Origin: Nitrospirota bacterium
GTDB lineage: Bacteria > JACPQY01
NCBI GenBank assembly: GCA_016180645.1
Contig: JACPAV010000021.1
Span: 45,793 to 109,792, forward strand
Direction of reading: 5' to 3'
DNA: 64,000 nucleotides
Below are positions 1-64,000 of this stretch, piece by piece. The notes beneath the pieces are model-generated. The model was not told the origin of the DNA, ran no database searches, and saw only the letters and a program-made list of their open reading frames with translations. The translations under genes were made by a program, and so were the position numbers. Numbering within the stretch: position 1 is the stretch's first letter; each line of letters begins with the position of its first letter.

Positions 1-1008
1 GGGAATGAATCCCATTTCCCGTATCTTTTGCGCGGTCCCGTCCATTCCGTCCGGGAATTTCTCATTGGCTTCCCACTCGCCCCAGTTCTTCTCCCATCCG
101 TCATCCACCTGAATGTTGTTGATCCCCAACTCCGGCAGGTTTTCCTTGATGAACTGCGCATTGGCCAGCACGTCCGCTTCCGTCACCTTGTCGAACAGCG
201 TATTCCACGAGTTCCAGCCAACGGGAACGAAGGGTGGTTTGATGGGTGATGGCTGGAAAGTCACCGAAGGAGGCCTGATCGAGAGACGGCGAGGAGGAGC
301 CGGGGAGACGGCGCCGTTCAAAATGAGGTCTTCGAAGGAAACCTCTGATCCCGGTCGAAGCGGAACCGAATCCCCTGTCGCTCCTTGGACGGCGTAGAGA
401 CCGCCTTTCTGGAGCAGGAACCTTGTCTTCCAAACCCGCGCCGTGGCGACGACGGAGATGACGGATGGGGGGTATTCCCAGTTTCCGGGACCGGCGTACC
501 ACCAAGAGGTTGAAGCCTCAAGAGACACGACATCCGTGTTGAAGGCTTGGACTCGATCCCGGTCGGCGGGCGCTGCGTTTCTCACCATCCCCTCATCCAA
601 GAGCGGAGAGATCGACCAGGACTGATAGCCGTTGGCCAACCACGTGCCATTTGAACTGCGCTGAATCGGACCTAGGCTGAACCCCTGTAGGCGCACGGGG
701 GTTGACCCCCCATTCGATACACGGATGTCGATGAAGTTCTGGCCTGCCTTGAACGAAAGGGTCAGATCCTCCACGGTGGAGGACACAAGGCCACTGTCGT
801 CTTGGAAACGTTCGAATGCCAACCATCGATCGTCCACTTTCAAATGCACTTGGTAGGGAATGGTTCCGTCCTCCGCGACGATAGAGCCGCCGTAGGACGG
901 AGGATTGCATGGGCCGCCGTTGCAGAGAGTCCTTTCCTCGCAGCCGGGCACAAGGGCGAGACACAAGACCACCGGGAGCATGAGTCCAGCGACTCGTCGG
1001 ATGCTCAA
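1..1008 (-). CDS. Alpha-galactosidase-like glycoside hydrolase (GH36/GH27 type) lipoprotein, C-terminus outside window
   Basis: The reading frame is open from 1008 to the window edge (336 codons), so the C-terminal part is missing. Translation begins with SIRRVAGLML and a hydrophobic stretch ending in a lipobox (LVPGC), so the enzyme is probably an envelope lipoprotein. NGYQSWS (about residue 124), VGWNSWN (about 264) and a QVDDGW segment (about 300) are hallmarks of the GH36/GH27 alpha-galactosidase barrel; the catalytic aspartates lie further on and are not seen. The chosen start is TTG at 1008: GAGGAA lies 6 nt upstream, and TTGA overlaps the stop of the PIN gene. An ATG at 981 would cut the n-region. 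The family call is firm; substrate is unknown. Confidence 0.85.
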   Translation of the reverse strand, partial: MSIRRVAGLMLPVVLCLALVPGCEERTLCNGGPCNPPSYGGSIVAEDGTIPYQVHLKVDDRWLAFERFQDDSGLVSSTVEDLTLSFKAGQNFIDIRVSNGGSTPVRLQGFSLGPIQRSSNGTWLANGYQSWSISPLLDEGMVRNAAPADRDRVQAFNTDVVSLEASTSWWYAGPGNWEYPPSVISVVATARVWKTRFLLQKGGLYAVQGATGDSVPLRPGSEVSFEDLILNGAVSPAPPRRLSIRPPSVTFQPSPIKPPFVPVGWNSWNTLFDKVTEADVLANAQFIKENLPELGINNIQVDDGWEKNWGEWEANEKFPDGMDGTAQKIREMGFIP

Positions 1009-1397
1009 TACGGTTTCCTCGCGTCTACGCCTGGGAGGGGGCGGAAGTGCTTGAGATTGAGGGTGTAGAGAGGAAGGGCCAGACGCGCAGCCGTGGCCCC
1101 AATCAACGCGTCGATGATCTCGGTGCCGTGACTGAGTCTGAATCTCTCGAACAGCGCCAGCCCGAGGGCGGAGTCCTCGGCCGTGAGGTGAACAACCGGC
1201 AGGGGGTTAAGTTCCTTTTTCAGGCGCGCGACTTCGGCACCTGTCCGGCAGCCATCGACAAGCTCCATCCAGACGAGCACCGGGATACCGATAACCTGGT
1301 GTCGGATCGATTGGAACCATTCGAGGGATTGGCCCAGCTTTCTGCCGACATCGACCAGAACGGACGTATCGAGGAGCAGATCGGGACCGGCGATCAC
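1005..1397 (-). CDS. vapC: PIN-domain ribonuclease, VapC-type toxin
   Basis: About 130 residues. The PIN fold signature is visible: LLLDTSVLVD near the N-terminus (first acidic residue), an internal Glu in WMELVDG, and the C-terminal acidic cluster EIIDALIGATA followed by LPLYTLNLKHF, as in VapC toxins that cut RNA with a Mg-dependent acidic site. The start is taken as GTG 1397, which overlaps the stop of the upstream antitoxin gene (GTGA), the usual translational coupling of such pairs; an open frame continues upstream to 1487 but would overlap the antitoxin. Its own stop overlaps the TTG start of the glycoside hydrolase. Confidence 0.82.
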   Translation of the reverse strand: MIAGPDLLLDTSVLVDVGRKLGQSLEWFQSIRHQVIGIPVLVWMELVDGCRTGAEVARLKKELNPLPVVHLTAEDSALGLALFERFRLSHGTEIIDALIGATAARLALPLYTLNLKHFRPLPGVDARKPY

Positions 1398-1774
1398 CTG
1401 GACGGTTGGCAGGCGCGACGGCTCGCCCTTTTCCGGAGCTGACGGGCAAACTCTGCGCTGCTCCGTATGTCTTTCCGATCGGCCCACATGCCGACGAAGC
1501 CAGAGTTGAGCAGGTCGAAGGCCGTGCCCTTCCGAACGTCGGGGATCTCAATCGTTCCCAGGCGGTAGGCTTGTCGGCGGCCGTCGTTGACCAGCAGGAT
1601 GGACTGGCCCTGCTGCCGGAGATCGCGTATGAGGCGCAAGACAGTTCGACCAGATACTCCGAGGACCGCGGCGAGGGCGGTGAGCGTGACGGACTCGCTA
1701 CGGAGAGTATCCAACAGCCGGCTCTCCAAGAAGGACCGGCGGACTTCACGTAGCCCCTTTCTTGTCGTAGCCAT
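1394..1774 (-). CDS. Winged-helix antitoxin with VapB-like C-terminus
   Basis: About 126 residues. The N-terminal half reads as a winged helix-turn-helix (LTALAAVLGVSGRTVLRLI, then a wing with RRQAYRL). The C-terminal half carries GMWADRKDI and EFARQLRKRA, which resembles the toxin-wrapping tail of VapB antitoxins (GMWxDR...). It directly precedes and overlaps the PIN toxin gene, so it is probably the antitoxin and autorepressor. The start is ATG 1774; a GTG at 1786 is possible. A near-perfect palindrome (TGACAATTGGCA on +) covers 1774-1785 between the likely -10 and the start codon and could be its operator. The architecture is inferred. Confidence 0.65.
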   Translation of the reverse strand: MATTRKGLREVRRSFLESRLLDTLRSESVTLTALAAVLGVSGRTVLRLIRDLRQQGQSILLVNDGRRQAYRLGTIEIPDVRKGTAFDLLNSGFVGMWADRKDIRSSAEFARQLRKRASRRACQPSR

Positions 1775-1814
1775 GACAATTGGCACTGTAGCGACAAATG
1801 GGCCGGACGTCCAC
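1774..1814 (-). promoter_or_regulatory. Promoter and palindromic operator of the antitoxin-toxin pair
   Basis: On the minus strand TGGACG (-35, 1809-1814) and TACAGT (-10, 1785-1790) are separated by 17-18 nt. The palindrome TGACAATTGGCA at 1774-1785 lies between the -10 and the ATG, the typical place for toxin-antitoxin autorepression. Inferred by eye. Confidence 0.4.
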
Positions 1815-1818
1815 TCGC

Positions 1819-1846
1819 TTGCAAGCCGCGCGGACTCTGGGATAAT
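1819..1846 (+). promoter_or_regulatory. Promoter for PaaI-type thioesterase, leaderless
   Basis: TTGCAA (1819-1824), a 16-nt spacer and GATAAT (1841-1846). The GTG start is at 1855, 8 nt after the -10, so the transcript should begin at or next to the start codon. No Shine-Dalgarno site is present. Confidence 0.6.
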
Positions 1847-1854
1847 CCGGCGCC

Positions 1855-2280
1855 GTGAGGGAGAAGCCGTACACCATTCCGAAAGACTTTGATCCCGGTG
1901 AGGATGGCCATCCCTATGCCGACCTCCACGGGATGCGGTGGACGAGGGATAAGCGGGGGACTTGGTGGATCACGCTCAAAACCACCCCGAAGCTGCTCAA
2001 TCCGAACCGTGTCCTTCACGGCGGCGTCCTTTTCACGTTGGCGGACACGGCCATGGGCCGCACGGTGACGAGCCTTCTGGGCCCCGGTGAGGAGTGTGCC
2101 TCGATCGAAGTCCGGATCCATCACCTTCGGATGGTGAGGAGCGGCACGCTGAAGTCGCGGGCCTGGGTGGTGCATCGGGGTCGGCGCATCATCGTGCTCG
2201 AAGCGGAAGTAGTCGACGCTCAGGATCGTCTCGTCTCGAAGGCTTCGGGGACGATGTACGTGATGCGAAAACCTTCGTAG
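1855..2280 (+). CDS. PaaI-family hotdog thioesterase
   Basis: 141 residues. The hotdog-fold core NPNRVLHGGVLFTLADTAMG (HGG followed by helix with the catalytic-type Asp) and later SIEVRIHHLR and ASGTMYV match PaaI/YdiI-like acyl-CoA thioesterases, which hydrolyse acyl- or aryl-CoA thioesters in the cytoplasm. The gene starts with GTG and is preceded by a promoter only 8 nt away. It stands just before the CoA-dependent catabolic cluster and may relieve CoA trapping there, but it has its own promoter. Substrate unknown. Confidence 0.82.
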   Translation: MREKPYTIPKDFDPGEDGHPYADLHGMRWTRDKRGTWWITLKTTPKLLNPNRVLHGGVLFTLADTAMGRTVTSLLGPGEECASIEVRIHHLRMVRSGTLKSRAWVVHRGRRIIVLEAEVVDAQDRLVSKASGTMYVMRKPS

Positions 2281-2345
2281 TCGCCGACGCGCCCAGCGAA
2301 GCCGGCGTCGTTTCCACGGGCGGTTTCCCGGGATTCCCGGGGGAC

Positions 2346-2397
2346 TTGACAACACAGCCATAAACTGAATATAGTTCATCACATGAATGATATTCAT
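2346..2397 (+). promoter_or_regulatory. Promoter of the catabolic cluster with two inverted repeats (likely TetR operator)
   Basis: TTGACA (2346-2351), 18-nt spacer, TATAGT (2370-2375), and ATG at 2383, giving a leaderless mRNA. Two inverted repeats overlap it: TGAATATAGTTCA across the -10, and ATGAATGATATTCAT (ATGAAT-3-ATTCAT) starting at the ATG. The second gene of the cluster is a TetR repressor, the obvious candidate to bind here. Confidence 0.6.
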
Positions 2398-3423
2398 TTC
2401 ATGGCGGCGCGGTTCCACGGGGCCGGAAAGCCGCTGACCCTTGACGAGACCCCGCTCGTCGGGGGAGATGGGGTTCTCGTCAAGGTGGAGGCCGCGGGCC
2501 TCTGCGGAACGGACCTGCATATCGCCGTGGAAGGCACATTCCCCACGGCCTTCGTGCCCATCACGCTCGGTCACGAAATGGCAGGAACCGTGGAGAGTGG
2601 GGCGGGTCGGTTCCCCAAAGGCGAGCGAGTGTGCGTCTATCCCCACGTCCCCTGTTTCACCTGCGAATACTGCCGCCGCGGCCGGGAGGCGTTGTGCCGG
2701 GGATCGAAAATCTTCGGCGTGCACGCCGACGGAGGCTTTGCCCAGTACGTTCGTGCGCCCGAGTCGTGCCTCTTCCGATTGCCGGCGGGCGTTCCGTTCG
2801 AAATCGGCGCGGCGTTGACGGACGCCGTAGCCACGGCGTTCCACGCCGTCCGCCGCCGCGCGGAGGTCAAACCGGGCGAACGCGCCGCGGTCTTCGGATG
2901 CGGCGCGTTGGGCACGTTTGCGGTCAAGATTCTGAAGGCGCTGGGCGTCTCGAGTGTGATCGGAGTGGACGTTTCGCCGCATGCTCTCGAACGCGCGCGC
3001 AAGGCAGGCGCCACGGCTGCGATCAATGTTCGCGATGAGGATGCCGCGAAGGAGATCAAGAAAATGACGGATGGGGGCGTGGACGCCGCGTTCGAATTCG
3101 TGGGCCGATCATCGAGCGTCCGTGAAGCCGTCCGCTCCGTGAGGCCGGGCGGGAGGGTTGTCGTCGTGGGAATCGGCCCGGAGCCGGTCGAGTTGGTCCC
3201 GCTCCGCACGTTTGTAGGGAATGAAATAACGGTGATGGGATCGATGGGTCTGGACCGGATGGACCTCGAAGAGGTCATCCGGTGGGCCTCGGACGGGGGG
3301 CTCGATTTGAGGGGCGACATTGAGGTCCGTCCTCTCGGCGAGATCAACGACGTGCTGCGCGAGGCGGCATCGGGAGATCGCCGCGCCGCCAAGTTCGTTC
3401 TGAGGCCGTGGCCATGGGAGTGA
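2383..3423 (+). CDS. Zinc-dependent medium-chain alcohol/polyol dehydrogenase
   Basis: 346 residues. The MDR zinc alcohol dehydrogenase pattern is complete: catalytic zinc ligands in CGTDLH and GHEMAG, four structural-zinc cysteines in CFTCEYCRRGREALC, and a Rossmann motif GCGALG for NAD(P). It oxidises an alcohol or reduces an aldehyde/ketone; the exact substrate cannot be read. It is the first gene of the TetR-linked cluster and its stop overlaps the regulator gene. The ATG at 2383 lies 7 nt after the -10 box; a second ATG at 2401 lacks a ribosome site. Confidence 0.88.
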   Translation: MNDIHFMAARFHGAGKPLTLDETPLVGGDGVLVKVEAAGLCGTDLHIAVEGTFPTAFVPITLGHEMAGTVESGAGRFPKGERVCVYPHVPCFTCEYCRRGREALCRGSKIFGVHADGGFAQYVRAPESCLFRLPAGVPFEIGAALTDAVATAFHAVRRRAEVKPGERAAVFGCGALGTFAVKILKALGVSSVIGVDVSPHALERARKAGATAAINVRDEDAAKEIKKMTDGGVDAAFEFVGRSSSVREAVRSVRPGGRVVVVGIGPEPVELVPLRTFVGNEITVMGSMGLDRMDLEEVIRWASDGGLDLRGDIEVRPLGEINDVLREAASGDRRAAKFVLRPWPWE

Positions 3424-4052
3424 GGGAGCGGAAAGACCGCGAGAAGGAGGCGCGGCGAAAGGTGATCCTGGAGGCCGCGACCCGCATCTTTTCGCAGAAG
3501 GGGTTTGCGGCGACCACGATGGAAGACGTCGCCGATCGGGCCGAACTCTCGGTCGGCACTCTCTATCTGTATTTCCGGAGCAAGGAGGAGATCTATCTTT
3601 CCATGATTCTCGACGCGATGGATGTGTTTCACGAAGGACTCGTCCGAATTGCGGAGTCGCGCCGGGGTCCGGCGGAGAAACGGCGCGCCGTGTGGGAGCT
3701 TTTCATTCGATTCCGGGAGGAGCACCCGATGTACTACAAGGCCCTGCTCTACCTGCACGACGCGGACTTTACACGGTACCTGTCTCCGGCCGTAAGGAGC
3801 GCCGTCCTGGATCGCTCCGGCAGGAATTTTTCTCTCGGCGCCCGGATCCTCTCACCCCGTGGGAAGGAGTCGAGGCCGTCGAAGAGGGCCATCGACCTCA
3901 TGTGGGCGGCCTTCCTGGGTCTCGTCTATATACAAGACTCCCGCGCAAACCTCTCCGAATCCTTCGACCCGGCGAGAAGTCGGTCGTTCCTGTTGGGCGC
4001 GTTTGAGTTCCTGGAGAATGGTCTGGCGGCGCGTTCGGGCGGGGCAGGTTGA
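3414..4052 (+). CDS. TetR/AcrR-family transcriptional regulator
   Basis: About 212 residues. The N-terminal helix-turn-helix is clear: ILEAATRIFSQKGFAATTM, then VADRAELSVGTLYLYFRSKE, the TetR DNA-binding consensus. The C-terminal ligand-binding half is not recognisable beyond family level. The gene overlaps the dehydrogenase stop (ATG 3414 or GTG 3420, the latter overlapping TGA) and is followed by a TGATG junction with the thiolase. It probably represses the cluster through the inverted repeats at 2361-2397, with an acyl-CoA pathway intermediate as likely inducer (inference). Confidence 0.88.
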   Translation: MGVRERKDREKEARRKVILEAATRIFSQKGFAATTMEDVADRAELSVGTLYLYFRSKEEIYLSMILDAMDVFHEGLVRIAESRRGPAEKRRAVWELFIRFREEHPMYYKALLYLHDADFTRYLSPAVRSAVLDRSGRNFSLGARILSPRGKESRPSKRAIDLMWAAFLGLVYIQDSRANLSESFDPARSRSFLLGAFEFLENGLAARSGGAG

Positions 4053-5197
4053 TGTTTGTTGCGGGGGTCGGCCGGACGGCTTACGGGCGCGACGAGCGCT
4101 CCATGGCCGAGATGGTCTATGCGGCGGTCGGCACCGCGCTGGCCGACGCCGGGATGGATCGGGACGACATCGACACCATCGTTACCGCCTCGATCGACCT
4201 GTTCGACGGCAAGGTGGCTTCGAGCGTGTCGATCACGGAATCGGTCGGGGCCGTAATGAAGGAAGAGGCGCGGATCTCGGACGACGGAGCCGCGGCCCTT
4301 TTCCACGCCGCGACCATGATCCTCTCCGGCCGCAAGAGAAACGTGCTGGTCGTGGCGCACTGCAAGAACTCGGAGTCGGATGCGGATGAGATCACGAAGT
4401 GGACCTTCGACCCCAACTTCCAGCAGCCGCTCGGCTTGAACGACTCCCAGGCCGCGGCTCTCCAGGCTTCGGTGTGGATAGCGGCGGGGGGAAGCGAAGA
4501 GGAGATGGACCGCGTTGCGGCTGTGCGCGGAGGAGTGGCCGTGGACCATGTTCGGAAATCTCCGTGGCTGGTTGAACCCCTCCGAGCGGCACATCGGGCT
4601 CCGATCGTGGACGGCTCCTGCGCCGTCGTCCTTACGAGCCACGACTCACGACCTCCAGGATGGGGGAAGTGCCGCGAGAGGACAGGAGTCCGGAGCAGCC
4701 GAGCCACGAGTCACGTTCGCGTTGCCGGCCTTGGCCTGTGTGTTGAACCACACTACCTGGGAGACCGGGATCTGGTCGGATGTCCCGCGGCAAAGAAGGC
4801 TGCTGAGCGGGCGTTCCGGATGGCGGGGTGGAAACCGGCGGACGTTGAGCGGGCCGAGATTTCCGCGCCCTTCGCGCATCAGGAGATCCTTTGGGCTGCG
4901 GCGTTCGGACTGGCGCTGGATCCACCCCCACCTCAATCCTCCCCCGTCAAGGGGAAGGATAAGGAAGCTTTTCGCTCCCCCCTGGAGGGGGAGGGTGCGG
5001 GTGGGGGGGGGCGTGCGGTCGTGAACCCAACCGGCGGCTGGTTCGCGGGCAATCCCTACGTCGTCTCCGGTTTGGAGCGTGTGATCTGTGCCGTAGAGTC
5101 TGTTCGACTCGGCCGGGCGAAAAAGGCCCTCGCCCATGGCTGCTGGGGTCCCGCGGGCCAGGGCCAGTGCGTGGTATTGCTGGAGGCCTCGCCATGA
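4052..5197 (+). CDS. Thiolase-like protein (lipid-transfer/SCP2 thiolase type) without catalytic Cys, carrying repeat insertions
   Basis: 381 residues of the thiolase superfamily: N-terminal VAGVGRTAYG, DDIDTIV, a C-terminal NPTGGWFAGNP block and HGCWGPAGQGQ. The nucleophilic Cys position reads ISDDGAAALFHAA, and the catalytic GH of NPxGGxxxxGH is GN, so it cannot work as a normal thiolase. Such proteins pair with a second thiolase and a DUF35 protein, both encoded next, as in Ltp2-type retro-aldolases. Two unusual segments disturb the fold: residues about 195-222 (direct repeats 4635-4715) and about 291-322, a proline/glycine-rich stretch encoded by a palindromic repeat. Start is ATG 4052 in a TGATG junction. 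Confidence 0.78.
   Translation: MFVAGVGRTAYGRDERSMAEMVYAAVGTALADAGMDRDDIDTIVTASIDLFDGKVASSVSITESVGAVMKEEARISDDGAAALFHAATMILSGRKRNVLVVAHCKNSESDADEITKWTFDPNFQQPLGLNDSQAAALQASVWIAAGGSEEEMDRVAAVRGGVAVDHVRKSPWLVEPLRAAHRAPIVDGSCAVVLTSHDSRPPGWGKCRERTGVRSSRATSHVRVAGLGLCVEPHYLGDRDLVGCPAAKKAAERAFRMAGWKPADVERAEISAPFAHQEILWAAAFGLALDPPPPQSSPVKGKDKEAFRSPLEGEGAGGGGRAVVNPTGGWFAGNPYVVSGLERVICAVESVRLGRAKKALAHGCWGPAGQGQCVVLLEASP
4635..4715 (+). repeat. 16-bp imperfect direct repeats bounding an in-frame segment of the thiolase gene
   Basis: CGAGCCACGACTCACG (4635-4650) recurs as CGAGCCACGAGTCACG (4700-4715), 15 of 16 identical and 65 nt apart. The enclosed stretch encodes a basic, non-thiolase-like loop (SHDSRPPGWGKCRERTG). 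It looks like an inserted or duplicated short element. Confidence 0.6.
4918..5014 (+). repeat. REP-like palindromic repeat inserted in frame in the thiolase gene
   Basis: A C-rich left arm (CCACCCCCACCTCAATCC) and a G-rich right arm (GGGAGGGTGCGGGTGGGGG) flank an inner CCTGGAGGGGG hairpin. This type of dispersed palindrome is common between genes; here it adds about 32 residues (PPPPQSSPVKG...SPLEGEGAGG) without breaking the frame. Confidence 0.7.
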
Positions 5198-5207
5198 GCC
5201 GGGTGGC

Positions 5208-5238
5208 CCTCTACGCTACGCTCCAAGGACGGCGAGTG
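5208..5238 (+). repeat. Short dispersed element, CTACGCTACGCTCC type
   Basis: GGTGGCCCTCTACGCTACGC followed by TCCAAGGACGGCG resembles sequences at 21808-21837 and 57555-57588 (CCCCCTCCGCTACGCTCCGG, then GGACG). Here it fills the gap between the two thiolase genes. Confidence 0.45.
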
Positions 5239-5246
5239 GAATTGCT

Positions 5247-6410
5247 ATGGTGACCCGCGCCGCGATTGTGGCCACCGGCCAGACGGACCACGCGAAGGCA
5301 AGGGATGACGTGAGCCAGCCCGAGCTGATCTACGAGGCCGTCACGCGGGCGCTGACAGACGGGGAGCTTCGGCCTGCCGACATCGAGGCGGTCATTCTCG
5401 CCAACATGGAGATGTTCGAGGGAAGGATGCTGCCGGATCTGTGGTGCGCGGAGGCGGCGACGGCCGCGCTCAAACCGTGCGTCAAGATTGCGACCGGCGG
5501 CACATCGGGAACGTCCGCCGTCATCGCCGGCTTCCACCAGGTCGCCTCGGGTCTTTTTGACACGGTCCTGGTCGTTGGCTGGGAGAAACATTCCGAAGGC
5601 CACACGCAGGCCGGTATGTCCATGACGGACCCCTTGTGGGACCGGTACGTGGCCGGAGGAGCGCTCAACAACTTTGCCCTTTCGATCTCCCAATACATGC
5701 GAACGCGCGGCGTCACGCGGGAGGCGGCTGCGCGGGTGGCCGTGAAGGCCCGACATAACGCAGCGCTCAACCCCCACGCGCATCTCAAGATGCCCGACCT
5801 CACGTTCGAGCAGGTCATGGAATCGAGAGTTCTCGCGGAGCCGGTTCGGCTGCTCGACATGTGTCCACAGTCGGACGGCGCCTGTGCGGTCGTCTTCGCG
5901 GCCGAAGGCCGGGCGGAAACAATCTGTCCGAGACCCGCCTGGGTTCACGCCGTGGCGACCCGGCACGACAAGCCGTATCTCGGCGATCACGGCGACCGCC
6001 TTTCCACCATGCGCACCCTTCGCGCCGCGGCGCGCGAAGTCTACCAAGAGCTGGATATCCGCGAACCCCTCAAGGAATTCGACGTTGCCGAAATCTACGA
6101 ACCGGTCACTTATGCCGAACTCGCGTGGTACGAGGCCCTGGGTTTCTGCCGTGAGGGTGAGGCGTCCCGCCTGATCGAAGACGGCGTGACCGAAATGGGC
6201 GGAGAGTTGCCCGTGAATCCTTCCGGCGGCGTGCTCTCCACGAATCCTGTGGGCGCCTCCGGCGTGATCCGGGCGGCGGAGGCGGCTCTGCAAATCCACG
6301 GCAAAGGCGGCAAGCGCCAAGTTCCCGACGTTCACCTCGCGCTCGTGACGGGCTATGGAGTCTATTCGTGGTCCGATGTCATGGTCCTAGGATCGGATAG
6401 GCCCCACTAA
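5247..6410 (+). CDS. Second thiolase-like protein without catalytic Cys
   Basis: 387 residues, thiolase superfamily: AAIVATGQTDHAK at the N-terminus, MEMFEGRMLPD, and NPSGGVLSTNPVGASG near the C-terminus. The Cys loop reads KIATGGTSGTSAV, so the nucleophile is replaced by Thr/Gly, and the GH motif is TN. With the preceding paralogue and the DUF35 protein it likely forms a hetero-complex acting on a CoA thioester, possibly a retro-aldol cleavage as in Ltp2/DUF35 systems. ATG 5247 is chosen because the sequence upstream is a short repeat and out of family; it begins VTRAAIVATG. Confidence 0.78.
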   Translation: MVTRAAIVATGQTDHAKARDDVSQPELIYEAVTRALTDGELRPADIEAVILANMEMFEGRMLPDLWCAEAATAALKPCVKIATGGTSGTSAVIAGFHQVASGLFDTVLVVGWEKHSEGHTQAGMSMTDPLWDRYVAGGALNNFALSISQYMRTRGVTREAAARVAVKARHNAALNPHAHLKMPDLTFEQVMESRVLAEPVRLLDMCPQSDGACAVVFAAEGRAETICPRPAWVHAVATRHDKPYLGDHGDRLSTMRTLRAAAREVYQELDIREPLKEFDVAEIYEPVTYAELAWYEALGFCREGEASRLIEDGVTEMGGELPVNPSGGVLSTNPVGASGVIRAAEAALQIHGKGGKRQVPDVHLALVTGYGVYSWSDVMVLGSDRPH

Positions 6411-6414
6411 GCCT

Positions 6415-7299
6415 ATGAGGATTCAGCACACGATGGACCTGGCTTGGGAGATCGCGCCCGGGGAAATCTTCGCCGCCTTTCACGCTTACCTAGCCGAAGG
6501 CAAGATCGCGGCGACCCGATGTCCATCCTGCAACCAGGTTTACCTCCCGCCGCGCGCCGTTTGCGGGGATTGCTACCTCCCGCTTCGGGATTGGGTGGAA
6601 GTGGGCGGCTCCGGGATCGTCGAGGCCCTGACGATTTCGCACCATCCGATTCTGGACACGGTGACCGGGAAAATGAGGGCCACGCCGTATGTCAGCCTTC
6701 TTGTCAAGCTGGACGGAGCATCAACATCCGTGAACCACTACCTGGACGCCGATTCCCGCGCCGCCGTCATCGGTGCGCGCGTGGACGCGGTCTGGCGGGA
6801 ACCCCGGCGGACAATGGCGGATCTCATCGGCTTCGGGATAGCACGTGGAGTTGCCGTAGAAGTGTTTCCGCGTCCGCTTCCTCCAAGGAGCGTCGCGCCT
6901 CCTCCCCGTGCGCCGGTCAGGCTCGACATCCCTTTCTCCTACGCGGCCGGAAGGGGCGCCTCGTGGTTCTTTGAAGGTTTCAAGCGTGGGGAGATCCTCG
7001 GAAGCCGGTGCCCATCTTGCGATCGGATACGCGTGCCGTCCCGCTCCTTTTGCCCGGCCTGTTTTTACACGTTGGGAGAGTCGGATCTGCGGCCGGTCGG
7101 CCCCCACGGAACCATTGTGGCGACAGCCGGCCCTCCCTCGCAGAGGCTCGGCCTCATCCGAATGGATGGAGCGGACAACGACTTGCTCCACAAGGTGGAG
7201 GCCGCACGGGGCGACCGCGTGAAGGCGCGCTTCCTTCCCGCGGACCGGTGCCGAGGAGATATCCGGGACATCGAATGCTTCGAACGGACGGGGCCATGA
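6415..7299 (+). CDS. Tandem DUF35 (rubredoxin-like Zn ribbon plus OB-fold) protein
   Basis: 294 residues made of two DUF35 units. Each has an N-terminal FFxGxxxGxIxxxRCxxC-like zinc ribbon: TRCPSCNQ...CGDC (about residues 36-55) and SRCPSCDRI...CPAC (about 198-220), each followed by an OB-fold stretch. DUF35 proteins are the acyl-CoA-binding partners of degenerate thiolases (ChsH2/Ltp2, archaeal HMG-CoA synthase complexes). Two units in one chain match the two thiolase genes just upstream. The gene follows 4 nt after the thiolase stop and overlaps the next gene by ATGA. Confidence 0.85.
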   Translation: MRIQHTMDLAWEIAPGEIFAAFHAYLAEGKIAATRCPSCNQVYLPPRAVCGDCYLPLRDWVEVGGSGIVEALTISHHPILDTVTGKMRATPYVSLLVKLDGASTSVNHYLDADSRAAVIGARVDAVWREPRRTMADLIGFGIARGVAVEVFPRPLPPRSVAPPPRAPVRLDIPFSYAAGRGASWFFEGFKRGEILGSRCPSCDRIRVPSRSFCPACFYTLGESDLRPVGPHGTIVATAGPPSQRLGLIRMDGADNDLLHKVEAARGDRVKARFLPADRCRGDIRDIECFERTGP

Positions 7300-8093
7300 G
7301 CGCGACGGTGCTCTTCGAGAGAAGGGATCATGCCGCAGTGTTGACTCTGAACCGGCCGGAAGCCATGAATGCCATGAATGTCGAGATGCGGGTTGAGCTG
7401 AACCGCCGTTGGGCCGAGTTTCGCGACGATCCTGAACTGTGGGTGGCTGTTGTTACGGGGGCGGGGGAGAAGGCTTTTTGCGCCGGCGCCGATCTGAAGG
7501 AGTTGGGCGGGTTCTACAAGTCTACGACACCGGCAGAACGCCGTGCGCGGTGGGAGGTGGAACCCGGCATCGGCGGCATCACGCATAATCTGGACATCTG
7601 GAAACCGATCATCGCGGCGGTCAACGGTCACTGCCTGGCCGGGGGGATCGAGCTGGCCCTCGCCTGCGATATCCGCATCGCGTCTGAAAACGCCACCTTC
7701 GGCCTGACTGAAGTGCAGTGGGGGATCATTCCCGGCGCCGGCGGCACGCAACGACTGCCGCGGCTCATTCCGTTCGGCCGGGCACTCGAAATGCTCATCA
7801 CCGCGGAAAAGATCGACGCGGCCGAAGCCGGGCGGATCGGCCTCGTGAATCGCATCGTCCCGCAGGATGAACTCATGCCGACCGCCCTGGCGATGGCGGA
7901 GCGCATCTGCCGGAACGGGCCGCTCGCGGTGCGCTTGGTGAAGGAAGCCGCTTGCAGGGGCATGGACAGGCCGCTTGCCGAGGGCTTGCGGCTGGAGCAG
8001 CTCCTGGCCGAGTACGCAAGGCAGAGTGAGGATGCCCAGGAGGGGCCGAAGGCGTTTGCGGAGAAGAGGCAGCCTGCGTTCAAGGGAAGGTAA
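7296..8093 (+). CDS. Enoyl-CoA hydratase/isomerase (crotonase), both catalytic Glu present
   Basis: 265 residues. Crotonase motifs: FCAGADLKE (oxyanion loop), CLAGGIELALACDIRI, then FGLTEVQWGIIPGAGGTQRL. The two glutamates of classical hydratases are present (TEV and ALEML), so a real hydratase activity (addition of water to a 2-enoyl-CoA) is likely. The ATG at 7296 overlaps the DUF35 stop (ATGA). It shares the operon with two more crotonases that lack one or both glutamates. Confidence 0.88.
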   Translation: MSATVLFERRDHAAVLTLNRPEAMNAMNVEMRVELNRRWAEFRDDPELWVAVVTGAGEKAFCAGADLKELGGFYKSTTPAERRARWEVEPGIGGITHNLDIWKPIIAAVNGHCLAGGIELALACDIRIASENATFGLTEVQWGIIPGAGGTQRLPRLIPFGRALEMLITAEKIDAAEAGRIGLVNRIVPQDELMPTALAMAERICRNGPLAVRLVKEAACRGMDRPLAEGLRLEQLLAEYARQSEDAQEGPKAFAEKRQPAFKGR

Positions 8094-8094
8094 A

Positions 8095-9000
8095 GTGGAC
8101 GAACGATTTAGAACTCAGGACCTTCCCGACAAAGTGGTGGTTGTCTGCGCGCTCACGGGGGCACAGCAGGGCAAGGAGGCCAATCCAAACCTGCCCGAGC
8201 AGCCGGATGAAATTATTGCCCAGGCCCTGGATGCCTGGCGCGCAGGCGCATCGGTTGTCCACATCCACGCGCGGGGCACGAATGGAAAAGCGACGTCAGA
8301 CCCGGGTATCTTCCGTCGCATCGTCGATGGAATCCGCGGGAAATCCGACCTCGTGATTAATTGCACAACCGGCGGAGCCGTGGCGGGGCTGCCGCTGGAG
8401 GATCGCATCAAGGTGGTGCCGGAACTGAAGCCGGAGATCGCTTCCTTTTCCGTGGGGGGCGGTTCGCTCCTCGGGCGTTATGATTCGAAGGCCGGACGGT
8501 GGACTCGGGATCAGCTGGTCACGCTGTTCCGCTCTTATTCGGAAATGGAGAGGGCCGCACTTCTGTTCCGGGAACACGGGACAAAGCCTGAACTCGAAGT
8601 GTACGACAGCGGTTTCCTCAACAACATCTGGACGCTTCGGGAGGCGGGATGGCTTGAAGAGCCGCTTCTCGTCAACTTCGTGATGGGCATCAGCGGCGAG
8701 TGCACGCCGTGGACGCCGCGCAACCTGATGTTTCTAGCGGACAACCTCCCGCCCGGGTCCCACTGGCTGGTTTCCGCCATCGGAGCGCGGGTGCATTTCA
8801 GGAGCGTTGCGTTCTGCGCGGCCCTCGGAGGACACGTCCGGGTGGGGATGGAAGACAACGTTTACATCGGGAGGGGTGAACCGGCGACGTCCAACGCGCA
8901 GATCGTGGAGAAGGCCGTCCGAATCTGCCGTGAGATCGGCCGCGAGCCGGCAACGCCGGCAGAGGCACGATCCCTCCTCGGCCTGAAAGGCGGCTTCTGA
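8095..9000 (+). CDS. Beta-keto acid cleavage enzyme (BKACE, DUF849)
   Basis: 301 residues. BKACE features: VVVCALTGA start of the barrel, HIHARGTNG with the zinc-binding His-x-His, NCTTGG, and GMEDNVYIGRG near the C-terminus, which holds the Glu zinc ligand. The family condenses a beta-keto acid with acetyl-CoA to give acetoacetate and a new acyl-CoA (as in lysine fermentation or carnitine breakdown). Specificity cannot be predicted. GTG 8095 is preceded by AAGGGAAGG, a strong ribosome site; the stop overlaps the next ATG (TGATG). Confidence 0.87.
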   Translation: MDERFRTQDLPDKVVVVCALTGAQQGKEANPNLPEQPDEIIAQALDAWRAGASVVHIHARGTNGKATSDPGIFRRIVDGIRGKSDLVINCTTGGAVAGLPLEDRIKVVPELKPEIASFSVGGGSLLGRYDSKAGRWTRDQLVTLFRSYSEMERAALLFREHGTKPELEVYDSGFLNNIWTLREAGWLEEPLLVNFVMGISGECTPWTPRNLMFLADNLPPGSHWLVSAIGARVHFRSVAFCAALGGHVRVGMEDNVYIGRGEPATSNAQIVEKAVRICREIGREPATPAEARSLLGLKGGF

Positions 9001-10184
9001 TGGCCGGCACCTCGCCCTACTTCAACGAACAGCACGGGCAATTCCGCGCCGTCGTGCGCCGCTTTGTGGAGGAGGAAATGCGTCCCCACTGGCAAGAGTA
9101 CGAAAAGCTGGAGACCCAGCCGGATGGACCGTACAGGCAAACGTTTCGGGACGTGTTTGCGCGCGCCGCCAAGCTGGGGCTCTTGGGAATTCGCGTCCCT
9201 CCGCCATACGGGGGCACGGGACTCGATTTCCGGTACACCACGGTTCTTTGCGAAGAGTTGGTGCGCTCACTTGCGTTCGGCATGTGCGTCTCCATGCTGG
9301 CCCATGCGGAATTCGCCCTTTCGGCCATCGCGGGGGAAGGAACCCAGGCGCAGAAAGAGCGCTATCTGCCGGACGCCGTTCAAGGGAAAACAATATGGGG
9401 TCTGGGCATTACGGAGCCCGACTTTGGATCCGACGTGGCCGGCATCCGGACGACGGCACGGAGAAAGGGAGACCGCTACATCATCAGCGGCTCCAAGACC
9501 TTTATCACAAACGGTTCTATCGCGGACTACATCACGCTTGCGGTTCGAACGAGCGGCGCCGGAAAAGGCGGGCTGAGTCTCGTGATCGTCCCCACGAACA
9601 CGAAAGGATTCTCGGTCGGTAAGCGGTTGGAAAAAATCGGCGCGAAATCGTCCGACACCGCCCTCCTTTTCTTCGAGGACTGTGAAGTCCCGGTCGACAA
9701 CCTCATCGGCGAAGAAGGGAAAGGTTTCTACTACATCATGGACCATTTCCAGGGGGAGCGCCTCGTCCTGGCATCCTTTGCCAACGGTCTGATGCAGGTT
9801 CTGTGGGAGGAAGCCCTCCGATATGGCGGAGAGAGAAAGGTGTTCGGGCGGCCGGTCCTGGACTTCCAAGTCTGGAAGCACCGGCTGGCCGATGTGCTGA
9901 CAAAGATCGAAGCGTCCCGTCAACTCACCTATTGGGCTTGCGACCAACTGGTTCGGACGGGCCGCGCCCAGAAGGAAATCTCTATGGCCAAGCTGTTCGC
10001 CACGGAGACCGTTAGGGATGTTGCCATGGAGGCGCTGCAAATCCACGGGGGCAACGCCGTCATGGCGGAGTACCCGGTGGGTCGCCTCATGACCGAATGC
10101 ATGGGGATGACAATTGGCGCGGGCACGAGCGAGATCATGCGAGAGATTATCTGGCGCGAGGTGACGCGCGAGGGACGGTTTTGA
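9000..10184 (+). CDS. Acyl-CoA dehydrogenase, isovaleryl-CoA dehydrogenase-like
   Basis: 394 residues with the complete acyl-CoA dehydrogenase fold: GITEPDFGSDVAG, ISGSKTFITNG, GGERKVFGRPVLDFQ, LQIHGGNAVMAEYPVGRL. The usual catalytic EGT is GAGTSEIM, but a Glu sits in FQGERLVLASFANGLMQ (residue 253), the position used as base by isovaleryl-CoA dehydrogenase. It therefore probably oxidises a branched or long acyl-CoA at C2-C3, passing electrons to ETF. It starts in a TGATG junction with BKACE and its stop overlaps the TTG start of the HAD gene. Confidence 0.88.
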   Translation: MAGTSPYFNEQHGQFRAVVRRFVEEEMRPHWQEYEKLETQPDGPYRQTFRDVFARAAKLGLLGIRVPPPYGGTGLDFRYTTVLCEELVRSLAFGMCVSMLAHAEFALSAIAGEGTQAQKERYLPDAVQGKTIWGLGITEPDFGSDVAGIRTTARRKGDRYIISGSKTFITNGSIADYITLAVRTSGAGKGGLSLVIVPTNTKGFSVGKRLEKIGAKSSDTALLFFEDCEVPVDNLIGEEGKGFYYIMDHFQGERLVLASFANGLMQVLWEEALRYGGERKVFGRPVLDFQVWKHRLADVLTKIEASRQLTYWACDQLVRTGRAQKEISMAKLFATETVRDVAMEALQIHGGNAVMAEYPVGRLMTECMGMTIGAGTSEIMREIIWREVTREGRF

Positions 10185-10849
10185 CCTCGGGCGCGTTTTT
10201 CGACGTGGATGGCACCATCGTGCGGGGAAACCTCGCGTTGGCCGGTGCACTGGATTGGGTGAGACGAGGACGGATACGGCCCCTTGATTTCGCGCGCGGC
10301 GCCGCATGGTTCTGGGGCAACTATTTGGCCGGTCGCATGAACTATGGGGATCTTACGCGGGTCGGCTTCTATATCCTGGCAGGCCAGTCGGCCCAGTCGA
10401 TACAAGATGATGCAACGGACATTCTCGACCGGAGAATGCGGAAAAGGATCTACCCGCGAGCGCTTGAATGCATGCAGGAACATCGCAACGCGGGCCGACG
10501 GCTGGTGATTGCCTCGTCCGCACCGGCTCCCATGGTACGCGCTCTTGCCGCGTGCGTAGGGATTGATGACACCCTGGTCACGGAGCTGGAAACCCTCGAC
10601 GGGATTCTGACGGGGCAGGTGGTCGGCGACCTGTGCTACGGGGAGGGTAAGCGAAAGCGGGTCCAGGCTTTCGCCGAGCGTCATGGCCTGTCACTCTCCG
10701 ACAGTTTCGCCTATGCGGACGGCTACACCGACATTCCATTCTTATCGTCCGTAGGCCACCCGGTGGCCGTAAATCCCGACCGGAGGCTCAAGCGTGAGGC
10801 GGTCAAACGAGCGTGGCCTATCGTTCGATATGAGAAGGAGGGAGTATGA
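10181..10849 (+). CDS. HAD-superfamily phosphatase, subfamily IB
   Basis: 222 residues. HAD motifs: FFDVDGTIVRGN (motif I with both Asp), VIASSAPAPMV (motif II Ser), and ADGYTDIPFL (motif IV, close to the SerB-like DSxxDxP). The cap region is helical as in HAD-IB phosphoserine phosphatase-like enzymes. It dephosphorylates a small metabolite or phospholipid precursor; the role within this CoA cluster is unclear. The TTG at 10181 (TTGA overlap with the preceding stop) is chosen because it directly precedes the TSGAFFDVDGT core. Confidence 0.75.
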   Translation: MTSGAFFDVDGTIVRGNLALAGALDWVRRGRIRPLDFARGAAWFWGNYLAGRMNYGDLTRVGFYILAGQSAQSIQDDATDILDRRMRKRIYPRALECMQEHRNAGRRLVIASSAPAPMVRALAACVGIDDTLVTELETLDGILTGQVVGDLCYGEGKRKRVQAFAERHGLSLSDSFAYADGYTDIPFLSSVGHPVAVNPDRRLKREAVKRAWPIVRYEKEGV

Positions 10850-11634
10850 GCAAGACAACGGACGCGGTCCTACTGACGACCGATGGGGCGGTGGCCACGC
10901 TGACGCTAAACCGGCCGGATCGGATGAACTCGATCGATGTGGCCACGCTGGATCTCTTGTGCGAACGCTTGAGAGAGGCCGGGCGGTGCGGTGTCCGTGT
11001 GCTCGTCGTGACGGGGGCGGGAAATCTTTTCTCGGCGGGCGCCGATGGGTCTGAAATGGTGCCCCGCTCCTCCCGAGAGTGGGAGGCCCTCGTCGATCAC
11101 TACCTCGACCCGATCCGGCTCATTTCGGAACTTCCGATTCCCGTCGTGGCGAGAATCAACGGTGATTGCGTCGGCGGGGCCATGGGAATCGCCCTTTCGT
11201 GCGATTTCCGGATCGCGGTCGGCACGGCCCGTTTCGCCGCGCCGTTCGTGAAAATCGGCCTGGCGGGTTGCGACATGAGCTGCGGCTATTTTCTTCCTCG
11301 GATCATCGGATTGGGGCGGGCGACGGACCTGATGATGACGGGGCGCTATGTGGACGCGCCGGAGGCCGAGCGTATCGGCTTGATCCACCGAGCCGTCGAA
11401 CCGAGGGAACTCGATGCCGTGACGGATGAACTCGTCAAGAAACTGGCGTCCGGCCCTCCCATCGCATTGAACTTTACCAAGAAGGCGATCCGGCGTTCCC
11501 TCGACCGCAATATGGCCGCCGAGTTCGACTACGAAATCCTCGCGCAAGTCCAATGCCTCCAGACGGACGACCACCGTGAAGGGGTGCGGGCATTTTTCAA
11601 AGAGAAGCGCGCTCCGAAGTACGTCGGGACATAG
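10846..11634 (+). CDS. Crotonase-family protein lacking both hydratase glutamates
   Basis: 262 residues. SAGADGSEM, CVGGAMGIALSCDFRIA and KIGLAGCDMSCGYFLPR identify the crotonase fold. At the two catalytic Glu positions this protein has a hydrophobic residue (APFVKIG) and Asp (ATDLMM), so it is probably an isomerase, hydrolase or lyase rather than a standard hydratase. The ATG overlaps the HAD stop and follows GGAGG by a short spacer. Second of three crotonase paralogues in the cluster. Confidence 0.82.
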   Translation: MSKTTDAVLLTTDGAVATLTLNRPDRMNSIDVATLDLLCERLREAGRCGVRVLVVTGAGNLFSAGADGSEMVPRSSREWEALVDHYLDPIRLISELPIPVVARINGDCVGGAMGIALSCDFRIAVGTARFAAPFVKIGLAGCDMSCGYFLPRIIGLGRATDLMMTGRYVDAPEAERIGLIHRAVEPRELDAVTDELVKKLASGPPIALNFTKKAIRRSLDRNMAAEFDYEILAQVQCLQTDDHREGVRAFFKEKRAPKYVGT

Positions 11635-11644
11635 GAGCGGGTGC

Positions 11645-12784
11645 GTGGATCTTGACCTGACCGAGGAACAAAGGATTTTCCGCGACCGCTTCCGGGAGTT
11701 CGCCCGTGGCGAGATCGAGGCCATCGCGAAGGAGTGCGATGAGAAGGGCGAGTTTCCGAAGGGACTCTTCCGAAAAATGGGGGCACTCGGCTATCTCGGC
11801 ATTCCGTTCCCCCCTGACGTTGGGGGTGCGGGACTGGACCTCGTTACGTTCGCCCTTTCCGCCGAGGAACTGGGTCGCGCATCGGCCGGAATCGCCGTGG
11901 GGATCTACGTCCACGTGGCCCTGGCGCTGAGCGCGGTCCACACCTTCGGCACGAAGGAGCAGAAAGAGAAATACCTCACGCCCGGTATTTGCGGCGAAAA
12001 AGTCGGGGCCTGGGGGTTTGCGGAGCCTGCCGGCGGGTCCGACCCCTCGTCTTTCAGCACGGTGGCTGAACGGGGTCCGAACGGTTGGCGATTGAACGGA
12101 TCAAAAGTGTTTATCTCGAATGGAACCTTCGCCGATTTCGTGGTCGTCACCGCGAAAACAGCCCCGGAAAAGGCGCTTCAGGGAATGAGCCTTCTGATTC
12201 TCGAAAAGGGAACGCCGGGATTTACCGCCCGGCGCATTCCGGTCATGGGCGTACGGGCGACCGAATCGGCTGAGTTGAACTTTCAGGACTGCGTCTTGGG
12301 GGCCGATGCCCTCCTGGGAAAAGAGAACGAAGGCTTCCTGCAAGCGATGAAAACGCTGACGCTGGGCCGGATCATGGCCGCCGCGTTTGCCTGCGGCCTG
12401 GCAAGGGCCGCGCTGGAAGCAAGCCTGAAATTTGCCGGTGAACGGAAGGCGTTCGGACAAACGATCGGAGCGTTTCAAGGCAATCAGTGGACGCTGGCCG
12501 ATATGGCGACGCGTCTCGATGCCTCATGGCTGCTCACGCTTCGGGCCGCGCGGCTGGCCGACGCGGGGCGACCTCACATCAGGGAAGCGTCGATGGCCAA
12601 GCTCTACGCCTCGGAAACGGCCACGTGGATCTGCGAGCGGGCCGTCCAGATCCACGGGGCCTACGGAATGGCGATGGACTTTCCCGTCCAGCGCTACTAC
12701 CGGGACTGCAAGCTTCTTGAGATCGGCGAGGGGACCAGTGAGATCCAGCGCAACACGATCGCGCGGCAGTTGGGATTCAAGTAG
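11645..12784 (+). CDS. Acyl-CoA dehydrogenase, short-chain type
   Basis: 379 residues. LDLTEEQRIFRDRFREFA start, GFAEPAGGSDPSS, GSKVFISNGTFAD, GERKAFGQTIGAFQ and the C-terminal LLEIGEGTSEIQRNTIAR with the canonical EGT catalytic glutamate. It performs alpha,beta-dehydrogenation of an acyl-CoA with FAD and ETF. GTG 11645 is chosen: AGGAG lies 7 nt upstream and the next residues match the family start. It complements the isovaleryl-type enzyme upstream, so the pathway has two distinct dehydrogenation steps. Confidence 0.87.
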   Translation: MDLDLTEEQRIFRDRFREFARGEIEAIAKECDEKGEFPKGLFRKMGALGYLGIPFPPDVGGAGLDLVTFALSAEELGRASAGIAVGIYVHVALALSAVHTFGTKEQKEKYLTPGICGEKVGAWGFAEPAGGSDPSSFSTVAERGPNGWRLNGSKVFISNGTFADFVVVTAKTAPEKALQGMSLLILEKGTPGFTARRIPVMGVRATESAELNFQDCVLGADALLGKENEGFLQAMKTLTLGRIMAAAFACGLARAALEASLKFAGERKAFGQTIGAFQGNQWTLADMATRLDASWLLTLRAARLADAGRPHIREASMAKLYASETATWICERAVQIHGAYGMAMDFPVQRYYRDCKLLEIGEGTSEIQRNTIARQLGFK

Positions 12785-12798
12785 GGAGGAGAGGCACC

Positions 12799-13575
12799 AT
12801 GGCTTATGAAAAGATCACGCTCTCCATCGAACCGCCCAAGGCGACGATCGCGATGAACGACCCCGCCGTCATGAACGCGCACAGCACGCCGATGCTGATG
12901 GAGATTCAGGACGCGGTGCGGAAGATCGAGGCGGACGAGCGCGTCATCGTGGGCGTCATCGAGGGCGCGGGCGGCCATTTCTGCGCCGGGATCAACCTCA
13001 ATGAAACGCACGACATGACCGCTCTCGAGGGGCGAAAGCTCGCGCGCCTTTTGCACGAGACGTTTTCGCTCGTCCGCACGACGGACAAGCTCTACATCGC
13101 CAAGATCCGAGGGAACTGTCTGGGAGCGGGACTTGAACTGGCCGTATCGTGCGATCTGTTGATCGGCACGGAGACGTCGAAATACGGCTTCCCGCACATG
13201 AAGATCGGGATTCCGTCCATCGTCGAGGCGGGCATCGTGCCGCAGATGATCGGAATCACCCGCGCGCGGGAACTCTACTATCTGGCGAAATCGTGGGACG
13301 GAAAGCGGGCGCACGAGGAGGGCCTCATCAACCGCGTCGTACCGGATCGGGATCTGGACGCCGCCGCGGACGAGTGGGTGGAAACCCTGAGCGGCTACAG
13401 TCCGGTGGCGATGGCCGTTCAGAAGGACATCTGTCACAAGTGGATGACGGCCGACCTCGAGACGGCCATCGATTTTTCCATCAACTCCGTCTGCATCAGT
13501 TTCACATCCGAGGACCAGAAAGAGGGAATGAGGGCGTTTCTTGAAAAAAGGAAGCCGGTTTTCAAAGGACGATGA
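12799..13575 (+). CDS. Enoyl-CoA hydratase/isomerase family protein
   Basis: 258 residues. HFCAGINLNE (oxyanion loop with Gly-Ile instead of Gly-Ala-Asp), CLGAGLELAVSCDLLI, and FPHMKIGIPSIVEAGIVPQMIG. The first catalytic Glu position is His, while Glu is kept in RARELYYL and another is in SIVEAG, a pattern shared by a crotonase subgroup with non-hydratase activities. GGAGGAG precedes the ATG. It lies 14 nt after the dehydrogenase, in the same transcription unit. Confidence 0.83.
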   Translation: MAYEKITLSIEPPKATIAMNDPAVMNAHSTPMLMEIQDAVRKIEADERVIVGVIEGAGGHFCAGINLNETHDMTALEGRKLARLLHETFSLVRTTDKLYIAKIRGNCLGAGLELAVSCDLLIGTETSKYGFPHMKIGIPSIVEAGIVPQMIGITRARELYYLAKSWDGKRAHEEGLINRVVPDRDLDAAADEWVETLSGYSPVAMAVQKDICHKWMTADLETAIDFSINSVCISFTSEDQKEGMRAFLEKRKPVFKGR

Positions 13576-13585
13576 GGAGGAGATC

Positions 13586-14434
13586 ATGAGTCAAACCGTC
13601 GGCGCGATCGACGCATGGGGATCGTGGATCGGTCCCGAAGGCGCAAAAAAGTGGCCGCAAGAATACGTCCACATTTTCAAGAAGTACCGCTCCCCGGAAG
13701 TCATTCTCAAAGGCATGACGACGGAGCAGATGATCGAGGACATGGACCGCGCGGGCGTGGATCGCTGTGTCCTGTCCGCTTTCTACCACAAGGACCTTGC
13801 GGTCGTGTCCAACGAAGAAGTCGCGGCCGCCGTGAAGAAACATCCCAAGCGGTTTGTGGGGTCAGGTACGGTCAATGTCTTGCGCAGGCCAATGGATGTT
13901 GCCCGCGAGGTCGAACGGCTTGTCCGGGAACTCGGCATGAAGGCGATCCGCCTTGAGCCGTACATGTACGGCGACGGCACGACGGGCCTCGCGCCGAACG
14001 ACAAGCACTACTGGCCCGTTTACGTGAAGTGCGTGGAACTCGACGTTCCGGTCTGCATTCAGGTCGGCCATACGGGTCCGCTTCTCCCTTCCGAGGCGGG
14101 CCGGCCGATCTACCTGGATGAAGTGGCGCTGGCCTTTCCCGAACTCGTGATCCTGGGCTGCCACCTCGGCCAGCCGTGGCACGAGGAGATGATGATCCTG
14201 GCGTGGAAACACCCGAACGTGTATGTGGAGACTTCAGCCCGTACCCCGAAACATTGGCCCAAGGAGTTCATCCAGTTCGCGGGCGGTTGGGGACAGGACA
14301 AGGTCATCTGGGCGACGGACTACCCACTGCTTCCCTTCGACCGCACCCTGCGCGAGGTGGATGAACTCGGCCTGACACCCGACGTGAAGCGGAAAATCGT
14401 ACGCGAGAACGCCCTCCGGGCCTTCAGGCTGTGA
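13586..14434 (+). CDS. Amidohydrolase_2 family metal-dependent hydrolase/decarboxylase
   Basis: 282 residues, TIM-barrel amidohydrolase of the ACMSD type: GMTTEQMIEDMDRAGVDR, CIQVGHTGP, ILGCHLGQPWHEE and IWATDYPLLPF carry the His, His and Asp metal-site residues. The N-terminal HxH metal pair is missing: the segment reads IDAWGSW. Members decarboxylate or hydrolyse ring-derived acids, so it may act on an early or side intermediate of the pathway. GAGGAGGAG precedes ATG 13586. Last gene of the cluster; it converges with the GGDEF gene 16 nt away. Confidence 0.8.
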   Translation: MSQTVGAIDAWGSWIGPEGAKKWPQEYVHIFKKYRSPEVILKGMTTEQMIEDMDRAGVDRCVLSAFYHKDLAVVSNEEVAAAVKKHPKRFVGSGTVNVLRRPMDVAREVERLVRELGMKAIRLEPYMYGDGTTGLAPNDKHYWPVYVKCVELDVPVCIQVGHTGPLLPSEAGRPIYLDEVALAFPELVILGCHLGQPWHEEMMILAWKHPNVYVETSARTPKHWPKEFIQFAGGWGQDKVIWATDYPLLPFDRTLREVDELGLTPDVKRKIVRENALRAFRL

Positions 14435-14450
14435 GATTCGGGGGAGGGTC

Positions 14451-15503
14451 CTATTTTGACGCGCTCAAGAACGCGCCCAGGAACCCGCCGAGAAAGCCTG
14501 CGATCGTCTTTACCACCGTCACATCCTCTTCGCTGAAGTCCTGGATGGCCTTCGTTTGCACAACGACCACGCCGAGGGACGTGTTTTCATACAAGATGGG
14601 TACTCCGAGGTAGGAGCCGTACCGCTCCTCGCCGGTCTCGGGGAAATACTTGAATCGAGGGTGTTTGGCGGCATCACGCGCGCAAACGGTTGTCATCGTC
14701 TCGATCACCAGTCCTGTCAGCCCCTCGCTCGTGGTCATTATGACTCTCCCGACGGAATCCGGATTGAGACCGGCCGTCGCACGCAACGTGAGCGCCCGAT
14801 CCTCCAACAGGTAAAGCGAACACACATCGATGGCGAGCCATTGCTGAATCGCCGCCGCGGTGTCCTGTAATTTTCGATCTCGATCCGAAGCTCTCGAGAA
14901 GAGGGCCGCCAGGTTTTCGAACAGCTTGAGTGGCTGACGGCGGCTTTCGGCTGAGTGCGGAGGCCCCTCCTGGAGGACCACTCGATTTCGGCCCAATCGC
15001 TTGGCCCGGTAGAGGGCGTAGTCCGCCCACGCCAGGAGATCGGTTTCAGCTTGGAGGGCCGGGTTCATCGCCGTCGCCCCGATGCTTGCCGTCAATTTCC
15101 CTTGGGGGAAGAGTTCTTCAAACAGTTCCTGCCCGGGATACTGGGCCGAACTCACGGACTTCAAGAGCTGGCGCGCGAACTCCGCACCGACGGACAAGTC
15201 GTGGGCGGGAAGGAGAATGACGAACTCATCGCCCCCCTGCCGACCCAGCGTGTCGATCGGCTTGAGGTTTCCTCCAAGAACTTCCGCGAACCGCCTCAAA
15301 AGGCGGTCGCCCCAATTCCGGCCGAGCGTGTCGTTGTAGATCTTGAAATAGTCGATGTCGACCAAAAGGACGGTCAAGGGGCTGTTGTCCCGCCGCGCTC
15401 GCCGCACCTCTTCCCGGAGCTTGGCCTCAACGTGACGCCGGTCGAAAACGCCCGTCGCCGAATCCGCGTAGTCAAAGGGTGAGGCGCCCGGATCGTCGGT
15501 CAT
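14451..15503 (-). CDS. Diguanylate cyclase: GGDEF domain followed by GAF domain
   Basis: 350 residues. The N-terminal GGDEF domain (about 15-180) has DIDYFKIYND and an intact RQGGDEFVILL active site, so it should make c-di-GMP from two GTP. The inhibitory I-site position reads KPID rather than RxxD, suggesting weak product feedback. A GAF sensor domain follows (about 200-345: GLTGLVIETMTT, YGSYLGVPILYE), the reverse of the usual sensor-first order. Start ATG 15503, with TTGCAA and CAGAAT upstream. PilZ and FapA proteins elsewhere in the window could be part of the same signalling network. Confidence 0.85.
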   Translation of the reverse strand: MTDDPGASPFDYADSATGVFDRRHVEAKLREEVRRARRDNSPLTVLLVDIDYFKIYNDTLGRNWGDRLLRRFAEVLGGNLKPIDTLGRQGGDEFVILLPAHDLSVGAEFARQLLKSVSSAQYPGQELFEELFPQGKLTASIGATAMNPALQAETDLLAWADYALYRAKRLGRNRVVLQEGPPHSAESRRQPLKLFENLAALFSRASDRDRKLQDTAAAIQQWLAIDVCSLYLLEDRALTLRATAGLNPDSVGRVIMTTSEGLTGLVIETMTTVCARDAAKHPRFKYFPETGEERYGSYLGVPILYENTSLGVVVVQTKAIQDFSEEDVTVVKTIAGFLGGFLGAFLSASK

Positions 15504-15562
15504 GACGAGGCGATATTCTGGGTGCGGTCGACCGGGATTGCAAGGCCGGCGATGCGGCCGTT

Positions 15563-16969
15563 CTATCCTTCGGAATCGCGAGCCGAGCCCACGAGAAGAA
15601 AATCGCCGGTTTCGACCTTTCCTGCCTCTTTGCCGTTGACCTTGAGTCCCGCGGTTCCATCGCACTTTGCTCCACCGTCGAACGCCACTTCCACCGTTTG
15701 CGTGGGCGTAGTCAAGATCATCGTTCCGGACACCGGCTCCCGCTTGCATGACTCCGGATTCGCCGCCACCGATTCGGCTTTGAAAGAAAACTTTCCGTTC
15801 AAGGACGAGTCCCCGTCGCCCGTCTCATTGTGGGAGCGGCGTGCCTGAAGAAGCCGTGGGAATCGGTGGGCCGTAGCCGTGGACTTCCTGGAGGAATCGA
15901 CACCGTAGGCTTCCTCCACGATCTTCTGAAGTTCATGGGATGGGCCCTCCACGCAGGTTTCCATTCCGTAATCGCCGAGTCGGCCGGTAGTATTCAGCGT
16001 CATGGCGGGGCCCTCTCGACCGATCGACCCGGCTATTTGGTTCAAGACCGATCCCGTAGAGGGTGATCCATCGGTCGCCTTGCCCTCGCACTCCTGCGAA
16101 TAGTGCGCATTGAACGTGAACTGCTCCTGCTTGGAGGCGACCTTCTGGCCCATCGATATCTTGAGCATGACATTTCCGCCCCCACTCTTCCCGTCCATTT
16201 CGTAGGCCAGTCCAAGCCCCACGCTGAGCCTTCCCTCGACCTCACCCGAGAAATCCAGGCTTTTCTCGATCCGCCCTCGAACCTGCCACTTGAATTCACC
16301 GTCTGCCGTGATGGTGTTCGTGAGCTTGATCGACTTGGGTGAGGGGTTTGTCGATGCCGTGGACGGTCCCCCAAAGGGAAGGGTGCGGTCGAATGCAATG
16401 CGGAAGCTCCGGTAGGTCACTTTCACATCCACGTTGCCCCCGGCCTCATCGAAGGTGCCCTCCGCGATGGATTCCCCTTGCACTTTGAAGCCATTCCCGC
16501 TTCTATCTCTCCCCTCGCAGTCCCCCTTCACCAGGTTTTTGAACGTGTTTCCGGAGGCACTACACTCCACGATCGGGCAAGTGAGACCGTATTTCGCGAG
16601 GTCGGCTTGCAGGTCCGCGCAGTCTTCGGCAGGCGTGCTCTCCGCTTCCGCATCGAGGTCTTTGGCGGCAGGAGATTCATCATCCGTCAACTGGTCGGTG
16701 AACTGCATTCCAAGGAGGGCCATTTCCATCATCTCGTTCTGTCCGAACGATGCGTCTCCGGGGTCCAGAAGGGTTTGGAATCCCCCTTGGTCACCGAGAG
16801 CGGCCAGGGCGGCCTTGGCTTTCTCTGAAGTGGAGAGATCGGCATCCGGCATGGCGTCCAGCTTCGATGCCACGGACTGCTCCCCGTCAAGATTGCCGGT
16901 GTCAGCGGGACAGCTCGCGATAAAGGGAGTGGCGGCAAGGAGGGCTCCCCAGAAAATCCCATGTCGCAT
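15563..16969 (-). CDS. Predicted surface lipoprotein, unknown function
   Basis: 468 residues. MRHGIFWGALLAATPFIASC is a clear lipoprotein signal. The rest is beta-rich and acidic with seven or so cysteines and no recognised domain; a KSGGGNVMLKIS segment and repeated Gly/Ser/Thr strands suggest a secreted beta structure. ATG 16969 is preferred over the ATG at 16981 because a promoter (TTGCCA-17-TATGAT) ends 7 nt before it and overlaps the other start. Its C-terminal half has the same general style as the tail of the giant Cys-rich lipoprotein at 47-52 kb, but homology was not established. Confidence 0.7.
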   Translation of the reverse strand: MRHGIFWGALLAATPFIASCPADTGNLDGEQSVASKLDAMPDADLSTSEKAKAALAALGDQGGFQTLLDPGDASFGQNEMMEMALLGMQFTDQLTDDESPAAKDLDAEAESTPAEDCADLQADLAKYGLTCPIVECSASGNTFKNLVKGDCEGRDRSGNGFKVQGESIAEGTFDEAGGNVDVKVTYRSFRIAFDRTLPFGGPSTASTNPSPKSIKLTNTITADGEFKWQVRGRIEKSLDFSGEVEGRLSVGLGLAYEMDGKSGGGNVMLKISMGQKVASKQEQFTFNAHYSQECEGKATDGSPSTGSVLNQIAGSIGREGPAMTLNTTGRLGDYGMETCVEGPSHELQKIVEEAYGVDSSRKSTATAHRFPRLLQARRSHNETGDGDSSLNGKFSFKAESVAANPESCKREPVSGTMILTTPTQTVEVAFDGGAKCDGTAGLKVNGKEAGKVETGDFLLVGSARDSEG

Positions 16970-16976
16970 GCCGCGA

Positions 16977-17005
16977 ATCATATCTGCCCCACGGACCTAT
17001 GGCAA
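16977..17005 (-). promoter_or_regulatory. Leaderless promoter of the lipoprotein gene
   Basis: TTGCCA (17000-17005), 17-nt spacer, TATGAT (16977-16982), then 7 nt to ATG 16969. It lies over the 3' end of the upstream oxidase gene. Confidence 0.6.
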
Positions 17006-18376
17006 CACCTTTCCGGGATTGAGAATCCCTCTGGGGTCGAATACGCGTTTGACCTGTCGCATGAGATCCAACGAGGACCCATGCTGCGCTCGCATGAACT
17101 TTCGTCCGCCTATCCCGATCCCGTGCTCGGCGCTGATGATTCCGCCTTTGGAGAGGGCGATTCGAATGATTTCGGCGTTGGCCTGACGCGCCTTCTTGAG
17201 TGCCGCGGCGTTTCCCTCATCAGCCGGGATGAGAACGTGCAGGATTCCGAATCCTGCGTGTCCGAAAGCGAAGAGCCGAAGCGATGTCCGGCGTTCGATC
17301 TCGCGGCAACGCGCGATCATTTCCGGGAGGACTGAAACCGGAAACCCGACGTCGTTTCGTACAATAAAAGCTCCGGGATGGGCCGCCCGGATGGCGCGGG
17401 TGACGAAATGACGGAACTCCCACGGATCGACCCCCCCGAGATTGACGGCCTCACCGCCGGCCTCGCGGCAGAGTTCCGTCGCCGGTCCTTCGGCCTGCGC
17501 GACGCCCGACTGACTTCCCTGAAGTTCGAGGCAGAGCGTGGGACTTTCCTTTGCGTGCCATTCCTTAAAGCGATTGACGCAGGCAACCGATGCAGTATCC
17601 AGGAATTCCACGGCCGCCAGTTCGGGGAGGGACTGCTTGAGAGCTACGATCGCGCGGGCCGCTCCGGAGTCGTCGGCGAAACTGAAGGCGAGTTTCTTGA
17701 AGGATTCCGGTCGCGGCGCGAGCCGCAGGGTAACCTCTGCCACCACGCCCAGCGTGCCTTCGGCGCCCACGATAAGCTGCGCGAGATCCAACCCCGATGA
17801 ACTTTTTGGAGAGGAAGTGCCGAGCTTGTGAACCTGCCCGCAGCCATCCACGATGGTCAGGGCCTTCACGTAGTCCCGCGTCCCTCCGAATTTCACCGAA
17901 TAAATTCCGCTCGCATTGGTGGAGACCATGCCTCCAATGGTAGCCACGTCGGAACTTCCGCCCGGAGAGGGGGGGAAGAAAAGTCCGGACTCCTTGATCT
18001 GACGGTTCAGCTCATTGTAGACGATGCCCGGCTCCACGCGCACCAAGAAGTCTTCCGGCCGGAATTCCAGAACCTTCGTCATGCGGCTGACGTCCAGAAC
18101 GACGCCTCCCTCGACGGGAATTGAATTGCCCTCCAAGCTGGAGCCCGCGCCGCGGGGCGTAATCGGAACGCCGAGAAAATGCGCCTTCCGGATGACTTTC
18201 TGAATGTCCCTTGTGGATTCGGGCCAGAGGACGATGGCGGGAGTTCGGCCGGGAAAAGAGGATTCGTCCCTTCCGCATCGGATGAGATCGGCGGCTCTTT
18301 CGGAGACTTGTGTGGCCGGGAGGAGCCTGCGAAAGGCGGCGGCGACCTTGGAACCGTTGGTTTTCTTGCGGCCCAT
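16997..18376 (-). CDS. FAD-linked oxidase, GlcD/D-lactate dehydrogenase type
   Basis: 459 residues. FAD-binding type 4 (PCMH) domain at the N-terminus: AIVLWPESTRDIQKV, ITPRGAGSSLEGNS, GGMVSTNASG; C-terminal GlcD domain ending GGIISAEHGIGIGGRKFM and FDPRGILNPGKVLP. Enzymes of this group oxidise D-lactate, glycolate or other 2-hydroxy acids at the membrane. No FeS partner (GlcF) is adjacent, so it probably acts alone. The ATG at 18376 is 6 nt from a TATAAA box. Confidence 0.88.
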   Translation of the reverse strand: MGRKKTNGSKVAAAFRRLLPATQVSERAADLIRCGRDESSFPGRTPAIVLWPESTRDIQKVIRKAHFLGVPITPRGAGSSLEGNSIPVEGGVVLDVSRMTKVLEFRPEDFLVRVEPGIVYNELNRQIKESGLFFPPSPGGSSDVATIGGMVSTNASGIYSVKFGGTRDYVKALTIVDGCGQVHKLGTSSPKSSSGLDLAQLIVGAEGTLGVVAEVTLRLAPRPESFKKLAFSFADDSGAARAIVALKQSLPELAAVEFLDTASVACVNRFKEWHAKESPTLCLELQGSQSGVAQAEGPATELCREAGGEAVNLGGVDPWEFRHFVTRAIRAAHPGAFIVRNDVGFPVSVLPEMIARCREIERRTSLRLFAFGHAGFGILHVLIPADEGNAAALKKARQANAEIIRIALSKGGIISAEHGIGIGGRKFMRAQHGSSLDLMRQVKRVFDPRGILNPGKVLP

Positions 18377-18382
18377 GGGCCG

Positions 18383-18388
18383 TTTATA
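18383..18388 (-). promoter_or_regulatory. -10 box of the FAD oxidase gene
   Basis: TATAAA on the minus strand, 6 nt before ATG 18376; the -35 is weak. It suggests a leaderless transcript diverging from the putative RNA gene. Confidence 0.45.
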
Positions 18389-18417
18389 TCCTAAAGTAGA
18401 CTGCGAGGGCTACCGAT

Positions 18418-18568
18418 AGGACTACTAGATCCTCAAGGATGAGGCCCTGAGGACGGAACCGAAGCCGTCCATTCACCTACCCGCAGGGTTGAGTCCAAGA
18501 AGATCGATCTCAAGTAGTGTCACCTCCTAGATCCTCGCCCGAAGAAACCTCGGGCGAGGAGTTTTTTT
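18418..18568 (+). ncRNA. Putative small structured RNA with intrinsic terminator
   Basis: This 150-nt stretch has no ORF but folds well by eye. ACTACT/AGTAGT and AGATC/GATCT form a closing helix, CTCAA/TTGAG an inner helix, with hairpins GGACGG-AACCGAAG-CCGTCC and ACCC-GCA-GGGT. It ends in a strong terminator. The CCATTCACCT segment resembles one 6S RNA region, but the terminal arm is much shorter than in known 6S RNA, so the family is not assigned. It diverges from the FAD oxidase and converges with HIT. Confidence 0.45.
18533..18568 (+). terminator. Rho-independent terminator
   Basis: Ten-bp stem CCTCGCCCGA / TCGGGCGAGG (18533-18542 and 18550-18559) with a 7-nt loop, followed by AG and seven T. 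It works on the plus strand only and has no protein gene upstream of it on that strand. Confidence 0.85.
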
Positions 18569-18603
18569 GGGGCCTTTTCAAAGTCGAAACCCGAACTCTG
18601 AAA

Positions 18604-18954
18604 TTACCCCGGGGGCCAGGTCATGAAGCGGCCGCCGAGAAGATGGACGTGGAGGTGGTAGACGGTCTGGCCGCCGTTGGGATTGCAGTTGATGACGATG
18701 CGGAATCCGTTGTCGGCGAATCCCCCTTTCCGGGCAATTTCGTTCGCCGTTTGGAAGATGTGACTCAAGAGCGCCTGATCCGAATCCTTGACGCTCAAGA
18801 GGGTGGAAATGTGACGCTTGGGCACCAGCAAGAGGTGGACCGGCGCCTGGGGGCGGATGTCCTTGATGGCCACGACATGTTCATCCTGGTACTGAATCTC
18901 GGTCTTCATTTCTCCGCGGATGACTTTGCAGAAAATGCAATCTTGATTTTCCAT
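18604..18954 (-). CDS. HIT-family nucleotide hydrolase
   Basis: 116 residues. CIFCKVIRGE at the N-terminus and the histidine triad QTVYHLHVHLLGG near the C-terminus identify the HINT branch, which hydrolyses AMP-lysine or adenosine phosphoramidates. ATG 18954 gives the family start MENQDCIFC; AGAGG lies 7 nt upstream. It follows the FNR-type reductase by 11 nt and is probably cotranscribed. Confidence 0.9.
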   Translation of the reverse strand: MENQDCIFCKVIRGEMKTEIQYQDEHVVAIKDIRPQAPVHLLLVPKRHISTLLSVKDSDQALLSHIFQTANEIARKGGFADNGFRIVINCNPNGGQTVYHLHVHLLGGRFMTWPPG

Positions 18955-18965
18955 CGGCCAACCTC

Positions 18966-19670
18966 TCAGTCGTACTTCTCGAAATAGATTCTCTTCCGAT
19001 CGAATCCAAAGTCCAGGAGCTGCTTGCGCACTTCGTCCACCATCTTTTTCAGCCCGCAGACGTATGTTTCCATTTCGGGACGGCCCTTGAGCCGTTTCTC
19101 CACTTGAAGCTGAACGTAGCCGCGCTCTCCCTGCCATGCCTCGTTCGCGCGGGAGAGGGTCGGCACAAAACGGAAATTGGCGTGGCGGCGCGCGAGTTCC
19201 TCGAACTCCTGTCGGAAAAGGATCTCCGATTCATCTCGAATGCCGAAGAGGAGAAGCACGTCCGGCTGGCACCCCTGATTCAGCAGGTGGGGAATCATGG
19301 AACGGAAGGGTGTCAGTCCCGTTCCCGTGGCGATGAAGGCGGCGCCGGACTTTCCCGGATCGCGCAGTACGAAACGACCGGCCGGCCCCTCGAACTTCAG
19401 CGAGGCGCCTACCGGTGCGTCGTGGAAGAACGATGAGCCGGGCCCACCTTCCACCCGGGTGATGGCCGTCTCAAATTCGTGGCTCCCATTGGGAGGGGAG
19501 GCGATCGAGTAGGCGCGCTGCGGATTGTCCGCCTTGATCGGGAGATGGAAATTGACCCACTGGCCGGGGACGAAGGTGAAGGGCTCCTCTCCCAGCACTT
19601 TCAGGCGGAACGCCTTGACGCGCGGGCTGACGGTCCAGGTCTTTACCAGTGAGGCTTCCTTCAGAGGCAT
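18966..19670 (-). CDS. Ferredoxin/flavodoxin-NADP reductase-like FAD oxidoreductase
   Basis: 234 residues. RAYSIASPP is the FAD-binding RxYS motif, GSSFFHDAPVG the following loop, ATGTGLTPFRSM the NAD(P) binding GTGxxP motif, and VCGLKKMVDEV the C-terminal CGxxxMV. No FeS domain is attached, so it needs a separate electron partner. It sits between acs and the HIT gene on the same strand; the 138-nt gap to acs contains repeats. Confidence 0.85.
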   Translation of the reverse strand: MPLKEASLVKTWTVSPRVKAFRLKVLGEEPFTFVPGQWVNFHLPIKADNPQRAYSIASPPNGSHEFETAITRVEGGPGSSFFHDAPVGASLKFEGPAGRFVLRDPGKSGAAFIATGTGLTPFRSMIPHLLNQGCQPDVLLLFGIRDESEILFRQEFEELARRHANFRFVPTLSRANEAWQGERGYVQLQVEKRLKGRPEMETYVCGLKKMVDEVRKQLLDFGFDRKRIYFEKYD

Positions 19671-19711
19671 CGGCGCATTATCGAGGAGCGCGATCCTCTT
19701 TTCAACACTCT

Positions 19712-19800
19712 CCCCGTCATCACGGACATCGTGTCCGCCGAGAAGGTGGAGAGTGCGGCCGACCTCACGTCGGGCCGTGCACCGCGAGAGAGCGGTGCGG
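19712..19800. repeat. Dispersed hairpin element downstream of acs
   Basis: CATCACGGACATCGTGTCCG followed by CCGAGAAGGTGG matches the sequence at 21780-21812 (CATCGCGGACTTCGTGTCCG...), which lies on the other side of acs. Each has a small hairpin (CGGAC/GTCCG). A second hairpin, GCACCGC-GAGAGA-GCGGTGC, follows at about 19779-19798. No T-tract, so not a standard terminator. Confidence 0.55.
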
Positions 19801-19808
19801 TCGTCGCG

Positions 19809-21755
19809 CTACGGCTCCAAGTGCTCGTACTTCTCCTTCAGGAATCGGACGACCGCAGGATCGGCGAGGGTGGTGGTGTCGCCCATGGCCCGGCCCTCGG
19901 CGATGTCGCGCAGAAGCCGTCGCATGATTTTTCCGCTGCGCGTCTTGGGGAGCTCGGCGGCGAAGAGAACGTCGTCCGGGCGGGCGATGGCCCCGATCTT
20001 CTTGACCACGTGCTGCTTCAATTCGTCCTTCACCGCATCCGATGACGTGATCCCTTCCTTCAGCGTGACGAAGGCGACGATGGCGTTTTCCTTGATCTCG
20101 TGCGCTTTGCCGATGACCGCCGCTTCGGCCACCTTGGGATTGTCCACGAGCGAGCTCTCCAGTTCCATCGTGCTCAGGCGATGACCGGCCACCTTGATCA
20201 CGTCGTCGACTCGGCCGAGGAGCCAGTAATACCCGTCTCTGTCCCGTTTGGCGCCGTCGCCCGTGTTGTAGACGCCGTCGAACCGGCTCCAATACTGGTT
20301 CTTGTACCGTTCGGGATCTCCATAGATGCCGCGCAACATCGCAGGCCAGGGGTGGGTGATCACCAAATACCCGCCGCCTGCCTTGACGGGCTTGCCGCTC
20401 TCGTCGACGATTTCGGCACGAATCCCCGGGAACGGCCGGGTGGCCGAACCGGGTTTGAGGCGCGTGAGAGCGGGGAGAGGCGTGATCAAAATCATGCCGG
20501 TTTCCGTCTGCCACCATGTATCCACAATCGGGCACCGTTTTTTCCCGATTACAGTGTGGTACCAAATCCATGCCTCGGGGTTGATCGGCTCGCCCACGCT
20601 GCCGAGAAGCCGGAGCGAACTCAGATCGTGCTTGTTCGGAAACGCGTCGCCCCATTTCATGAAGGCGCGGATCGCGGTGGGGGCGGTGTAGAGGATGGTG
20701 ACGCCGTACTTTTCGACGATGGACCAGAAGCGATCCTTTTCCGGCCAGTCCGGACCGCCCTCGTACATCACAACGCTGGCGCCGTTCGAGAGGGGCCCGT
20801 AGACCACGTAGGTATGGCCGGTAACCCACCCGATATCCGCCGTGCACCAGTAGACGTCGTCCTCCTTGAGGTCGAACACATGCTTCGTGGTGACGTGCGC
20901 TCCGACGAGATATCCGCCGCTCGTGTGAATGATGCCCTTCGGCTTGCCGGTGGTGCCGCTCGTGTAGAGAAGATAGAGCATGTCCTCGCTATCGACCGGG
21001 AGCGGTTCGCACGTCATCGGTGCGGCGTCCATCAGATCGTTCCACCAGAAGTCGCGACCGTCCTTCATGGGCACGATCATCTTCCCGCCGAGCCGCCGGA
21101 CGACAACTACCTTATGTACGTCCGGACAGCTCTGGAGTGCGTCGTCCACATTCTGCTTGAGCGGCACGACCCCGCCGCGCCGATACCCGCCGTCGGCCGT
21201 GATGAGGACCTTGGACTGGGCATCCAGGATGCGGTCTTTAAGCGCCTCCGCGCTGAACCCGCCGAAGACGACGCTGTGCACGGCGCCGATGCGCGCGCAG
21301 GCCAGCATCGCGATCGGCAGCTCCGGGATCATGGGCATATAGAGCGTGACACGGTCGCCCTTCTTGACCCCGATGGTCTTGAGCGCATTCGCGCATTTGC
21401 AAACTTCACGGTGAAGATCCCGGTAGGTCAAGACGCGCGTGTCGCCGGGTTCTCCCTCCCATATGATGGCCGCCTTGTTCTTCCGCGGGCCGGTGAGATG
21501 GCGGTCGATGCAGTTGTGCGAAAGGTTCAGCTTCCCCCCGACGAACCATTTCGCGTAGGGTTCCTTCCAATCGAGGACCTTCTTCCAAGGTTTGAACCAG
21601 TCGATTTCGCCCGCACATCGGGACCAGAATTTGAGAACGTTCTCGCCCTCTTTGTAGATGGCGCCGTTCCGCGCGTTGGCTTGTTTCCGAAACGAAGCGG
21701 ACGGCGCAAAGGCGCGTTTTTCAACCCATAGATCATCCAGGCCGCGTGATGTCAT
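19809..21755 (-). CDS. acs: Acetyl-CoA synthetase
   Basis: 648 residues, the full length of AMP-forming acetyl-CoA synthetase. Motifs: [15 protein letters not shown] (P-loop-like A3), [29 protein letters not shown] and the C-terminal [14 protein letters not shown] whose lysine is the usual acetylation site. It converts acetate, ATP and CoA to acetyl-CoA, feeding the CoA metabolism seen elsewhere. GGGAGG stands 6 nt before ATG 21755. The 5' leader contains a dispersed hairpin repeat also found downstream. Confidence 0.95.
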
Positions 21756-21779
21756 GTTGAACCTCCCATACTCTCTACG

Positions 21780-21842
21780 TCATCGCGGACTTCGTGTCCG
21801 CCGAAAAGGTGGCCCCCTCCGCTACGCTCCGGGGACGACGAA
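21780..21842. repeat. Dispersed hairpin element in the acs leader
   Basis: GCGGACTTCGTGTCCGC hairpin plus AAAAGGTGG and CCCCCTCCGCTACGCTCCGG then GGACGACG. The first part recurs near 19714-19746; the second part recurs near 5210-5238 and 57555-57588. Confidence 0.55.
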
Positions 21843-21905
21843 ATGTAGCATCATCGGGTCTCGGCGTCGAGAGTACGGCCGGCATCCTTCCGGTCCGTGC
21901 AGAGC

Positions 21906-22709
21906 TTACCGGGCGCGCAGGATGGACGCAAATCCCCGAAGGACACCCAGTCCATACCGCACGAATCCCTTCTTGGATTTGCCGTGCGTGCGGGGATGGA
22001 TCCGGATGGGGACTTCTCCGATGCGCGCCCCGATGTCCTGAAGCTTCCGGTAGAGCTCCATCGAGAAGTATTGCGGCTCCTCGGCCGCCTCGCCGTTGCC
22101 GAAAGCCTTCTCGATGATGCCCCGCGTGAACGCCCGGTACCCACTCATTGGATCGGTAGTGGCGATGTGCGCCCGCCGGGCGAAGATCCGCGCAAAGGTG
22201 GGGAGCAGCAAACGCCGGATCAGGGGGCCCGCGTATCTTGGCCGATCCGGAGCGGGATCGGGGGCCTCTTCGGGAAAGGGCAGGTAGCGGGAACCGATGA
22301 CCACATCGTATCCCTCCCTGAGCTTGGCTGTGAGACGCGGGATGTCGCGTGGATCGTGCTGACCGTCCGCATCAAGCTCCACAACCACCGGATAGCGATC
22401 TTCAATGGCAGCGTGAAACCCCGTAAGAAGGGCAGCGCCCTGGCCTCGATTCTCCGCGTGTGAGATCACGCGGGCGCCGCCTTCGCGCGCGACGGCGGAG
22501 GTCCGATCCGTTGAGCCGTCGTCCACGACAAGGACGTCAACGCCCTTGGGCAGACTCGACAGCACAGCCGGGAGGCATTCGGCCTCGTTGTACGCGGGGA
22601 TCAAAGCGAGAATCTTGTCCGGGGTGTGAAAACGATCTCCAGTGACCGACGGGCGGCTGCCCGATCGGTCTCTGCCCTGCGCGGGGGCACCCGGCGGGCC
22701 TTTCGGCAT
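21906..22709 (-). CDS. Glycosyltransferase family 2 (polyprenyl-phosphate sugar transferase-like)
   Basis: 267 residues. The GT2 core is clear: ILALIPAYNEAE, VLVVDDGSTDRT, ENRGQGAALLTG, ELDADGQHDP and a DPMSGYRAF motif; the family includes dolichyl-phosphate mannose synthases. The catalytic domain starts only about 35 residues in; the N-terminal MPKGPPGAPAQGRDRSGSRP stretch is encoded by an inverted-repeat element (22621-22732), so ATG 22709 is the only good start but may be recruited from that element. It follows acetyltransferase and aminotransferase genes, pointing to surface glycan synthesis. Confidence 0.78.
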   Translation of the reverse strand: MPKGPPGAPAQGRDRSGSRPSVTGDRFHTPDKILALIPAYNEAECLPAVLSSLPKGVDVLVVDDGSTDRTSAVAREGGARVISHAENRGQGAALLTGFHAAIEDRYPVVVELDADGQHDPRDIPRLTAKLREGYDVVIGSRYLPFPEEAPDPAPDRPRYAGPLIRRLLLPTFARIFARRAHIATTDPMSGYRAFTRGIIEKAFGNGEAAEEPQYFSMELYRKLQDIGARIGEVPIRIHPRTHGKSKKGFVRYGLGVLRGFASILRAR

Positions 22710-22732
22710 TCGCCGGAGATGGTTCACACCCC
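22621..22732. repeat. 112-bp element with 20-bp terminal inverted repeats (MITE-like)
   Basis: Left end GGGGTGTGAAAACGATCTCC and right end GGAGATGGTTCACACCCC are near-perfect inverted repeats. Inside, GACCGA-...-TCGGTC with GGGC/GCCC forms another strong hairpin. It begins directly at the acetyltransferase stop codon and extends over the GT2 start. It could be a MITE or a structured RNA element. Confidence 0.55.
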
Positions 22733-23368
22733 TCAGATACGCTTGGCGGGGTTGCCGGCTACTCGCCATCCCTTGGGAACGTCTTTCAGAACGACGGCGC
22801 CGGCGCCGATTTCGCACCGGTCGCCGATCCGGAGATTCGGTCCGACGACGGCGCCGGTGTAGACATAGGCCATCCGCCCAACTTGCACATGTCCCGCCAG
22901 TGTACACCCCGGCGCGAGGTTGGCGAAATCGCCCACCGTTGAATCATGATCGACGACCACATTGGCGTGGACCATCACATGACGACCGATGACGGCATTC
23001 GGCTGGATCACCGCCCCCGCGTTGATGATCGACCCTTCTCCGATCTTGGAGAATGGCGAAATCGAAGCCCCGGGATGAATGGCGGTCGCACTTCGTAGGC
23101 CGATCCGCTTGCACTGCTCCGCCAGGCCCGCCTTTTTCAAGTTGTCCCGATGCGCGATAAGGGCATGCGTGGCGCCGAGCTTTCCCCGCTTCAGCAACTC
23201 CAGCCCGCCCAGGATCGATATGCCCAGGAGCGCCTCCGCGCGGCCATCCTTCCGGTCCTCGAGATCGATGACGCCGACCATCTCATTGCGCTCAGTGAGT
23301 TTGAAAATGTCGATGGCGTACTTGGCCTGTGCTCCGGCGCCGAGGATGAGGATGCGCAATGCGGCCAT
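22733..23368 (-). CDS. Sugar O-/N-acyltransferase of the NeuD/PglD family (left-handed beta-helix)
   Basis: 211 residues. N-terminal Rossmann-like domain (LRILILGAGAQAKYAIDI) followed by hexapeptide repeats (GEGSIINAGAVIQPNAVIG, VGDFANLAPGCTLAG, GDRCEIGAGAVVLKDVPKG). NeuD/PglD enzymes acetylate a sugar amine or hydroxyl using acetyl-CoA. It follows a DegT/DnrJ aminotransferase, the usual partner that makes the amino sugar. Only 6 nt separate the genes, entirely within a heptamer repeat. Confidence 0.85.
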   Translation of the reverse strand: MAALRILILGAGAQAKYAIDIFKLTERNEMVGVIDLEDRKDGRAEALLGISILGGLELLKRGKLGATHALIAHRDNLKKAGLAEQCKRIGLRSATAIHPGASISPFSKIGEGSIINAGAVIQPNAVIGRHVMVHANVVVDHDSTVGDFANLAPGCTLAGHVQVGRMAYVYTGAVVGPNLRIGDRCEIGAGAVVLKDVPKGWRVAGNPAKRI

Positions 23369-23395
23369 CAGCTTTCAGCGGTCAGCGTTCAGCTC
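23368..23395 (+). repeat. Heptamer tandem repeat TCAGCNN x4
   Basis: TCAGCTT-TCAGCGG-TCAGCGT-TCAGCTC. It supplies the last codons and the stop of the aminotransferase gene and touches the acetyltransferase start. Same heptamer family at 26913, 27030, 55180 and 55243. Confidence 0.75.
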
Positions 23396-24514
23396 ACGGA
23401 GAGCCGAGACCACACGGTCCAAATCCGTTCGGGTGAGGCGCCCGTGGTTCGGCAGACCGATGATGCGACCGGCCAGCTGTTCGGCGACCGGCAGGTTCAG
23501 CCGTCCGTATGCCGGATCCAAATCCGTGAGCACTTTCTGCCTGTAGAGGGGCTCCTTGTATCTCTGACGCACTTCGATGCTCTTGGCTCGGAGCATGGAC
23601 ACGATTTCCGCGGTTGTTCGACCCGCCTTCTCTTCATCCATCCAGACGGGATACCAGAAAAATGTGTGTACGACCTCCGGATACAGCGTTGGCCTCCTGA
23701 TCGCCTCCAGCCCGGCGAGATTCTTGTGTAGAACCATCGAATTTCGGATGCGCTTTCGATTGTTCGAATTGAGCTTCCGGAGTTGAACGCGCCCCATGGC
23801 CGCCTGGAATTCCGTCATCTTGTAGTTGTAGCCGAGCATCACGTGATCGTCACGTCCCGACATTCCATGGATCCGCATCATTCGGGCTTTGGTGGCGATC
23901 TCCTCGTCATCGGTGGTGATCATCCCGCCCTCGCCGGTGGTCATTGCCTTCGTGGCGAAGAACGAGAAGGCGGCGGCCCGGCCGAAAGAGCCGGCCTTCC
24001 TCGCACGGAAACTTGATCCATGGGCTTGCGCGGCATCTTCGATGAAGGCGAGGCCTCGCGATCGAGCGAGATTCGAGAGCGCGTCCACATCCGCCATCTG
24101 CCCATATAAATGTACCGCAAGGATGGCTTTCGTCCGAGGCGTGATCGCCCGCTCCACTTGAGCCGGATCGAGACAGTAACGGTCCGGATCGAGGTCCGCG
24201 AATACCGGCCTGGCGCCCGTGTAGAGGACGGCTTCGATGGTAGCGAAGAACGTCAAGGGTGGGACGATGACTTCGTCCCCCACGCCGATCCCGATCGCGG
24301 CAAGGATGAGGTGGAGTGCTGCCGTACCGTTGCTGACGGCCACGGCGTGCCGGCTGCCGACGTACCGGGCGTATTCCGCTTCGAAGGCGAGGACGATTTC
24401 CCCGGAAACGTATTTGCCCGAGCGCAGTACGGCCGAAACGGCGCGAATCTCCTCCGCGCCCACCGCGGGTTTGGATACCTGGATGATCCGGCCGCTGGGG
24501 CCTGGCCGCCTCAT
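23375..24514 (-). CDS. DegT/DnrJ/EryC1-type PLP aminotransferase
   Basis: 379 residues. SNGTAALHLILAAIGIGVGDEV, FIEDAAQAHGS and SFFATKAMTTGEGG (PLP-binding lysine) define the sugar aminotransferase family, which transaminates nucleotide-linked ketosugars. The gene overlaps the upstream epimerase (ATGA) and runs into the acetyltransferase, making an epimerase-aminotransferase-acetyltransferase-GT2 set for a modified sugar. The last residues ELNADR and the stop codon come from a heptamer repeat. Confidence 0.9.
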   Translation of the reverse strand: MRRPGPSGRIIQVSKPAVGAEEIRAVSAVLRSGKYVSGEIVLAFEAEYARYVGSRHAVAVSNGTAALHLILAAIGIGVGDEVIVPPLTFFATIEAVLYTGARPVFADLDPDRYCLDPAQVERAITPRTKAILAVHLYGQMADVDALSNLARSRGLAFIEDAAQAHGSSFRARKAGSFGRAAAFSFFATKAMTTGEGGMITTDDEEIATKARMMRIHGMSGRDDHVMLGYNYKMTEFQAAMGRVQLRKLNSNNRKRIRNSMVLHKNLAGLEAIRRPTLYPEVVHTFFWYPVWMDEEKAGRTTAEIVSMLRAKSIEVRQRYKEPLYRQKVLTDLDPAYGRLNLPVAEQLAGRIIGLPNHGRLTRTDLDRVVSALRELNADR

Positions 24515-25470
24515 TCTGAGGAAGTGAGTCTCCCTTGCGCCTTCAGGAAGGAGACGAGCGCGTCGCGGCTTGTGTGCTCGAAGCGAAAGCCGAGTTTCTT
24601 GATCTTGTCGTTCGAGATCACCCAGGGGTAGCGGAAGAAATTGAGAACACCGGCCTGCGACTCAACGGGCTTGAGGTGCAGCAGCCAGAAGAGTTGGACC
24701 AGGCTGTAGGCGAACCCATAGGGAAAGGGCACCGTTTTCGATCCCGTTAGGACGGCGGCTTCGGAGAGCGTGAGCGTACCGTCACCGGTGAGATTGTAGG
24801 CGCCGCTGCCGCCCTTCTTCAGGAGAAAGTGAAAGGCGCGGGCGACGTCCTCTTCGTGAACGTACTGCATCGGTGGGTTGGCGCCCTTGATCGTAAATCC
24901 GCGAGGCTGACTGATCATCCGGCCGATGTAGTTCGAGATGTTCGGTCCGATCACGATGGTCGGCCGAACGATGACCACCTGAATGCCGGGATGTTTGCTC
25001 GAAAACTCCTGGCAGAGGCGGTCAATGATGGCCTTGTGCTCCGAGTAGGGGTAGTTCCTGTTCGAGTCCCCGCGCACGGGATGTTCCTCGTTGAGCGGAA
25101 CCGGATTGTCCGGATGCGCGCCGTAGGCCGTGGCGCTGGAGGCCACGAGGATTCGCTTGATGTTCAACGCTTCGACCGCCTGAAGAAAGTTTCGGGTCCC
25201 GTCGATGTTCACTCGCGCCATTCGGCGCACGTCGTGGATCGGGTTCAGGATGAACGCCAGGTGGATGGCGGTATCGGGAGCGGCCGCGCGGACTTTTTCG
25301 GCCAACGCCGTGTCGTTGATGTCGGAATGGATGAAGGTCAGTTTCTTGGATGAGGCTCGAGGGGGAACGATGTCAGTCCCGACGATCGACTCGATGTCGC
25401 GATCCGAGTCGCACACTTGCGTGAGCCTCGTTCCGATGTATCCTGAAACGCCGGTGATCCAAAGTCGCAT
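24511..25470 (-). CDS. NAD-dependent epimerase/dehydratase (extended SDR)
   Basis: 319 residues. ITGVSGYIGTRL is the Rossmann GxxGxxG, and YPYSEHKA provides the YxxxK catalytic pair; SSATAYG carries the Ser. It probably epimerises, dehydrates or oxidises a nucleotide sugar feeding the aminotransferase encoded next (overlap ATGA). ATG 25470 lies 6 nt after TACAAT, part of a TTGTTA-18-TACAAT promoter, so the mRNA seems leaderless. Confidence 0.87.
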   Translation of the reverse strand: MRLWITGVSGYIGTRLTQVCDSDRDIESIVGTDIVPPRASSKKLTFIHSDINDTALAEKVRAAAPDTAIHLAFILNPIHDVRRMARVNIDGTRNFLQAVEALNIKRILVASSATAYGAHPDNPVPLNEEHPVRGDSNRNYPYSEHKAIIDRLCQEFSSKHPGIQVVIVRPTIVIGPNISNYIGRMISQPRGFTIKGANPPMQYVHEEDVARAFHFLLKKGGSGAYNLTGDGTLTLSEAAVLTGSKTVPFPYGFAYSLVQLFWLLHLKPVESQAGVLNFFRYPWVISNDKIKKLGFRFEHTSRDALVSFLKAQGRLTSSE

Positions 25471-25476
25471 GGCCGG

Positions 25477-25506
25477 ATTGTATCCAGAGAACGCGCAGAA
25501 TAACAA
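25477..25506 (-). promoter_or_regulatory. Leaderless promoter of the sugar gene operon
   Basis: On the minus strand TTGTTA, an 18-nt spacer and TACAAT end 6 nt before ATG 25470. Confidence 0.55.
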
Positions 25507-25548
25507 TGTCCCCTGCAGAAGGAGCATGGAAAGCCGGAGGTGGGTGAC

Positions 25549-25767
25549 GTGAAGCTTCGCATTGTTGTGAAACCGAACGCGCGGCAGACGAAAGTCGAGC
25601 CGCTGGAGGGGAAATCCTACAGGATCAGCGTGACCGTGCCTCCGGTGGAGGGCAAGGCCAACGAGGCGGTGGTGGAAGCGCTGAGCGAACACTTCGGCGC
25701 GGCCAAGTCGCGGTTTCGGATCGTGGCCGGCCACAAGGGTCGGACCAAGATCGTCGAGTATGCTTAG
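25549..25767 (+). CDS. DUF167/YggU family protein
   Basis: 72 residues. RIVVKPNARQTKVE, VPPVEGKANEAVVEALSEHF and RIVAGHKGRTKIV match the YggU/DUF167 family, a small alpha/beta protein of unknown function found across bacteria and eukaryotes. GGAGG at 25536 is 8 nt before GTG 25549 and overlaps an alternative GTG at 25540, so the second start is preferred. Confidence 0.85.
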   Translation: MKLRIVVKPNARQTKVEPLEGKSYRISVTVPPVEGKANEAVVEALSEHFGAAKSRFRIVAGHKGRTKIVEYA

Positions 25768-25778
25768 GAAGCGTTGAA

Positions 25779-25852
25779 TGGGCGCTGAAGGGCTCGAACC
25801 TTCGGCCTCCGCTGTGTAAGAGCGGCGCTCTAGCCAACTGAGCTAAGCGCCC
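25779..25852 (-). tRNA. tRNA-Val (anticodon TAC)
   Basis: The minus strand gives a complete cloverleaf: acceptor GGGCGCT/AGCGCCC, D-stem GCTC/GAGC, anticodon stem CCGCT/AGCGG with loop CTTACAC (anticodon TAC), variable AGGCC, T-stem GAAGG/CCTTC with TTCGAGC loop. Discriminator A; CCA is not encoded. Confidence 0.97.
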
Positions 25853-25957
25853 CATCCGGTGCAAGCCTAATGGAAGGCCGGGCCAAAGAAAAGTCCCATG
25901 CCCGGTGGGGCATGGGACTTGGTGGTTGCGCCGAGAAGCTTCGGCGGATCCGTCCGA

Positions 25958-26416
25958 CTACGCTGCGAGTCTCTTCGCCTCCCGGTAGGGTAGGCGGTGG
26001 AGCTGGACGATGTGCGGGAACATCTGCTGATCGCACTGCTCCACGTGCTGACGGACGAGTCGGATGACCACATCCAGCACCGTGGCGGCCTTCGCCGGCT
26101 CCGGCTGCCAGGGGAAACTGGCCACGAGTCGCGTGATCTTGCGTATCTGTTTCCGCGTGTCGCGCGCCATGGTCAGAAAAAGCGTCGATTGGAAACTCTT
26201 GTCTGTGAGCGTTTCCTCGAAGAATCGTTCTTCCACGTCGAGGTGGAGCGTGAGACGGTGGCACACATCCTGTGCGAGTTGCTTGAGCGATCCAAGCCCC
26301 CGTTCAGGGTGCTTGATGAGCCGATCGCATTGGTTGATGCCGATTCTCAGCAAGTCATGGTCCAGCTCGAAGCGATCCAGTTGGACCTGAATAGGTCCCC
26401 CTTCTGCGCTTGCCAT
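25958..26416 (-). CDS. Hemerythrin-like (HHE) domain protein
   Basis: 152 residues, four-helix HHE pattern: LDHDLLRIGINQCDRLI, LTLHLDVEERFFEE (HxxxE) and RQHVEQCDQQMFPHI. The spacing of His and Glu residues is that of a di-iron hemerythrin-like domain that may bind O2 or NO or sense redox state. AAGGGGGAAAACC precedes ATG 26416. It stands alone; a 650-nt noncoding region lies upstream. Confidence 0.75.
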   Translation of the reverse strand: MASAEGGPIQVQLDRFELDHDLLRIGINQCDRLIKHPERGLGSLKQLAQDVCHRLTLHLDVEERFFEETLTDKSFQSTLFLTMARDTRKQIRKITRLVASFPWQPEPAKAATVLDVVIRLVRQHVEQCDQQMFPHIVQLHRLPYREAKRLAA

Positions 26417-27063
26417 ATGGTTTTCCCCCTTGGTTCCATCCCTGGCGGTCGCCCGCCTTGGCGGAGCCGATTGGACCTCCATGCGCGCTTGTCTTCCACG
26501 CCCTCCAGGCGTGGCCGTGTTCCGCGATCGCGCCTCTTCTTGAGGCGTCTGCAAGCTTTACCATCCCTGTCATCCCCTTATTCTACCTCTCTACTATTAG
26601 TGACCCCTGGTCATTGATTATTACTACCCGTCACTACCTGACCTACATGATCTAGTAGCAAGAAGCATGCCTATACTGGCCGTGGTACAAGGTCAATGGG
26701 TGCCGTCACGTAACGATTTGAAATCTCATGCGAAGGCAGGTGGGCGAGTTGCTTCCACTGCCATTGTGCCGTTGTTTTAGGCATTTAGCTGTGGGGTTTT
26801 GTGACCCCATGCCGGACTGTTCAGTCATATTGACCCCGGCTATGCCGATTCATCACCATCTAGACCCCCATAGTTCTAATTGTCCGAAATCCGAAAAACT
26901 TTAGGCAAGCGTTCAGCCATCAGCTCTCAGCCGTCAGCTTGCTGCTCTGCGAAGCGCTACGCAGCACGAGTCCAGTCAAAGAACAGGGCAGTGAAGGTTC
27001 CGAAGCGCGGCACGGCCTCAGCCTCCGAAGCTGATGGCTAAACGCTGATCGCTCCTGTTTTTT
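26417..27063. other. 650-nt non-coding, AT-richer stretch
   Basis: No credible gene. It is clearly less GC-rich than its surroundings around 26560-26900. It holds a hairpin TGGGG-TTTTGTGA-CCCCA (near 26790-26815), several TGACCCC words, and two opposed heptamer arrays at 26913-26940 and 27030-27050. It separates the hemerythrin gene from a broken epoxide hydrolase and may be the scar of a past insertion. Confidence 0.6.
26913..27050. repeat. Paired heptamer arrays (TCAGCNN x4 and inverted NNGCTGA x3)
   Basis: TCAGCCA-TCAGCTC-TCAGCCG-TCAGCTT at 26913-26940, and GCTGATG-GCTAAAC-GCTGATC at 27030-27050 in the opposite sense. The pair could fold into a long stem. Confidence 0.65.
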
Positions 27064-27349
27064 CTATTTCTCGGCGAAGAAGCCCGCGAGAAGGCGGTTG
27101 ACCTCTTCCGGGGCCTCCTGCTGAGTCCAGTGTCCCAGTCCCTTGAGAACCTCCACCCGAAGGGGCGCCGCGACGTAGCGATCCAGCCCGCGCGTCAGTG
27201 CCGGCGAACGCCCGCATCTGATGACGCCAACTGTACCAGAACTCGGGAAACCCATGGAGGAAGAGAATGGGGCGCCCCTCGCCGGCCTCCACCACATGGA
27301 ATCGAATCCCGTTCGCTCTGACGAAATGCTTTCGAAATCCGCTGTCCAT
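27064..27349 (-). pseudogene. Epoxide hydrolase-like alpha/beta hydrolase with internal deletion
   Basis: The N-terminus is typical: FVRANGIRFHVVEAGEG, FLHGFPEFWYSWRHQM (oxyanion motif HGFPEFWYSW). After MRAFAG the frame changes and directly joins the C-terminus of the same family, LDRYVAAPLRVEVL then GHWTQQEAPEEVNRLLAGFF, with the catalytic His. About 200 residues including nucleophile Asp and lid are missing, so the gene is inactive. Both ends lie on the same strand within 290 nt. Confidence 0.8.
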
Positions 27350-27452
27350 GGGAAGAGGGTAGGCGGTCCGGACGCTCGGATCAATCCCTCGTGTAACGCG
27401 ATGGTGTGCGGCGAACTTGAGCGGGGAGGCCGATGGAAGTAAGCTCGTCACC

Positions 27453-28424
27453 ATGAAGCCTCGAATCTTGGTGACGATGGGCGATCCGTATGGGGTGGGC
27501 CCGGAGGTGGCGGTGAAAGCGCTCCTCTCGAAACGGCTTCCATCGGCCAACTACTCCATCGTGGGCAGCCGCGCCGTTTTGGATTCGGCGCTTCGGGCCG
27601 GCGGACGGAAACGGAGCGCCGTGGACGTGATCGAGCCTGACGGCGTGGAGGTCCCCGAGGACTTTCAAAAACCCCGGGCGGATGCGAGAGGTGGAGCCTA
27701 CGCGGTGGCCTGTATCCGTGCCGCGGTCGATCGGATCCGGCGGGGTGAAGCCGATGCTGTTGTCACGGCGCCCATCTGCAAGGAGTCCATGCATGCAGCC
27801 GGTTATCGATGGCCGGGGCATACCGAAATGCTGGCGGAGTTTACACAGGCTCCGTCGCACGCCATGATGTTTTCCGGTCCAAGATTGAAAGTTTCCATTG
27901 TGACGATTCACATGGCGTTGCGGGCGGTGCCATCGAGTCTGAGCGTGGAAAAAGTTTTCCAAACGATCGCGCTGACCCATGCCGGGCTCCGGGATTGGTT
28001 CGGCATTCGGCGGGCCAGGATCGCCGTGGCCGGGCTCAACCCTCACGCGGGAGAAAACGGGGCCTTCGGCTCCGAGGACGCGGAGTACATCCGGCCGGCC
28101 GTGGAGAAGGCGGTGCGCGAAGGCATCGGCGCGGACGGTCCACTCCCCGCCGATGCGATGTTTCACCGTCTCTACGAGGGAGAATTTCACGCGGCCGTTT
28201 GCATGTATCACGATCAGGCGCTTGCACCCTTCAAGATGATTCATTTCAAGGACGGCGTGAACCTGACACTGGGCCTTCCGTTCGTCCGCACCTCGCCCGA
28301 TCATGGCACGGCGTTCGATATCGCGTGGAAGAACCGGGCGGATCCATCGAGCATGATGGCGGCGATCCGCCTTGCGGCAGAATTGGCCGGGCGTACAGCG
28401 AAGAAGCGCAGGTCTTCCTCATGA
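27453..28424 (+). CDS. pdxA: 4-hydroxythreonine-4-phosphate dehydrogenase
   Basis: 323 residues. VTMGDPYGVGPEV, TAPICKESMHAAGYRWPGHTEML and MYHDQALAPFKMIHF are diagnostic of PdxA, with the metal-binding histidines of the GHTE and HDQ blocks. It oxidises and decarboxylates 4-phosphohydroxy-threonine in pyridoxal phosphate synthesis. ATG 27453 is chosen from the family start MKPRILVTMGDP. The stop overlaps the next ATG (ATGA). Confidence 0.95.
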   Translation: MKPRILVTMGDPYGVGPEVAVKALLSKRLPSANYSIVGSRAVLDSALRAGGRKRSAVDVIEPDGVEVPEDFQKPRADARGGAYAVACIRAAVDRIRRGEADAVVTAPICKESMHAAGYRWPGHTEMLAEFTQAPSHAMMFSGPRLKVSIVTIHMALRAVPSSLSVEKVFQTIALTHAGLRDWFGIRRARIAVAGLNPHAGENGAFGSEDAEYIRPAVEKAVREGIGADGPLPADAMFHRLYEGEFHAAVCMYHDQALAPFKMIHFKDGVNLTLGLPFVRTSPDHGTAFDIAWKNRADPSSMMAAIRLAAELAGRTAKKRRSSS

Positions 28425-29356
28425 ATCTGAGTCTTGCAGCGGGATTCGCCGCCGCGCTCATCGCCGGTCCCTCCGATCTCAAAGAAGACCTTCGGGCCTC
28501 CGTACTCACGCAGATGAAGGAGGCCGCCCTGCGCCCGCTCGACGCCAAGACTGTTCTTGTGAAGGAGGCCAGGGATACCCGCCAGTACGAGGTATCCTAC
28601 CTCGGCGGGGACGGCGTCAGGGTTTTCGGATCTCTCCACAAGCCGCTTGGCGTGGAAGGCGTTCCCCTGGTTCTGCTCGTGCACGATTTCGGGGAAGGAC
28701 GGCTGGAGGAGTTCGCCAAAGATCTGGCCCGCGCGGGATTTGGGGCTCTCGCCATCGACCTCCGCGGCCACGGTCACAGTTCGGGCGACGCCGAGGTCAT
28801 CACCAAAGGGTGGATGCGTGAATCGATACGGGGTACGCCGCGCCAGCCGTCGCTCCAATCGGCGGTGGATGTGGCCCAGGGGATCAGGCTCTTGAGGGAA
28901 GAGACCCCTGCTGTGTTCGCGGCCGGGATCGGCTTGGGGGCAAACTTGGTATGGATCGCCTCCCAGAGCCAACCGGTGAGGGGTGTGGCGCTTGCGGGGC
29001 CGCTGTTCTGCGGCGAAACAGTTGATCTGATCCTGTCGGGTCGGGCTTCCGGTTCCCGCGCGGTGCAGGACCTCGCCGGCGAGGAGGCGGACACCATTCG
29101 ATGGTTTACAGGTTTCTTTCAGTTGGACCGCTACCCCCAGCGCGTGCCCATCCTGCTGGCCGAGGCGGTGACGGATGCCATCACGCCGAGGCGATGTATC
29201 CAGCGATGGATCGCCGGCATCCCGAGGACTGTTCCGGTTGAGATCGTGCCTCTCGCGCACCGGGGACAGTTCGTGTCCGGCGAGTGGACGAAGGCGATGG
29301 TCGGTTGGTTTGAGAAGATCCTCTCCGGGGGCCGCCCGACCAAGAAGAAAAAATAG
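28421..29356 (+). CDS. Alpha/beta-hydrolase-fold protein lacking the nucleophile
   Basis: 311 residues, short hydrophobic N-terminus (NLSLAAGFAAALIAG) that may act as a signal peptide. Alpha/beta-hydrolase landmarks are present: VLLVHDFGEGRLEEF, AIDLRGHGHSSGD, a late PLAHRGQF His. The nucleophile elbow is AAGIGLGANLVW, where GxSxG has become GIGLG, so the Ser is missing. It is probably a binding or scaffold protein rather than an esterase. Overlaps pdxA by ATGA and precedes apgM by 13 nt. Confidence 0.75.
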   Translation: MNLSLAAGFAAALIAGPSDLKEDLRASVLTQMKEAALRPLDAKTVLVKEARDTRQYEVSYLGGDGVRVFGSLHKPLGVEGVPLVLLVHDFGEGRLEEFAKDLARAGFGALAIDLRGHGHSSGDAEVITKGWMRESIRGTPRQPSLQSAVDVAQGIRLLREETPAVFAAGIGLGANLVWIASQSQPVRGVALAGPLFCGETVDLILSGRASGSRAVQDLAGEEADTIRWFTGFFQLDRYPQRVPILLAEAVTDAITPRRCIQRWIAGIPRTVPVEIVPLAHRGQFVSGEWTKAMVGWFEKILSGGRPTKKKK

Positions 29357-29369
29357 GAAGGAAATTCCG

Positions 29370-30584
29370 ATGAAACACGTCTTGCTGGTGGCGGATGGGA
29401 TGCCGGACGAGCCGATTCCCTCGCTGAATGGAAAGACCCCTTTGGAGCACGTCGCCACTCCGAATCTCGACGCCCTCGCGGGCCGATCCCTACTCGGTGT
29501 CACGTATCCGATTCCGGATGGGTTTCTCCCCGGCAGCGATATCGGGAATTTGAGCCTCATGGGATACGATCCCCACGTCTATTTTACGGGGCGATCACCG
29601 CTCGAAGTGATCGACATGGGAGTGGATCTTCAGGAGGGGGACGTCGCGTTCCGCATGAATTTTGTCACGATGAGCGGTCTCCCCGATCGTCCGCAGATCG
29701 AGGACTACAGCGCGGGCCACATCACGGATGCCGAGGCGTTCCAGCTTCTCGCGGAGGTCCGCACGCGATTGCGCGCGGATGACATCCATTTCGCGCGCGG
29801 GGTGAGCTACCGCCACGCGATGATTTGGAATAAGGGACCGAAAAACCTGAAGACGACGCCGCCGCACGACATTCAAGGCGTGCCGACGGAAGGCCACTGG
29901 CCGGAAGGGGAAGCCGCGGAGCGGTTGTCGGACATGATTCGGCGCTCCTGGGAAATTCTGGCCGGGTCGAGCGTCAACCGTATCCGCTCGCAAAAGGGCG
30001 AGCCCGCGGCCAATTCAATCTGGTTCTGGGGACAGGGTACGCGGCCTGCGTTGCCGCTGTTCGAGAAGACGTACGGGATCAAAGGCGCCGCGGTCTCGGC
30101 CGTTCCGCTCCTTCGCGGGATCGGGATCTGCGCGGGACTGAAAATTCTCAAAGTGCCCGGGATGACAGGATGGGTCGACACAAATTACAAGGGCAAAGTG
30201 GAGTACACGCTCGACTTCCTGGCGAAAGAAGGCGACTTCGTGCTCCTGCACGTGGAAGCCATCGACGAGTGCGGTCACGTGGGCGACCTGGAGAAAAAAT
30301 GCCTCGCCATCGAGCTGTTCGATCGCGAGGTGGTCAAACCCTTGATGGAGGGGCTGGCCAAGGTGGAGCCTCATCGCGTGCTGGTCACCTCCGACCATCT
30401 CACGTATCTTTCGAGGAAGACGCATGTGGCCGGGCCGGTCCCGTTCATCGCCTTCGATTCCACCAAGCCCATGTCCCCGAAGTCGCTGAAGTTCGGGGAA
30501 ACGTCCGCCCGCGCGGCCGGCGTGACGGCCGACCCCTGCCACGACCTCTTGCCGCGGTTCCTGGACGGCCGACTGTTCGGATGA
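29370..30584 (+). CDS. apgM: 2,3-bisphosphoglycerate-independent phosphoglycerate mutase, archaeal type
   Basis: 404 residues. HVLLVADGMPDEPIP, GSDIGNLSLMGYDP (Ser nucleophile), HVEAIDECGHVGD and VTSDHLT are the metal-site and nucleophile motifs of the ApgM branch of the alkaline phosphatase superfamily. It interconverts 3- and 2-phosphoglycerate. AGGAAGGAA precedes ATG 29370. The stop overlaps the start of the GT9 gene. Confidence 0.92.
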   Translation: MKHVLLVADGMPDEPIPSLNGKTPLEHVATPNLDALAGRSLLGVTYPIPDGFLPGSDIGNLSLMGYDPHVYFTGRSPLEVIDMGVDLQEGDVAFRMNFVTMSGLPDRPQIEDYSAGHITDAEAFQLLAEVRTRLRADDIHFARGVSYRHAMIWNKGPKNLKTTPPHDIQGVPTEGHWPEGEAAERLSDMIRRSWEILAGSSVNRIRSQKGEPAANSIWFWGQGTRPALPLFEKTYGIKGAAVSAVPLLRGIGICAGLKILKVPGMTGWVDTNYKGKVEYTLDFLAKEGDFVLLHVEAIDECGHVGDLEKKCLAIELFDREVVKPLMEGLAKVEPHRVLVTSDHLTYLSRKTHVAGPVPFIAFDSTKPMSPKSLKFGETSARAAGVTADPCHDLLPRFLDGRLFG

Positions 30585-31585
30585 TTCCACCACCCCTTTC
30601 CGGGATTTCAGATTTGAAATCTCAAATCTCAAATTGTACCGAGGGGGGGGGCGCAACCCAGAAGGAAGTTCTGGCCCTTCGAGGGGGAGCCCTCGGCGAT
30701 TTCGTCCTTTCCATCCCACATTTTCTCGCCTTGCAGGATCATTTTGGGCGACTCACGATCGCGACCCATGCGAAGTACGTTCCCTTCCTGCGCGCGCTTG
30801 GGCTTGGGGAAAAGATTCTACCGCTCGACCGTTCGGATACGACCCGGCTCCTCTATGCCGATCCACCTCAGATCTACGATGGGTTGATTTCCTGGCTCAA
30901 GCGGGGAACGAAACATCCCACCGTCTTGGGCCGACGGTTCGAAGTGTACGTGTCCAGCGCGGAGGCAACGAACGGGCATGTCGCGGACGCCTACTGGGAA
31001 TGTCTCAAACCCCTTGGAATCCTCCCCCTACCCCCACTGGAGCTCCGTTCACGCTTCCAGATGGGGATGGGAAAGGTGTTTTCGACTTCGGTCGTTCTTC
31101 ATCCGGGAAGCGGGGGGGACTGGAAGCGATGGCCTCTGTCCTACTACTTGGAGTTGGCGCGGCGTTTCGCGGAAGAACACGCGGCCGATCGAGTACTCGT
31201 GCTGATCGGGCCCGAGGATGAATCGTGGGCCGGCGATCTGCGAGGCCTGCGACTCCCGGACGGCGTTTCGCTCGTTGAGTCGGACGATATCATGCGGACG
31301 GCCGGGATGCTCGCCTCCGCCTCCCTTTTCGTGGGCAACGACTCCGGTGTGACACATCTCAGCGCGCTGTTGGGCGTGCCGACGATTGCCATCCACGGGC
31401 CGACGTCCCCGATTGTCTGGGGCGCTCGGGGGCGAGCCGTGAACCATGTATGGGATCCCACGGGGTGCGCCTGCAAGGGCGAGGACGTGCGAAGATGTGT
31501 CGATTCGAAATGCCTGCGACACATCCCGCCAAGCGCCGTTTTGCAGGCGGGCATGATGTTGGCCAATGCTCCTCCTGGCTGTTGA
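30581..31585 (+). CDS. Glycosyltransferase family 9 (heptosyltransferase-like)
   Basis: 334 residues. VLALRGGALGDFVLSIP is the GT9 N-terminal motif, followed by VVLHPGSGGDWKRWP and FVGNDSGVTHLSALLGVPTIAIHGPTSP typical of ADP-heptose:LPS heptosyltransferases. It probably builds lipopolysaccharide core. The first 30 residues (ISDLKSQISN...) come from an AT-rich heptamer repeat inserted between the ATG and the conserved domain. ATG 30581 overlaps the apgM stop; the end overlaps tsaB by 20 nt. Confidence 0.85.
   Translation: MIPPPLSGISDLKSQISNCTEGGGATQKEVLALRGGALGDFVLSIPHFLALQDHFGRLTIATHAKYVPFLRALGLGEKILPLDRSDTTRLLYADPPQIYDGLISWLKRGTKHPTVLGRRFEVYVSSAEATNGHVADAYWECLKPLGILPLPPLELRSRFQMGMGKVFSTSVVLHPGSGGDWKRWPLSYYLELARRFAEEHAADRVLVLIGPEDESWAGDLRGLRLPDGVSLVESDDIMRTAGMLASASLFVGNDSGVTHLSALLGVPTIAIHGPTSPIVWGARGRAVNHVWDPTGCACKGEDVRRCVDSKCLRHIPPSAVLQAGMMLANAPPGC
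30608..30637 (+). repeat. Heptamer repeat AAATCTC inside the GT9 gene
   Basis: AAATCTC-AAATCTC-AAATTGT (30617-30637), preceded by an inverted ATTTCAGATTT. It is translated in frame as DLKSQISN. Confidence 0.7.
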
Positions 31586-32240
31586 ATCCGCTGGACCTCG
31601 TCCTGGAGCGGCCCTGGCGACGGAAGACGGTCTGCTGGATCAGGAGATCGCCGAGCCAGGGGCCCGGCCGGGGAAGCACTTGGTTCCGCTTTTCGAACAA
31701 CTTCTTAGTCGGAGAGGCTTCGGGATTCAGTCCATTGACCTGTACGCCGTGGACGTGGGACCCGGCTCCTTCACTGGAATTCGCGTCGGCCTCGCTTCTC
31801 TAAAGGCTCTGGCTCTGGTGCATCCACGGCCGGCCATCGCCGTATCGTCGTTGGAGGCAATGGCGTGGGATTGTCCATCCGCGGAAGAAGATGTCGTGCC
31901 GGTCCTTCATTCGCATCGCGACCTCTTTTATGTTGCCCGATTCGGCTGGAAAGAGGGACAAGTCGAGAGACGGATGAAAGACACGCTGGTGCGCGCCGCG
32001 GAACTCGTGGCTGCCATCGCGGGGGGGGGGAGAGGCGTGCGATTCGTGGGGACAGGTCTGAGCCGAATCCCTCCCGAGGTTCGATCAACCCTTGATTCGG
32101 TGGGATGGGCCGACCCGGCCGATGGTGAGCGGATTCCCACGGTGTCCTCCGTGGCCGCGGTGGCCATGGAACATTTCCAAATGGGTCTGGGGGTGGCGCC
32201 ACATTCCCTCCAGCCCGCCTATCTCCAGAATCCGTACTAA
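31566..32240 (+). CDS. tsaB: tRNA threonylcarbamoyladenosine biosynthesis protein TsaB
   Basis: 224 residues. LLAVESAG start (usual LAIDTA), YAVDVGPGSFTGIRVGLASLKALA is the diagnostic TsaB/YeaZ segment. It is the inactive ASKHA scaffold that pairs with TsaD in t6A37 modification of ANN-decoding tRNAs. No tsaD or tsaE is nearby. It overlaps the GT9 gene by 20 nt. Confidence 0.9.
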   Translation: MLLLAVESAGPRPGAALATEDGLLDQEIAEPGARPGKHLVPLFEQLLSRRGFGIQSIDLYAVDVGPGSFTGIRVGLASLKALALVHPRPAIAVSSLEAMAWDCPSAEEDVVPVLHSHRDLFYVARFGWKEGQVERRMKDTLVRAAELVAAIAGGGRGVRFVGTGLSRIPPEVRSTLDSVGWADPADGERIPTVSSVAAVAMEHFQMGLGVAPHSLQPAYLQNPY

Positions 32241-32266
32241 GTTCTGGAAACGGCGGTGGAATTCAC

Positions 32267-32272
32267 TATAAT
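32267..32272 (+). promoter_or_regulatory. -10 box of the FapA gene
   Basis: TATAAT, 10 nt before the GTG at 32283; the -35 is weak. Suggests a leaderless or almost leaderless transcript and favours GTG 32283. Confidence 0.5.
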
Positions 32273-32282
32273 CTCTCCTACA

Positions 32283-33749
32283 GTGGACGGAGCAGTGAAA
32301 GGGAGTGAGAATCCACCGGCCTCGCCGCAGGTCGGTCTCGAGTTGCCATTCAGCGTTTTAGTCTCGTCGGATGAAATGGAAGCCTACCTCAGTTTCGATC
32401 CCAAAGGACTTACGCCGGACGATTGGAAAGCCATTTCCCCCCAGGACCTTAAGGAAGAGTTGAGCCGGAAGCGGGTCGTGGCGGGGTTGGTTCCGGCCAA
32501 GTTGAATGAATGTCTCACCCAGATGCAGGAAGGGAAGGATTTTGCCAACGTCATGATTGCCCAGGGGAAACTTCCGGTGGACGGTCAAGACGCCAAGATC
32601 GTCTGGCACGTTGACATCAAGGATCAAAAATCCTTTACCGATGAAACCACGGGGAAGATCGACTACCGAGAGCGGCATGTCATCAAGTCGATCGGGGCGG
32701 GTGCCCTGTTGGTCGTCAAATCGCCCATGACCCAGGGGTCGGATGGGCAAACGGTCACGGGAAAAGTGATCAAGGCGAAAAAATCCGTCGACGTTCAGCT
32801 GGTGGCCGGCAAGAACGTGGAGGTGAATCAGAACGAGAAGGGTGAGATCGAGTACCGCTCGCTCGCGAACGGCACCTACATCGTTCTGGGCAATCGGATC
32901 GACGTGAACCAGCAGACCATGATTGCCGGCGACATCGATTTTTCAACGGGGAACATCAAGTGCAACGGCGATCTGAGTATCAAGGGGCACATTGCATCGG
33001 GGTTCCGCGTCGAGGTGGAGCAGCATCTGGACGTGGGAGACATGGTCGAATCGGCTGAAATTATCGCCGGCGGCAATGTGATGCTCCACCGCGGGATCAA
33101 GGGGCAGGACAAGGGATTCATCAAGTGTGGTGGAAGTCTCCAGGCGCTCTACGCCGAGCGGGCGGTCCTTGAAGTGCAAGGAGACGTTGAGATCGGCAAC
33201 GCCCTCCTGGAATGCAAAGTGACGTGCGGCGGGAAAGTGACCGTGCTGAAGGGGAAGGGTGCCATCATCGGCGGTGAAATCCGGGCGGCGAAGGGAATCG
33301 AGGCCAAGAAGATCGGGTCCGACTTCGCCTCCACAACCGTATTGGAAGCGGGCATCGATTTCCTCACAGAAAAGGCGCTCACCGATGTGAATAACAAGAT
33401 CAAAGCCACCCAGGAGAATCTGGGCAAGATCGAACGCGTCTTGTCGCGCGACATCCTGGAAAAAGGCGACCTGAGTTTCATCCCCGAGGACAAGCGGGCC
33501 CAGTTCGCGAAGATCATGGAAACGTGGCGAACCAGTCGGGCGCAGCTCAAGGAACTGACCGAGCAGAAGGTCCATCTTCTGGAGAAAAAGCAGAGCAAAG
33601 TCCGCGCCTTCATTACCGCCCAGGACCAGATGTATTCCCGCGTCAAATTGAAGATCGGCGTTTCCACCATGACGACGGACCGCGAATACAGCCGGGTGAT
33701 GTTTTACGAAGACCCGGACGACAAGAAGATCAAGTACAGCTACAAGTAG
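32283..33749 (+). CDS. FapA/DUF342 family polymerising protein
   Basis: 488 residues. N-terminal FapA domain followed by a right-handed beta-helix of parallel repeats (GDIDFSTGNIKCNGDLSIKG, GDMVESAEIIAGGNVMLHRG, GGSLQALYAERAVLEVQGDV) and a C-terminal coiled coil (about 365-450: NKIKATQENLGKIERVL). DUF342 proteins are bactofilin-like scaffolds often tied to motility or polysaccharide export. GTG 32283 is preferred because a TATAAT box precedes it; an in-frame ATG at 32256 lies upstream of that box. Confidence 0.85.
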   Translation: MDGAVKGSENPPASPQVGLELPFSVLVSSDEMEAYLSFDPKGLTPDDWKAISPQDLKEELSRKRVVAGLVPAKLNECLTQMQEGKDFANVMIAQGKLPVDGQDAKIVWHVDIKDQKSFTDETTGKIDYRERHVIKSIGAGALLVVKSPMTQGSDGQTVTGKVIKAKKSVDVQLVAGKNVEVNQNEKGEIEYRSLANGTYIVLGNRIDVNQQTMIAGDIDFSTGNIKCNGDLSIKGHIASGFRVEVEQHLDVGDMVESAEIIAGGNVMLHRGIKGQDKGFIKCGGSLQALYAERAVLEVQGDVEIGNALLECKVTCGGKVTVLKGKGAIIGGEIRAAKGIEAKKIGSDFASTTVLEAGIDFLTEKALTDVNNKIKATQENLGKIERVLSRDILEKGDLSFIPEDKRAQFAKIMETWRTSRAQLKELTEQKVHLLEKKQSKVRAFITAQDQMYSRVKLKIGVSTMTTDREYSRVMFYEDPDDKKIKYSYK

Positions 33750-33755
33750 AATGGA

Positions 33756-33809
33756 GTCATGTTAGAATGGGGTCATGTGGTCATGTATTCAAAGGGACAT
33801 GTTCAAACG
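33756..33809 (+). repeat. Clustered GTCATGT words
   Basis: AGTCATGT, GGTCATGT and GGTCATGT within 35 nt, then an inverted GACATGTTC. Lies in the 160-nt gap after the FapA gene, which has no gene and no clear terminator. Confidence 0.4.
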
Positions 33810-33909
33810 TAGCCTTGCGGAGATGATTCCATGATGACATTGCTACATGGGAACATTCTGCGGGGGGAGGTGATGTAAAACAGTCCAGATAGACGTTCCG
33901 CTCAATTTC

Positions 33910-34458
33910 ATGATGGGGCTCTGGTCCGCGCTCGCCGCGGAGAAGCAACTTCGAGCCGGGGGGAATCCCTTTGCGAAAAAATATTTCTGGTGGCCCTTTG
34001 CCGCTACGGCCGTCTTTTTCCTTCCGCTGGGCTTCTACTTGGCTTACCGCTTCAGCGATTGGAGCCTGATGTACTATGTTGAACCTCCATCGGGGAACAC
34101 GCTTTTTTCACTCTTTGTCGCCTGCGTGTATGCGGGAGCCTTTGCGGGTGGGTACAGGTTCGGGCTCAGCAAAGTTCGTCTGGGCCAGGTGAAGTGGGGG
34201 CGTGTGATGGTTGGGCTGATCGCCGCGGGCATCGGGATCTTCTGCCTGGCCACGTGGAATCGGCTCATGAATATCGGCACGATGGCCGAGTACCAGGCCG
34301 GAGCAGGCCGGCCTTTCGCCGAGGTGATGGGTTTGCTCGTGCCGAACGTGATCGTGGGGTCGATCTACGGCGCTCTCATGTTTCTTGCATTGGCTCATTT
34401 CCACCGCGAGGGTCGTCGCCCCTCCCGCCCGGTCGGGTCGGCGGGCGCACCCGCCTGA
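33910..34458 (+). CDS. Predicted integral membrane protein, unknown
   Basis: 182 residues with about four hydrophobic helices: WWPFAATAVFFLPLGFYLAY, LFSLFVACVYAGAFAGGYRF, VMVGLIAAGIGIFCLATW and VIVGSIYGALMFLALAHF. The DWSLMYYVEPP loop between the first two helices is a recognisable feature but I cannot name the family. It is joined to a PilZ gene by TGATG and could anchor a c-di-GMP-responsive complex in the membrane (inference). Confidence 0.7.
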   Translation: MMGLWSALAAEKQLRAGGNPFAKKYFWWPFAATAVFFLPLGFYLAYRFSDWSLMYYVEPPSGNTLFSLFVACVYAGAFAGGYRFGLSKVRLGQVKWGRVMVGLIAAGIGIFCLATWNRLMNIGTMAEYQAGAGRPFAEVMGLLVPNVIVGSIYGALMFLALAHFHREGRRPSRPVGSAGAPA

Positions 34459-34817
34459 TGAAGAAGTCGGGGTCGGAGCATCGGGTAGGCACCCGTGAAC
34501 GGACGCTCCTCGAAATCGAGTATGAGGCGAGCCGAAACTTCATCTCGGACTTTGCGCTGAACATCTCGCGTGGGGGCATGTTCATTGCCACGCAGCAACC
34601 CCTCGATGAAGGCCAGGAATTTCTGCTCCGATTTTCGCTGCCGGGTTCGGCCCGTCCCATCGAATTGCGCGCGCGCGTCATGTGGGCGAATCGGCAGGAC
34701 AAGAAGAGCAACCTGATTCCCGGAATGGGGGTGGCGTTCATGGACCTCTCGGATGAAAAGCGCGCGCAGATCGAGCGATATGTGGAATCCATGCAAGTGA
34801 CTTCAGGAAAGAAGTGA
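34458..34817 (+). CDS. PilZ-domain c-di-GMP receptor
   Basis: 119 residues, a single PilZ domain: HRVGTRERT contains the RxxxR arginines, and NISRGGMFIAT the (D/N)xSxxG motif, both needed for c-di-GMP binding; RARVMWANRQ and GMGVAFMDLSDE continue the myxobacterial-type PilZ consensus. It starts in a TGATG junction after the membrane protein gene and ends with an overlap with miaB. Confidence 0.9.
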   Translation: MKKSGSEHRVGTRERTLLEIEYEASRNFISDFALNISRGGMFIATQQPLDEGQEFLLRFSLPGSARPIELRARVMWANRQDKKSNLIPGMGVAFMDLSDEKRAQIERYVESMQVTSGKK

Positions 34818-36214
34818 TGTCCCGAAAATTGTTTCTCAAGAGCTTCGGCTGTCAGATGAACGATCGGGACGCGGAGCGCATCACGGGTCTCATGCGACGC
34901 GAGGGATACGAGACGACGGAAGTGCTCGAAGAGGCCGACGTCGTGGTCGTCCACACCTGCAGCATCCGCCAGAAAGCGGAGGAAAAGGCGTATGGCCTGC
35001 TGGGACGTACGCGGGCCCTGCGCCAGAAGAATCCCGGCCTCCAGGTGGCCATCGGCGGCTGTGTGGCCCAGCAGCAGGGCGCCGAGCTTATGGAGCGGAA
35101 CCTTTTGCTGGATGTTGTTTTCGGCACCCACCAGATCCGGCGCCTTCCGGAGCTCCTTGAAGAAGCCCGGCGTAAGCAGCGCTCGATCGTCAGGACGGAA
35201 TACGACTATGACCCGGATCGTCTGGAGGGGCCGCTTTTCTGGGAATCAACCGGCGATGGGCGCGCGGCTCCGACCAGCGCCCTGGTGACCGTTCAGGAAG
35301 GATGCAACAAATCGTGCACGTATTGTGTTGTCCCGCGTACAAAAGGGGCGGAACTCTGCCGGCCCTCCTCCGCGATCCTGGATGAGGTGCGGCGACTCGT
35401 CGAACGCGGAGTTCAGGAAATCGTTCTCATCGGCCAAACGGTCAATTCGTACGGGAAGGACGGCAGCGCGGATATCTCTTTTCCGGATCTCCTCCGGAAG
35501 TGCAGCAACGTGGAGGGTGTGGGAAGAATCCGTTTCGCCACGTCCTACCCACCCGACGTCACGGAGGCGCTCGCCGCCGCCATGGCGGAGTGCGAGCCGG
35601 TCTGCGAACACCTCCACCTGCCTGTCCAGAGCGGCTCGTCGAGGGTGCTGGCCGCCATGAATCGCGGCTACTCGCGCGGGGCCTACCTTGAAAAAGTCCG
35701 CCTGCTCCGGTCCGCGATGCCGGACCTTGCGCTCAGCACGGATATCATCGTGGGATTTCCGGGAGAAACCGAGGAAGACTTCAGCCTTACGCTTGACTTG
35801 GTCCAGGCCGTTGGCTACGATCAAATCTACGGGTTTTGCTACTCGAAGAGGCCCGGCACTCAAGCGCCCAGAATGGAGGGACACATCCCCGACGAAGTGA
35901 AGAAAGAACGATTGGTCCGTCTATTCGAGGCGGCCAAACGGGTATCGATGGAAAACAATTCCAAGTGGATCGGGCGCGACGTGGAAGTATTGATTGAGGG
36001 TCCGAGCCCGGATGGGGAGCGCATGCAGGGGCGTACCCGGTGGAACCGGCTCGTCCATACCGCCGGGGCGGGGATATCGGCAGGCGATTGGGCTTCCGTG
36101 CGCGTGGAACGCATTTCGCCGCAGTCCCTCATCGGTCAGGCCCTTCGTGTCGCCGCCCCGCTTTGTGGCATCCAGCCAGTCGCGGGACGGCATTGCCATC
36201 CTGGCGCCGCTTAG
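34817..36214 (+). CDS. miaB: tRNA-2-methylthio-N6-dimethylallyladenosine synthase
   Basis: 465 residues. Three cysteines of the UPF0004 domain (SFGCQMN, HTCSIRQKAEEK, GGCVAQ), radical-SAM motif CNKSCTYCVVP, and a C-terminal TRAM domain. MiaB adds methylthio to i6A37 of UNN-decoding tRNAs with two FeS clusters. ATG 34817 in a TGATG junction has AGGAAAG upstream. The last 17 residues (CGIQPVAGRHCHPGAA) exceed the usual end of the TRAM domain and contain two extra Cys. Confidence 0.93.
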   Translation: MSRKLFLKSFGCQMNDRDAERITGLMRREGYETTEVLEEADVVVVHTCSIRQKAEEKAYGLLGRTRALRQKNPGLQVAIGGCVAQQQGAELMERNLLLDVVFGTHQIRRLPELLEEARRKQRSIVRTEYDYDPDRLEGPLFWESTGDGRAAPTSALVTVQEGCNKSCTYCVVPRTKGAELCRPSSAILDEVRRLVERGVQEIVLIGQTVNSYGKDGSADISFPDLLRKCSNVEGVGRIRFATSYPPDVTEALAAAMAECEPVCEHLHLPVQSGSSRVLAAMNRGYSRGAYLEKVRLLRSAMPDLALSTDIIVGFPGETEEDFSLTLDLVQAVGYDQIYGFCYSKRPGTQAPRMEGHIPDEVKKERLVRLFEAAKRVSMENNSKWIGRDVEVLIEGPSPDGERMQGRTRWNRLVHTAGAGISAGDWASVRVERISPQSLIGQALRVAAPLCGIQPVAGRHCHPGAA

Positions 36215-36233
36215 CCCCATGAAGGAGGGATCG

Positions 36234-36740
36234 GTGTTTTCACAGATGAAGGTCGCGGGAATCGCCGTCGATCCCTTCGCCGGATTGCCGATCGTCATTT
36301 TGAAGGACATGGAAGACAAACAGGCCGTTCCCATCTGGATCGGGCTGTTCGAGGCCAGCGCGATCGCCACCGAAATGGAGAAGATCAAACCGCCCCGGCC
36401 GATTACGCACGACCTTCTTCGCAACATGCTGGCCGCCCTGGGGGCCAAGGTGGTGCGAATCGAAGTCACCGAATTGAAGGAAGATACCTTCTACGCGCTC
36501 ATCTACATGCAGAATTCCAAGGGCGATGAAATTACGATTGATTCGCGTCCGAGCGACGCCATCGCGATCGCGCTCCGGATGGACGCGCCGATCTTCGTGG
36601 CCCAGTCCGTGATCGAGAAATCGCAAAAGATCGATCTCCAGCAGGCCAAACCCATCGATTTCACTCCCGCCTCGAAGGAGAAATGGGCGGAGATGCTGGA
36701 GAAGATGAAGCCCGAAGATTTCGGCAAGTACAAGATGTAG
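36234..36740 (+). CDS. Bifunctional nuclease family protein (DUF151)
   Basis: 168 residues. KVAGIAVDPFAGLPIVILKD, VPIWIGLFEASAIATEMEK, RPITHDLLRNML and IDSRPSDAIAIALRMDAPIFV are the BFN/DUF151 signature, reported to have RNase/DNase activity. GTG 36234 is favoured by GGAGGG just upstream; the ATG at 36219 overlaps that site and ATG 36246 is too far from it. It is a common neighbour of miaB. Confidence 0.9.
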   Translation: MFSQMKVAGIAVDPFAGLPIVILKDMEDKQAVPIWIGLFEASAIATEMEKIKPPRPITHDLLRNMLAALGAKVVRIEVTELKEDTFYALIYMQNSKGDEITIDSRPSDAIAIALRMDAPIFVAQSVIEKSQKIDLQQAKPIDFTPASKEKWAEMLEKMKPEDFGKYKM

Positions 36741-36748
36741 CCCCCGCC

Positions 36749-37873
36749 GTGGCGAACGTTCTCGTCACGGGAGCCGCCGGCTTCCTGGGCTCCCACCTCG
36801 TCGATCATCTCCTCCGCTCGGGACATCGCGTCGTCGTGACCGACCTTCCTCGGGCGGACCTCAGCCGCTACATTGCAAAAGGTGTCGAAGCCCGGCCCGC
36901 GGATATTCTGAGTCCCGATTCGCTCAAGACCGTGCTCGCGGGCGTGGATACCGTGATCCATCTGGCGGCGATCTTCGACCTGGGCGCTCCCGAGGAACTC
37001 ATGTGGAACGTAAATGTCCAAGGCACGGATCATGTGTGCAGGGCGGCGGTCGATGCGGGAGTGAAGAAGTTTGTGATGCTCTCCAGCGCCGCGGTGTACG
37101 GGAAGCCGATGGAAATTCCGTGCCGGGAGGAGACGGTGAAGCGCCCGCGCGACGCTTACGGCGTCACGAAGTGGGAGAGCGAGAAAGTGGCCATGCGATA
37201 CCACCGGGAGCGCGGGCTTCCCGTGGTGGCGGTGCGGCCGAGTCTGGTCTACGGGCCGGGGAGCAAGTACGGGCAGGCCATGTATTTCGCCCTGTTCAGC
37301 ATGCACCGCGCGCTCGATCGGACCGTCTGGCCTTTGTGGAACATGCCCTCCGCGAACCAGGTTCACATCGAGGATGTTTGTCGCGCGATTCTCTTCCTTA
37401 TGGATCGTGGGGACGCGGTCGGCCAGGCCTTCAACATCGTGGACGATGAGCCGCTGCGTCTGGATGAAGGATTCGAATTGATCATGGGCCAATTCGGAGT
37501 TCGCGCGCGAAGAATCGAATCCCCGGTCTTTGCCTGGATCGCCCGCATGATGTGCAAGCTTCTGGCCCGCATGCCCAATGGTTTTTTCGGCCCTCTCAAT
37601 CGATGGGTCCAGAGCCACTGGGTGCGCATCGCGGCGAAGTTCGGCGTGAAACCGGAGCTCAAACCGCGACTCGATCGGGACTGGCTCGACTACCTGAGCA
37701 GCGAGCGGGTCTATGACAACCGGAAGCTCAAGTCGCTGGGATTTGAATACGCCCATCCCAAAGCCCGGGAGGGGTTGATCGAGGTGGTCCAGTGGTATCG
37801 ACGGGAACGTTGGATTCCGGACATTGGTTCTCCGACCGAATCCCTGTCTGAACCTCAGAAACAAGTCGCCTGA
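36749..37873 (+). CDS. NAD(P)-dependent epimerase/dehydratase (extended SDR, sterol dehydrogenase-like)
   Basis: 374 residues. VLVTGAAGFLGSHL (GxxGxxG), VIHLAAIFDLG, MLSSAAVYG and RDAYGVTKWESE (YxxxK). The length and the C-terminal region resemble 3-beta-hydroxysteroid dehydrogenase/isomerase-like extended SDRs, but the substrate is not readable. Start GTG 36749, 8 nt after the nuclease stop, without clear ribosome site; it begins MANVLVTG. Confidence 0.85.
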   Translation: MANVLVTGAAGFLGSHLVDHLLRSGHRVVVTDLPRADLSRYIAKGVEARPADILSPDSLKTVLAGVDTVIHLAAIFDLGAPEELMWNVNVQGTDHVCRAAVDAGVKKFVMLSSAAVYGKPMEIPCREETVKRPRDAYGVTKWESEKVAMRYHRERGLPVVAVRPSLVYGPGSKYGQAMYFALFSMHRALDRTVWPLWNMPSANQVHIEDVCRAILFLMDRGDAVGQAFNIVDDEPLRLDEGFELIMGQFGVRARRIESPVFAWIARMMCKLLARMPNGFFGPLNRWVQSHWVRIAAKFGVKPELKPRLDRDWLDYLSSERVYDNRKLKSLGFEYAHPKAREGLIEVVQWYRRERWIPDIGSPTESLSEPQKQVA

Positions 37874-38026
37874 CCGTCTCCGTTCCGTCCTCCGCTCCCG
37901 ATTTCACAAGATCTTCGAAAACCGTTGGTTCGGAATGTACGAATCACTCTCTGGCCCAGGCGCTGTCTGTGCCGGTGAGGTCGGATGCCATCGGAAACGG
38001 GGATGGTGTCTGCGGATGCTGCGGAC

Positions 38027-38032
38027 TATAAT
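38027..38032 (+). promoter_or_regulatory. -10 box of purB
   Basis: Perfect TATAAT, 7 nt before ATG 38040. No ribosome site between, so the mRNA is probably leaderless. The -35 is weak. Confidence 0.6.
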
Positions 38033-38039
38033 CCCTCCC

Positions 38040-39344
38040 ATGATTGAGCGGTACACGAGGCCGGAGATGGTGCGGATCTGGTCGGACGAGAACAAGTTCG
38101 CCACGTGGCTGAAGATCGAGCTGAAAGCGTGCGAGGCGGTCTCGAAGCGAGGGAAGATTCCCAAGGCGGATGCAGTCGAGATGAGCCGCCGGGCCCGGTT
38201 CGACGCGGTGCGGATTGGGGAACTGGAAAAGACGACCAAGCATGATGTCGTGGCCTTTGTCACGAACGTGAACGAATCGCTGGGGCCGCTCTCAAAACAT
38301 TTTCATAAGGGGCTGACGTCATCCGATCTCCTTGATACGACGTTGGCGATCCAGCTTCGAGAGTCGTCCGATTTGATCCTGGCGGCCATCCGCGCACTCA
38401 AGAAGGAGCTTCGAGCGAGGGCGCTGGAGCATCGGAGAACGGTGGGGATTGCTAGGACGCATGGGGTCCATGCCGAGCCGACCTGTTTCGGCCTCAAGTT
38501 TGTCCTGTGGTACGACGAACTCGCGCGGAATGAGGCGCGATTAAGGCGCGCCCGGACTTCCATTTCCGTCGGAAAGATTTCAGGCGCCGTGGGAACCTAC
38601 GCTCATCTCGGCCCGGACGTTGAGAAGGACGTTTGCCGGTCGCTGGGTCTGAAGGCGGCGAACATCTCCACGCAGATTGTTCAGCGGGATCACCACGCGG
38701 AATATTTCTCAACGTTGGCGCTGATCGCTTCAAGCCTGGAGAAGATCGCGGTCGAGATCCGCCACCTTCAGCGGAGCGAAGTGCTCGAGGTGGAGGAACC
38801 GTTCACTGAAGGGCAGACCGGCTCTTCGGCCATGCCGCACAAGAAGAATCCGGTTCTCTCCGAGAATATCGCCGGATTGGCCCGGCTCGTCCGATCTTAC
38901 GCATCCGCTGCGCTCGAAAACATCGCGCTTTGGCACGAGCGGGACATCAGTCACTCCTCCGTCGAGCGGGTCATCGGACCGGATGCCTCCATCGCGGTTC
39001 ATTTTATGCTCTGGCGGATGGTGGAAATCATGCGAGGCTTGGTGGTTCACCGGGACCGGATCCGGGCCAACGTGGACCGGCTGGGAGGCCTGGTCTATTC
39101 GCAGCGGGTTCTGGTGGCGCTGATGGAGAGTGGGATGGGACGCGATGAAGCCTACAAGCTCGTGCAGAGGCACGCCATGGCGGCGTGGAACAACGGCCGG
39201 CCGTTCAGGGCCCTGATCGAAGGCGACCCGAAAGTGAGGAGAAGTATTGGACCGGGACGCATCCGTTCACTCTTCAAGCCGGACTATTTCCTGCGTCACG
39301 TAGACCAAATCTACCGACGCGTTTTTTCAAGAAGCCGGGCGTAG
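38040..39344 (+). CDS. purB: Adenylosuccinate lyase
   Basis: 434 residues. IERYTRPEMVRIWSDENKF start, HDVVAFV, GLTSSDLLDTT and TGSSAMPHKKNPVLSENI, the fumarase/ASL signature with catalytic Ser. It cleaves SAICAR and adenylosuccinate in purine synthesis. ATG 38040 fits both the family start and the promoter. Its last 34 nt overlap a small membrane protein gene on the other strand. Confidence 0.95.
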   Translation: MIERYTRPEMVRIWSDENKFATWLKIELKACEAVSKRGKIPKADAVEMSRRARFDAVRIGELEKTTKHDVVAFVTNVNESLGPLSKHFHKGLTSSDLLDTTLAIQLRESSDLILAAIRALKKELRARALEHRRTVGIARTHGVHAEPTCFGLKFVLWYDELARNEARLRRARTSISVGKISGAVGTYAHLGPDVEKDVCRSLGLKAANISTQIVQRDHHAEYFSTLALIASSLEKIAVEIRHLQRSEVLEVEEPFTEGQTGSSAMPHKKNPVLSENIAGLARLVRSYASAALENIALWHERDISHSSVERVIGPDASIAVHFMLWRMVEIMRGLVVHRDRIRANVDRLGGLVYSQRVLVALMESGMGRDEAYKLVQRHAMAAWNNGRPFRALIEGDPKVRRSIGPGRIRSLFKPDYFLRHVDQIYRRVFSRSRA

Positions 39345-39613
39345 AGGGCTCCGATGCCGCGGGGCCGGAGGGGGATGGGTCTGGCGCCGGCCCCGAAGGC
39401 GCCGGCTCGATAACCGAAGGCGTTTTTCCGGATGGTGGTGTCCATCAATCGCCGGGCGGTCATCTTGCCGGGATCGCCTCGGAGGTAGTCCTTCGATTTC
39501 GCCTTCTTTCGGAGGCTGAGCATCAGGATGGCGGTGGCGACGATGATCACCACCACGAGCCAGTTCGAATACGAGCGCGGGTCAAACAGGCCGGAATCGG
39601 CGCTCACGGTCAT
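39311..39613 (-). CDS. Small single-pass membrane protein, unknown
   Basis: 100 residues: a short N-terminus, one transmembrane helix (NWLVVVIIVATAILMLSL) and a basic cytoplasmic tail with a Gly/Ala-rich stretch (GYRAGAFGAGARPIPLRP). Start ATG overlaps the stop of the nucleotidyltransferase gene (ATGA), so it is the last gene of the CheD-HDOD operon. Convergent overlap with purB. Confidence 0.6.
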   Translation of the reverse strand: MTVSADSGLFDPRSYSNWLVVVIIVATAILMLSLRKKAKSKDYLRGDPGKMTARRLMDTTIRKNAFGYRAGAFGAGARPIPLRPRGIGALYARLLEKTRR

Positions 39614-40329
39614 GGCAGCCGTTTCTCCACCACTTCGAGGACCCGCTCAACGTCTCTCAGGTAGTAGCCGAACATCTGCTCCCGTTCGTGCTCGCCGGGC
39701 GGGCCCAGCGTATGGTCCCGAACGCTCAGGAGGACTTTGGCCGTCGTGAGCGCCGTATCGAATTGTTCGGCGAATTGCTCCAAGCTGTCCTTTTTCGCGC
39801 GTGCCGGCTGAAGTTGCTGTGTGCGCAGGAAACCGCGTACGAGAAAAACGAGATCATACAACGTGTCGAAGGGGGACCGCTCGGCATCTCCCAAGATGAG
39901 ATTCTTCTGAAGCTCGCTGTGGAGGCGGAACAGGCCTGCTCGAACGGCGCGGTTCAAGTCCTCCGGCTGGACGAGATTCTGCGCGAAAGGATCCTCCCCG
40001 TGGAGGCACCGATGAAACTGGACGATCTCACGAATTTCAATGGGGAAGATTCGCGGAAGGTCGGGCAGCCGGTCCTCAAACCAAACCGCGGGGGAGGCTC
40101 GAAGGTCTCTCTCCAGCTTGCGAACAAACTTGGAGGGTAGGAGGGGAAGCTTCATGCCCGACTTCACGGCGAGCAGGAGGTTGACATCGGATACGCCGGG
40201 CAGGAAATCGCCGGTTACCGCGCTTCCAAAGAGGATGGCGGAGCGCAGACCTTCGCCCAATTGCTCGACGAGCTGTTCCTTGATTTTGAGGACGCGCTGG
40301 TGGACTTCGAGGAGGCTGGGGGTGCTCAC
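39610..40329 (-). CDS. Nucleotidyltransferase-fold protein with degenerate active site
   Basis: 239 residues. The N-terminal ILFGSAVTGDFLPGVSDVNLLLAV is a polymerase-beta-type nucleotidyltransferase motif (GS...DxD), but the second metal-binding Asp is Asn (DVN). A helical C-terminal half (SPFDTLYDLVFLVRGFL) resembles HEPN-like substrate domains. GTG 40329 overlaps the HDOD stop (GTGA). It may bind a nucleotide rather than transfer it. Confidence 0.7.
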   Translation of the reverse strand: MSTPSLLEVHQRVLKIKEQLVEQLGEGLRSAILFGSAVTGDFLPGVSDVNLLLAVKSGMKLPLLPSKFVRKLERDLRASPAVWFEDRLPDLPRIFPIEIREIVQFHRCLHGEDPFAQNLVQPEDLNRAVRAGLFRLHSELQKNLILGDAERSPFDTLYDLVFLVRGFLRTQQLQPARAKKDSLEQFAEQFDTALTTAKVLLSVRDHTLGPPGEHEREQMFGYYLRDVERVLEVVEKRLP

Positions 40330-41183
40330 CCCGCGAACATCTTCTCGGCTTCCTGCGCGCGCTCGAGCATTTCGCCGAGGATCTCTTCCGTCTCGCCTTC
40401 CTTCACGCCGATGTCCTTGAGCGACTGCTCCTCCAGCTTGAAGTACATGCCGTCGTAGCCCACGCCCTGACCGGTCATGCGGCAGAGGCAGTTGGCCACA
40501 TGGACGACGCCGCAGAGTTGCCGGTTCATCTTGGCCTGAGTGGGGAGGTGATGGAGTTGGATGGCCTCCACCAGTTCGGGCGCGAGCTTCCATTTGGTGG
40601 CCGCCATTGCGCCGATTTCCGCGTGATCGAAACCGAGCACTTTCTTCTCGGCGATGGGGAACTCGATATTTTCCGACTGGACCACGTTGATGACGGCCTC
40701 GAACTGCTCGCCGAGGAAGCGGTCCATGATCACCTTGCCGATGTCATGAATCAGGCCGGCGGTGAAGGCCATGTCCCGCAGGGCGCGGTTGTGACGCGTG
40801 GCCAGCGCCTGCGCGCCGTAGGCCGTCATGATGGAGTGGACCCACAGTCCTCCCTTGTCCAGCCCGTAGTTCTTGAGCGAACGGCGGAGGGTGTCGATGA
40901 ACATCCCGGCGAGCGCGAGGTTCTCCACCACGGAGAAGCCGAGGAGGGCGGTGGCCTGCTGGATCGACGTGATTTTTTGCGGGAATCCGTAGAACGGGGA
41001 ATTGACCAGCTTGAGGACCTTCGTGGTGAGGGCCTGGTCGTGCGCGATCACATTGGCGAGGTCTTTGGCCGAGGCCTTTTCGTCCTTGGACAGATCGATG
41101 ATCTTCTGCATCGTCTGCGGCATCGGGGGGAGTTCCTGAACCGTCTTCAGGATCTTGTTCATGGTGGCGACCGCGGTGGACAT
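40326..41183 (-). CDS. HDOD-domain signalling protein
   Basis: 285 residues. LPPMPQTMQKIIDLSKDEKAS, IAHDQALTTKVLKLVNSPFYGF and ATALLGFSVVENLAL are the HDOD consensus; AGLIHDIGKV keeps an HD pair. HDOD proteins act as signal transduction adaptors, often near c-di-GMP or chemotaxis genes. GGAGGG precedes ATG 41183, 10 nt after the CheD-like gene. In one operon with a CheD-like protein, a nucleotidyltransferase and a membrane protein. Confidence 0.88.
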   Translation of the reverse strand: MSTAVATMNKILKTVQELPPMPQTMQKIIDLSKDEKASAKDLANVIAHDQALTTKVLKLVNSPFYGFPQKITSIQQATALLGFSVVENLALAGMFIDTLRRSLKNYGLDKGGLWVHSIMTAYGAQALATRHNRALRDMAFTAGLIHDIGKVIMDRFLGEQFEAVINVVQSENIEFPIAEKKVLGFDHAEIGAMAATKWKLAPELVEAIQLHHLPTQAKMNRQLCGVVHVANCLCRMTGQGVGYDGMYFKLEEQSLKDIGVKEGETEEILGEMLERAQEAEKMFAG

Positions 41184-41193
41184 GAGCTCCCTC

Positions 41194-41676
41194 CTACAAT
41201 TTGGTCTGCGTTCTCTGCGCGCCTTCGAGCCGAAGGCACAGAACCTCGCCGCTGGTCGAATTGACCTGGAGCGATCGAATGAACTTGCCGCCCACGTCTT
41301 CACCGGTCACGGGGATGGGAATTTTGCGCAGGGCTTCTCTCGCTCCGCCGACGTTCCGGTCGCTCAGAACCGTCTGCGAGAGCATCTGTGCCCCGCCGGC
41401 AATTTTCGCCACCATTTTCCCCTTTTGCGCCCCCAATTTCAGAAGCTCCTCAACGATGGCGGGAACCGCCATGTTTGTAAATTTACCGGCATTGCCGAGA
41501 TCCTTGGAAGGTGACTCCGGGAGAATGCAGTGCGCACCGCCGCAGATGTGGGTGACGAGGTCGATTACCACGATCCCGACGCCTGCGCCGATCCGATCGA
41601 TGACAAGTACGGCCCCCGATTCCTTGGTTGCTTTCCACTCGCCCAGTCGAACGTCAATCGATTTGCCATTGGACAC
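41194..41676 (-). CDS. CheD-like protein lacking the catalytic Cys
   Basis: 160 residues. GGAHCILPES, AGKFTNMAVPAIVEELLKLGA, VAKIAGGAQML and GEDVGGKFIRSLQ are collinear with CheD, the chemoreceptor glutamine deamidase. Where CheD has TLGLGSCVAV, this protein reads DRIGAGVGIV, so the nucleophilic Cys is Gly and the catalytic Thr is lost, while His is kept. No chemoreceptor or che gene is nearby. It heads the HDOD operon and may have become a binding partner in another signalling path. Confidence 0.85.
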   Translation of the reverse strand: MSNGKSIDVRLGEWKATKESGAVLVIDRIGAGVGIVVIDLVTHICGGAHCILPESPSKDLGNAGKFTNMAVPAIVEELLKLGAQKGKMVAKIAGGAQMLSQTVLSDRNVGGAREALRKIPIPVTGEDVGGKFIRSLQVNSTSGEVLCLRLEGAQRTQTKL

Positions 41677-41732
41677 GTTTTCGGCGGATGTTAGCGTGGT
41701 TTAGGTCGCAAGTCTACAGAGAAACGGGCGAT

Positions 41733-42857
41733 TCAATACAGCTTGGTGATTTCGACACCCGAATAGTATTTCTTCAGGATTTCCTCAAAGGTGTGCCCTT
41801 CCTGCGCCATCCCCCGGGCGCCCCACTGGCACAGACCCACCCCGTGGCCCGATCCGGAACCCATGAACTTGTATCCTTTCGCCTGGCGGACGATCTTGAA
41901 ATGTGTGCTGGGGATTCGGTTGAAGCCGACACGCTCGCGGAACTCTTTCCCGGTCAGCGAGACTTCACGCGATGGCGTGACAAACCGGATGCGCCGCACG
42001 CGGCCGGAGGGCTGCAGGGAGGCCACTTCCACCGACTCGATATTCTTAATGCCTACCTCCCTCTCGATTTCAGGGGTGGAGAGATTCACTTCCCAGTACG
42101 CGTTCGGGCAGTCCTGGTCGAATCCGCAGGTGACCCCCTGGAGGTACGATCGTTCCCGTCCCCAAACCGTGCCCGAGGCCTCCGTCTGCCCGCCGCAGCA
42201 GGAGTGGTAGTACGCTTCGATGACTTCGCCGTCCTGGGTGAGCACCAGTCCTTCCGTCTCTAGAACAGCTTGAGCCGCGGCATCGTCCTCTCGAGAGGAA
42301 CCCCGGTAGACTTGGTCCATGACCGTGGCCTCCACGTCGAACCGGGTGTCCTTGGGTTTTCCCCTGCGGGAAAGGGCGTAGGATCGAGCGGCAACCACCT
42401 GGGCCTTCACCGCCTCCAGAGGCCATTTCGACGAGACCTCATGGTTGATGATGCCGCGCACGTAGTCTTCCAAGTCCAGTTCGTTCACGGCGAGAATTCG
42501 AGAGCCACCGTCCGAGTGCAGGACGACTTCCCCGCGGTACGGATGCCGGTCGACTTGGATGGGGAGACCGACGGAAACGATGCGCGCGCCGCTCCGGACC
42601 ACGGCATCCCCTTTTTCCCAGTGGAGGTGCAACTTGCGATCCTTGGAGGAAATTTTCAGCGGGTTGGTTTGAACGTCCACTTGCGTGGAGCCGTCCGTGA
42701 TCTGAAAAGGGCCCCCCTTGATAGTGATCGGCGATTTCTGACGGAGGATGGCGACTTTGATGATTTCCCGAGCGTGAGCTTCCGAAGGATTGGAAAAATT
42801 CAGGAGCAGAAGGGCGAAAGCGCCGAGGAGAATTGAGCCGTGCGATCCTTGTACCAT
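41733..42857 (-). CDS. SpoIID/LytB-domain exported protein
   Basis: 374 residues. Signal peptide (GSILLGAFALLLLNFSNPSEAHA), then an N-terminal region and the SpoIID domain: VNELDLEDYVRGIINHEVSSKWPLEA, AQVVAARSYAL, YYHSCCGGQTEAS and GSGSGHGVGLCQWGARGMA. SpoIID proteins are peptidoglycan lytic transglycosylases or amidase activators; in non-sporulating bacteria they act in cell-wall remodelling. ATG 42857 is used; a TTG at 42875 would also be in frame. Confidence 0.87.
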   Translation of the reverse strand: MVQGSHGSILLGAFALLLLNFSNPSEAHAREIIKVAILRQKSPITIKGGPFQITDGSTQVDVQTNPLKISSKDRKLHLHWEKGDAVVRSGARIVSVGLPIQVDRHPYRGEVVLHSDGGSRILAVNELDLEDYVRGIINHEVSSKWPLEAVKAQVVAARSYALSRRGKPKDTRFDVEATVMDQVYRGSSREDDAAAQAVLETEGLVLTQDGEVIEAYYHSCCGGQTEASGTVWGRERSYLQGVTCGFDQDCPNAYWEVNLSTPEIEREVGIKNIESVEVASLQPSGRVRRIRFVTPSREVSLTGKEFRERVGFNRIPSTHFKIVRQAKGYKFMGSGSGHGVGLCQWGARGMAQEGHTFEEILKKYYSGVEITKLY

Positions 42858-43392
42858 ATGGCTCAGGATCGGCAATACGCGGAAGAGATCATCTGTGTTG
42901 GCAACATGGTACCCACGACCCGCTCGTCATGGGGAATAGTTCGTATGAAGCGGGGCTGACGTACTGCGCCAGAGAGAGTACCGCGGCATGAATTTCTCTA
43001 CGCAGTACTGGCACCACGGAAGACCTCAGCTCGACTTTTGCCATTTTTCCATGCTGTGTGAACATCACTTCACGAGGGAAGGCCATTTCCACGCCGTGAA
43101 TTTGTTGACAGGAGCCGTTTTCCGGTCTCGTTTCAAAATTCATCGCTCAGAATCCCGCTCGGATGGGAAGGTATCTTCAGACACCGTTCAAGAATGGCAA
43201 AAGTCGAGCTTAGAGCCTCTGACAGAATGCCGATTCGTATGGGAGCATCTTCAGATGCTCCCTCTTGTCGGGAGGGTCTGAAGACCCTCCCCTACGCATA
43301 ATGACCAACATAAACCTTTCAAAAAATGGCAAAAGTCGACAGAGCCTTTAGGCTCTGCAAGTAGATGTGCACAAAGACTTTTGTGCACATAC
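42858..43392. other. 535-nt non-coding region with REP-type repeats
   Basis: Short open frames here are not convincing: they span repeat sequence and have no family features. The right half is a repeat cluster (43029-43365); the left 170 nt show nothing recognisable. Confidence 0.6.
43029..43365. repeat. REP/MITE-like element, copy 1
   Basis: Word GCTCGACTTTTGCCATTTTT (43029-43048) is repeated inverted at 43193-43209 and at 43321-43339. Between the last two lie GGGAGCATCTTCAGATGCTCC and GGGAGGGTCTGAAGACCCTC, both perfect palindromes, and an AGAGCCTTTAGGCTCT hairpin follows. The same units recur at 53.4, 56.8 and 63.8 kb. Confidence 0.8.
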
Positions 43393-43698
43393 TTAGGTCT
43401 GGTTTCCTTCCCCCTCCGGTGGCTCCGAGTTGATCATTCGTTTCAGCTCCCGGCCCATCTTGAAGTAAGGAAGTTTCTTGGGTCTCACACTGATCTTTGC
43501 GCCGGTACGGGGATTTCGCCCGGTGTACGCGTCGTAGCGGCGGACCGAGAAGGTTCCCAAACCGCGGAGCTCGACCCTGGACTCCTCGGCAAGGGATTCG
43601 GTGATGGCGTCGAACAGGTAGTTCACGACTCTCTCGGAATTCCGATAGGAGAGGGCGCATTCCTTCATGAGGAGCCGAACCAAGTCGTATTTGGTCAT
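43393..43698 (-). CDS. HU/IHF-family DNA-bending protein
   Basis: 101 residues. MTKYDLVRLL, VVNYLFDAITESLAEESRVELRGLGTFSVR and TGRNPRTGAKI are the HU/IHF consensus with the beta-arm RNP(R/K)TG. It resembles the IHF-beta/HU group that bends DNA and compacts the nucleoid. TTGCAA-16-TATAGA lies 12 nt before ATG, leaving a leader of about 5 nt. Confidence 0.93.
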   Translation of the reverse strand: MTKYDLVRLLMKECALSYRNSERVVNYLFDAITESLAEESRVELRGLGTFSVRRYDAYTGRNPRTGAKISVRPKKLPYFKMGRELKRMINSEPPEGEGNQT

Positions 43699-43710
43699 AT
43701 TAAGTGACAG

Positions 43711-43738
43711 TCTATACCGATGGCTTCCAGAATTGCAA
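43711..43738 (-). promoter_or_regulatory. Promoter of the HU/IHF gene
   Basis: Minus strand TTGCAA (43733-43738), 16-nt spacer, TATAGA (43711-43716); ATG follows after 12 nt. Confidence 0.5.
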
Positions 43739-43836
43739 GTGAAAAAAGGGGGTTGCGGGCGACCCCACCACCTCGAACCGGCCGAAGGCCGGATTCCTAG
43801 AGCCCGCCCAAGGGTGTGCTGTTCGAGGTGGTGGGG

Positions 43837-45108
43837 CTAATCGTACGCGGCGTTGATGGCAACGTATCGAGGCGAGAGGTCCGTGGTGTACACCACCTTC
43901 TCGGCCTTTCCGAGGCCCAGAGAAACCTCGATTTCAATTTGTGGGCGGCGGACGGCCAGCCGCGCACGGCGGAGATCCGTGGGGCCGGCTGGAAGCCCGC
44001 GGATGTAAAGCGGGATTCCATTCAATCGGATCGTCGTTCGATCCGGGTCAATCGGCGACCGGGTCGATCCGGCGGCGGCGAGAATTCGTCCCCAGTTCGG
44101 ATCTTGGCCGTAGAGGGCGGTTTTCACAAGGGGAGACAGAGCGATCGCCCGGCCAACAGCTTCGGCTGAGGTTGCATTCCGGGCCTGAGTGACGCGGATG
44201 GCCACGGTCTTCGTGGCCCCTTCGCCGTCAGAGACGATCTGCAACGCCAGATCCCGGAGCACGCCGCGGATGGCGCCGGACACACGGTCTTTTTCGGAAG
44301 GCAAGACCGGGGCAAGGCCCGACGAAAGAAGGAACACGGAGTCATTCGTGCTCATGTCGCCATCCACCATGATGCTATTGAAGCTTTCTTCGATGGCGCG
44401 GGCGAGAATGGAGCGAAGTTCGCCGGAAGCGAAGCGGGCGTCCGAGGCGACGAACGCCAGCATGGTCGCACTGGGTGCATGGGTAGGTCTCGCGTTACGC
44501 TCGACCTTCCGGCCCCAAGTGCCGCACCGTCCTTGGCCGGCATGGGGAGGGTAGGGGATGAGGCGTGGGCCGATCATCCCGGCCCCTTTCGCGAAGCCCA
44601 TCACCGTGGAGAGGCCGGCCTCCAGGCCGAGGCGGCGGACGGACACTTTCGGCCGCGTGTCGGTGGTCATGATCGCTTTCGAGAAGGCGCTCCATCCCTC
44701 AGTGTCCAGCTTCGAATGAAGCCGGGGCAGCGAGGACTGAATCTTATCAACGGGCAATCGATGGCCGATCACACCGGTGGAGGCCAGAGCAACCGTTCCC
44801 GGGCGAAGGCCCAGTTCCCGCTCGGCCGAACGTGCGATCGCCGAGCAGTCGTCGACTCCCTTTCTTCCCGTCGCGGCATTCGCATTGCCGCTGTTCACGA
44901 GGACGGCATGGATCCGGCGGGGATCCAGGTGTCGCTCGTTCCACAGGATGTGCGCGGCCTTCACGTGATTGGAGGTATAGGCAACCGCGTAGGCGCAGGG
45001 AAGGGGTGACCACAGGAGGGCCAGGTCGGGGCGTCCATTCCGCTTGATCCCGGCCGAGATTCCCGCGAATCGGAAGGGTTTTGGAGGGGGTCCGAGCTTA
45101 GCGGCCAC
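43837..45108 (-). CDS. argJ: Bifunctional glutamate N-acetyltransferase/ornithine acetyltransferase with an insertion
   Basis: 423 residues. GISAGIKRNGRPDLALL, NSGNANAATG, ALASTGVIGHRLP and the autoprocessing segment SATMLAFVASDA (cleavage before Thr) identify ArgJ of arginine synthesis. Just before that segment about 30 residues (from GPRLIPYPPHAGQGRC to RKVERNARPTHA) are inserted; normal ArgJ runs directly from GMI into PxxATMLAF. The start is taken at GTG 45108, overlapping the cytochrome stop by 11 nt; TTG 45135 is possible. Confidence 0.87.
   Translation of the reverse strand: MAAKLGPPPKPFRFAGISAGIKRNGRPDLALLWSPLPCAYAVAYTSNHVKAAHILWNERHLDPRRIHAVLVNSGNANAATGRKGVDDCSAIARSAERELGLRPGTVALASTGVIGHRLPVDKIQSSLPRLHSKLDTEGWSAFSKAIMTTDTRPKVSVRRLGLEAGLSTVMGFAKGAGMIGPRLIPYPPHAGQGRCGTWGRKVERNARPTHAPSATMLAFVASDARFASGELRSILARAIEESFNSIMVDGDMSTNDSVFLLSSGLAPVLPSEKDRVSGAIRGVLRDLALQIVSDGEGATKTVAIRVTQARNATSAEAVGRAIALSPLVKTALYGQDPNWGRILAAAGSTRSPIDPDRTTIRLNGIPLYIRGLPAGPTDLRRARLAVRRPQIEIEVSLGLGKAEKVVYTTDLSPRYVAINAAYD
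44478..44572. repeat. In-frame insertion within argJ
   Basis: A GC-rich segment (CTCGCGTTACGCTCGACC ... GGCATGGGGAGGGTAGGGG) that has no counterpart in ArgJ proteins and keeps the frame. It resembles the style of other dispersed repeats here, but no second copy was found in this window. Confidence 0.5.
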
Positions 45109-45466
45109 GAGTGATCGCTTCCGCGAAATAGGCAACGATCCGGTGCTCTTCGACCGGCGTGAGTTCCACCGGCGGCATAAAGGCCTCCGGGTTGAACCGC
45201 CGCGGGGTTCGCGTGTAGGACCGGAGCCATCGTTCGCCCTTCAGGTGGAACACCTCATGGAGCGGAGGTCCGGACATGGGTGAGCCGCCTTGGTGGCAGG
45301 TGGAGCATTTCCGGAGGTAGACGACCTCTCCCTTTTCGGCTTCCGTGGCGTTCTCCGGCAGGATCATGAGGATGTCTTTCAGGCGCTTTCCGCGAATTGT
45401 CTTGAGCAACGCGCCGGTGAGGATCATGGAGAAGATGATGAGAAGGATGAGCGTGGGACGTTTCAT
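45098..45466 (-). CDS. Membrane-anchored monohaem c-type cytochrome
   Basis: 122 residues. N-terminal membrane anchor (TLILLIIFSMILTGALL), haem site KCSTCHQGG (CxxCH) and a likely Met ligand in EAFMPPVE. Small electron carrier on the outer face of the membrane. Lies between pepA and argJ on one strand, with 21 nt to pepA. Confidence 0.87.
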   Translation of the reverse strand: MKRPTLILLIIFSMILTGALLKTIRGKRLKDILMILPENATEAEKGEVVYLRKCSTCHQGGSPMSGPPLHEVFHLKGERWLRSYTRTPRRFNPEAFMPPVELTPVEEHRIVAYFAEAITRGR

Positions 45467-45487
45467 TTCCCAGCCGTCCCCGGCGCA

Positions 45488-46951
45488 CTACACGTGAAGC
45501 AGGTAGTCCACAAGGAGGCGGACGCCGAATCCGGTCCCTCCCTTGGGGCAGTAGGGAAGCTCCTTTTCAGTGAACGCCGGACCGGCGATATCGATATGCG
45601 CCCAAGGGACGCTTCCTACGAATTCTTTCAGAAAAAGCGCGGCGGTGATCGAACCGGCGTAGCGTTCTCCGGCATTCTTCATGTCGGCGATGTCGCTTTT
45701 CAGCAAGTCCTTGTAGTCATCTTCCATCGGCATGGCCCAGAGTTTGTCCCCCGTTCGATTTGAGGAGGCGGAGAGACCCTGGATCAATTTTTCGTCGTTC
45801 CCGAACAGTCCGGCGATGCGTTCGCCCAGGGCGACCACACAGGCGCCCGTGAGCGTGGCGAGATCGATCATGGCTTTGGGCTTGGCCTGCGCGGCATGGT
45901 AGAGGACGTCCGCCAGCGTCAATCGCCCCTCCGCGTCCGTATTGTTCACTTCAATCGTCTTGCCGGACATGGTGACGAGGACGTCTCCCGGCTTGTACGC
46001 ATTTCCGCCGGGCATGTTTTCGGTGGCTGCAATGTAGCCGCGAACCTCCACCTCCGGCTTGAGCTCCTTCAACACCCGGAACGTACCGATGACCGCCGCA
46101 GCTCCCGACATGTCGGATTTCATCGTCTCCATCGATTTGGCCGGCTTCAGCGACAGGCCGCCGGAATCGAACGTGATTCCTTTCCCGATGAGCGCGATCG
46201 GACCCTTCGGAGACTTTGTCCGTGGCTTGTAGCGGAGCTCGATGAATCGGGGGGGACGGTGGCTCCCGCGCGCCACGCCCATGACACCGCCCATCTTCAT
46301 TCTCTGAATCCATTTCTCGTCATGGACCATGACTTCGACTCCCGGAGTCAGCGACTGGGCGGCGCGCGCGAGATCTTCGGGAGTCATCGTGCTGGCCGGC
46401 TCGTTGATCAAGGTCCGCGCCGCATTGACCGCCTCCGCCAAGACCTGCGCCTTCGAGGCCAATTCGGCTTCCCGACGTCCCAGCCGATGCGAGGTGACGA
46501 GATACGCGGCCGCGAGTTCCGAGGCCTCTTCGTCTTTCAGATATCGATCATACCGGTACAGTGCGAGCGAGACGGCTTCCCCGAGAGCGAGGAGGGCATT
46601 TTCGGTATCGGCCAGTACGGCGTGATCCGCGGGGATGAGCAGAAGCTCCTTTGCTTTCATCTCGCGACTCCGGCGGGCCGCGCGGGCGGCGGCTTGGCGC
46701 CATTTTTCGAGATCGAAAGCACTGCGCTTTCCGAGTCCCGCCACGAGAATTCGTCCTCCGCCCGTGTGGATCAGGACGGATTTCCCCTCCTTGCCTTTGA
46801 ATTGTTCGAGACCGAGAATCTTCTGGATTTCGCCGTGGAATCGATCGGCCAGCAACCCCCAGGCAGGGGACTTGTCCTCTTCGAACTGGAACAGGCAGAT
46901 CAGAGCCTCGCTTTTCGGGGCTACCTTCGCGCTCCAGATCCCGATCTTCAT
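45488..46951 (-). CDS. pepA: Leucyl aminopeptidase (M17)
   Basis: 487 residues. GKGITFDSGGLSLKPAKSM, MKSDMSGAAAVIGT, NNTDAEGRLTLADVL (M17 signature) and an N-terminal alpha/beta domain. Two-zinc exopeptidase. ATG 46951 is 9 nt from a TAGAAT box (TTGCAT-18-TAGAAT). First gene of the pepA-cytochrome-argJ run. Confidence 0.95.
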   Translation of the reverse strand: MKIGIWSAKVAPKSEALICLFQFEEDKSPAWGLLADRFHGEIQKILGLEQFKGKEGKSVLIHTGGGRILVAGLGKRSAFDLEKWRQAAARAARRSREMKAKELLLIPADHAVLADTENALLALGEAVSLALYRYDRYLKDEEASELAAAYLVTSHRLGRREAELASKAQVLAEAVNAARTLINEPASTMTPEDLARAAQSLTPGVEVMVHDEKWIQRMKMGGVMGVARGSHRPPRFIELRYKPRTKSPKGPIALIGKGITFDSGGLSLKPAKSMETMKSDMSGAAAVIGTFRVLKELKPEVEVRGYIAATENMPGGNAYKPGDVLVTMSGKTIEVNNTDAEGRLTLADVLYHAAQAKPKAMIDLATLTGACVVALGERIAGLFGNDEKLIQGLSASSNRTGDKLWAMPMEDDYKDLLKSDIADMKNAGERYAGSITAALFLKEFVGSVPWAHIDIAGPAFTEKELPYCPKGGTGFGVRLLVDYLLHV

Positions 46952-46960
46952 AAGGAAAGG

Positions 46961-46990
46961 ATTCTACGCAGGATCATGCGATGAATGCAA
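46961..46990 (-). promoter_or_regulatory. Promoter of pepA
   Basis: Minus strand TTGCAT (46985-46990), 18-nt spacer, TAGAAT (46961-46966), ATG after 9 nt: near-leaderless. Confidence 0.55.
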
Positions 46991-46997
46991 TCGCTGG

Positions 46998-47030
46998 AAA
47001 AAAAGGAGGCCGCCCACGCGGACGGCCTCC
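46998..47030 (-). terminator. Rho-independent terminator of the Cys-rich lipoprotein gene
   Basis: Minus strand stem GGAGGCCG / CGGCCTCC with a 10-nt loop followed by seven T. It sits 20 nt after the stop codon at 47050 and overlaps the pepA promoter region. Confidence 0.85.
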
Positions 47031-47049
47031 CCACGTCTCCCTTGATTTG

Positions 47050-50000
47050 CTACTTGCAGGAATCGGGTCCGGACAGCTTGCCGCCCCGCGAGCCACCCTG
47101 TTTGTCGTAGATGGCAATGGAGCCGTCTTTGCAGAAGGCGAGCTCGAGGTCCGCTGTACCGCCGCCCGATTTGCTGGCCACGAGTGTTCCGACGCCCACT
47201 TCATTCTTGGAGTTGGCTTCATCGGTAAACACGATGGTGCCGGTATCCTTCGACCCGTCCGGTTTGACGATGTTGACCGTCATTTCGGACCCCTTGTCGG
47301 TTCGGACCTGGCTGAAACCGGTTTTGTTCCCGGCCTCGTCCGTGGTTTCGCCGGACACATTGCGCCAGCCTTTGGGATCGATGGAGAGGAGGACGTCGAG
47401 CTTCTTGCCGCCGGTGGTCACCTGCATCTTGCCGTCGCCCGTGTTTCCTTTCTCGTCCGGCGGATGCATTTTCAGGTCGGCCTTGGCCGCCACTTGCACG
47501 CCGAAGGCATCGAGGGACATGTCGAACTTGATCCGGGGCGTCTTGGTGTCCGCTCCGGTCACTTCGAAGGTGATCGAGCCGCCGGGCAGCGGGATGCTGC
47601 CTTTGGCTTCCGATCCGCCGTTCGAGAGTTCGAGCCCCTGGACCTTCGCAAAGGCGCTGCCCTCCGAGAGGATTGGGGCGACATCGCACTTCTTGGGATC
47701 CGTAGCGAACTGGCTGTCTCGCGGTTCCTGGCGCGTGGTGCCGTCCGGTGCCACAAAGGTGACGAGCGTCTGGCTCACGCCGGAGAGGCTCTCGCCGCAG
47801 TTCTGGAGCACGGGGTCCGAGTCCGCCAAGTTGTTGGACCAGATGCCCTGGAGGATCGATGTACCCGTCTCGGCCGTGGCAATTTCCGATTTCGCGTCCG
47901 GTGGAACCGGGTAAGTTGTCGTCCCGCTTTCCTTGCTGTACCACGCGCCGGTATCGTCCACGTCCGTATTCGGATTCCCGGGCCTGTCGATGGCGCAGTA
48001 CTCGAAAGTTCCGGTGGTCGAACCGGAACCGGGGTACTGCTCAAAGAAAGTTCCCGCGATCTTGTCCTGGGTGGGGACATGGGTTCCGTTCGGTCCCAAG
48101 GGGCACTTCAAGTCGTCTCTACCCTTGAATGTGCGGACTTCATAGCCTTTCTTGGCATCGGAGAAGTCGAGCATGGAGAGATCAACTTCCGAGGTGTCCT
48201 TTTTGAGCAGGCCCGAACCGGCCGCCATGTTGGTTTCCGAGGTGATGCGGATCTCGGTCTCCTGAGTCAATTGGGCCGTTTCGGTAGGTGCGCCTTCCGT
48301 ACCTGCCGGAGCGAACGTATCGGTTGAACCGGCGCTCAGCTTGGGGTACTGGTGGATCGTCATGGAAACGATGGTCTTCGCCATCGCATCGTTTTGGAGC
48401 GCTCCGGCGCCTTCCATGTCGGCCGTCTTGGCTTTTCCGACCATTCCGATCAGGGCCTCGACGTCGGCCGGCTGGAACGCCTTGGCGCCGACGCGCTTGC
48501 CCTCGATCACGAAGCTGCGCGTGGTTTCCTTCGACCCGTCCGCGAAAGTGAGGGTGGAATTGATGTTGGCCTCACCGCCGACCGGCGTCCATGCGTCCTT
48601 TACGCATTGCTTACATACGTAGGAACTGCCGCTCAGCTTGCAGTTGGCCATCATGTCGAGCCGCGGAGGCTCCCATGGGTATTTGACGCACCGCTGACCC
48701 GAGACGGAGGCTGCCTGGAGTTTCGGTGTGGCCAGCGGTCCGGCCCCCGGAGCAGGGGGAACAGGTCCCCCGAACGGTGGACCGGCCACCGGGGTCAATC
48801 CGCCTGCGAAGCAGTCCTCGCATTCATAAATGGTCTTGGTCACGCTTCCGCAGGCCTTGCAGGAGTCGTTTCCGCAATTGGGTACAGCCGGCCCTGGACC
48901 GGCGAATCCACCGGGACCACCGGGGAATCCCCCTGGCGGCGGAGCGGCTTGTGCGGTGCAGATGAACTTCTCCTTGCACTCGACTACGGATTTGGAGGTC
49001 TCCTTCGTACACTTCACGCCGGGGGGTGGGTTCGTGCACGCGGATCCCGATACCGGGGGACCGAAGGAGGCGGGACCGGCCAGACACGGGTTGGTGGCCG
49101 AGTTGCAGGTGAAACTCGCCGTGCAGGTGTACGGGGCCTTTACTCCGCCTCCCGCCATGCAATCGCCCGGGCAGGAGAAGGAGGTTTCATTCGGATCGCA
49201 GATGGCGTTCATGTTGCAGGATGTGCCGATGGAGGCGCAATCCGGGCAGGAGAACGGCGATTCGTTCGAGTCGCAGAACTTGTTGAAGTTGCAACCGCCG
49301 CCGGTGGCCGCGCAGATGGAGACGCCCGCGCAATCGGGGTCGATGCAATCCGGTCCGGAGTTGCAGTCGTTGTCGATGCCGTCCGAACAGTAGCCCGCCT
49401 CACTGGTGATACCCGCCGGCTGGGGCATGCAGGTCGCCGTTCCACCGCTGGGGGGTGGAGCTGACGAGCTCTTGCACTGGGCGACATTATAGTCCCAGAA
49501 GCAACCATAGCTTGTGTTGCAGGTGGGTTCCGTGACCATGGTCGAGCAGCCGCTGGCCGTACCTTGGCAGTCAGGATCGCCGCCGTCCGTGTACGGATCG
49601 CAATCGTTGTTGATGCCGTCGTTGCAGTAGCCCGCTTCGCTGGTTGCCGCCGCGGGCTGAGGCGTGCAGCCGCTTGCGGTGCCGCTTCCGCAGGTGTTGT
49701 TCGAGTAATTCCAGACGCAGGGTGCAAAGCAGGTGGGTTGAGTCACCGCGCTGGCGCAGTTGGTTCCGCCTCCACCGCCGCAATTGGACGCGCCCGCGCA
49801 GTCGGGGTCCTGGCAATCGACGTAGGCATCGCAATCGTTGTTGATGCCATCGCTACAATAGTAGATACCCGTCCAGTATTCGCTGGTTGCGTCGGCGGGC
49901 TGTTTCACGCAGCCGCCGCCTCCACCCCCGTCCCCGCAGGTGTTGCCATTCCAAACGCAGGGGGCCATGCAGGTGGCCATGGTGACGAAGCTGGAGCAGC

Positions 50001-51870
50001 CGGTGCTGCCGGCAACGCACTGATTGGTACTGTTGCACGTGTAGCCGGAGGCGCATGATGGGCAGGTCAGGTATCCCCCGCATCCATCGGACACCGTTCC
50101 GCACTTGCCAGGGCACTCCGTCGAAACCGTTTTCACCGTACACGTACTGCTGGTTCCGCACGTGTTGCCGTTCCAGACGCAGGGCGCCATGCAGGTGGCC
50201 ATGGTGACGAAGCTGGAGCACGAGCTGCCGGAGGGGCAATCACCAGGGCAGTTGGCATTGCTTTCCGGGGGGTTCTTGCTGCTTTCGCAGGTGCCGTTGT
50301 TGCAGGTGTAACAGTTGTCGTTCGGGCAGGCGACCGCCGTTTCGCCGGCGCTAATATCGCAGTAGTTGTTTGCGTTGCAGCTGACTCCGCCGCAGGCCGA
50401 GGTTTGGCATGCGTTGTTGCACCAGTAGCAAGGTGACGTACAGGTGGCGGAGGTCGTGTAGCTGGAGCACGCGACCGGGCAGGATCCGTACGTTTTGCAA
50501 TTCTGACCGAAGGCCGCGCCCGCGTCCCAGCAGCAGGAATTCGTCGGGCAGTTTCCCACGGCCGTGTTGACTTTGCAGCAGTCGCCAGGGCAGGAGGAGG
50601 CCGTTTCACTCCCCGCGCAGGTTCCGTTCCCGCAAACTTCGCCCCCGCCGCAGGCTGTGCTTTGGCAAAGGTTGGTATCGGTACACCAGTTGCAGGGTGC
50701 GAAACAGGTCGGTTGGGTGACGGCGTTGGAGCATGAGCTGCCGCAATCGGAGGAGCAGTTCGAGCTGGTTTCCGGAGGGTTCTTGCTGCTCTCGCACGAG
50801 CCGTTGCCGCAGGTGAAGCAGTTGTCGTTCGGGCATGCCGCGGCCGTCTCGCCGGGGTCGCAGTAGTTGTTCGCGTTGCACGTTGAGCCGCAGTTGCCGG
50901 AATATTCGCAGGTCATGGTGCTGGACTTCCAGCAACAGGTCGGCTCCGTGATACACATGGCCGACGTGGTGTTCATGTAGCACGGGAGCATTCGCTTGGG
51001 CGCTGCCGCGGACTGCCGGCATGTCCGGCCCGGGTCGGATTGGCATCCATTGAAGTCCCATTGAGGATCGCACGGCATGTCCTGTTTGCAGGTGTAGGCG
51101 CCTTCGATGTTCTTCGTTTCGCACGTCCGGAAATCGTTGCTCCTGCAACCCTCGAAATCGACCGCGGGATCGCAAGGCAGCCCCACGCTGGTGGAGCACT
51201 CGGTCACGGTCTTTGAAACTTGTTTGCAGTTCGGGGGGGGGGTGGCGGCGACCTCGCTTACGTTGCAGGTTTCCGAACCTTTGGGGTTGATGTCGTACTC
51301 GACGACCTCCGCCATGAGGACGCCATCGTTGACCTTATCCGTGATCTTGACGTGGTAGAGACCGTTCTGGCTGTCGGTCACATCAACCACAAGAGACCCG
51401 TCGCTGTGGCAGTTGTAACTTCCCGGCACGGGGGCTGTGCCCGAGCCATCGGCCAGCGTCAGTCCAGCTAGAGCGGGACAATCCGAGGGATCGGCGGCTT
51501 GTTGCCTCGGTCGCTTGGCGGATCGACCCGGTGCGCCCCGAACGCCGCCCCGCACGCCTCCGCGCACTCCGCCGCGGACTCCCGCGCTGGACTCGTTGCC
51601 AAGACTGGAATTGAGAGAGGAGGCCTGATCGGTGACTTGGCTCAAAGTGGATACAGAGTTCACCACTTGGCCGGCCTGCTCAATGCTGCCTTTGACGGCA
51701 GAGGTGGTGTTGGCCACGGCGGCGACGTCTGCGCCCGTGGTGGTGGCGGCTTGTGTGCTGGCGGCCAATTGCTTCTGGAGGTCCCCCAGGAAATTACTCT
51801 TGCCGCAAGCGCCGAGCGCCGAGGCGAGGAACACTCCATAGACAAACAGACGAGATTGTCTGATCTTCAT
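47050..51870 (-). CDS. Giant cysteine-rich surface lipoprotein with MopE-like repeats
   Basis: 1606 residues. Lipobox ASALGAC (Cys22), a helical Ala/Thr/Val region (about 25-90), a (GVRG) tandem repeat (about 95-112), then about 900 residues extremely rich in Cys, and a C-terminal beta-rich region (about 1120-1606) poor in Cys. The Cys region contains PSI/EGF-like units (FVTMATCMAPCVWNGNTCG twice), CGNGSCESSKNPPE-type units and three metal-binding MopE-like motifs (CSDGINNDCDAYVDC and relatives). GGGAGGTGG precedes the ATG; a CRP-like site lies 100 nt upstream and a terminator follows. Probably an outer-surface protein, perhaps copper-binding or adhesive. Confidence 0.85.
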   Translation of the reverse strand: MKIRQSRLFVYGVFLASALGACGKSNFLGDLQKQLAASTQAATTTGADVAAVANTTSAVKGSIEQAGQVVNSVSTLSQVTDQASSLNSSLGNESSAGVRGGVRGGVRGGVRGAPGRSAKRPRQQAADPSDCPALAGLTLADGSGTAPVPGSYNCHSDGSLVVDVTDSQNGLYHVKITDKVNDGVLMAEVVEYDINPKGSETCNVSEVAATPPPNCKQVSKTVTECSTSVGLPCDPAVDFEGCRSNDFRTCETKNIEGAYTCKQDMPCDPQWDFNGCQSDPGRTCRQSAAAPKRMLPCYMNTTSAMCITEPTCCWKSSTMTCEYSGNCGSTCNANNYCDPGETAAACPNDNCFTCGNGSCESSKNPPETSSNCSSDCGSSCSNAVTQPTCFAPCNWCTDTNLCQSTACGGGEVCGNGTCAGSETASSCPGDCCKVNTAVGNCPTNSCCWDAGAAFGQNCKTYGSCPVACSSYTTSATCTSPCYWCNNACQTSACGGVSCNANNYCDISAGETAVACPNDNCYTCNNGTCESSKNPPESNANCPGDCPSGSSCSSFVTMATCMAPCVWNGNTCGTSSTCTVKTVSTECPGKCGTVSDGCGGYLTCPSCASGYTCNSTNQCVAGSTGCSSFVTMATCMAPCVWNGNTCGDGGGGGGCVKQPADATSEYWTGIYYCSDGINNDCDAYVDCQDPDCAGASNCGGGGGTNCASAVTQPTCFAPCVWNYSNNTCGSGTASGCTPQPAAATSEAGYCNDGINNDCDPYTDGGDPDCQGTASGCSTMVTEPTCNTSYGCFWDYNVAQCKSSSAPPPSGGTATCMPQPAGITSEAGYCSDGIDNDCNSGPDCIDPDCAGVSICAATGGGCNFNKFCDSNESPFSCPDCASIGTSCNMNAICDPNETSFSCPGDCMAGGGVKAPYTCTASFTCNSATNPCLAGPASFGPPVSGSACTNPPPGVKCTKETSKSVVECKEKFICTAQAAPPPGGFPGGPGGFAGPGPAVPNCGNDSCKACGSVTKTIYECEDCFAGGLTPVAGPPFGGPVPPAPGAGPLATPKLQAASVSGQRCVKYPWEPPRLDMMANCKLSGSSYVCKQCVKDAWTPVGGEANINSTLTFADGSKETTRSFVIEGKRVGAKAFQPADVEALIGMVGKAKTADMEGAGALQNDAMAKTIVSMTIHQYPKLSAGSTDTFAPAGTEGAPTETAQLTQETEIRITSETNMAAGSGLLKKDTSEVDLSMLDFSDAKKGYEVRTFKGRDDLKCPLGPNGTHVPTQDKIAGTFFEQYPGSGSTTGTFEYCAIDRPGNPNTDVDDTGAWYSKESGTTTYPVPPDAKSEIATAETGTSILQGIWSNNLADSDPVLQNCGESLSGVSQTLVTFVAPDGTTRQEPRDSQFATDPKKCDVAPILSEGSAFAKVQGLELSNGGSEAKGSIPLPGGSITFEVTGADTKTPRIKFDMSLDAFGVQVAAKADLKMHPPDEKGNTGDGKMQVTTGGKKLDVLLSIDPKGWRNVSGETTDEAGNKTGFSQVRTDKGSEMTVNIVKPDGSKDTGTIVFTDEANSKNEVGVGTLVASKSGGGTADLELAFCKDGSIAIYDKQGGSRGGKLSGPDSCK
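49930..50222. repeat. Intragenic direct repeat of about 60 bp in the Cys-rich gene
   Basis: Segments at about 49938-49997 and 50160-50220 are almost identical, sharing GCCATGCAGGTGGCCATGG and TGACGAAGCTGGAGC. They encode the repeated FVTMATCMAPCVWNGNTCG unit, a recent domain duplication. Confidence 0.75.
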
Positions 51871-51971
51871 AAACCACCTCCCGAAAACTTAAAGCTGATC
51901 GTGACGGTCAACATCTAATCCCAACAAAAACAATTCATGCGACGTTTTTAGCACACCCCCAAAATGATGTC

Positions 51972-51987
51972 TGTGACTTATATCACG
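51972..51987. promoter_or_regulatory. CRP/FNR-family operator-like site
   Basis: TGTGACTTATATCACG: TGTGA-N6-TCACG, one mismatch from the CRP consensus. It is about 100 nt upstream of the giant lipoprotein gene and 62 nt past the stop of the LytR_C-barrel gene. Confidence 0.5.
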
Positions 51988-52049
51988 TGGGGCGGGGGAG
52001 TCAAACGAGGGGTTGGCTCATGAGATGGCTTCTGGCCGGGCCAAGAGAC

Positions 52050-52916
52050 TTACTCCTTCGGGCTCCAGGACAAGCGAAAACTGACCTGGGGTCCGCTGAG
52101 GTCGATTCGGCTCGAAGATGCCTGGAAAACATCGGGGGGCCGTCCGTATCGGGGGGACAGGAACACGTACATGACGGAGAATGCGCCGGACCAGGGCCCA
52201 TCCAGCGCCTGTGCAAACGTAGCCCCCGCTCCCCACATCAATGAGGTATCGAAAGATCCGGGCAGCGTTTCCCGAGTGTTGAAGGCCGCTCCCGCCTCCA
52301 CGGCGAGCGAAACGGAGGAAGGAGTCTCCTCCCAGATGCGTCCCTCGATGCGAGCGGCAGGTCCGAGAAACGAGTGGTCTCCCGCGGCGTAGGCGAATCC
52401 CTCAGCCTGAAGATCGAGCCAGGGTCCGATGGGGTGGGGCAGACCTACCCCCAGGGTACCGCGGATGAGAGGAGCGGCGCGCGTGGTTTGTTGTCGACCG
52501 CCCAGGGAGGCGACGTTCAGATCCTTCCCGAACAGCGGAGATAGAAACCCCACGTCGGCGATCAAGCGCCAGGGTGTCAGCTTGGGGGGGGGAGGCGCGT
52601 CATTCGCGAGGGAGGCGCCTTGACCGAGCACGGCAATCAGGTCGAACGGGCCTTCCCAGAGGAGGGGACGGACTTCGGCGTTTCGCATGAGTTCGGCGAT
52701 TCGCTTCGCGCCGGCCGGGTCGCGAGCGTAAACAAGCGCGCCGATGGGGGTCACCCTGTTCCACCGTTCGACGCTCACTTCGTAGCCCTCCTGCCTAAGC
52801 CATTGGGTGAAGAGGGAGATCATGGCCGGGGGAGATCCGCCATCCACGATTTTCGCGATGGGGCGGGGGGTGGCGAGCACTTGGAGCAGAAGCGTCAAGC
52901 CAATCCAGTATCCCAT
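52050..52916 (-). CDS. Exported protein: LytR_C-like domain fused to a beta-barrel-like domain
   Basis: 288 residues. Signal peptide (GYWIGLTLLLQVLATPRPIA), then a LytR_C-type domain (about 22-100: KIVDGGSPPAMISLFTQWL, VVYARDP-like LVYARDPAGAKRI, DLIAVLGQG), a Pro-rich linker (DAPPPPKLTP) and a C-terminal domain of alternating amphipathic strands ending in VSFRLSWSPKE, like an outer-membrane barrel. It may link cell wall and outer membrane. The family of the barrel is unknown. Confidence 0.65.
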   Translation of the reverse strand: MGYWIGLTLLLQVLATPRPIAKIVDGGSPPAMISLFTQWLRQEGYEVSVERWNRVTPIGALVYARDPAGAKRIAELMRNAEVRPLLWEGPFDLIAVLGQGASLANDAPPPPKLTPWRLIADVGFLSPLFGKDLNVASLGGRQQTTRAAPLIRGTLGVGLPHPIGPWLDLQAEGFAYAAGDHSFLGPAARIEGRIWEETPSSVSLAVEAGAAFNTRETLPGSFDTSLMWGAGATFAQALDGPWSGAFSVMYVFLSPRYGRPPDVFQASSSRIDLSGPQVSFRLSWSPKE

Positions 52917-52974
52917 CCGGGGAGGCTATTACAGTTGCGGAGTTGGGGCAATGCCGCGCCGGGGTTCCGGGGAG

Positions 52975-53003
52975 TTGGCAAGGTCCGCGCTTCTCATTAT
53001 GAT
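52975..53003 (+). promoter_or_regulatory. Leaderless promoter of the FmdB gene
   Basis: TTGGCA (52975-52980), 17-nt spacer, TATGAT (52998-53003), 6 nt to ATG 53010. No ribosome site. Confidence 0.65.
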
Positions 53004-53009
53004 AGGGAC

Positions 53010-53414
53010 ATGCCTATTTACGAATACCAGTGCTTGAAATGTCGGAAGAGGAGCACCGTTTTGACCCTTCGGGTTTCCGAGAAAGTGGATCCCGTGTGCG
53101 AGCATTGCGGGAGCAAGGAGATGAAGCGCCTGATTTCCCGGGTGCGCGTGGTGCGATCGGAGGAGAGCCGGATGGAAAGAATGGCCGATCCGTCGTCCCT
53201 GGCGGGGTTGGATGAGAAGGATCCGCGCAGCATGGTGCAATGGATGAAGAAGATGGGCCAGGAGATGGGCGACGACATGGGGGAGGACTACGAGCAGATG
53301 GTGGAGGAGGCGGAGGTCGAGGCCGAAAAGGAAGCGAAGGGGGAGGTGGAGAAATCGGAGGAGGGGGGAACGGCGGATTCGTCGCCGACGGGGGATTCGA
53401 GCGGAGATGAATAA
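53010..53414 (+). CDS. FmdB-family zinc ribbon protein
   Basis: 134 residues. MPIYEYQCLKCRKRSTVL and VCEHCGSKEMKRLIS form a CxxC...CxxC zinc ribbon at the N-terminus, the FmdB regulatory-protein family. The rest is acidic, Met/Glu-rich and likely disordered or coiled (EDYEQMVEEAEVEAEKEAKG). It is transcribed alone from a leaderless promoter and ends in a REP cluster. Confidence 0.87.
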   Translation: MPIYEYQCLKCRKRSTVLTLRVSEKVDPVCEHCGSKEMKRLISRVRVVRSEESRMERMADPSSLAGLDEKDPRSMVQWMKKMGQEMGDDMGEDYEQMVEEAEVEAEKEAKGEVEKSEEGGTADSSPTGDSSGDE

Positions 53415-53565
53415 GAGCCTCTAACGGAATGCGTAGGGGAGGGTCTTCAGACCCTCCCGACAAGAGGGAGCAAGTAGGGGAGGGTCTTCAGACCCTCCCA
53501 ACAAGAGGGAGCATCTGAAGATGCTCCCCTACGAATCGGCACTCTGTTAGAGGCGCTAACTCTAT
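53414..53565. repeat. REP/MITE-like element, copy 2
   Basis: Contains GGGAGGGTCTTCAGACCCTC palindromes twice and GGGAGCATCTGAAGATGCTC, framed by AGAGCCTCTAACGGAATGC and a matching inverted end (CTCTGTTAGAGGCG). It fills the gap between convergent FmdB and desulfhydrase genes, where the hairpins could stop transcription both ways. Confidence 0.8.
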
Positions 53566-54713
53566 CGAGGCGGAGTCTCGACCGAAAGCAGGCGCCTGAA
53601 TTTCCAGGGCAGGTCTTTCACTTTCAATTGGATGAGCGATTGGATGGATTTCGAGTTGTAGGTATCCCAGAAGAGCACGGGCACGCCCTTTTCGGAGGGG
53701 GCGAGTTTCATGAAAGCGGCAAACGTTTTCCCGCTGTAGGTCGGTTCCAGCTTGAGTTTTTCGTGCTCTTTGGCGAACCGGATCGCCTCCTGCGCCTCCG
53801 GCGTAGGGTGGCCGTATCCCCCGCCGAGATAGCCGCCCTCCACGTGGACCATGTCGAGGGTGATCTTGGTTTGGCCGAAGACCGGATCGAACGTTCGCAT
53901 ATACTCGAGCGTTCGTTGGGCGAGGCTGGCTACGACGAAGCGATTGCACATGCTCCGTTCCACCACGCGGACGCCGATCACCTTGCAGGAGAGCTGAGCG
54001 AGCGCAAATCCGACGACGAGACCGGCCATCGTGCCTCCCGAACCGAGTGGGACGTAGAGGGTGGCGGGTGGCGGGAGATCCCCGGTTTCGGTCTGGCGCT
54101 TGATCTCGAACGCCGCGTTGACATAACCGAGGCAACCGAGGGGAGAGGAACCGCCGGGGTAAACCACGAGAGGGTATTTGTCGACTCGAACGACCTGCCG
54201 GTGAAAGTACTCCATGAGCACGTGCGGGAGCATCCAGGCGCGGGAACGGGTCAGTTGGCAATCGACGCCGAGGGAGAATAGAGCGAGGAGAACGTCGCGC
54301 ACGTAGGCGGTGGCCGGCTGGGGAAAGAGAATGGCGGTGACATCGAGACCGAGGGATTTCGCATAGAGGGCGGAAGCCAGGACGTGATGGGATCCGATTC
54401 CTCCAACGACGATGATGCGTTCGAACCCACGCCGGCGCGCTTCTCCCAGGATGAACTCGAGCTTCCGGACCTTGTTCCCGCCGTACACTGTGCCGAGAAG
54501 ATCGTCGCGCTTGATCCAGAGGTGGGGGTGGTGAAGGGCGCGGCCCGATTTCTCAAGGCGCTGGACGGGCGAGGGGTAGTCGCTGAGGCTCGTCCAGGGA
54601 ATTTCTTCGAGCGAGGGATAGGCCGCGAAGAGGGGCAGCCGCGCCTTCGGCTCTTCGGGAACCGCCGGCGGATCGGATGGCCGCGGTTGGGTGTGAGTGA
54701 GCGCTACGGCCAT
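53562..54713 (-). CDS. D-cysteine desulfhydrase/ACC deaminase family PLP enzyme
   Basis: 383 residues. LWIKRDDLLGTVYGGNKVRKLEF holds the PLP lysine of the ACC deaminase/D-cysteine desulfhydrase group, followed by GGIGSHHVLASALYAKSLGL and PLGSGGTMAGLVVGFALA (phosphate loop). It deaminates a small amino acid such as D-cysteine; ACC deaminase cannot be excluded. ATG 54713 overlaps the upstream gene by 10 nt. About 40 residues longer at the N-terminus than usual. Confidence 0.82.
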   Translation of the reverse strand: MAVALTHTQPRPSDPPAVPEEPKARLPLFAAYPSLEEIPWTSLSDYPSPVQRLEKSGRALHHPHLWIKRDDLLGTVYGGNKVRKLEFILGEARRRGFERIIVVGGIGSHHVLASALYAKSLGLDVTAILFPQPATAYVRDVLLALFSLGVDCQLTRSRAWMLPHVLMEYFHRQVVRVDKYPLVVYPGGSSPLGCLGYVNAAFEIKRQTETGDLPPPATLYVPLGSGGTMAGLVVGFALAQLSCKVIGVRVVERSMCNRFVVASLAQRTLEYMRTFDPVFGQTKITLDMVHVEGGYLGGGYGHPTPEAQEAIRFAKEHEKLKLEPTYSGKTFAAFMKLAPSEKGVPVLFWDTYNSKSIQSLIQLKVKDLPWKFRRLLSVETPPR

Positions 54714-55156
54714 GGCTCGATGGTTACGCGAGTGCCGCTTGGGGTTCGCGCGATCGCGCTTCGCCAGGATCCTCGAAGGCGGCCGAGGGGGACGTACCGG
54801 CCGGATTTTTCCAAGGTGTGCGGCGATTTGCGTGTGTTGATGAGGATGACTTGTTTTTCCGTCCAATAGAGGATCTCGCCCGGTGTGGCCACGGCGGAGA
54901 TTCCTTCGGCCTCGGACATGGGCAGGGACTGGCGAAGCATCAAGAGTCCGTCCACTTTCCGCCCCTTCCCGGCCAGGGGGAGGCACGCCGCCAATCGGCC
55001 GGCGATGGCCGTGGATGCGAGTTGACCTTCGGCCGCGCGGTTTCCGATCCGAACGAGAATGCCTTTCCCTTCGACCGCCGCGTGTTTCTGTCCCCCGCGA
55101 AGGGATCGGATCTTCGACTTGATCCGTTGCGGGGAAAAGAGGGCTGAGAAAAGCAT
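54704..55156 (-). CDS. Hypothetical protein, basic
   Basis: 150 residues, rich in Arg/Lys/Gly, no recognised domain. Segments ILVRIGNRAAEGQL, ILYWTEKQVILINTRKS and HTLEKSGRYVPLG suggest a compact beta-rich fold. The gene is credible because a perfect TATAAT ends 6 nt before the ATG and its end overlaps the next gene. Function unknown. Confidence 0.6.
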   Translation of the reverse strand: MLFSALFSPQRIKSKIRSLRGGQKHAAVEGKGILVRIGNRAAEGQLASTAIAGRLAACLPLAGKGRKVDGLLMLRQSLPMSEAEGISAVATPGEILYWTEKQVILINTRKSPHTLEKSGRYVPLGRLRGSWRSAIARTPSGTRVTIEPWP

Positions 55157-55162
55157 TTCGGG

Positions 55163-55168
55163 ATTATA
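55163..55168 (-). promoter_or_regulatory. -10 box upstream of the 150-residue hypothetical gene
   Basis: TATAAT on the minus strand, 6 nt before ATG 55156. The heptamer array TCAGCNN occupies the -35 region. Confidence 0.55.
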
Positions 55169-55179
55169 ACAGGAAGCGG

Positions 55180-55266
55180 TCAGCGATCAGCAATCAGCTT
55201 TCGGCTTCAGGGCAATGATGGATCGGAACGTTCCGGCTGTAGGCTGACCGCTGAATGCTGATGGCT
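55180..55266. repeat. Opposed heptamer arrays (TCAGCNN x3-4 and GCTGANN x3)
   Basis: TCAGCGA-TCAGCAA-TCAGCTT-TCGGCTT at 55180-55207 and GCTGACC-GCTGAAT-GCTGATG at 55243-55263, able to form a stem. Located between the peptidase stop and the next gene's promoter. Confidence 0.7.
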
Positions 55267-55269
55267 TTT

Positions 55270-55965
55270 TCACAGGGTGGGTAGGAATTGAAGCGGGTCA
55301 TTCGCCATGTTCCGGTACCGGATTTCGAAGTGGAGATGCGGGCCGGTGGCGCGGCCCGTCTGGCCGATCTTTCCGATCGCCTGGCCTTTTTCCACCAGAT
55401 CGCCCTTTCGCACGAGCATTTTCTGGGCATGGGCATAAACGGAGGCGAAGTCCCCGGCATGTTTGACGATGATGAGGTTCCCATATCCGGCCAGCTTGTT
55501 GTCGCTGTAGATGACCTTCCCCGAGTCGGCGGCGACGAATTCGACGCCCTCGCGCGCCGCGATATCCAGGCCCTGGTGGCGACGGTCCATCCGGACGCCG
55601 AATTCGGATGAGAGGCTCCCCTTGATCGGCCAGATGAATCGACCTTTCGTTTTTTGGACCTGCGCTTTTTGCATCGGGGGCGCTTTATCCTGTCGGAGCA
55701 GCCGTTTTTCGACTTTTGCCATCTCCCGGGGAGGGGACTTCTCTTTCACGCGCGGGATGAAGAGCAGCTGTGCCTCCTTGAGAGAGGACGGATCGTCCAG
55801 GTCGTTGATGAGGACGATTTCGATGAGATCGGCCTCGTATTCGTCTGCGATTTGGATGAGGGTCTGGCCCGATTTGACCCGATGATAGATGCCGGGAGCG
55901 CATGAGGTGAGTGCGACGCTAAGGATGGCCGCCGCGACGAAGCGTCGAGAGCTCGGGAGGTTCAG
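55270..55965 (-). CDS. LysM plus M23 peptidase lipoprotein (NlpD/EnvC-like), probable CTG start
   Basis: 231 residues. Lipobox LTSC follows a short signal (NLPSSRRFVAAAILSVA), a LysM domain (HRVKSGQTLIQIADEYEADL ... LLFIPR, about 28-75), and a C-terminal M23 domain (SSEFGVRMDRRHQGLDIAA, VYAHAQKMLV, GPHLHFEIR with HxH). It should cut or regulate cutting of peptidoglycan at the outer membrane. No ATG, GTG or TTG occurs in frame before the lipobox; CTG at 55965 has AAGGAAG 3 nt upstream and fits. Otherwise the start would be an internal GTG at 55749, without LysM. Confidence 0.8.
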   Translation of the reverse strand: MNLPSSRRFVAAAILSVALTSCAPGIYHRVKSGQTLIQIADEYEADLIEIVLINDLDDPSSLKEAQLLFIPRVKEKSPPREMAKVEKRLLRQDKAPPMQKAQVQKTKGRFIWPIKGSLSSEFGVRMDRRHQGLDIAAREGVEFVAADSGKVIYSDNKLAGYGNLIIVKHAGDFASVYAHAQKMLVRKGDLVEKGQAIGKIGQTGRATGPHLHFEIRYRNMANDPLQFLPTL

Positions 55966-56093
55966 AAACTTCCTTCGCTCCGTGCGGAGCCGGCAAGGTT
56001 TCGGATTGCAAACCCGGACACATCCATGTGTTTGTCAGCGTATTCTACCCCTATGCGGCTTCCCTCACAAACCGGCTGTCAGGGCCGTAAGAC

Positions 56094-56176
56094 GCGGGCT
56101 AAAGCCCGCGCCTACCCAGGGGTGTCCGACGCCCGGCGCCGGCTTGGTAGCCGCAGCCTTCAGGCTGCGTTCCGGG
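56094..56176. repeat. Two perfect palindromes downstream of ppx
   Basis: GCGGGCTAAAGCCCGC and CGCAGCCTTCAGGCTGCG, 40 nt apart. The second one encodes the last residues of the Ppx/GppA protein and sits at its stop codon. Confidence 0.7.
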
Positions 56177-57431
56177 AGTGCGACAGGGCGATGCCTTCGA
56201 GGATGCCGGAATCGCAGACGGTGAGGGCGGGCAGGCCGAATCGGTCCATGCATCGGAGGAGGATGGCGATGCCCGCGAGGATGAGATCCTCGCGGCCCTT
56301 CTCCATGCCGGGGAGCTTCAGGCGGGCGGCAGCCGGGACGGCGATCAAACGCCTCATGAGGGATTCGAGATCGCGACGTGTGAGCCGCGTTCCGGAGATC
56401 TTCTTCGGATCGTACTTGCGCATTTTCATCTTCAGCGCGGCGAGGGTGGTGACGGTGCCGGCGGTGCCGACGAAAGAAGTGATGAGTGATGAGTGATGAG
56501 TGATGAGTGGGGAGCGCCGGGTGACGGGTGACGGGTGACGAGTCAGGTGCGCGGAAGACACCATCCTTTCTACGGGAGCCAGTGCCGCGTTGATCGCTTC
56601 ATCGAGCTTACGCATCTCGAACAGAAGCGGCGGATCGTGGTGGAGGTGGGTTTCCGTGAGACGGACGACGCCGAGGGGGGTGGTTTGGATGCCGCGGATT
56701 CCTCCAAATGCCTGGCACTTGCCTTCGTTCGGCGCCGTCCTGGCGCCGTTGATCGGCAAGTGCCGCAACATCTTTGTCTGGTAGGGGAGCATCTTTAGAT
56801 GCTCCCTCTTGCCGGGAGGGTCTGAAGACCCACCCCCACGCATTTTGTCACAGAGGATGAATTCCGTGCTCCCGCCGCCGATGTCGACGACCAGAAGAGG
56901 TGATCCCGTGATCCCGTGATCCCGTGATCCCGAGACGGGGTCTCTTTTTCTCCGGTTCACGGGTTCACGATTTACAGGCTCACGAGGCTGTTTCAGCCCG
57001 TAGATGATTCCACGCATGGCGTAGGTGGCCTCCTGCCGGGCGCTCACGATGCGCACGTCCCAGCCGTAGCGCTTACGGATGCGAGCAAGCAGTCGCGGTC
57101 CATCCTTCGCGGTACGAAAGGCAGCCGTGCAGATTCCGCCGGCCCAGTCCACGCGGTGCGTTCGAATCTCCCGGGCGAAGTCGTCCAGCGCCGCCAGGGA
57201 TCTCTTGACCGCATCCGGATGAAAAGTCTTCCGTTTGTGCAGATCCTGGCCGAGGCGCGTGATGGAGCGGAGGACCCTGATCGGCCGGAGCGTGATCCCG
57301 TGACCCCGTGACCCCGTGAGCCGGCGAGTCCGCGTCTGGTTCACGGGTTCCCGATTCCCGGGCTCACGGATCTCGGCGATGAGCACGCGAAATGTATTCG
57401 TTCCAAGATCAAAGGTGGCCACGCGCATCAT
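56160..57431 (-). CDS. ppx: Ppx/GppA phosphatase with four in-frame repeat insertions
   Basis: 423 residues against about 300 usual. RVATFDLGTNTFRVLIAEI, GICTAAFRTAKDG, VVDIGGGSTEFIL, LGVVRLTE and FVGTAGTVTTLAAL are the exopolyphosphatase/pppGpp phosphatase blocks of the ASKHA fold. Between them lie insertions: REPGNREPVNQTRTRR (about 37-60), REPVNREPVNRRKRDPVSGS (about 175-205), a 50-residue segment with KREHLKMLPYQTK (about 220-270) and LITHHSSLITS (about 305-335). All match simple or palindromic DNA repeats. ATG 57431 is 6 nt from TATGAT. Conserved motifs are intact, so function may persist. Confidence 0.85.
   Translation of the reverse strand: MMRVATFDLGTNTFRVLIAEIREPGNREPVNQTRTRRLTGSRGHGITLRPIRVLRSITRLGQDLHKRKTFHPDAVKRSLAALDDFAREIRTHRVDWAGGICTAAFRTAKDGPRLLARIRKRYGWDVRIVSARQEATYAMRGIIYGLKQPREPVNREPVNRRKRDPVSGSRDHGITGSPLLVVDIGGGSTEFILCDKMRGGGSSDPPGKREHLKMLPYQTKMLRHLPINGARTAPNEGKCQAFGGIRGIQTTPLGVVRLTETHLHHDPPLLFEMRKLDEAINAALAPVERMVSSAHLTRHPSPVTRRSPLITHHSSLITSFVGTAGTVTTLAALKMKMRKYDPKKISGTRLTRRDLESLMRRLIAVPAAARLKLPGMEKGREDLILAGIAILLRCMDRFGLPALTVCDSGILEGIALSHSRNAA
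56479..56541. repeat. Heptamer tandem repeats inside ppx
   Basis: GTGATGA x4 (56479-56506) and GTGACGG x3 (56521-56541). Read on the minus strand in frame they give LITHHSSLITS and RHPSPVTRR. Confidence 0.8.
56755..56850. repeat. REP/MITE-like element, copy 3, inside ppx
   Basis: GGGAGCATCTTTAGATGCTCC and GGGAGGGTCTGAAGACCCAC next to each other, same units as copies 1, 2 and 5. Translated in frame as part of the largest ppx insertion. Confidence 0.8.
56900..56931. repeat. Octamer repeat GTGATCCC x4 inside ppx
   Basis: Four exact GTGATCCC units followed by an AGACGGGGTCTC palindrome-like stretch and GTTCACGG words up to about 56985. Confidence 0.8.
57292..57323. repeat. Octamer repeat GTGACCCC type inside ppx
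   Basis: GTGATCCC-GTGACCCC-GTGACCCC-GTGAGCCG, followed by GGTTCACGGGTTCCCG words to about 57375. Confidence 0.75.
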
Positions 57432-57437
57432 GGCGGG

Positions 57438-57443
57438 ATCATA
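57438..57443 (-). promoter_or_regulatory. -10 box of ppx
   Basis: TATGAT, 6 nt before ATG 57431; no ribosome site. Leaderless. Confidence 0.5.
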
Positions 57444-57506
57444 CGTTCGTAAACGAAAACGGGGTAGCGCCATTTCGCCACCCCGTTACGTGTTGCTTGT
57501 TGAGGT

Positions 57507-58085
57507 TTACTGCTGGGTCTGTGTGGCCTCCGGATGGGTTTCCGCCTTCGGTTCGGCGTCCCCCTCCGCTGTGCTTCGGGGACGGCGATTAGAATTATCG
57601 TGGGGGCTTTGCGCCGCGAGTTGTTTCTCGGCCTCCGCGCGCGGGCGGCTGAGGGCATCGGCCAGGAAGAGAAACGCGTTCTTCACCTGCTCGTTCTCCG
57701 AAGCCACCGGTTTGACGAACCTCCAGATCTTGAGGACGCCTTTCCATGCGGCATCGTCGGCGATGAGGCGCGCGTGTTGCGCCCTCTTCAAGGTGAGTTC
57801 AAGCCCTTCGCGCAGCGCGGCCTCCACGGTTTGCCTTTGCCGGGCTCGTTTCACGAGACCGGCGAGGGCGCCTGGGCTCATTCCCGGTATTCGGACGTTC
57901 GCTCGTACCCGATTCCACGCCTCGATGGCCTTGTCGGCCAGTTCTTCGAAGTTTTCCGGCGGCTTGAGCAATCGCTGAATCTCGGCCACGCTCAGCAGCC
58001 TGCCGGGCGCCGTGGAGCGCCTTGCCCTGGCCTTCGGTGTGGACGTTTTCCCTGCGCGTGTGGACGTCTTCTTGGTTCGTGCCAT
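57507..58085 (-). CDS. Hypothetical helical protein with Lys/Arg-rich, histone-like N-terminus
   Basis: 192 residues. The first 35 residues are basic and Ser/Thr/Ala-rich (ARTKKTSTRAGKTSTPKARA), like histone H1-type tails. The middle (about 50-155) is predicted to be a helical bundle (FEELADKAIEAWNRVRANV, EAALREGLELTLKRAQHARL). The C-terminal tail (RRPRSTAEGDAEPKAE) is partly encoded by a dispersed repeat. AAAGGAGGAACC precedes ATG 58085. An array of 22-bp iterons lies just upstream. No family recognised; DNA binding is a guess. Confidence 0.6.
   Translation of the reverse strand: MARTKKTSTRAGKTSTPKARARRSTAPGRLLSVAEIQRLLKPPENFEELADKAIEAWNRVRANVRIPGMSPGALAGLVKRARQRQTVEAALREGLELTLKRAQHARLIADDAAWKGVLKIWRFVKPVASENEQVKNAFLFLADALSRPRAEAEKQLAAQSPHDNSNRRPRSTAEGDAEPKAETHPEATQTQQ
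57555..57588. repeat. Short dispersed element in the 3' part of the histone-like gene
   Basis: CCCCCTCCGCTGTGCTTCGG then GGACGGCG, a relative of the element in the acs leader (21808-21837). It encodes RRPRSTAEGD in frame. Confidence 0.5.
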
Positions 58086-58188
58086 GGTTCCTCCTTTTTT
58101 CGGACCCCGGTTCCTCCACCCCCGGAACGACGGATGTTTTCTCTCCCCCCTATCGCAGCCGTGATTGATTGTCAAGGGTGCCCCGGTC

Positions 58189-58342
58189 CAATCGGTCGGG
58201 GGTACCAGTGTGGGTACGAGCTCGGACCCATCAGACCTGTCATTGCGACCGGATCAATCGGTCTATTCGACTGATCCCATTGGTCTGATAGACCATTTCA
58301 ATCGGTCTGATTGATCGATCTAATCGGTCAGAGAGATCGATT
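58189..58342. repeat. 22-bp-period iteron array, CAATCGGTC
   Basis: CAATCGGTC begins at 58189, 58255 and 58299, TAATCGGTC at 58321 and a 7/9 match (CCATTGGTC) at 58277: exact multiples of 22 nt. Units also contain small palindromes (GACCGGATCAATCGGTC, GGTCTGATAGACC). No gene covers this stretch. Confidence 0.75.
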
Positions 58343-58440
58343 GAAGGATGGCGTGAACAATGCTGTGATCACGATATATTAGTCTGAATTCCTGTAAGCG
58401 AGGGAAGCAATCAGGTCAAAACCAGACGGACTTCCTCGGG

Positions 58441-59250
58441 TCAGCGCTTGCACCAGCACCAGTACCAAGTGACCACGAGACTAACCGTGTGCTGTTCAAA
58501 GTCGCTTCGTGATCCGGGGCCTGAATATTCGTAATCGGCATTGAGGTCCCACAGGCGGCTGAGACTCCAGGACGACCAAACACCCAAAGGGAATTCGAAA
58601 CGGGAGGCGTCGTTTCTTTCCGCTCCTAGGATGGATCGGGCGAAGAATCGCCTGTACCCGGCGGTGGCGTTCGGGCCTACGGCCCATCGGTCCGAAAGCT
58701 GGAAGAACGGTCCGATGGAAACCTGTGCCCACAAATCGTCCCGGTTGCCTGCTCGATATCGCGTTCGATGCGTGTAGGAGAAGCTGGATCGGATGGCAAA
58801 GGCCGAATTCTCAGTGAGCCGTCTGCGGAAATAGGTCCCCACGTTCGGTCCGAGAATCCAGCCATCATAGGTGGAGTATCCAACCGTGCCGAGATGGGCG
58901 ATAAGGGCCGCCAGATTCTTTTCATCGCGGAGGACTTGGGCTTGGGCGCCCCACGGCAGGGGCGCGAACAGTAGCGTGACGCTGTCACGCACGGCATAGC
59001 TCCAAAAGAGCGCGCTGGGGAGGCCGAAATTGGCATCCCACTTGGTCCCTTTTCGCTCAACGGATGATTCGGAAGAGATTTTCCACGTTGCGAGGCCTTT
59101 CGGCAGAGCAAAGGGGCGGTCAATTTGCCGTGTGGAGTAGCGGACCAAAATTTCGTCCCGAACGGGACCACACGAAACAGCAACGAATATCACACCCGTT
59201 AGGGCGCCGGCCAACGCGCCGATGGCGGACGTAGAGCGCCATTCGGTCAT
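58441..59250 (-). CDS. Predicted lipoprotein with beta-barrel-like domain
   Basis: 269 residues. Signal with lipobox (ALTGVIFVAVSC), followed by alternating amphipathic strands (SAFAIRSSFSYTHRTRYRAG, DLWAQVSIGPFFQLSDRWAVGPNATAGYRRFF) and an aromatic, Cys-containing end (VVTWYWCWCKR). Resembles small outer-membrane barrels; no family recognised. The N-terminal 60 residues may sit in the periplasm. Confidence 0.6.
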   Translation of the reverse strand: MTEWRSTSAIGALAGALTGVIFVAVSCGPVRDEILVRYSTRQIDRPFALPKGLATWKISSESSVERKGTKWDANFGLPSALFWSYAVRDSVTLLFAPLPWGAQAQVLRDEKNLAALIAHLGTVGYSTYDGWILGPNVGTYFRRRLTENSAFAIRSSFSYTHRTRYRAGNRDDLWAQVSIGPFFQLSDRWAVGPNATAGYRRFFARSILGAERNDASRFEFPLGVWSSWSLSRLWDLNADYEYSGPGSRSDFEQHTVSLVVTWYWCWCKR

Positions 59251-59261
59251 AGCCGGAAATC

Positions 59262-59325
59262 TCAAGCCACTTGGATGATGTCCGGGTCCCTCATGTCGTG
59301 TGCGATGGAGATACGAGTCTGGCCC
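59262..59325 (-). pseudogene. C-terminal remnant of a second retropepsin-like gene
   Basis: In a frame different from the gene at 59291-59701, the minus strand reads GQTRISIAHDMRDPDIIQVA and stop. This closely matches the tail of the retropepsin at 62664-63059 (GKTRVSVGHDMRDPDIIEVA). No matching N-terminus is present, so only the tail survives. Confidence 0.7.
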
Positions 59326-59701
59326 GCCGATTCGAAGCGGCCGGGAGCGGACCCGCCGCGACCAGTTTCTTGCGAGCGGGGTCGACAACCAAGTTCAGGC
59401 CCTCGAGCGTCCGAGCGCCGAGCAGCGCCTGATCGCCGGGTTCGGCAAAAACGACTTCGTCAATGGTAAAGGCTTGCGCCACGCGAAGGATGGCGAAGCC
59501 TACGCTTTTCGTGACGACTTGACCATTGGCCATGACGAATCGAAGGTCTTTCTTCTCGCGCACCACGCCGATCCGTTCGAGCTTGTCGGCGGGAATCCAC
59601 GTGAATTCGCTCCCCGTGTCAACGAGAGCCTTCGGAATGCGGACGGACCTCCTTCGCTCGACGTGATGCTCAACCTTGCAATCGACGTGGAAGGTACCCA
59701 C
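59291..59701 (-). CDS. Retropepsin-like aspartyl protease, subfamily 1
   Basis: 136 residues. ALVDTGSEFTWIPADKLERIG is the single-domain aspartyl protease motif (DTG plus following hydrophobic-hydrophobic), then GFAILRVAQ and ALLGARTLEGLNLVVD, with the LVAAGPLPAA end that typifies this group. It would act as a dimer; substrate unknown. GTG 59701 is 6 nt from an extended -10 (TGATATAAT). The last 14 residues run into a relic of another retropepsin gene, suggesting loss of the original stop. Confidence 0.75.
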   Translation of the reverse strand: MGTFHVDCKVEHHVERRRSVRIPKALVDTGSEFTWIPADKLERIGVVREKKDLRFVMANGQVVTKSVGFAILRVAQAFTIDEVVFAEPGDQALLGARTLEGLNLVVDPARKKLVAAGPLPAASNRRARLVSPSHTT

Positions 59702-59707
59702 CGGAGG

Positions 59708-59716
59708 ATTATATCA
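59708..59716 (-). promoter_or_regulatory. Extended -10 promoter of retropepsin gene 1
   Basis: TGATATAAT on the minus strand, 6 nt before GTG 59701. Retropepsin gene 2 has the same arrangement. Confidence 0.6.
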
Positions 59717-59778
59717 CGGTCGTGAGGCCGGTGAGGGGACGGTTCGAACGTCGAGAAACTGGAGGAAGGTGGACGCAC

Positions 59779-60567
59779 TCAAGTTGGATGATGGTATCCG
59801 TCATGCCCAACATGCCTGGCAAGACTTATCATGCGTCGAAAAATTCGGATCAGGTATCCCATGGAGCTTGGGGATAGGAGGCTGCGCCACGGGGATGTCG
59901 GAAGGGATGAGTGAAGAGCGGTGCCGGCTTTCGACGCCGTGTTAGTGCCGGCGTCCAACTTGAGGCCGAATCCATCCGCCATCCGCGTCAGGTGGTTGAA
60001 GATACCGACGATGTGGGCGACTTCCAGGCAGGCTTCGTCATCGAAGCCCAGATCGCGCAGTGGCTTCCAATCGTTCTCGACCATTTTCGTGGGCGTGCCG
60101 CTGAGCTTTTCGGCCACGGTGCACAGGGCTTTCTCGCGTGAGGTGAGAGAGGTCAACTCCCGCCAACGGCGGTTCTTGATCGCCTCGACGAGTGCGGGAT
60201 CGCCGCTTTCCGTACGCAGAAACTCTGCGTGAGATTGCGTTCAGTAATGGCAGTCTTGTGCGGCGGCGGTGATGGCGGCCACCATTTCGCGCTCGCCTCG
60301 CGTGAGCTTCCCCGGTGCGAACATGATTTGACCGAACAGGAGGCCGAAGAAGGGGCCGATCCGGTCGTGCGCCATCACGAGCCGGGTCATGGCGGGCAGG
60401 AATCCGAAGTCATACGGAGCGAACGGAAGGGCTCGGCGGAGGGCTTCCTCCGACGGGATCGTCACCCACGCGGGCCGGTCTTGATCCGGAGTACCAGCCA
60501 CGGACGGTGCGGTGCCCCGCCCATCGGGCCGACCACGATGGGAGGCAGAAGGAGGCGGGGTGCTCAC
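59779..60567 (-). CDS. AhpD-like/carboxymuconolactone decarboxylase-family peroxidase-related protein, probable selenoprotein (UGA = Sec)
   Basis: 262 residues if the TGA at 60241-60243 is read as selenocysteine. Upstream: LTRGEREMVAAITAAAQDCHY; downstream in the same frame: TQSHAEFLRTESGDPALVEA, LTSREKALCTVAEKLSGTP, VAHIVGIFNHLTRMADGFG. Peroxidase-related AhpD-like enzymes have a redox CxxC followed by xxxHaxxLR; here it is C-H-Y-U. A hairpin ACGCAGA-GTT-TCTGCGT begins 10 nt after the UGA, with G first in the loop, fitting the bacterial SECIS rule. GTG 60567 overlaps the upstream stop (GTGA). The last 55 residues exceed the family length. If not Sec, it is a nonsense pseudogene. Confidence 0.75.
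60214..60230 (-). promoter_or_regulatory. SECIS-like stem-loop
   Basis: Minus strand ACGCAGA-GTT-TCTGCGT: 7-bp perfect stem, 3-nt loop starting with G, apical loop 17 nt after the UGA. Matches the loose consensus for bacterial SECIS elements that recruit SelB. Confidence 0.6.
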
Positions 60568-60911
60568 GCGACCTCGATTTTCTTGTCGATGAACCGGTCG
60601 TACCACTTCATCTCGCTTGGAGTGACGAGGTGAAACTCGAACGGGCTGCCGTATCCGATTTCGTGGTGGATGTCGGCGGAGAGCTTCGATCGTTCCATGG
60701 TTTTCTTGGGCATGGAAGGGGAGACAATGAGCACATCGATATCGCTGTTGATCCAGAAGTCGCCTCGCGCCACGGAGCCGAAGAGGAAGACTCTTGCGCC
60801 CGGCACCATGCGTCTTGCGAGTCGTTTGATCTCCTTGAGGTAGGACCGTCGGCGCCGGAAGTATTCCGTCCTTCGATTGGCCCTCTCAATAAGATAGTCG
60901 ATGTGTTTCAT
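60564..60911 (-). CDS. MNT-type minimal nucleotidyltransferase (antitoxin)
   Basis: 115 residues. VFLFGSVARGDFWINSDIDVLIV has the complete GSxARG...DxD site of MNT nucleotidyltransferases, which neutralise HEPN toxins by AMPylation. The ATG overlaps the HEPN stop (ATGA) and its stop overlaps the start of the selenoprotein gene. Confidence 0.85.
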   Translation of the reverse strand: MKHIDYLIERANRRTEYFRRRRSYLKEIKRLARRMVPGARVFLFGSVARGDFWINSDIDVLIVSPSMPKKTMERSKLSADIHHEIGYGSPFEFHLVTPSEMKWYDRFIDKKIEVA

Positions 60912-61342
60912 TTCCGGCCCTCCGCAAATTCCGTAAGGACGTTTGCGAAGCGAAGCATCAATTCAACCTGCTCTCTTGTGTATTCAAGGGGGATGTATCG
61001 AGTGCCGATGTATGCCTGCTCGAGGTCAAGGATCACGGCCCTGTGTTGTTCGATAAAGCTCTCGGCTTGATCGCGCGCGCCGTACGCGCCGCCGAATTCA
61101 AGCAGGAGGTCGGTGAGCGAATGGGTTTTCAAAAACTCGCCCAGCTTCAGGCCGATCCGATATTTCAGGTGGAGTTGGCAGAATTGTTCGATGTGGAAGG
61201 CGGCGACGTCGTATTTTTCTTCCTTGAAGAGCCGCTGCGCCACGTCCAGGAAGATGAGCGCCCTGTCCCGCAAATACCCGACTTCCAAGTCGGCCCGTTG
61301 GCGGCTGAATCCTGCCCTTGACTGCTTCTTCCCTTTCGACAT
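60908..61342 (-). CDS. HEPN-domain protein (toxin partner of MNT)
   Basis: 144 residues. Long helices: YLRDRALIFLDVAQRLFKEE, VAAFHIEQFCQLHLKYRI and TREQVELMLRFANVLTEFA, with the TRYIPLEYTREQ segment of HEPN proteins; a full RxxxxxH RNase motif is not obvious. It forms the standard HEPN-MNT pair with the next gene. ATG 61342 is 6 nt from TAGAAT. Confidence 0.8.
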   Translation of the reverse strand: MSKGKKQSRAGFSRQRADLEVGYLRDRALIFLDVAQRLFKEEKYDVAAFHIEQFCQLHLKYRIGLKLGEFLKTHSLTDLLLEFGGAYGARDQAESFIEQHRAVILDLEQAYIGTRYIPLEYTREQVELMLRFANVLTEFAEGRK

Positions 61343-61348
61343 GCTCCC

Positions 61349-61376
61349 ATTCTACGGTTCCCCGGTGCGAAATCAA
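61349..61376 (-). promoter_or_regulatory. Leaderless promoter of the HEPN-MNT-selenoprotein operon
   Basis: Minus strand TTGATT, 16-nt spacer, TAGAAT (61349-61354), 6 nt before ATG 61342. Confidence 0.55.
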
Positions 61377-61468
61377 AGCGATGCGCGCCCCCTCTCAAAA
61401 AAAGGTGGCATTCAATCTATCGCGGATTTTGCGGGCGTTTCTTCTTCCGCCCGGAAACTCAGGGATGG

Positions 61469-61541
61469 GGGGTCAAGTCTTGAATTGGTACATCTCCAAC
61501 CTTCAACGCGATCAACATGTGCCAATTCAAGACTTGACCCC
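61469..61541. repeat. 25-bp inverted repeat element (REPIN/RAYT-type word)
   Basis: GGGGTCAAGTCTTGAATTGG at 61469-61488 is exactly mirrored as CCAATTCAAGACTTGACCCC at 61522-61541, with the stem extending through ACAT/ATGT and a 23-nt centre. GGGGTCAAGTCTTGA words commonly flank REP-associated transposases; none is present here. Confidence 0.8.
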
Positions 61542-61605
61542 GTTGCTCCGTTGCCTTTCGCCAGTTCTCAACCGATGAAAGTTTGAACCGGCTCCAAACT
61601 CCGAG

Positions 61606-62547
61606 CTACCGTTGGGGAAGACGGCCTGTCTGTATAGCGTTCCCGATGGACGACTGAAGCAGGAGGGCGTACCTGTAGCCGAAGACAGAGGCCGTGAGGA
61701 ATTCGGCTGCATTGTCTTGGGTGAGCGGTGTCCTGAGATGTCCGTCGTGTGCGATTTCATTTCTCAGTGTTCGCAGCCTGTTCAGGAGACTGAGGATCGA
61801 ATCTTGCAGCCGCGGAGCTCCAGTAATATGGCAGATCATGGGTACGAGAACGTTCAATTGATGGTACAGAGTTGCTCCATGATCGAGAAATTCTTTTGCC
61901 TTTTCGACGGAGCAAAACGCACGGATGGCGCTAAGGACCGGCGGCCCCAATGCCGATTCGAAAGCGACATGTGCGGGCAAGACAACTTCATCATGTTTGT
62001 GGGCCGAGTATTTCCTTGCCGCCTCCATCAGGTGTGAGGGCGGAATTGCAGCCGTTCCGGCGGGCAACCAGAAAACGAAAAATTGGACCTCGCTTGACGC
62101 CGGAACAGCATGGTTCGCAATCGACGATCCGTAGATCCAAATCTTCGGTGGAATCGAGGTAACCGGCAAAACATTGCTATGCAGGAAGAGTGGTCGCAAG
62201 GGAGGGTGCTCCGGCTCCGACGCTATGGGCGTCATGTACAAACTAAGAATGGTCGCGTCTGGGGGAATTCCCCACGTACTGAAATCGATTTCAATTGCCG
62301 CTTCGCGTTGGATGGTCGCCTTACGCCGAGTTTGCGAAGCTCCGATAGCCGCATAGCCGCCACCCAGATTAGGCATCATCTGCGCGAAGTCCTTGATGAC
62401 CTGCCAAAGATCGACCGGATTTGAACAACGTAAACAAGGTACCGGTCCTGACCGAAAGAATTGGTCGAAGGTGTCTTGTTCCACCTCCAACACCGTATGG
62501 CAGTGGGGACAAACGCAGGACGGGCCGACGGTTAGTGGATTGTCCAG
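61606..62547 (-). CDS. Zinc-ribbon plus HEPN-like C-terminal protein, start uncertain
   Basis: 313 residues from CTG 62547, or 295 from GTG 62493. The upstream part is clearly coding: a treble-clef/ribbon CVCPHCHTVLEVEQ ... PCLRCSNPVDLWQ. A middle beta-rich part follows, and the C-terminal helix bundle ends LLNRLRTLRNEIAHDGHL, an RNxxxxH motif as in HEPN/DUF4145-like RNases. No ATG/GTG/TTG lies before the first Cys pair; CTG 62547 has GAGG 8 nt upstream, and the frame is closed at about 62610. Perhaps an RNase or defence effector. Confidence 0.6.
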   Translation of the reverse strand: MDNPLTVGPSCVCPHCHTVLEVEQDTFDQFFRSGPVPCLRCSNPVDLWQVIKDFAQMMPNLGGGYAAIGASQTRRKATIQREAAIEIDFSTWGIPPDATILSLYMTPIASEPEHPPLRPLFLHSNVLPVTSIPPKIWIYGSSIANHAVPASSEVQFFVFWLPAGTAAIPPSHLMEAARKYSAHKHDEVVLPAHVAFESALGPPVLSAIRAFCSVEKAKEFLDHGATLYHQLNVLVPMICHITGAPRLQDSILSLLNRLRTLRNEIAHDGHLRTPLTQDNAAEFLTASVFGYRYALLLQSSIGNAIQTGRLPQR

Positions 62548-62663
62548 TCTGAAATCCTCATGGTCTGGGAGCTTAGGGGTGTGCCATTTCTGAACTGGGT
62601 GGGGAAAAGCTTACATACTGTTTGGGTCTCGCCCACGAAGCCATGAGAACCGGGCGGGGCTGA

Positions 62664-63059
62664 TCACGCCACTTCGATGATGTCCGGGTCGCGCATGTCG
62701 TGGCCGACGGAGACTCGCGTCTTGCCGTTCCGATTCTTGATCGTGATGTCCCAGCCTTGCATCGTGTCCGCCCCGATGACCATTTCTCTCTTGAGGTCGG
62801 GGGATACGAGGACGCGATCGTTGATGCGCCTCCGCCCGATCGTCATGATGAGGCCCGTCTCACCGACAATACGCACGCCTCCTGTCTTGGATGCGGTGCC
62901 CAAGGTCTTGATGAGGGGAAAGCGGATGACGGTTCTGGCCGAAGGAACGCAATCGGATCGAATGATGGAATAATGCGAGCCGGTGTCGAACAGGGCGGGG
63001 ATGGTCTTTTTCTTCTTGTCCCCCGAGATCACGGTGATGGTCAGAACAGGTTTTCCCAC
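62664..63059 (-). CDS. Retropepsin-like aspartyl protease, subfamily 2
   Basis: 131 residues. PALFDTGSHYSIIRSDCV is the DTG active-site loop; ETGLIMTIGRRRIND, VIGADTMQGWDI and the C-terminal HDMRDPDIIEVA complete the fold. Single-domain, dimeric retropepsin type. GTG 63059 is chosen because an extended -10 (TGGTATAAT) ends 7 nt before it; the ATG at 63068 overlaps that box. A tail remnant of the same subfamily lies at 59262-59325. Confidence 0.75.
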   Translation of the reverse strand: MGKPVLTITVISGDKKKKTIPALFDTGSHYSIIRSDCVPSARTVIRFPLIKTLGTASKTGGVRIVGETGLIMTIGRRRINDRVLVSPDLKREMVIGADTMQGWDITIKNRNGKTRVSVGHDMRDPDIIEVA

Positions 63060-63066
63060 GACCGCC

Positions 63067-63075
63067 ATTATACCA
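63067..63075 (-). promoter_or_regulatory. Extended -10 promoter of retropepsin gene 2
   Basis: TGGTATAAT, 7 nt before GTG 63059, preceded by GACCG as at retropepsin gene 1. Confidence 0.6.
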
Positions 63076-63090
63076 CGGTCACGGAACCGG

Positions 63091-63273
63091 TCAGAGTTCG
63101 GGCGGGATGCCGCTTTTTATGAGAACATCCCGGATGAAGGAAATGAATCTCTCCGCCTCGGTGATCGCTTTCTCGGCGTCGGCCTTGTCGAAGAAACTCA
63201 AACGCTCGTAGTCGCTGTCTTCCCGCCCGTGCCGGAGCCCGTTGCGGATGTTCAGGACGGTTTCTTCGTCCAC
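63091..63273 (-). CDS. Short HEPN-like helical protein
   Basis: 60 residues. NIRNGLRHGREDSDYERLSF followed by ADAEKAITEAERFISFIRDVL, the last being the typical C-terminal HEPN helix. It overlaps the MNT gene by 22 nt and is much shorter than a full HEPN (about 130), so it is either a mini-HEPN or a truncated partner. Start GTG 63273. Confidence 0.55.
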   Translation of the reverse strand: MDEETVLNIRNGLRHGREDSDYERLSFFDKADAEKAITEAERFISFIRDVLIKSGIPPEL

Positions 63274-63587
63274 AGAACTTTCTCGTCGCGCCGAAGGCCT
63301 TTCCAGAAGGGAGCCGAGCTCCCGTACATTTTATCGAACCGGTCGAGAGGCACGATTCGGGGCGAAATGCTCAGTTCGCGCTCCAACTCGAAATGGGTGA
63401 CCAGCTCGAAGATGCGGTCCTTCATGTCGAGGCTCGCATCGGTGACCACCATGAGGACGTCGTAGTCGGAATCCGGTCTCCAGTCGTTTCTGGCCCGCGA
63501 TCCGAAGAGGGCGACCCGGACGAGACGATCCTGCAAAGCTTCACGCAGCCTTTCAGTCAATTCGTTCCGTATGGGCGCCGGATCCAC
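63252..63587 (-). CDS. MNT-type nucleotidyltransferase
   Basis: 111 residues. VALFGSRARNDWRPDSDYDVLMVV is a complete GSxARxD...DxD site. Together with the short HEPN-like gene it forms a second HEPN-MNT pair. GTG 63587 is preferred: TTGGGA-17-TACCAT ends 6 nt before it, as for other leaderless starts here; ATG 63617 is also in frame. Confidence 0.8.
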   Translation of the reverse strand: MDPAPIRNELTERLREALQDRLVRVALFGSRARNDWRPDSDYDVLMVVTDASLDMKDRIFELVTHFELERELSISPRIVPLDRFDKMYGSSAPFWKGLRRDEKVLWTKKPS

Positions 63588-63647
63588 GAGTCCATGGTAG
63601 CAGAACGGTCGGAGCATCCCAAGGGAGGGCATGTGCGGGGAGGTTTA

Positions 63648-63774
63648 GAACCTATCCCAAAACGTATCGCGGACCCTGAAGGGCCCGCTACGGAGAGTTC
63701 GTCTTCCGCCTGTAGCGGAGCCTTTAGGCTCCTCGAATCCCGCTCCGGTTCCGTCGGGTTTTGGGATAGGCTCT
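63648..63774. repeat. 127-bp element with terminal inverted repeats (MITE-like)
   Basis: Left end AACCTATCCCAAAAC and right end GTTTTGGGATAGGCTC are inverted. Inside are two hairpin arms (CCTGAAGGGCCCGCTACGG and CCTGTAGCGGAGCC...GGCTCC). Directly adjoins the REP copies at 63776. Confidence 0.75.
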
Positions 63775-63775
63775 A

Positions 63776-64000
63776 AGCTCGACTTTTGCCATTTCTTGAA
63801 AGGTTTATGTTTGGTCATTATGCGTAGGGGAGGGTCTTCAGACCCTCCCGACAAGGGGGAGCAACCAAGAGGGAGCACCTGAAGGTGCTCCCCTACGAGG
63901 AGGCATTCTGTCAGAGGCTCTGAGATCGACTTTTGCCATTTTTTGAAAGGTTTATGTTGGTCATTATGCGTAGGGGAGGGTCTTCAGACCCTCCCGACAA
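63776..64000. repeat. REP/MITE-like element, copies 4 and 5 (last one cut by window end)
   Basis: Two tandem units each begin with (A)TCGACTTTTGCCATTT.TTG and TTTATGT.TGGTCATTATGCG, then GGGAGGGTCTTCAGACCCTC; the first also has GGGAGCACCTGAAGGTGCTC and ends ATTCTGTCAGAGGCTCTGA. Same units as 43.0-43.4, 53.4-53.6 and 56.8 kb. Confidence 0.85.

Follow-up and report, generated by a model that had tools for sequence, protein, structure and literature searches.

The window (the whole 64 kb stretch of DNA that was analysed) carries on its reverse strand a ppx/gppA gene (Table 1; a further ATG lies upstream of the start of this reading frame, at 57473) whose product is predicted, from its sequence and a structural model, to be a Ppx/GppA exopolyphosphatase-type enzyme. 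The frame matches the Ppx-GppA profile PF02541 with an E-value of 5.9e-37 (128 bits against a curated cut-off of 27), and a search of the host genome (G000) with this profile returns it as the sole Ppx/GppA gene found, the two matches being pieces of one gene. The host lineage is deep; the genomes searched include one relative from the same family (G001), the others being listed under the same domain only. The first-pass annotation had described the conserved blocks of the enzyme as intact and this is borne out: against the G001 orthologue they retain 58% amino acid identity over aligned codons, and all invariant columns of a separate 35-member alignment are present in the protein. Identity by codon position (0.65/0.73/0.42) has the pattern that, at the level of sequence, would be expected under long purifying selection, and the 423 codons run without stop or frameshift despite four insertions and their degenerate arms; the enzyme is presumably still made and active.

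The inserted segments of ppx

Compared pairwise with G001, Ppx contains extra segments of 22, 26 (12+14), 47, and 22 residues (117 in total, against a first estimate of ~120 at four places). In a MAFFT alignment of 55 rows (in which G001 occurs twice and a few other loci are also duplicated), the four segments are without counterpart in the rows printed, being missing both from G001 and from homologues in other lineages. The four tandem arrays named earlier are all recovered by Tandem Repeats Finder (Table 1), and are the only TCAC-type arrays of at least three units in the window.

Table 1. Features of the ppx locus, with positions numbered from the first letter of the window (TRF, Tandem Repeats Finder).
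Feature	Position	Strand	Description
ppx/gppA reading frame, 423 aa	56160-57431	(-)	PF02541 profile match; fold match to Aquifex Ppx/GppA 1t6d
Insertion 1 (~22 aa), octamer element	57284-57371	(-)	Array GTGATCCC/GTGACCCC, 57291-57319 (TRF: CGTGACCC x3.6, 95% matches), and opposite degenerate arm, ~57335-57368; peptide REPGNREPVNQTRTRRLTGSRGHGIT
Insertion 2 (~26 aa), octamer element	56895-56993	(-)	Array (GTGATCCC)4.1, 56900-56932 (TRF: GTGATCCC x4.1, 100% matches), and opposite arm, ~56952-56987; peptide REPVNREPVNRRKRDPVSGSRDHGITGS
Insertion 3 (47 aa)	56706-56846	(-)	Dispersed two-hairpin REP starting GTAG, ~56781-56848, and second palindrome, ~56714-56764
Insertion 4 (22 aa), two heptamer arrays	56478-56549	(-)	(GTGATGA)4.6, 56478-56509 (TRF: AGTGATG x4.6, 100% matches), and (GTGACGG)3.3, 56518-56540 (TRF: CGGGTGA x3.3, 100% matches); peptide HLTRHPSPVTRRSPLITHHSSLIT
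Palindrome holding the ppx TGA stop (56160-56162)	56151-56172	(-)	CCGCAGCCTTCAGGCTGCGT
Dispersed palindrome downstream of ppx	56092-56116	.	Also matched at 6 loci of G000 and 1 of G001

Read on the coding strand, the units of the four arrays are TCACTCA, TCACCCG, TCACGGGA, and TCACGGGG. Because all consist of TCAC (GTGA in the reverse complement) and three or four variable bases after it, heptamers and octamers form one superfamily, and the earlier description of "several unrelated types" is not supported; the repeats of ppx reduce to two families (TCAC arrays and the REP), not five. Insertions 1 and 2 are each a hairpin-like octamer element in which the opposite arm is degenerate. The second of these folds better than shuffled sequence (z -4.2), the first only slightly so (z -1.1); the octamer sequence of insertion 1 is matched at 11 other G000 loci. 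For the second palindrome of insertion 3, no other match was found in the sampled sequence. The stop codon had also been attributed to a palindrome, and the TGA does lie inside one; its proposed nature as a dispersed repeat was rejected, the sample containing no other copy.

The insertions were mapped onto an AlphaFold model of Ppx, which adopts a confident Ppx fold (mean pLDDT 82.8, pTM 0.82) and for which Foldseek places the Aquifex Ppx/GppA structure 1t6d at top rank (E 4.8e-30). By ten-residue blocks, most of the core exceeds 90, against 32 to 76 for the blocks of the inserts; each stretch with a pLDDT below 50 (33-41, 165-169, 202-241, 306-309) falls within an insert. All four appear in the model as low-confidence loops and are best read, from that low confidence, as probable flexible surface loops.

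The REP-type palindrome of insertion 3

The REP of insertion 3 has ~43 further matches in G000. Like the REP elements linked to Y1 transposases (RAYTs), it starts with GTAG and comprises two hairpins. Y1 transposase matches (PF01797) number 7 in G000 and 8 in G001, and some Y1 genes share contigs with REP copies, kilobases apart. Of the 65 copies in 945 kb of sampled sequence, 54 lie between genes, 6 meet a gene edge, and 5 fall within three predicted genes (one of them Ppx), the last a departure from REPs in general, which are typically extragenic. Elsewhere in the window, further two-hairpin REP copies lie at 53433-53513 (in tandem) and 63811-64000; the region 49317-50855 contains degenerate direct repeats at ~220-260 bp spacing and is probably a gene for a repetitive protein.

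TCAC arrays elsewhere in the genome

Such arrays are not confined to ppx: similar ones occur within or at the ends of other genes, in both G000 and its family relative. The four-unit heptamer pattern has 67 matches in G000 and 23 in G001 (a count in which windows may overlap), the three-unit octamer pattern 45 and 10, respectively; the head-to-tail 7-base units are dispersed through the genome, and octamer arrays occur as well. We sampled 60 stretches around many of the array sites (545 kb with the window) and found 76 array clusters with at least three units; three-unit arrays may arise by chance and were not relied on singly. Many of the arrays are paired as inverted arms. A C-rich/G-rich inverted repeat (CCTCCCCCTTGAGGGGGAGGG and similar) was also seen adjoining or nested in TCAC elements (in sampled stretches, L152:3553-3673, L115:1340-1367, and L146:3410-3552).

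What is unusual in ppx is the presence of three separate arrays and a REP within one gene. On rough assumptions, three arrays in a single gene are more than chance scatter would give: three same-gene pairs have P ~1e-5 (from ~15 internal arrays of at least four units and 4,200 genes, where gene number and independence are assumptions), and a looser clustering count that includes three-unit arrays gives P ~1e-8.

Among G000 arrays of at least four units, those in predicted genes are sense in 37 cases and antisense in 1, those at gene edges are antisense in all 16 cases, and 22 are intergenic; genes were called with a simple hexamer script, and the sense rule is partly circular in that an open reading frame cannot hold the stop-bearing antisense array. 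Support free of this circularity comes from genes in which Pfam homology continues on both sides of the array. The enzymes so matched include MnmA, CaiB/BaiF, a class-III aminotransferase (BioA, to judge by its PDB hits), agmatine deiminase, and an FAD-linked oxidase. The stop content of the units accounts for which insertions a gene can keep: the sense strand is nearly always open (in all three frames for 61 of the 64 possible TCACNNN units, and for 232 of 256 octamer units), and the antisense strand always carries TGA (all three frames stopped in 64/64 and 256/256, respectively). At gene ends, the GTGA strand supplies the TGA stop.

A second recurrent location is the start of genes, where 19 sense arrays of at least four units fall within the first 40 codons of predicted genes. 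Several of these, with signal peptides read by eye, form the hydrophobic part of putative lipoprotein or secretory signal peptides (e.g., ITLHSSLFT before a cysteine). Five tandem paralogous lipoprotein-like genes on one contig carry ITLHSSL(I/F)T or a variant in their signal peptides (L130:142-166, 2597-2621, 5044-5061, 7347-7371, and 12540-12564); these make up five of the early-codon arrays, of which one has just three units. In some orthologue pairs of G000 and G001, both members have an array at one signal-peptide position with different spacers, as at L158:3233-3257 and L180:15015-15046.

Insertion, replacement, and the constancy of TCAC

Comparison with G001 reveals that an array need not lengthen its host protein. 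The first array of MnmA sits in a variable loop that is longer in G001, and the second adds ~2 residues; the first array of the FAD oxidase adds ~3 residues, and the second aligns without a gap. The BioA array likewise aligns without a gap, with a degenerate array at the same spot in G001. Against solved structures, the CaiB array is gapless and that of agmatine deiminase differs by about one residue. Insertion as the sole route was rejected on these grounds (the gapless BioA, CaiB, and second FAD-oxidase arrays, and the small net difference at the second MnmA array). Not every array is therefore an insertion; some replace sequence without a change in length, for which simple insertion does not account.

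In array-centred stretches, 38 of the 76 runs of at least four units have spacers that are all different around a constant TCAC. The stretches were chosen by the TCAC pattern, which biases any count of TCAC against other tetramers and affects the spread of spacers less. Simple slippage as the whole story was rejected, half of the runs of at least four units having all-different spacers. No excess of GTGA was found in 400 kb of other G000 sequence, these stretches being hand-picked after the array positions were known rather than random.

The pattern extends beyond the family. Heptamer pattern matches occur in 60 of 386 genomes (maximum 133 in one), and for perfect four-unit arrays chance is excluded, with no four-unit heptamer match in the remaining 326. 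In 20 stretches from seven such genomes, the majority of arrays occupy a short open frame or no frame at all, and several fall in longer, possibly coding ones of ~180 to 620 codons. Among the latter is a TCAC heptamer array in G192, a genome of another lineage, where the open frame has 618 codons (L230:1659-1683).

Relation to known repeats

Among known repeats, a close counterpart is provided by the Rickettsia palindromic elements (RPEs; Ogata et al, 2000), described in PMC3767692 and PMC10969869 as in-frame palindromes that place a recurrent peptide in protein genes of unrelated functions and that form families of 100-150 bp with fixed sequence. The likeness drawn in the first-pass annotation, of in-frame repeats that spare the motifs of their host, is supported by the alignments and the AlphaFold model: ppx and other Pfam-matched genes carry dispersed, partly palindromic repeats in frame within conserved sequence. 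The elements themselves differ, in that conserved palindromes of 100-150 bp are replaced here by 7-8-base TCAC units with variable spacers (the REP alone being a fixed palindrome), and the host, which has a single family-level relative among the genomes compared, comes from a deep lineage that, as far as could be told, lies outside the Rickettsiales.

Closer in unit length are the TAACTGA heptamer direct repeats of the Beggiatoaceae, which have stops in all three frames of one strand and read through (LSVISYQ) on the opposite one (PMC4679880). These are mostly intergenic, upstream of starts; those that are coding lie mostly at the periphery of ORFs, and forward repeats overlap ORF ends (PMC4679880). 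The present arrays share with them the 7-base tandem unit, the one stopped strand, and the overlap with ORF ends, which the GTGA arms at gene edges resemble, yet they also lie inside conserved domains, have variable spacers, and are in many cases paired as inverted arms. Enterobacterial RU/ERIC repeats, which also occur in ORFs and signal peptides, are fixed elements of 103-168 bp (PMC2759123); they are longer than the units seen here, which are short and tandem and which recur in many secreted proteins as part of the signal peptide. Our search of the open-access literature found no paper on TCAC+N arrays.

Discussion

We regard it as probable that a Ppx/GppA-type enzyme gene took up four dispersed repeat pieces after the split from G001 (a timing that rests on this one same-family genome), and that their survival reflects reading-frame logic and permissive sites. 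Two of the pieces are octamer hairpin elements; the others are a pair of heptamer arrays and a REP-type palindrome. As the length of a TCAC+N3/N4 unit is not divisible by three, an array yields the same short peptide cycle in each frame; given the stop content of the two strands, it can be carried inside a gene only where TCAC is on the coding strand, the net length is divisible by three, and the site is a tolerant loop. We infer that each piece entered the gene through insertion of a mobile or slippage-expanded repeat, and was not selected for protein function.

A broader reading, which we offer tentatively and judge more likely wrong than right, is that TCAC+N3/N4 arrays constitute a widespread, unnamed class of sequence-specific repeat whose TCAC serves as a recognition motif that some machinery writes or maintains, the arrays being able to replace sequence without change of length and being repeatedly recruited for signal peptides and loops. 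A related alternative, in which TCAC acts as a signal at the level of DNA or RNA (a protein-binding or recombination motif) and its coding placement is a by-product, seems to us unlikely. It would accommodate the runs of constant TCAC with all-different spacers, which pure slippage would not give, as well as the G000/G001 orthologue pairs whose arrays coincide in signal-peptide position and differ in N3, the degenerate array common to the BioA pair, and the spread of arrays among genomes; against this, some of the constancy is ascertainment (the search pattern itself fixed TCAC), no binding protein or transposase is tied to TCAC arrays, and at sites so deep within the Ppx gene a regulatory role is improbable.

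Returning to uptake of repeats by a maintained gene, a gene in decay might be suspected instead, with repeats piling up in a dispensable ppx under relaxed constraint, given that most G000 genes carry no array and this one carries three and a REP. We consider this quite improbable: the long frame is uninterrupted, the invariant columns are kept, no second Ppx was found that could take over, and the same array class occurs in conserved genes elsewhere. We place still less weight on ppx being a phase-variable contingency gene, switched off and on as gain or loss of a 7- or 8-base unit shifts the frame; a single slip in arrays that are perfect over up to 4.6 copies would indeed cause a frameshift (neither unit being a multiple of three), and +7 and +8 slips would compensate each other, but the copies per array are few, insertions 1 and 2 each have an opposite arm that has already degenerated and so are not freely slipping, and similar arrays occur in housekeeping enzymes (MnmA, BioA) rather than in surface or variable genes. 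Selection of the inserted peptides for a protein function of Ppx is the least credible account, for despite the similar peptides of insertions 1 and 2 (REPVN..., GSR.HGIT), the same peptides occur in unrelated proteins as translated DNA repeat and AlphaFold gives them as low-confidence loops.

The ppx gene is a genuine and rather striking example of a conserved enzyme gene that holds repeat DNA within its reading frame, kin to the protein-coding repeats known elsewhere. For gene annotation it is a caution, these segments being repeat DNA and not conserved protein. If the proposed uptake is correct, tandem repeats whose unit is not a multiple of three would be able to enter reading frames safely in one orientation, feeding new peptide into conserved enzymes and supplying signal peptides and stop codons, and the old idea that oligomer repeats seed coding sequence would become testable in a natural lineage.

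Follow-up and report, generated by a model that had tools for sequence, protein, structure and literature searches.

An AhpD-like gene with an in-frame TGA in a Nitrospirota genome very probably encodes an additional member of a described selenoprotein family

Does the single TGA that interrupts an AhpD-like gene of a Nitrospirota bacterium encode selenocysteine (Sec), or does it merely break the reading frame of a damaged gene? The window, that is the whole stretch of 64,000 nucleotides analyzed here (contig JACPAV010000021.1), carries on its minus strand a frame that runs from a GTG at 60567 to a TGA stop at 59779. This frame is open apart from one internal TGA at 60243-60241 in the peptide context ...AAAQDCHY-TGA-TQSHAEFL.... 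A standard gene caller halts at this TGA and cuts the gene in two, so that the enzyme is missed or labelled as a pseudogene. An earlier note on this DNA had joined the two same-frame segments into one AhpD/CMD-type protein and had placed the TGA at the second redox position of a CxxC motif (C-H-Y-TGA-T-Q-S-H); the coordinates and the reading proved correct on both points. We consider it very probable that the gene is functional and belongs to the AhpD-like selenoproteins, with the TGA encoding Sec and the hairpin following the UGA serving as a bacterial SECIS element.

The read-through protein matched the Pfam domain CMD with 33.1 bits (cut-off 23) and the NCBIfam model TIGR01926 'peroxidase-related enzyme' with 110.1 bits (cut-off 81.8), which places it within the latter family. 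Based on these matches, the region 59779..60567 (minus strand), the longest likely reading, was annotated as an AhpD-like gene of the peroxidase-related type (TIGR01926/COG2128), and the predicted product is a carboxymuconolactone decarboxylase/AhpD-type protein. The internal TGA (60241..60243, minus strand), the U of C-H-Y-U, stands in place of the second Cys in the redox CxxC motif, and the Cys codon at 60250..60252 (minus strand) specifies the first redox residue of the resulting CxxU. Two further codons on the same strand complete the putative active site, a His codon at 60229..60231 located four residues past the U, the last bases of which also lie within the SECIS stem, and a Glu codon at 60286..60288 located 12 residues ahead of the Cys. 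Numbered from the GTG at 60567, Glu94, Cys106, Sec109 and His113 were invariant in an alignment of six sequences. For Mycobacterium tuberculosis AhpD a proton relay comprising Glu118, Cys130, His132, Cys133 and His137 has been described (PMC3141380), and the spacings of our four residues match those of Glu118, Cys130, Cys133 and His137.

The assignment of the TGA as a Sec codon builds on its orthologues as well as on the Sec machinery of the genome. The patterns used in the collection scan included a version with Cys at the site and therefore the scan was not tuned toward TGA. It retrieved five near orthologues, from four Chloroflexi MAGs and one Candidatus Binatia MAG. Moreover, a profile search of 301 genomes from the phylum to which one of the Chloroflexi MAGs belongs yielded two more near orthologues spanning the site and one whose match falls short of it. 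All seven near orthologues that span the site, with 62-69% identity in the core (Chloroflexota and one Binatia), carry a TGA at the identical codon. More distant homologues mostly have a TGA at this column too, and three have TGT, encoding Cys. Hence, the column is occupied by either Sec or Cys, which is what a redox selenoprotein should show. The homologue alignment proposed in the earlier note thus favors its reading; stop codons elsewhere in close relatives, which it had named as the mark of a plain pseudogene, were not found, the orthologues carrying their TGA at exactly this codon. SelB was over the cut-off in three of the five MAGs found first, and the remaining two gave partial or weaker matches only, which can occur in incomplete MAGs. 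In one distant genome, several distinct genes of the AhpD/CMD type carry a TGA at the redox position. This genome seems to encode an enlarged set of AhpD-like selenoproteins, one of which has Ser in place of the usual first Cys. The viral contigs searched contained no homologue.

The host genome (4.7 Mb, 97% complete) contains selA (556 bits), selB (369.8 bits; cut-off 242), selD (356.9 bits) and a tRNA-Sec (73.3 bits), the last of which is also called by ARAGORN with the anticodon TCA. All four genes to be searched for according to the earlier note are hence present, and a lack of Sec machinery, which it had listed as grounds for refutation, can be set aside. Judged by this gene content, the host should be able to insert selenocysteine. 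The host selD carries an in-frame TGA of its own in the active-site motif CAGUAGK and would accordingly be a selenoprotein gene too. This points independently to a decoding of UGA as Sec in this host.

A perfect 7-bp stem starts ten nucleotides past the TGA, as the earlier note had pointed out together with its GTT loop, the G in first position and the SECIS-type distance. This description was borne out. In the hairpin (60214..60230, minus strand) the bases 60230-60224 pair with 60220-60214, and the GUU apical loop at 60223-60221 lies 17 nt from the UGA. The published rules for bacterial SECIS elements demand a loop of 3-9 nt, a stem of 4-16 bp, a G in the first two loop positions, a spacing of 16-37 nt and a minimum free energy at or below -7.5 kcal/mol (PMC13188914). 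With its 3-nt loop, 7 bp, G in first place, distance of 17 nt and fold energy of -9.8 kcal/mol for the 36-nt hairpin stretch, the structure agrees with this model in every respect. As a single sequence the hairpin was only moderately unusual (z = -1.8). When the peptide was kept fixed and synonymous codons were resampled from nearby genes, all seven pairs were obtained in 0.6% and an equally good fold in 3.5% of the cases, suggesting that the hairpin is more than chance. A search of Rfam gave no match across 59700-61400 even at E 5, and thus no curated SECIS family lends support.

In addition to the fold, the annotation of the hairpin is based on frozen synonymous sites and on covariation. Among eight sequences, the codons +4 to +9 downstream of the TGA were identical in 154 of 161 pairs with the same residue (96%), compared with 1548 of 3024 such pairs (51%) elsewhere in the gene, and this stretch had the highest codon identity among 158 six-codon windows. 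Stem pair 17-27 is C-G in eight sequences, while it is G-C in seven TGA-bearing homologues that are more distant. This switch couples a GCA/GGA codon (Ala/Gly) to the choice between CTG and CTC (Leu), the latter being silent in the protein. Across these 15 TGA-bearing sequences 97.1% of the stem cells were paired, more than in all 500 shuffles and in every slid register, with the percentage being biased upward as the sequences were selected for an ungapped, recognizable hairpin; the synonymous-site freeze is unaffected by this choice. The covariation is confined to a single base pair, the change of which tracks one Ala/Gly replacement and may reflect a single old event in the family, since the two states of the pair follow the division into near and distant homologues. 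Taken together, the conserved TGA, the frozen synonymous sites and the covariation are, as comparative evidence, stronger than the fold of the single sequence. From the sequence features, their conservation, the covariation and the Sec machinery we infer that Sec is inserted at the UGA.

Both ends of the gene require comment. A whole-genome DNA search and blastn identified a dispersed repeat some 70 bp long (60493..60562, no strand assigned). It lies immediately past the stop codon of the upstream gene for an MNT-type minimal nucleotidyltransferase, between this gene and the conserved region of the enzyme, and supplies some of the codons of the apparent N-terminus. The repeat was found at ten further sites of the genome with 80-90% identity, one of them being a short partial match at 83%. 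One genome site has two adjacent copies, and the repeat may be a REP-like or palindromic mobile element. The near orthologues begin about eight residues ahead of the conserved AW, where the host genome has the repeat sequence, and an alternative GTG at 60510, within the repeat, would result in a length similar to theirs. Therefore, the true start (60567 or 60510) is uncertain. At the C-terminus all close orthologues stop shortly past the conserved ...AL, whereas the selenoprotein frame continues for about 45 codons (59779..59913, minus strand), a run-on delimited by the alignment and by low model confidence. In the AlphaFold model the helical core is confident, while residues 2-35 of the N-terminus and the C-terminal tail (217-236 and 249-263) are of low confidence. 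Another copy of the repeat was ruled out as the source of the run-on because the region is single-copy in the genome; a lost stop or a frameshift is a candidate cause. Given the repeat-encoded part of the N-terminus and the run-on C-terminus, this copy could be in an early stage of decay, though with its Sec codon and SECIS intact.

A more radical explanation would be that the whole gene is a pseudogene, in which the TGA arose by plain nonsense mutation and the hairpin is a coincidence or a product of codon bias. We regard this as highly improbable, as the same TGA is present in orthologues of at least two phyla, the frame is otherwise open and conserved, the synonymous freeze is confined to the hairpin and the genome encodes a complete Sec machinery, although the altered termini would fit a pseudogene and so would one other genome of the same family (84% complete), in which neither a match to the protein nor a SelB over the cut-off was found. 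Because of the latter result, the gene may be a recent arrival in the host lineage. A TGA kept across phyla together with frozen synonymous sites led us to reject the pseudogene, which is already refuted at the level of the family. It is extremely improbable that the TGA is decoded as a residue other than Sec, e.g. as Trp by recoding. We found no point in support of such a decoding, and it is opposed by the Cys at this column in three homologues, by the tRNA-Sec with anticodon TCA and the SelB of the genome, by the SECIS-type hairpin at the right distance and by other genes of the window that terminate normally at TGA, for instance the MNT gene.

The remaining alternative concerns the neighborhood, which the earlier note had described as an HEPN-MNT operon with the enzyme as its last gene. 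The gene order was confirmed, and the functional linkage was not. An HEPN domain gene (60908..61342, minus strand; Pfam HEPN, 67.7 bits) and the MNT gene (60564..60911, minus strand; Pfam NTP_transf_2, 55.7 bits), both over the respective cut-offs, are adjacent and collinear with the selenoprotein gene, and by these domains they fit an HEPN-MNT (type VII) toxin-antitoxin pair. Against the MntA antitoxin model NF047752 the MNT protein scored 25.9 bits, below the cut-off of 60. Co-transcription of the MNT and selenoprotein genes is possible. The common strand and the GTG at 60567, which overlaps the MNT stop by 4 bases, would suit a selenoprotein that acts in the HEPN-MNT module as its third component, such as a redox sensor or effector. 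We nevertheless consider such a component very unlikely, since tblastn of HEPN and MNT against 15 loci with TGA-bearing or near homologues (flanks of ~1 to 3 kb) returned nothing significant outside the window, the dispersed repeat lies between the genes, the near orthologues start just ahead of the AW where the host has this repeat, and our literature search found no link between selenoproteins and HEPN. Given the homologue loci devoid of both genes and the intervening repeat, the HEPN-MNT pair is probably an incidental neighbor unrelated in function. That the selenoenzyme is co-expressed with the pair and modulates it or is controlled by it can hardly be expected; if true, a toxin-antitoxin module would be tied to selenium or redox state. 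Further along the window there is a second MNT-type nucleotidyltransferase gene at 63252-63632 that overlaps a frame of 60 aa (region 63091-63632), which may be a short HEPN-like partner. Two small genes resembling retroviral-type (clan AA) aspartic proteases at 59291-59701 and 62664-63068 lie near one another and near the nucleotidyltransferase genes.

If the gene is read as a selenoprotein gene, SelB carrying Sec-tRNA(Sec) would bind the hairpin and deliver selenocysteine at the UGA. The selenium would then occupy the position of AhpD Cys133 in the CxxC motif. Its partner would be the Cys three residues earlier (AhpD Cys130), and Glu and His are spaced as in the AhpD proton relay. Judged by homology, the enzyme would most likely reduce peroxides or another small oxidized substrate and be recycled by a thiol or thioredoxin-type reductant, the presumed electron donor.

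Mycobacterium tuberculosis AhpD is similar in the predicted helical core and in the spacings of Glu, Cys, the second redox residue and His. It is an AhpD proper, whereas our selenoprotein is a member of the peroxidase-related subfamily with Sec for Cys133 and Tyr for His132. A Tyr at the latter position has likewise been found in P. aeruginosa PA0269. The best PDB matches over the core were 6k40, annotated as AhpD (E 7.8e-28), and 2oyo, an uncharacterized peroxidase-related protein (E 1.1e-26), which carry Cys (CVYC and CLYC, respectively) where the selenoprotein has Sec. With NF041238, the AhpD-related CFYUT (seleno)protein, it has a common AhpD-related core with C-x-Y-U-T; membership was rejected at 62.1 bits compared with a cut-off of 175.

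The earlier note had proposed a probable new selenoprotein. Its claims of a selenoprotein with CxxU and SECIS are well supported, but the kind is not new. AhpD-like selenoproteins with CxxU (COG2128) were reported in 2005 from the Sargasso Sea with 27 sequences (PMC1088965), the GOS set of 2008 comprised 299 sequences of AhpD-like 1 (PMC2398784), and a review of 2026 lists the family as TIGR01926 with CxxU (PMC13188914). On the basis of its sequence the gene is an additional member of this described family. It adds an AhpD-like selenoprotein with comparative SECIS support to a lineage sparsely represented among the genomes examined, and it sits in a genome for which the one relative examined from the same family yielded neither a match nor a SelB above the cut-off. 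Our protein shares with AhpD-like 1 (COG2128/TIGR01926) the domain family, the CxxU motif with Sec in second place, a bacterial SECIS just downstream and the common occurrence of Cys homologues. It differs in its host lineage, its repeat-derived N-terminus and its run-on C-terminus, which are the new details, and in the HEPN-MNT pair alongside.
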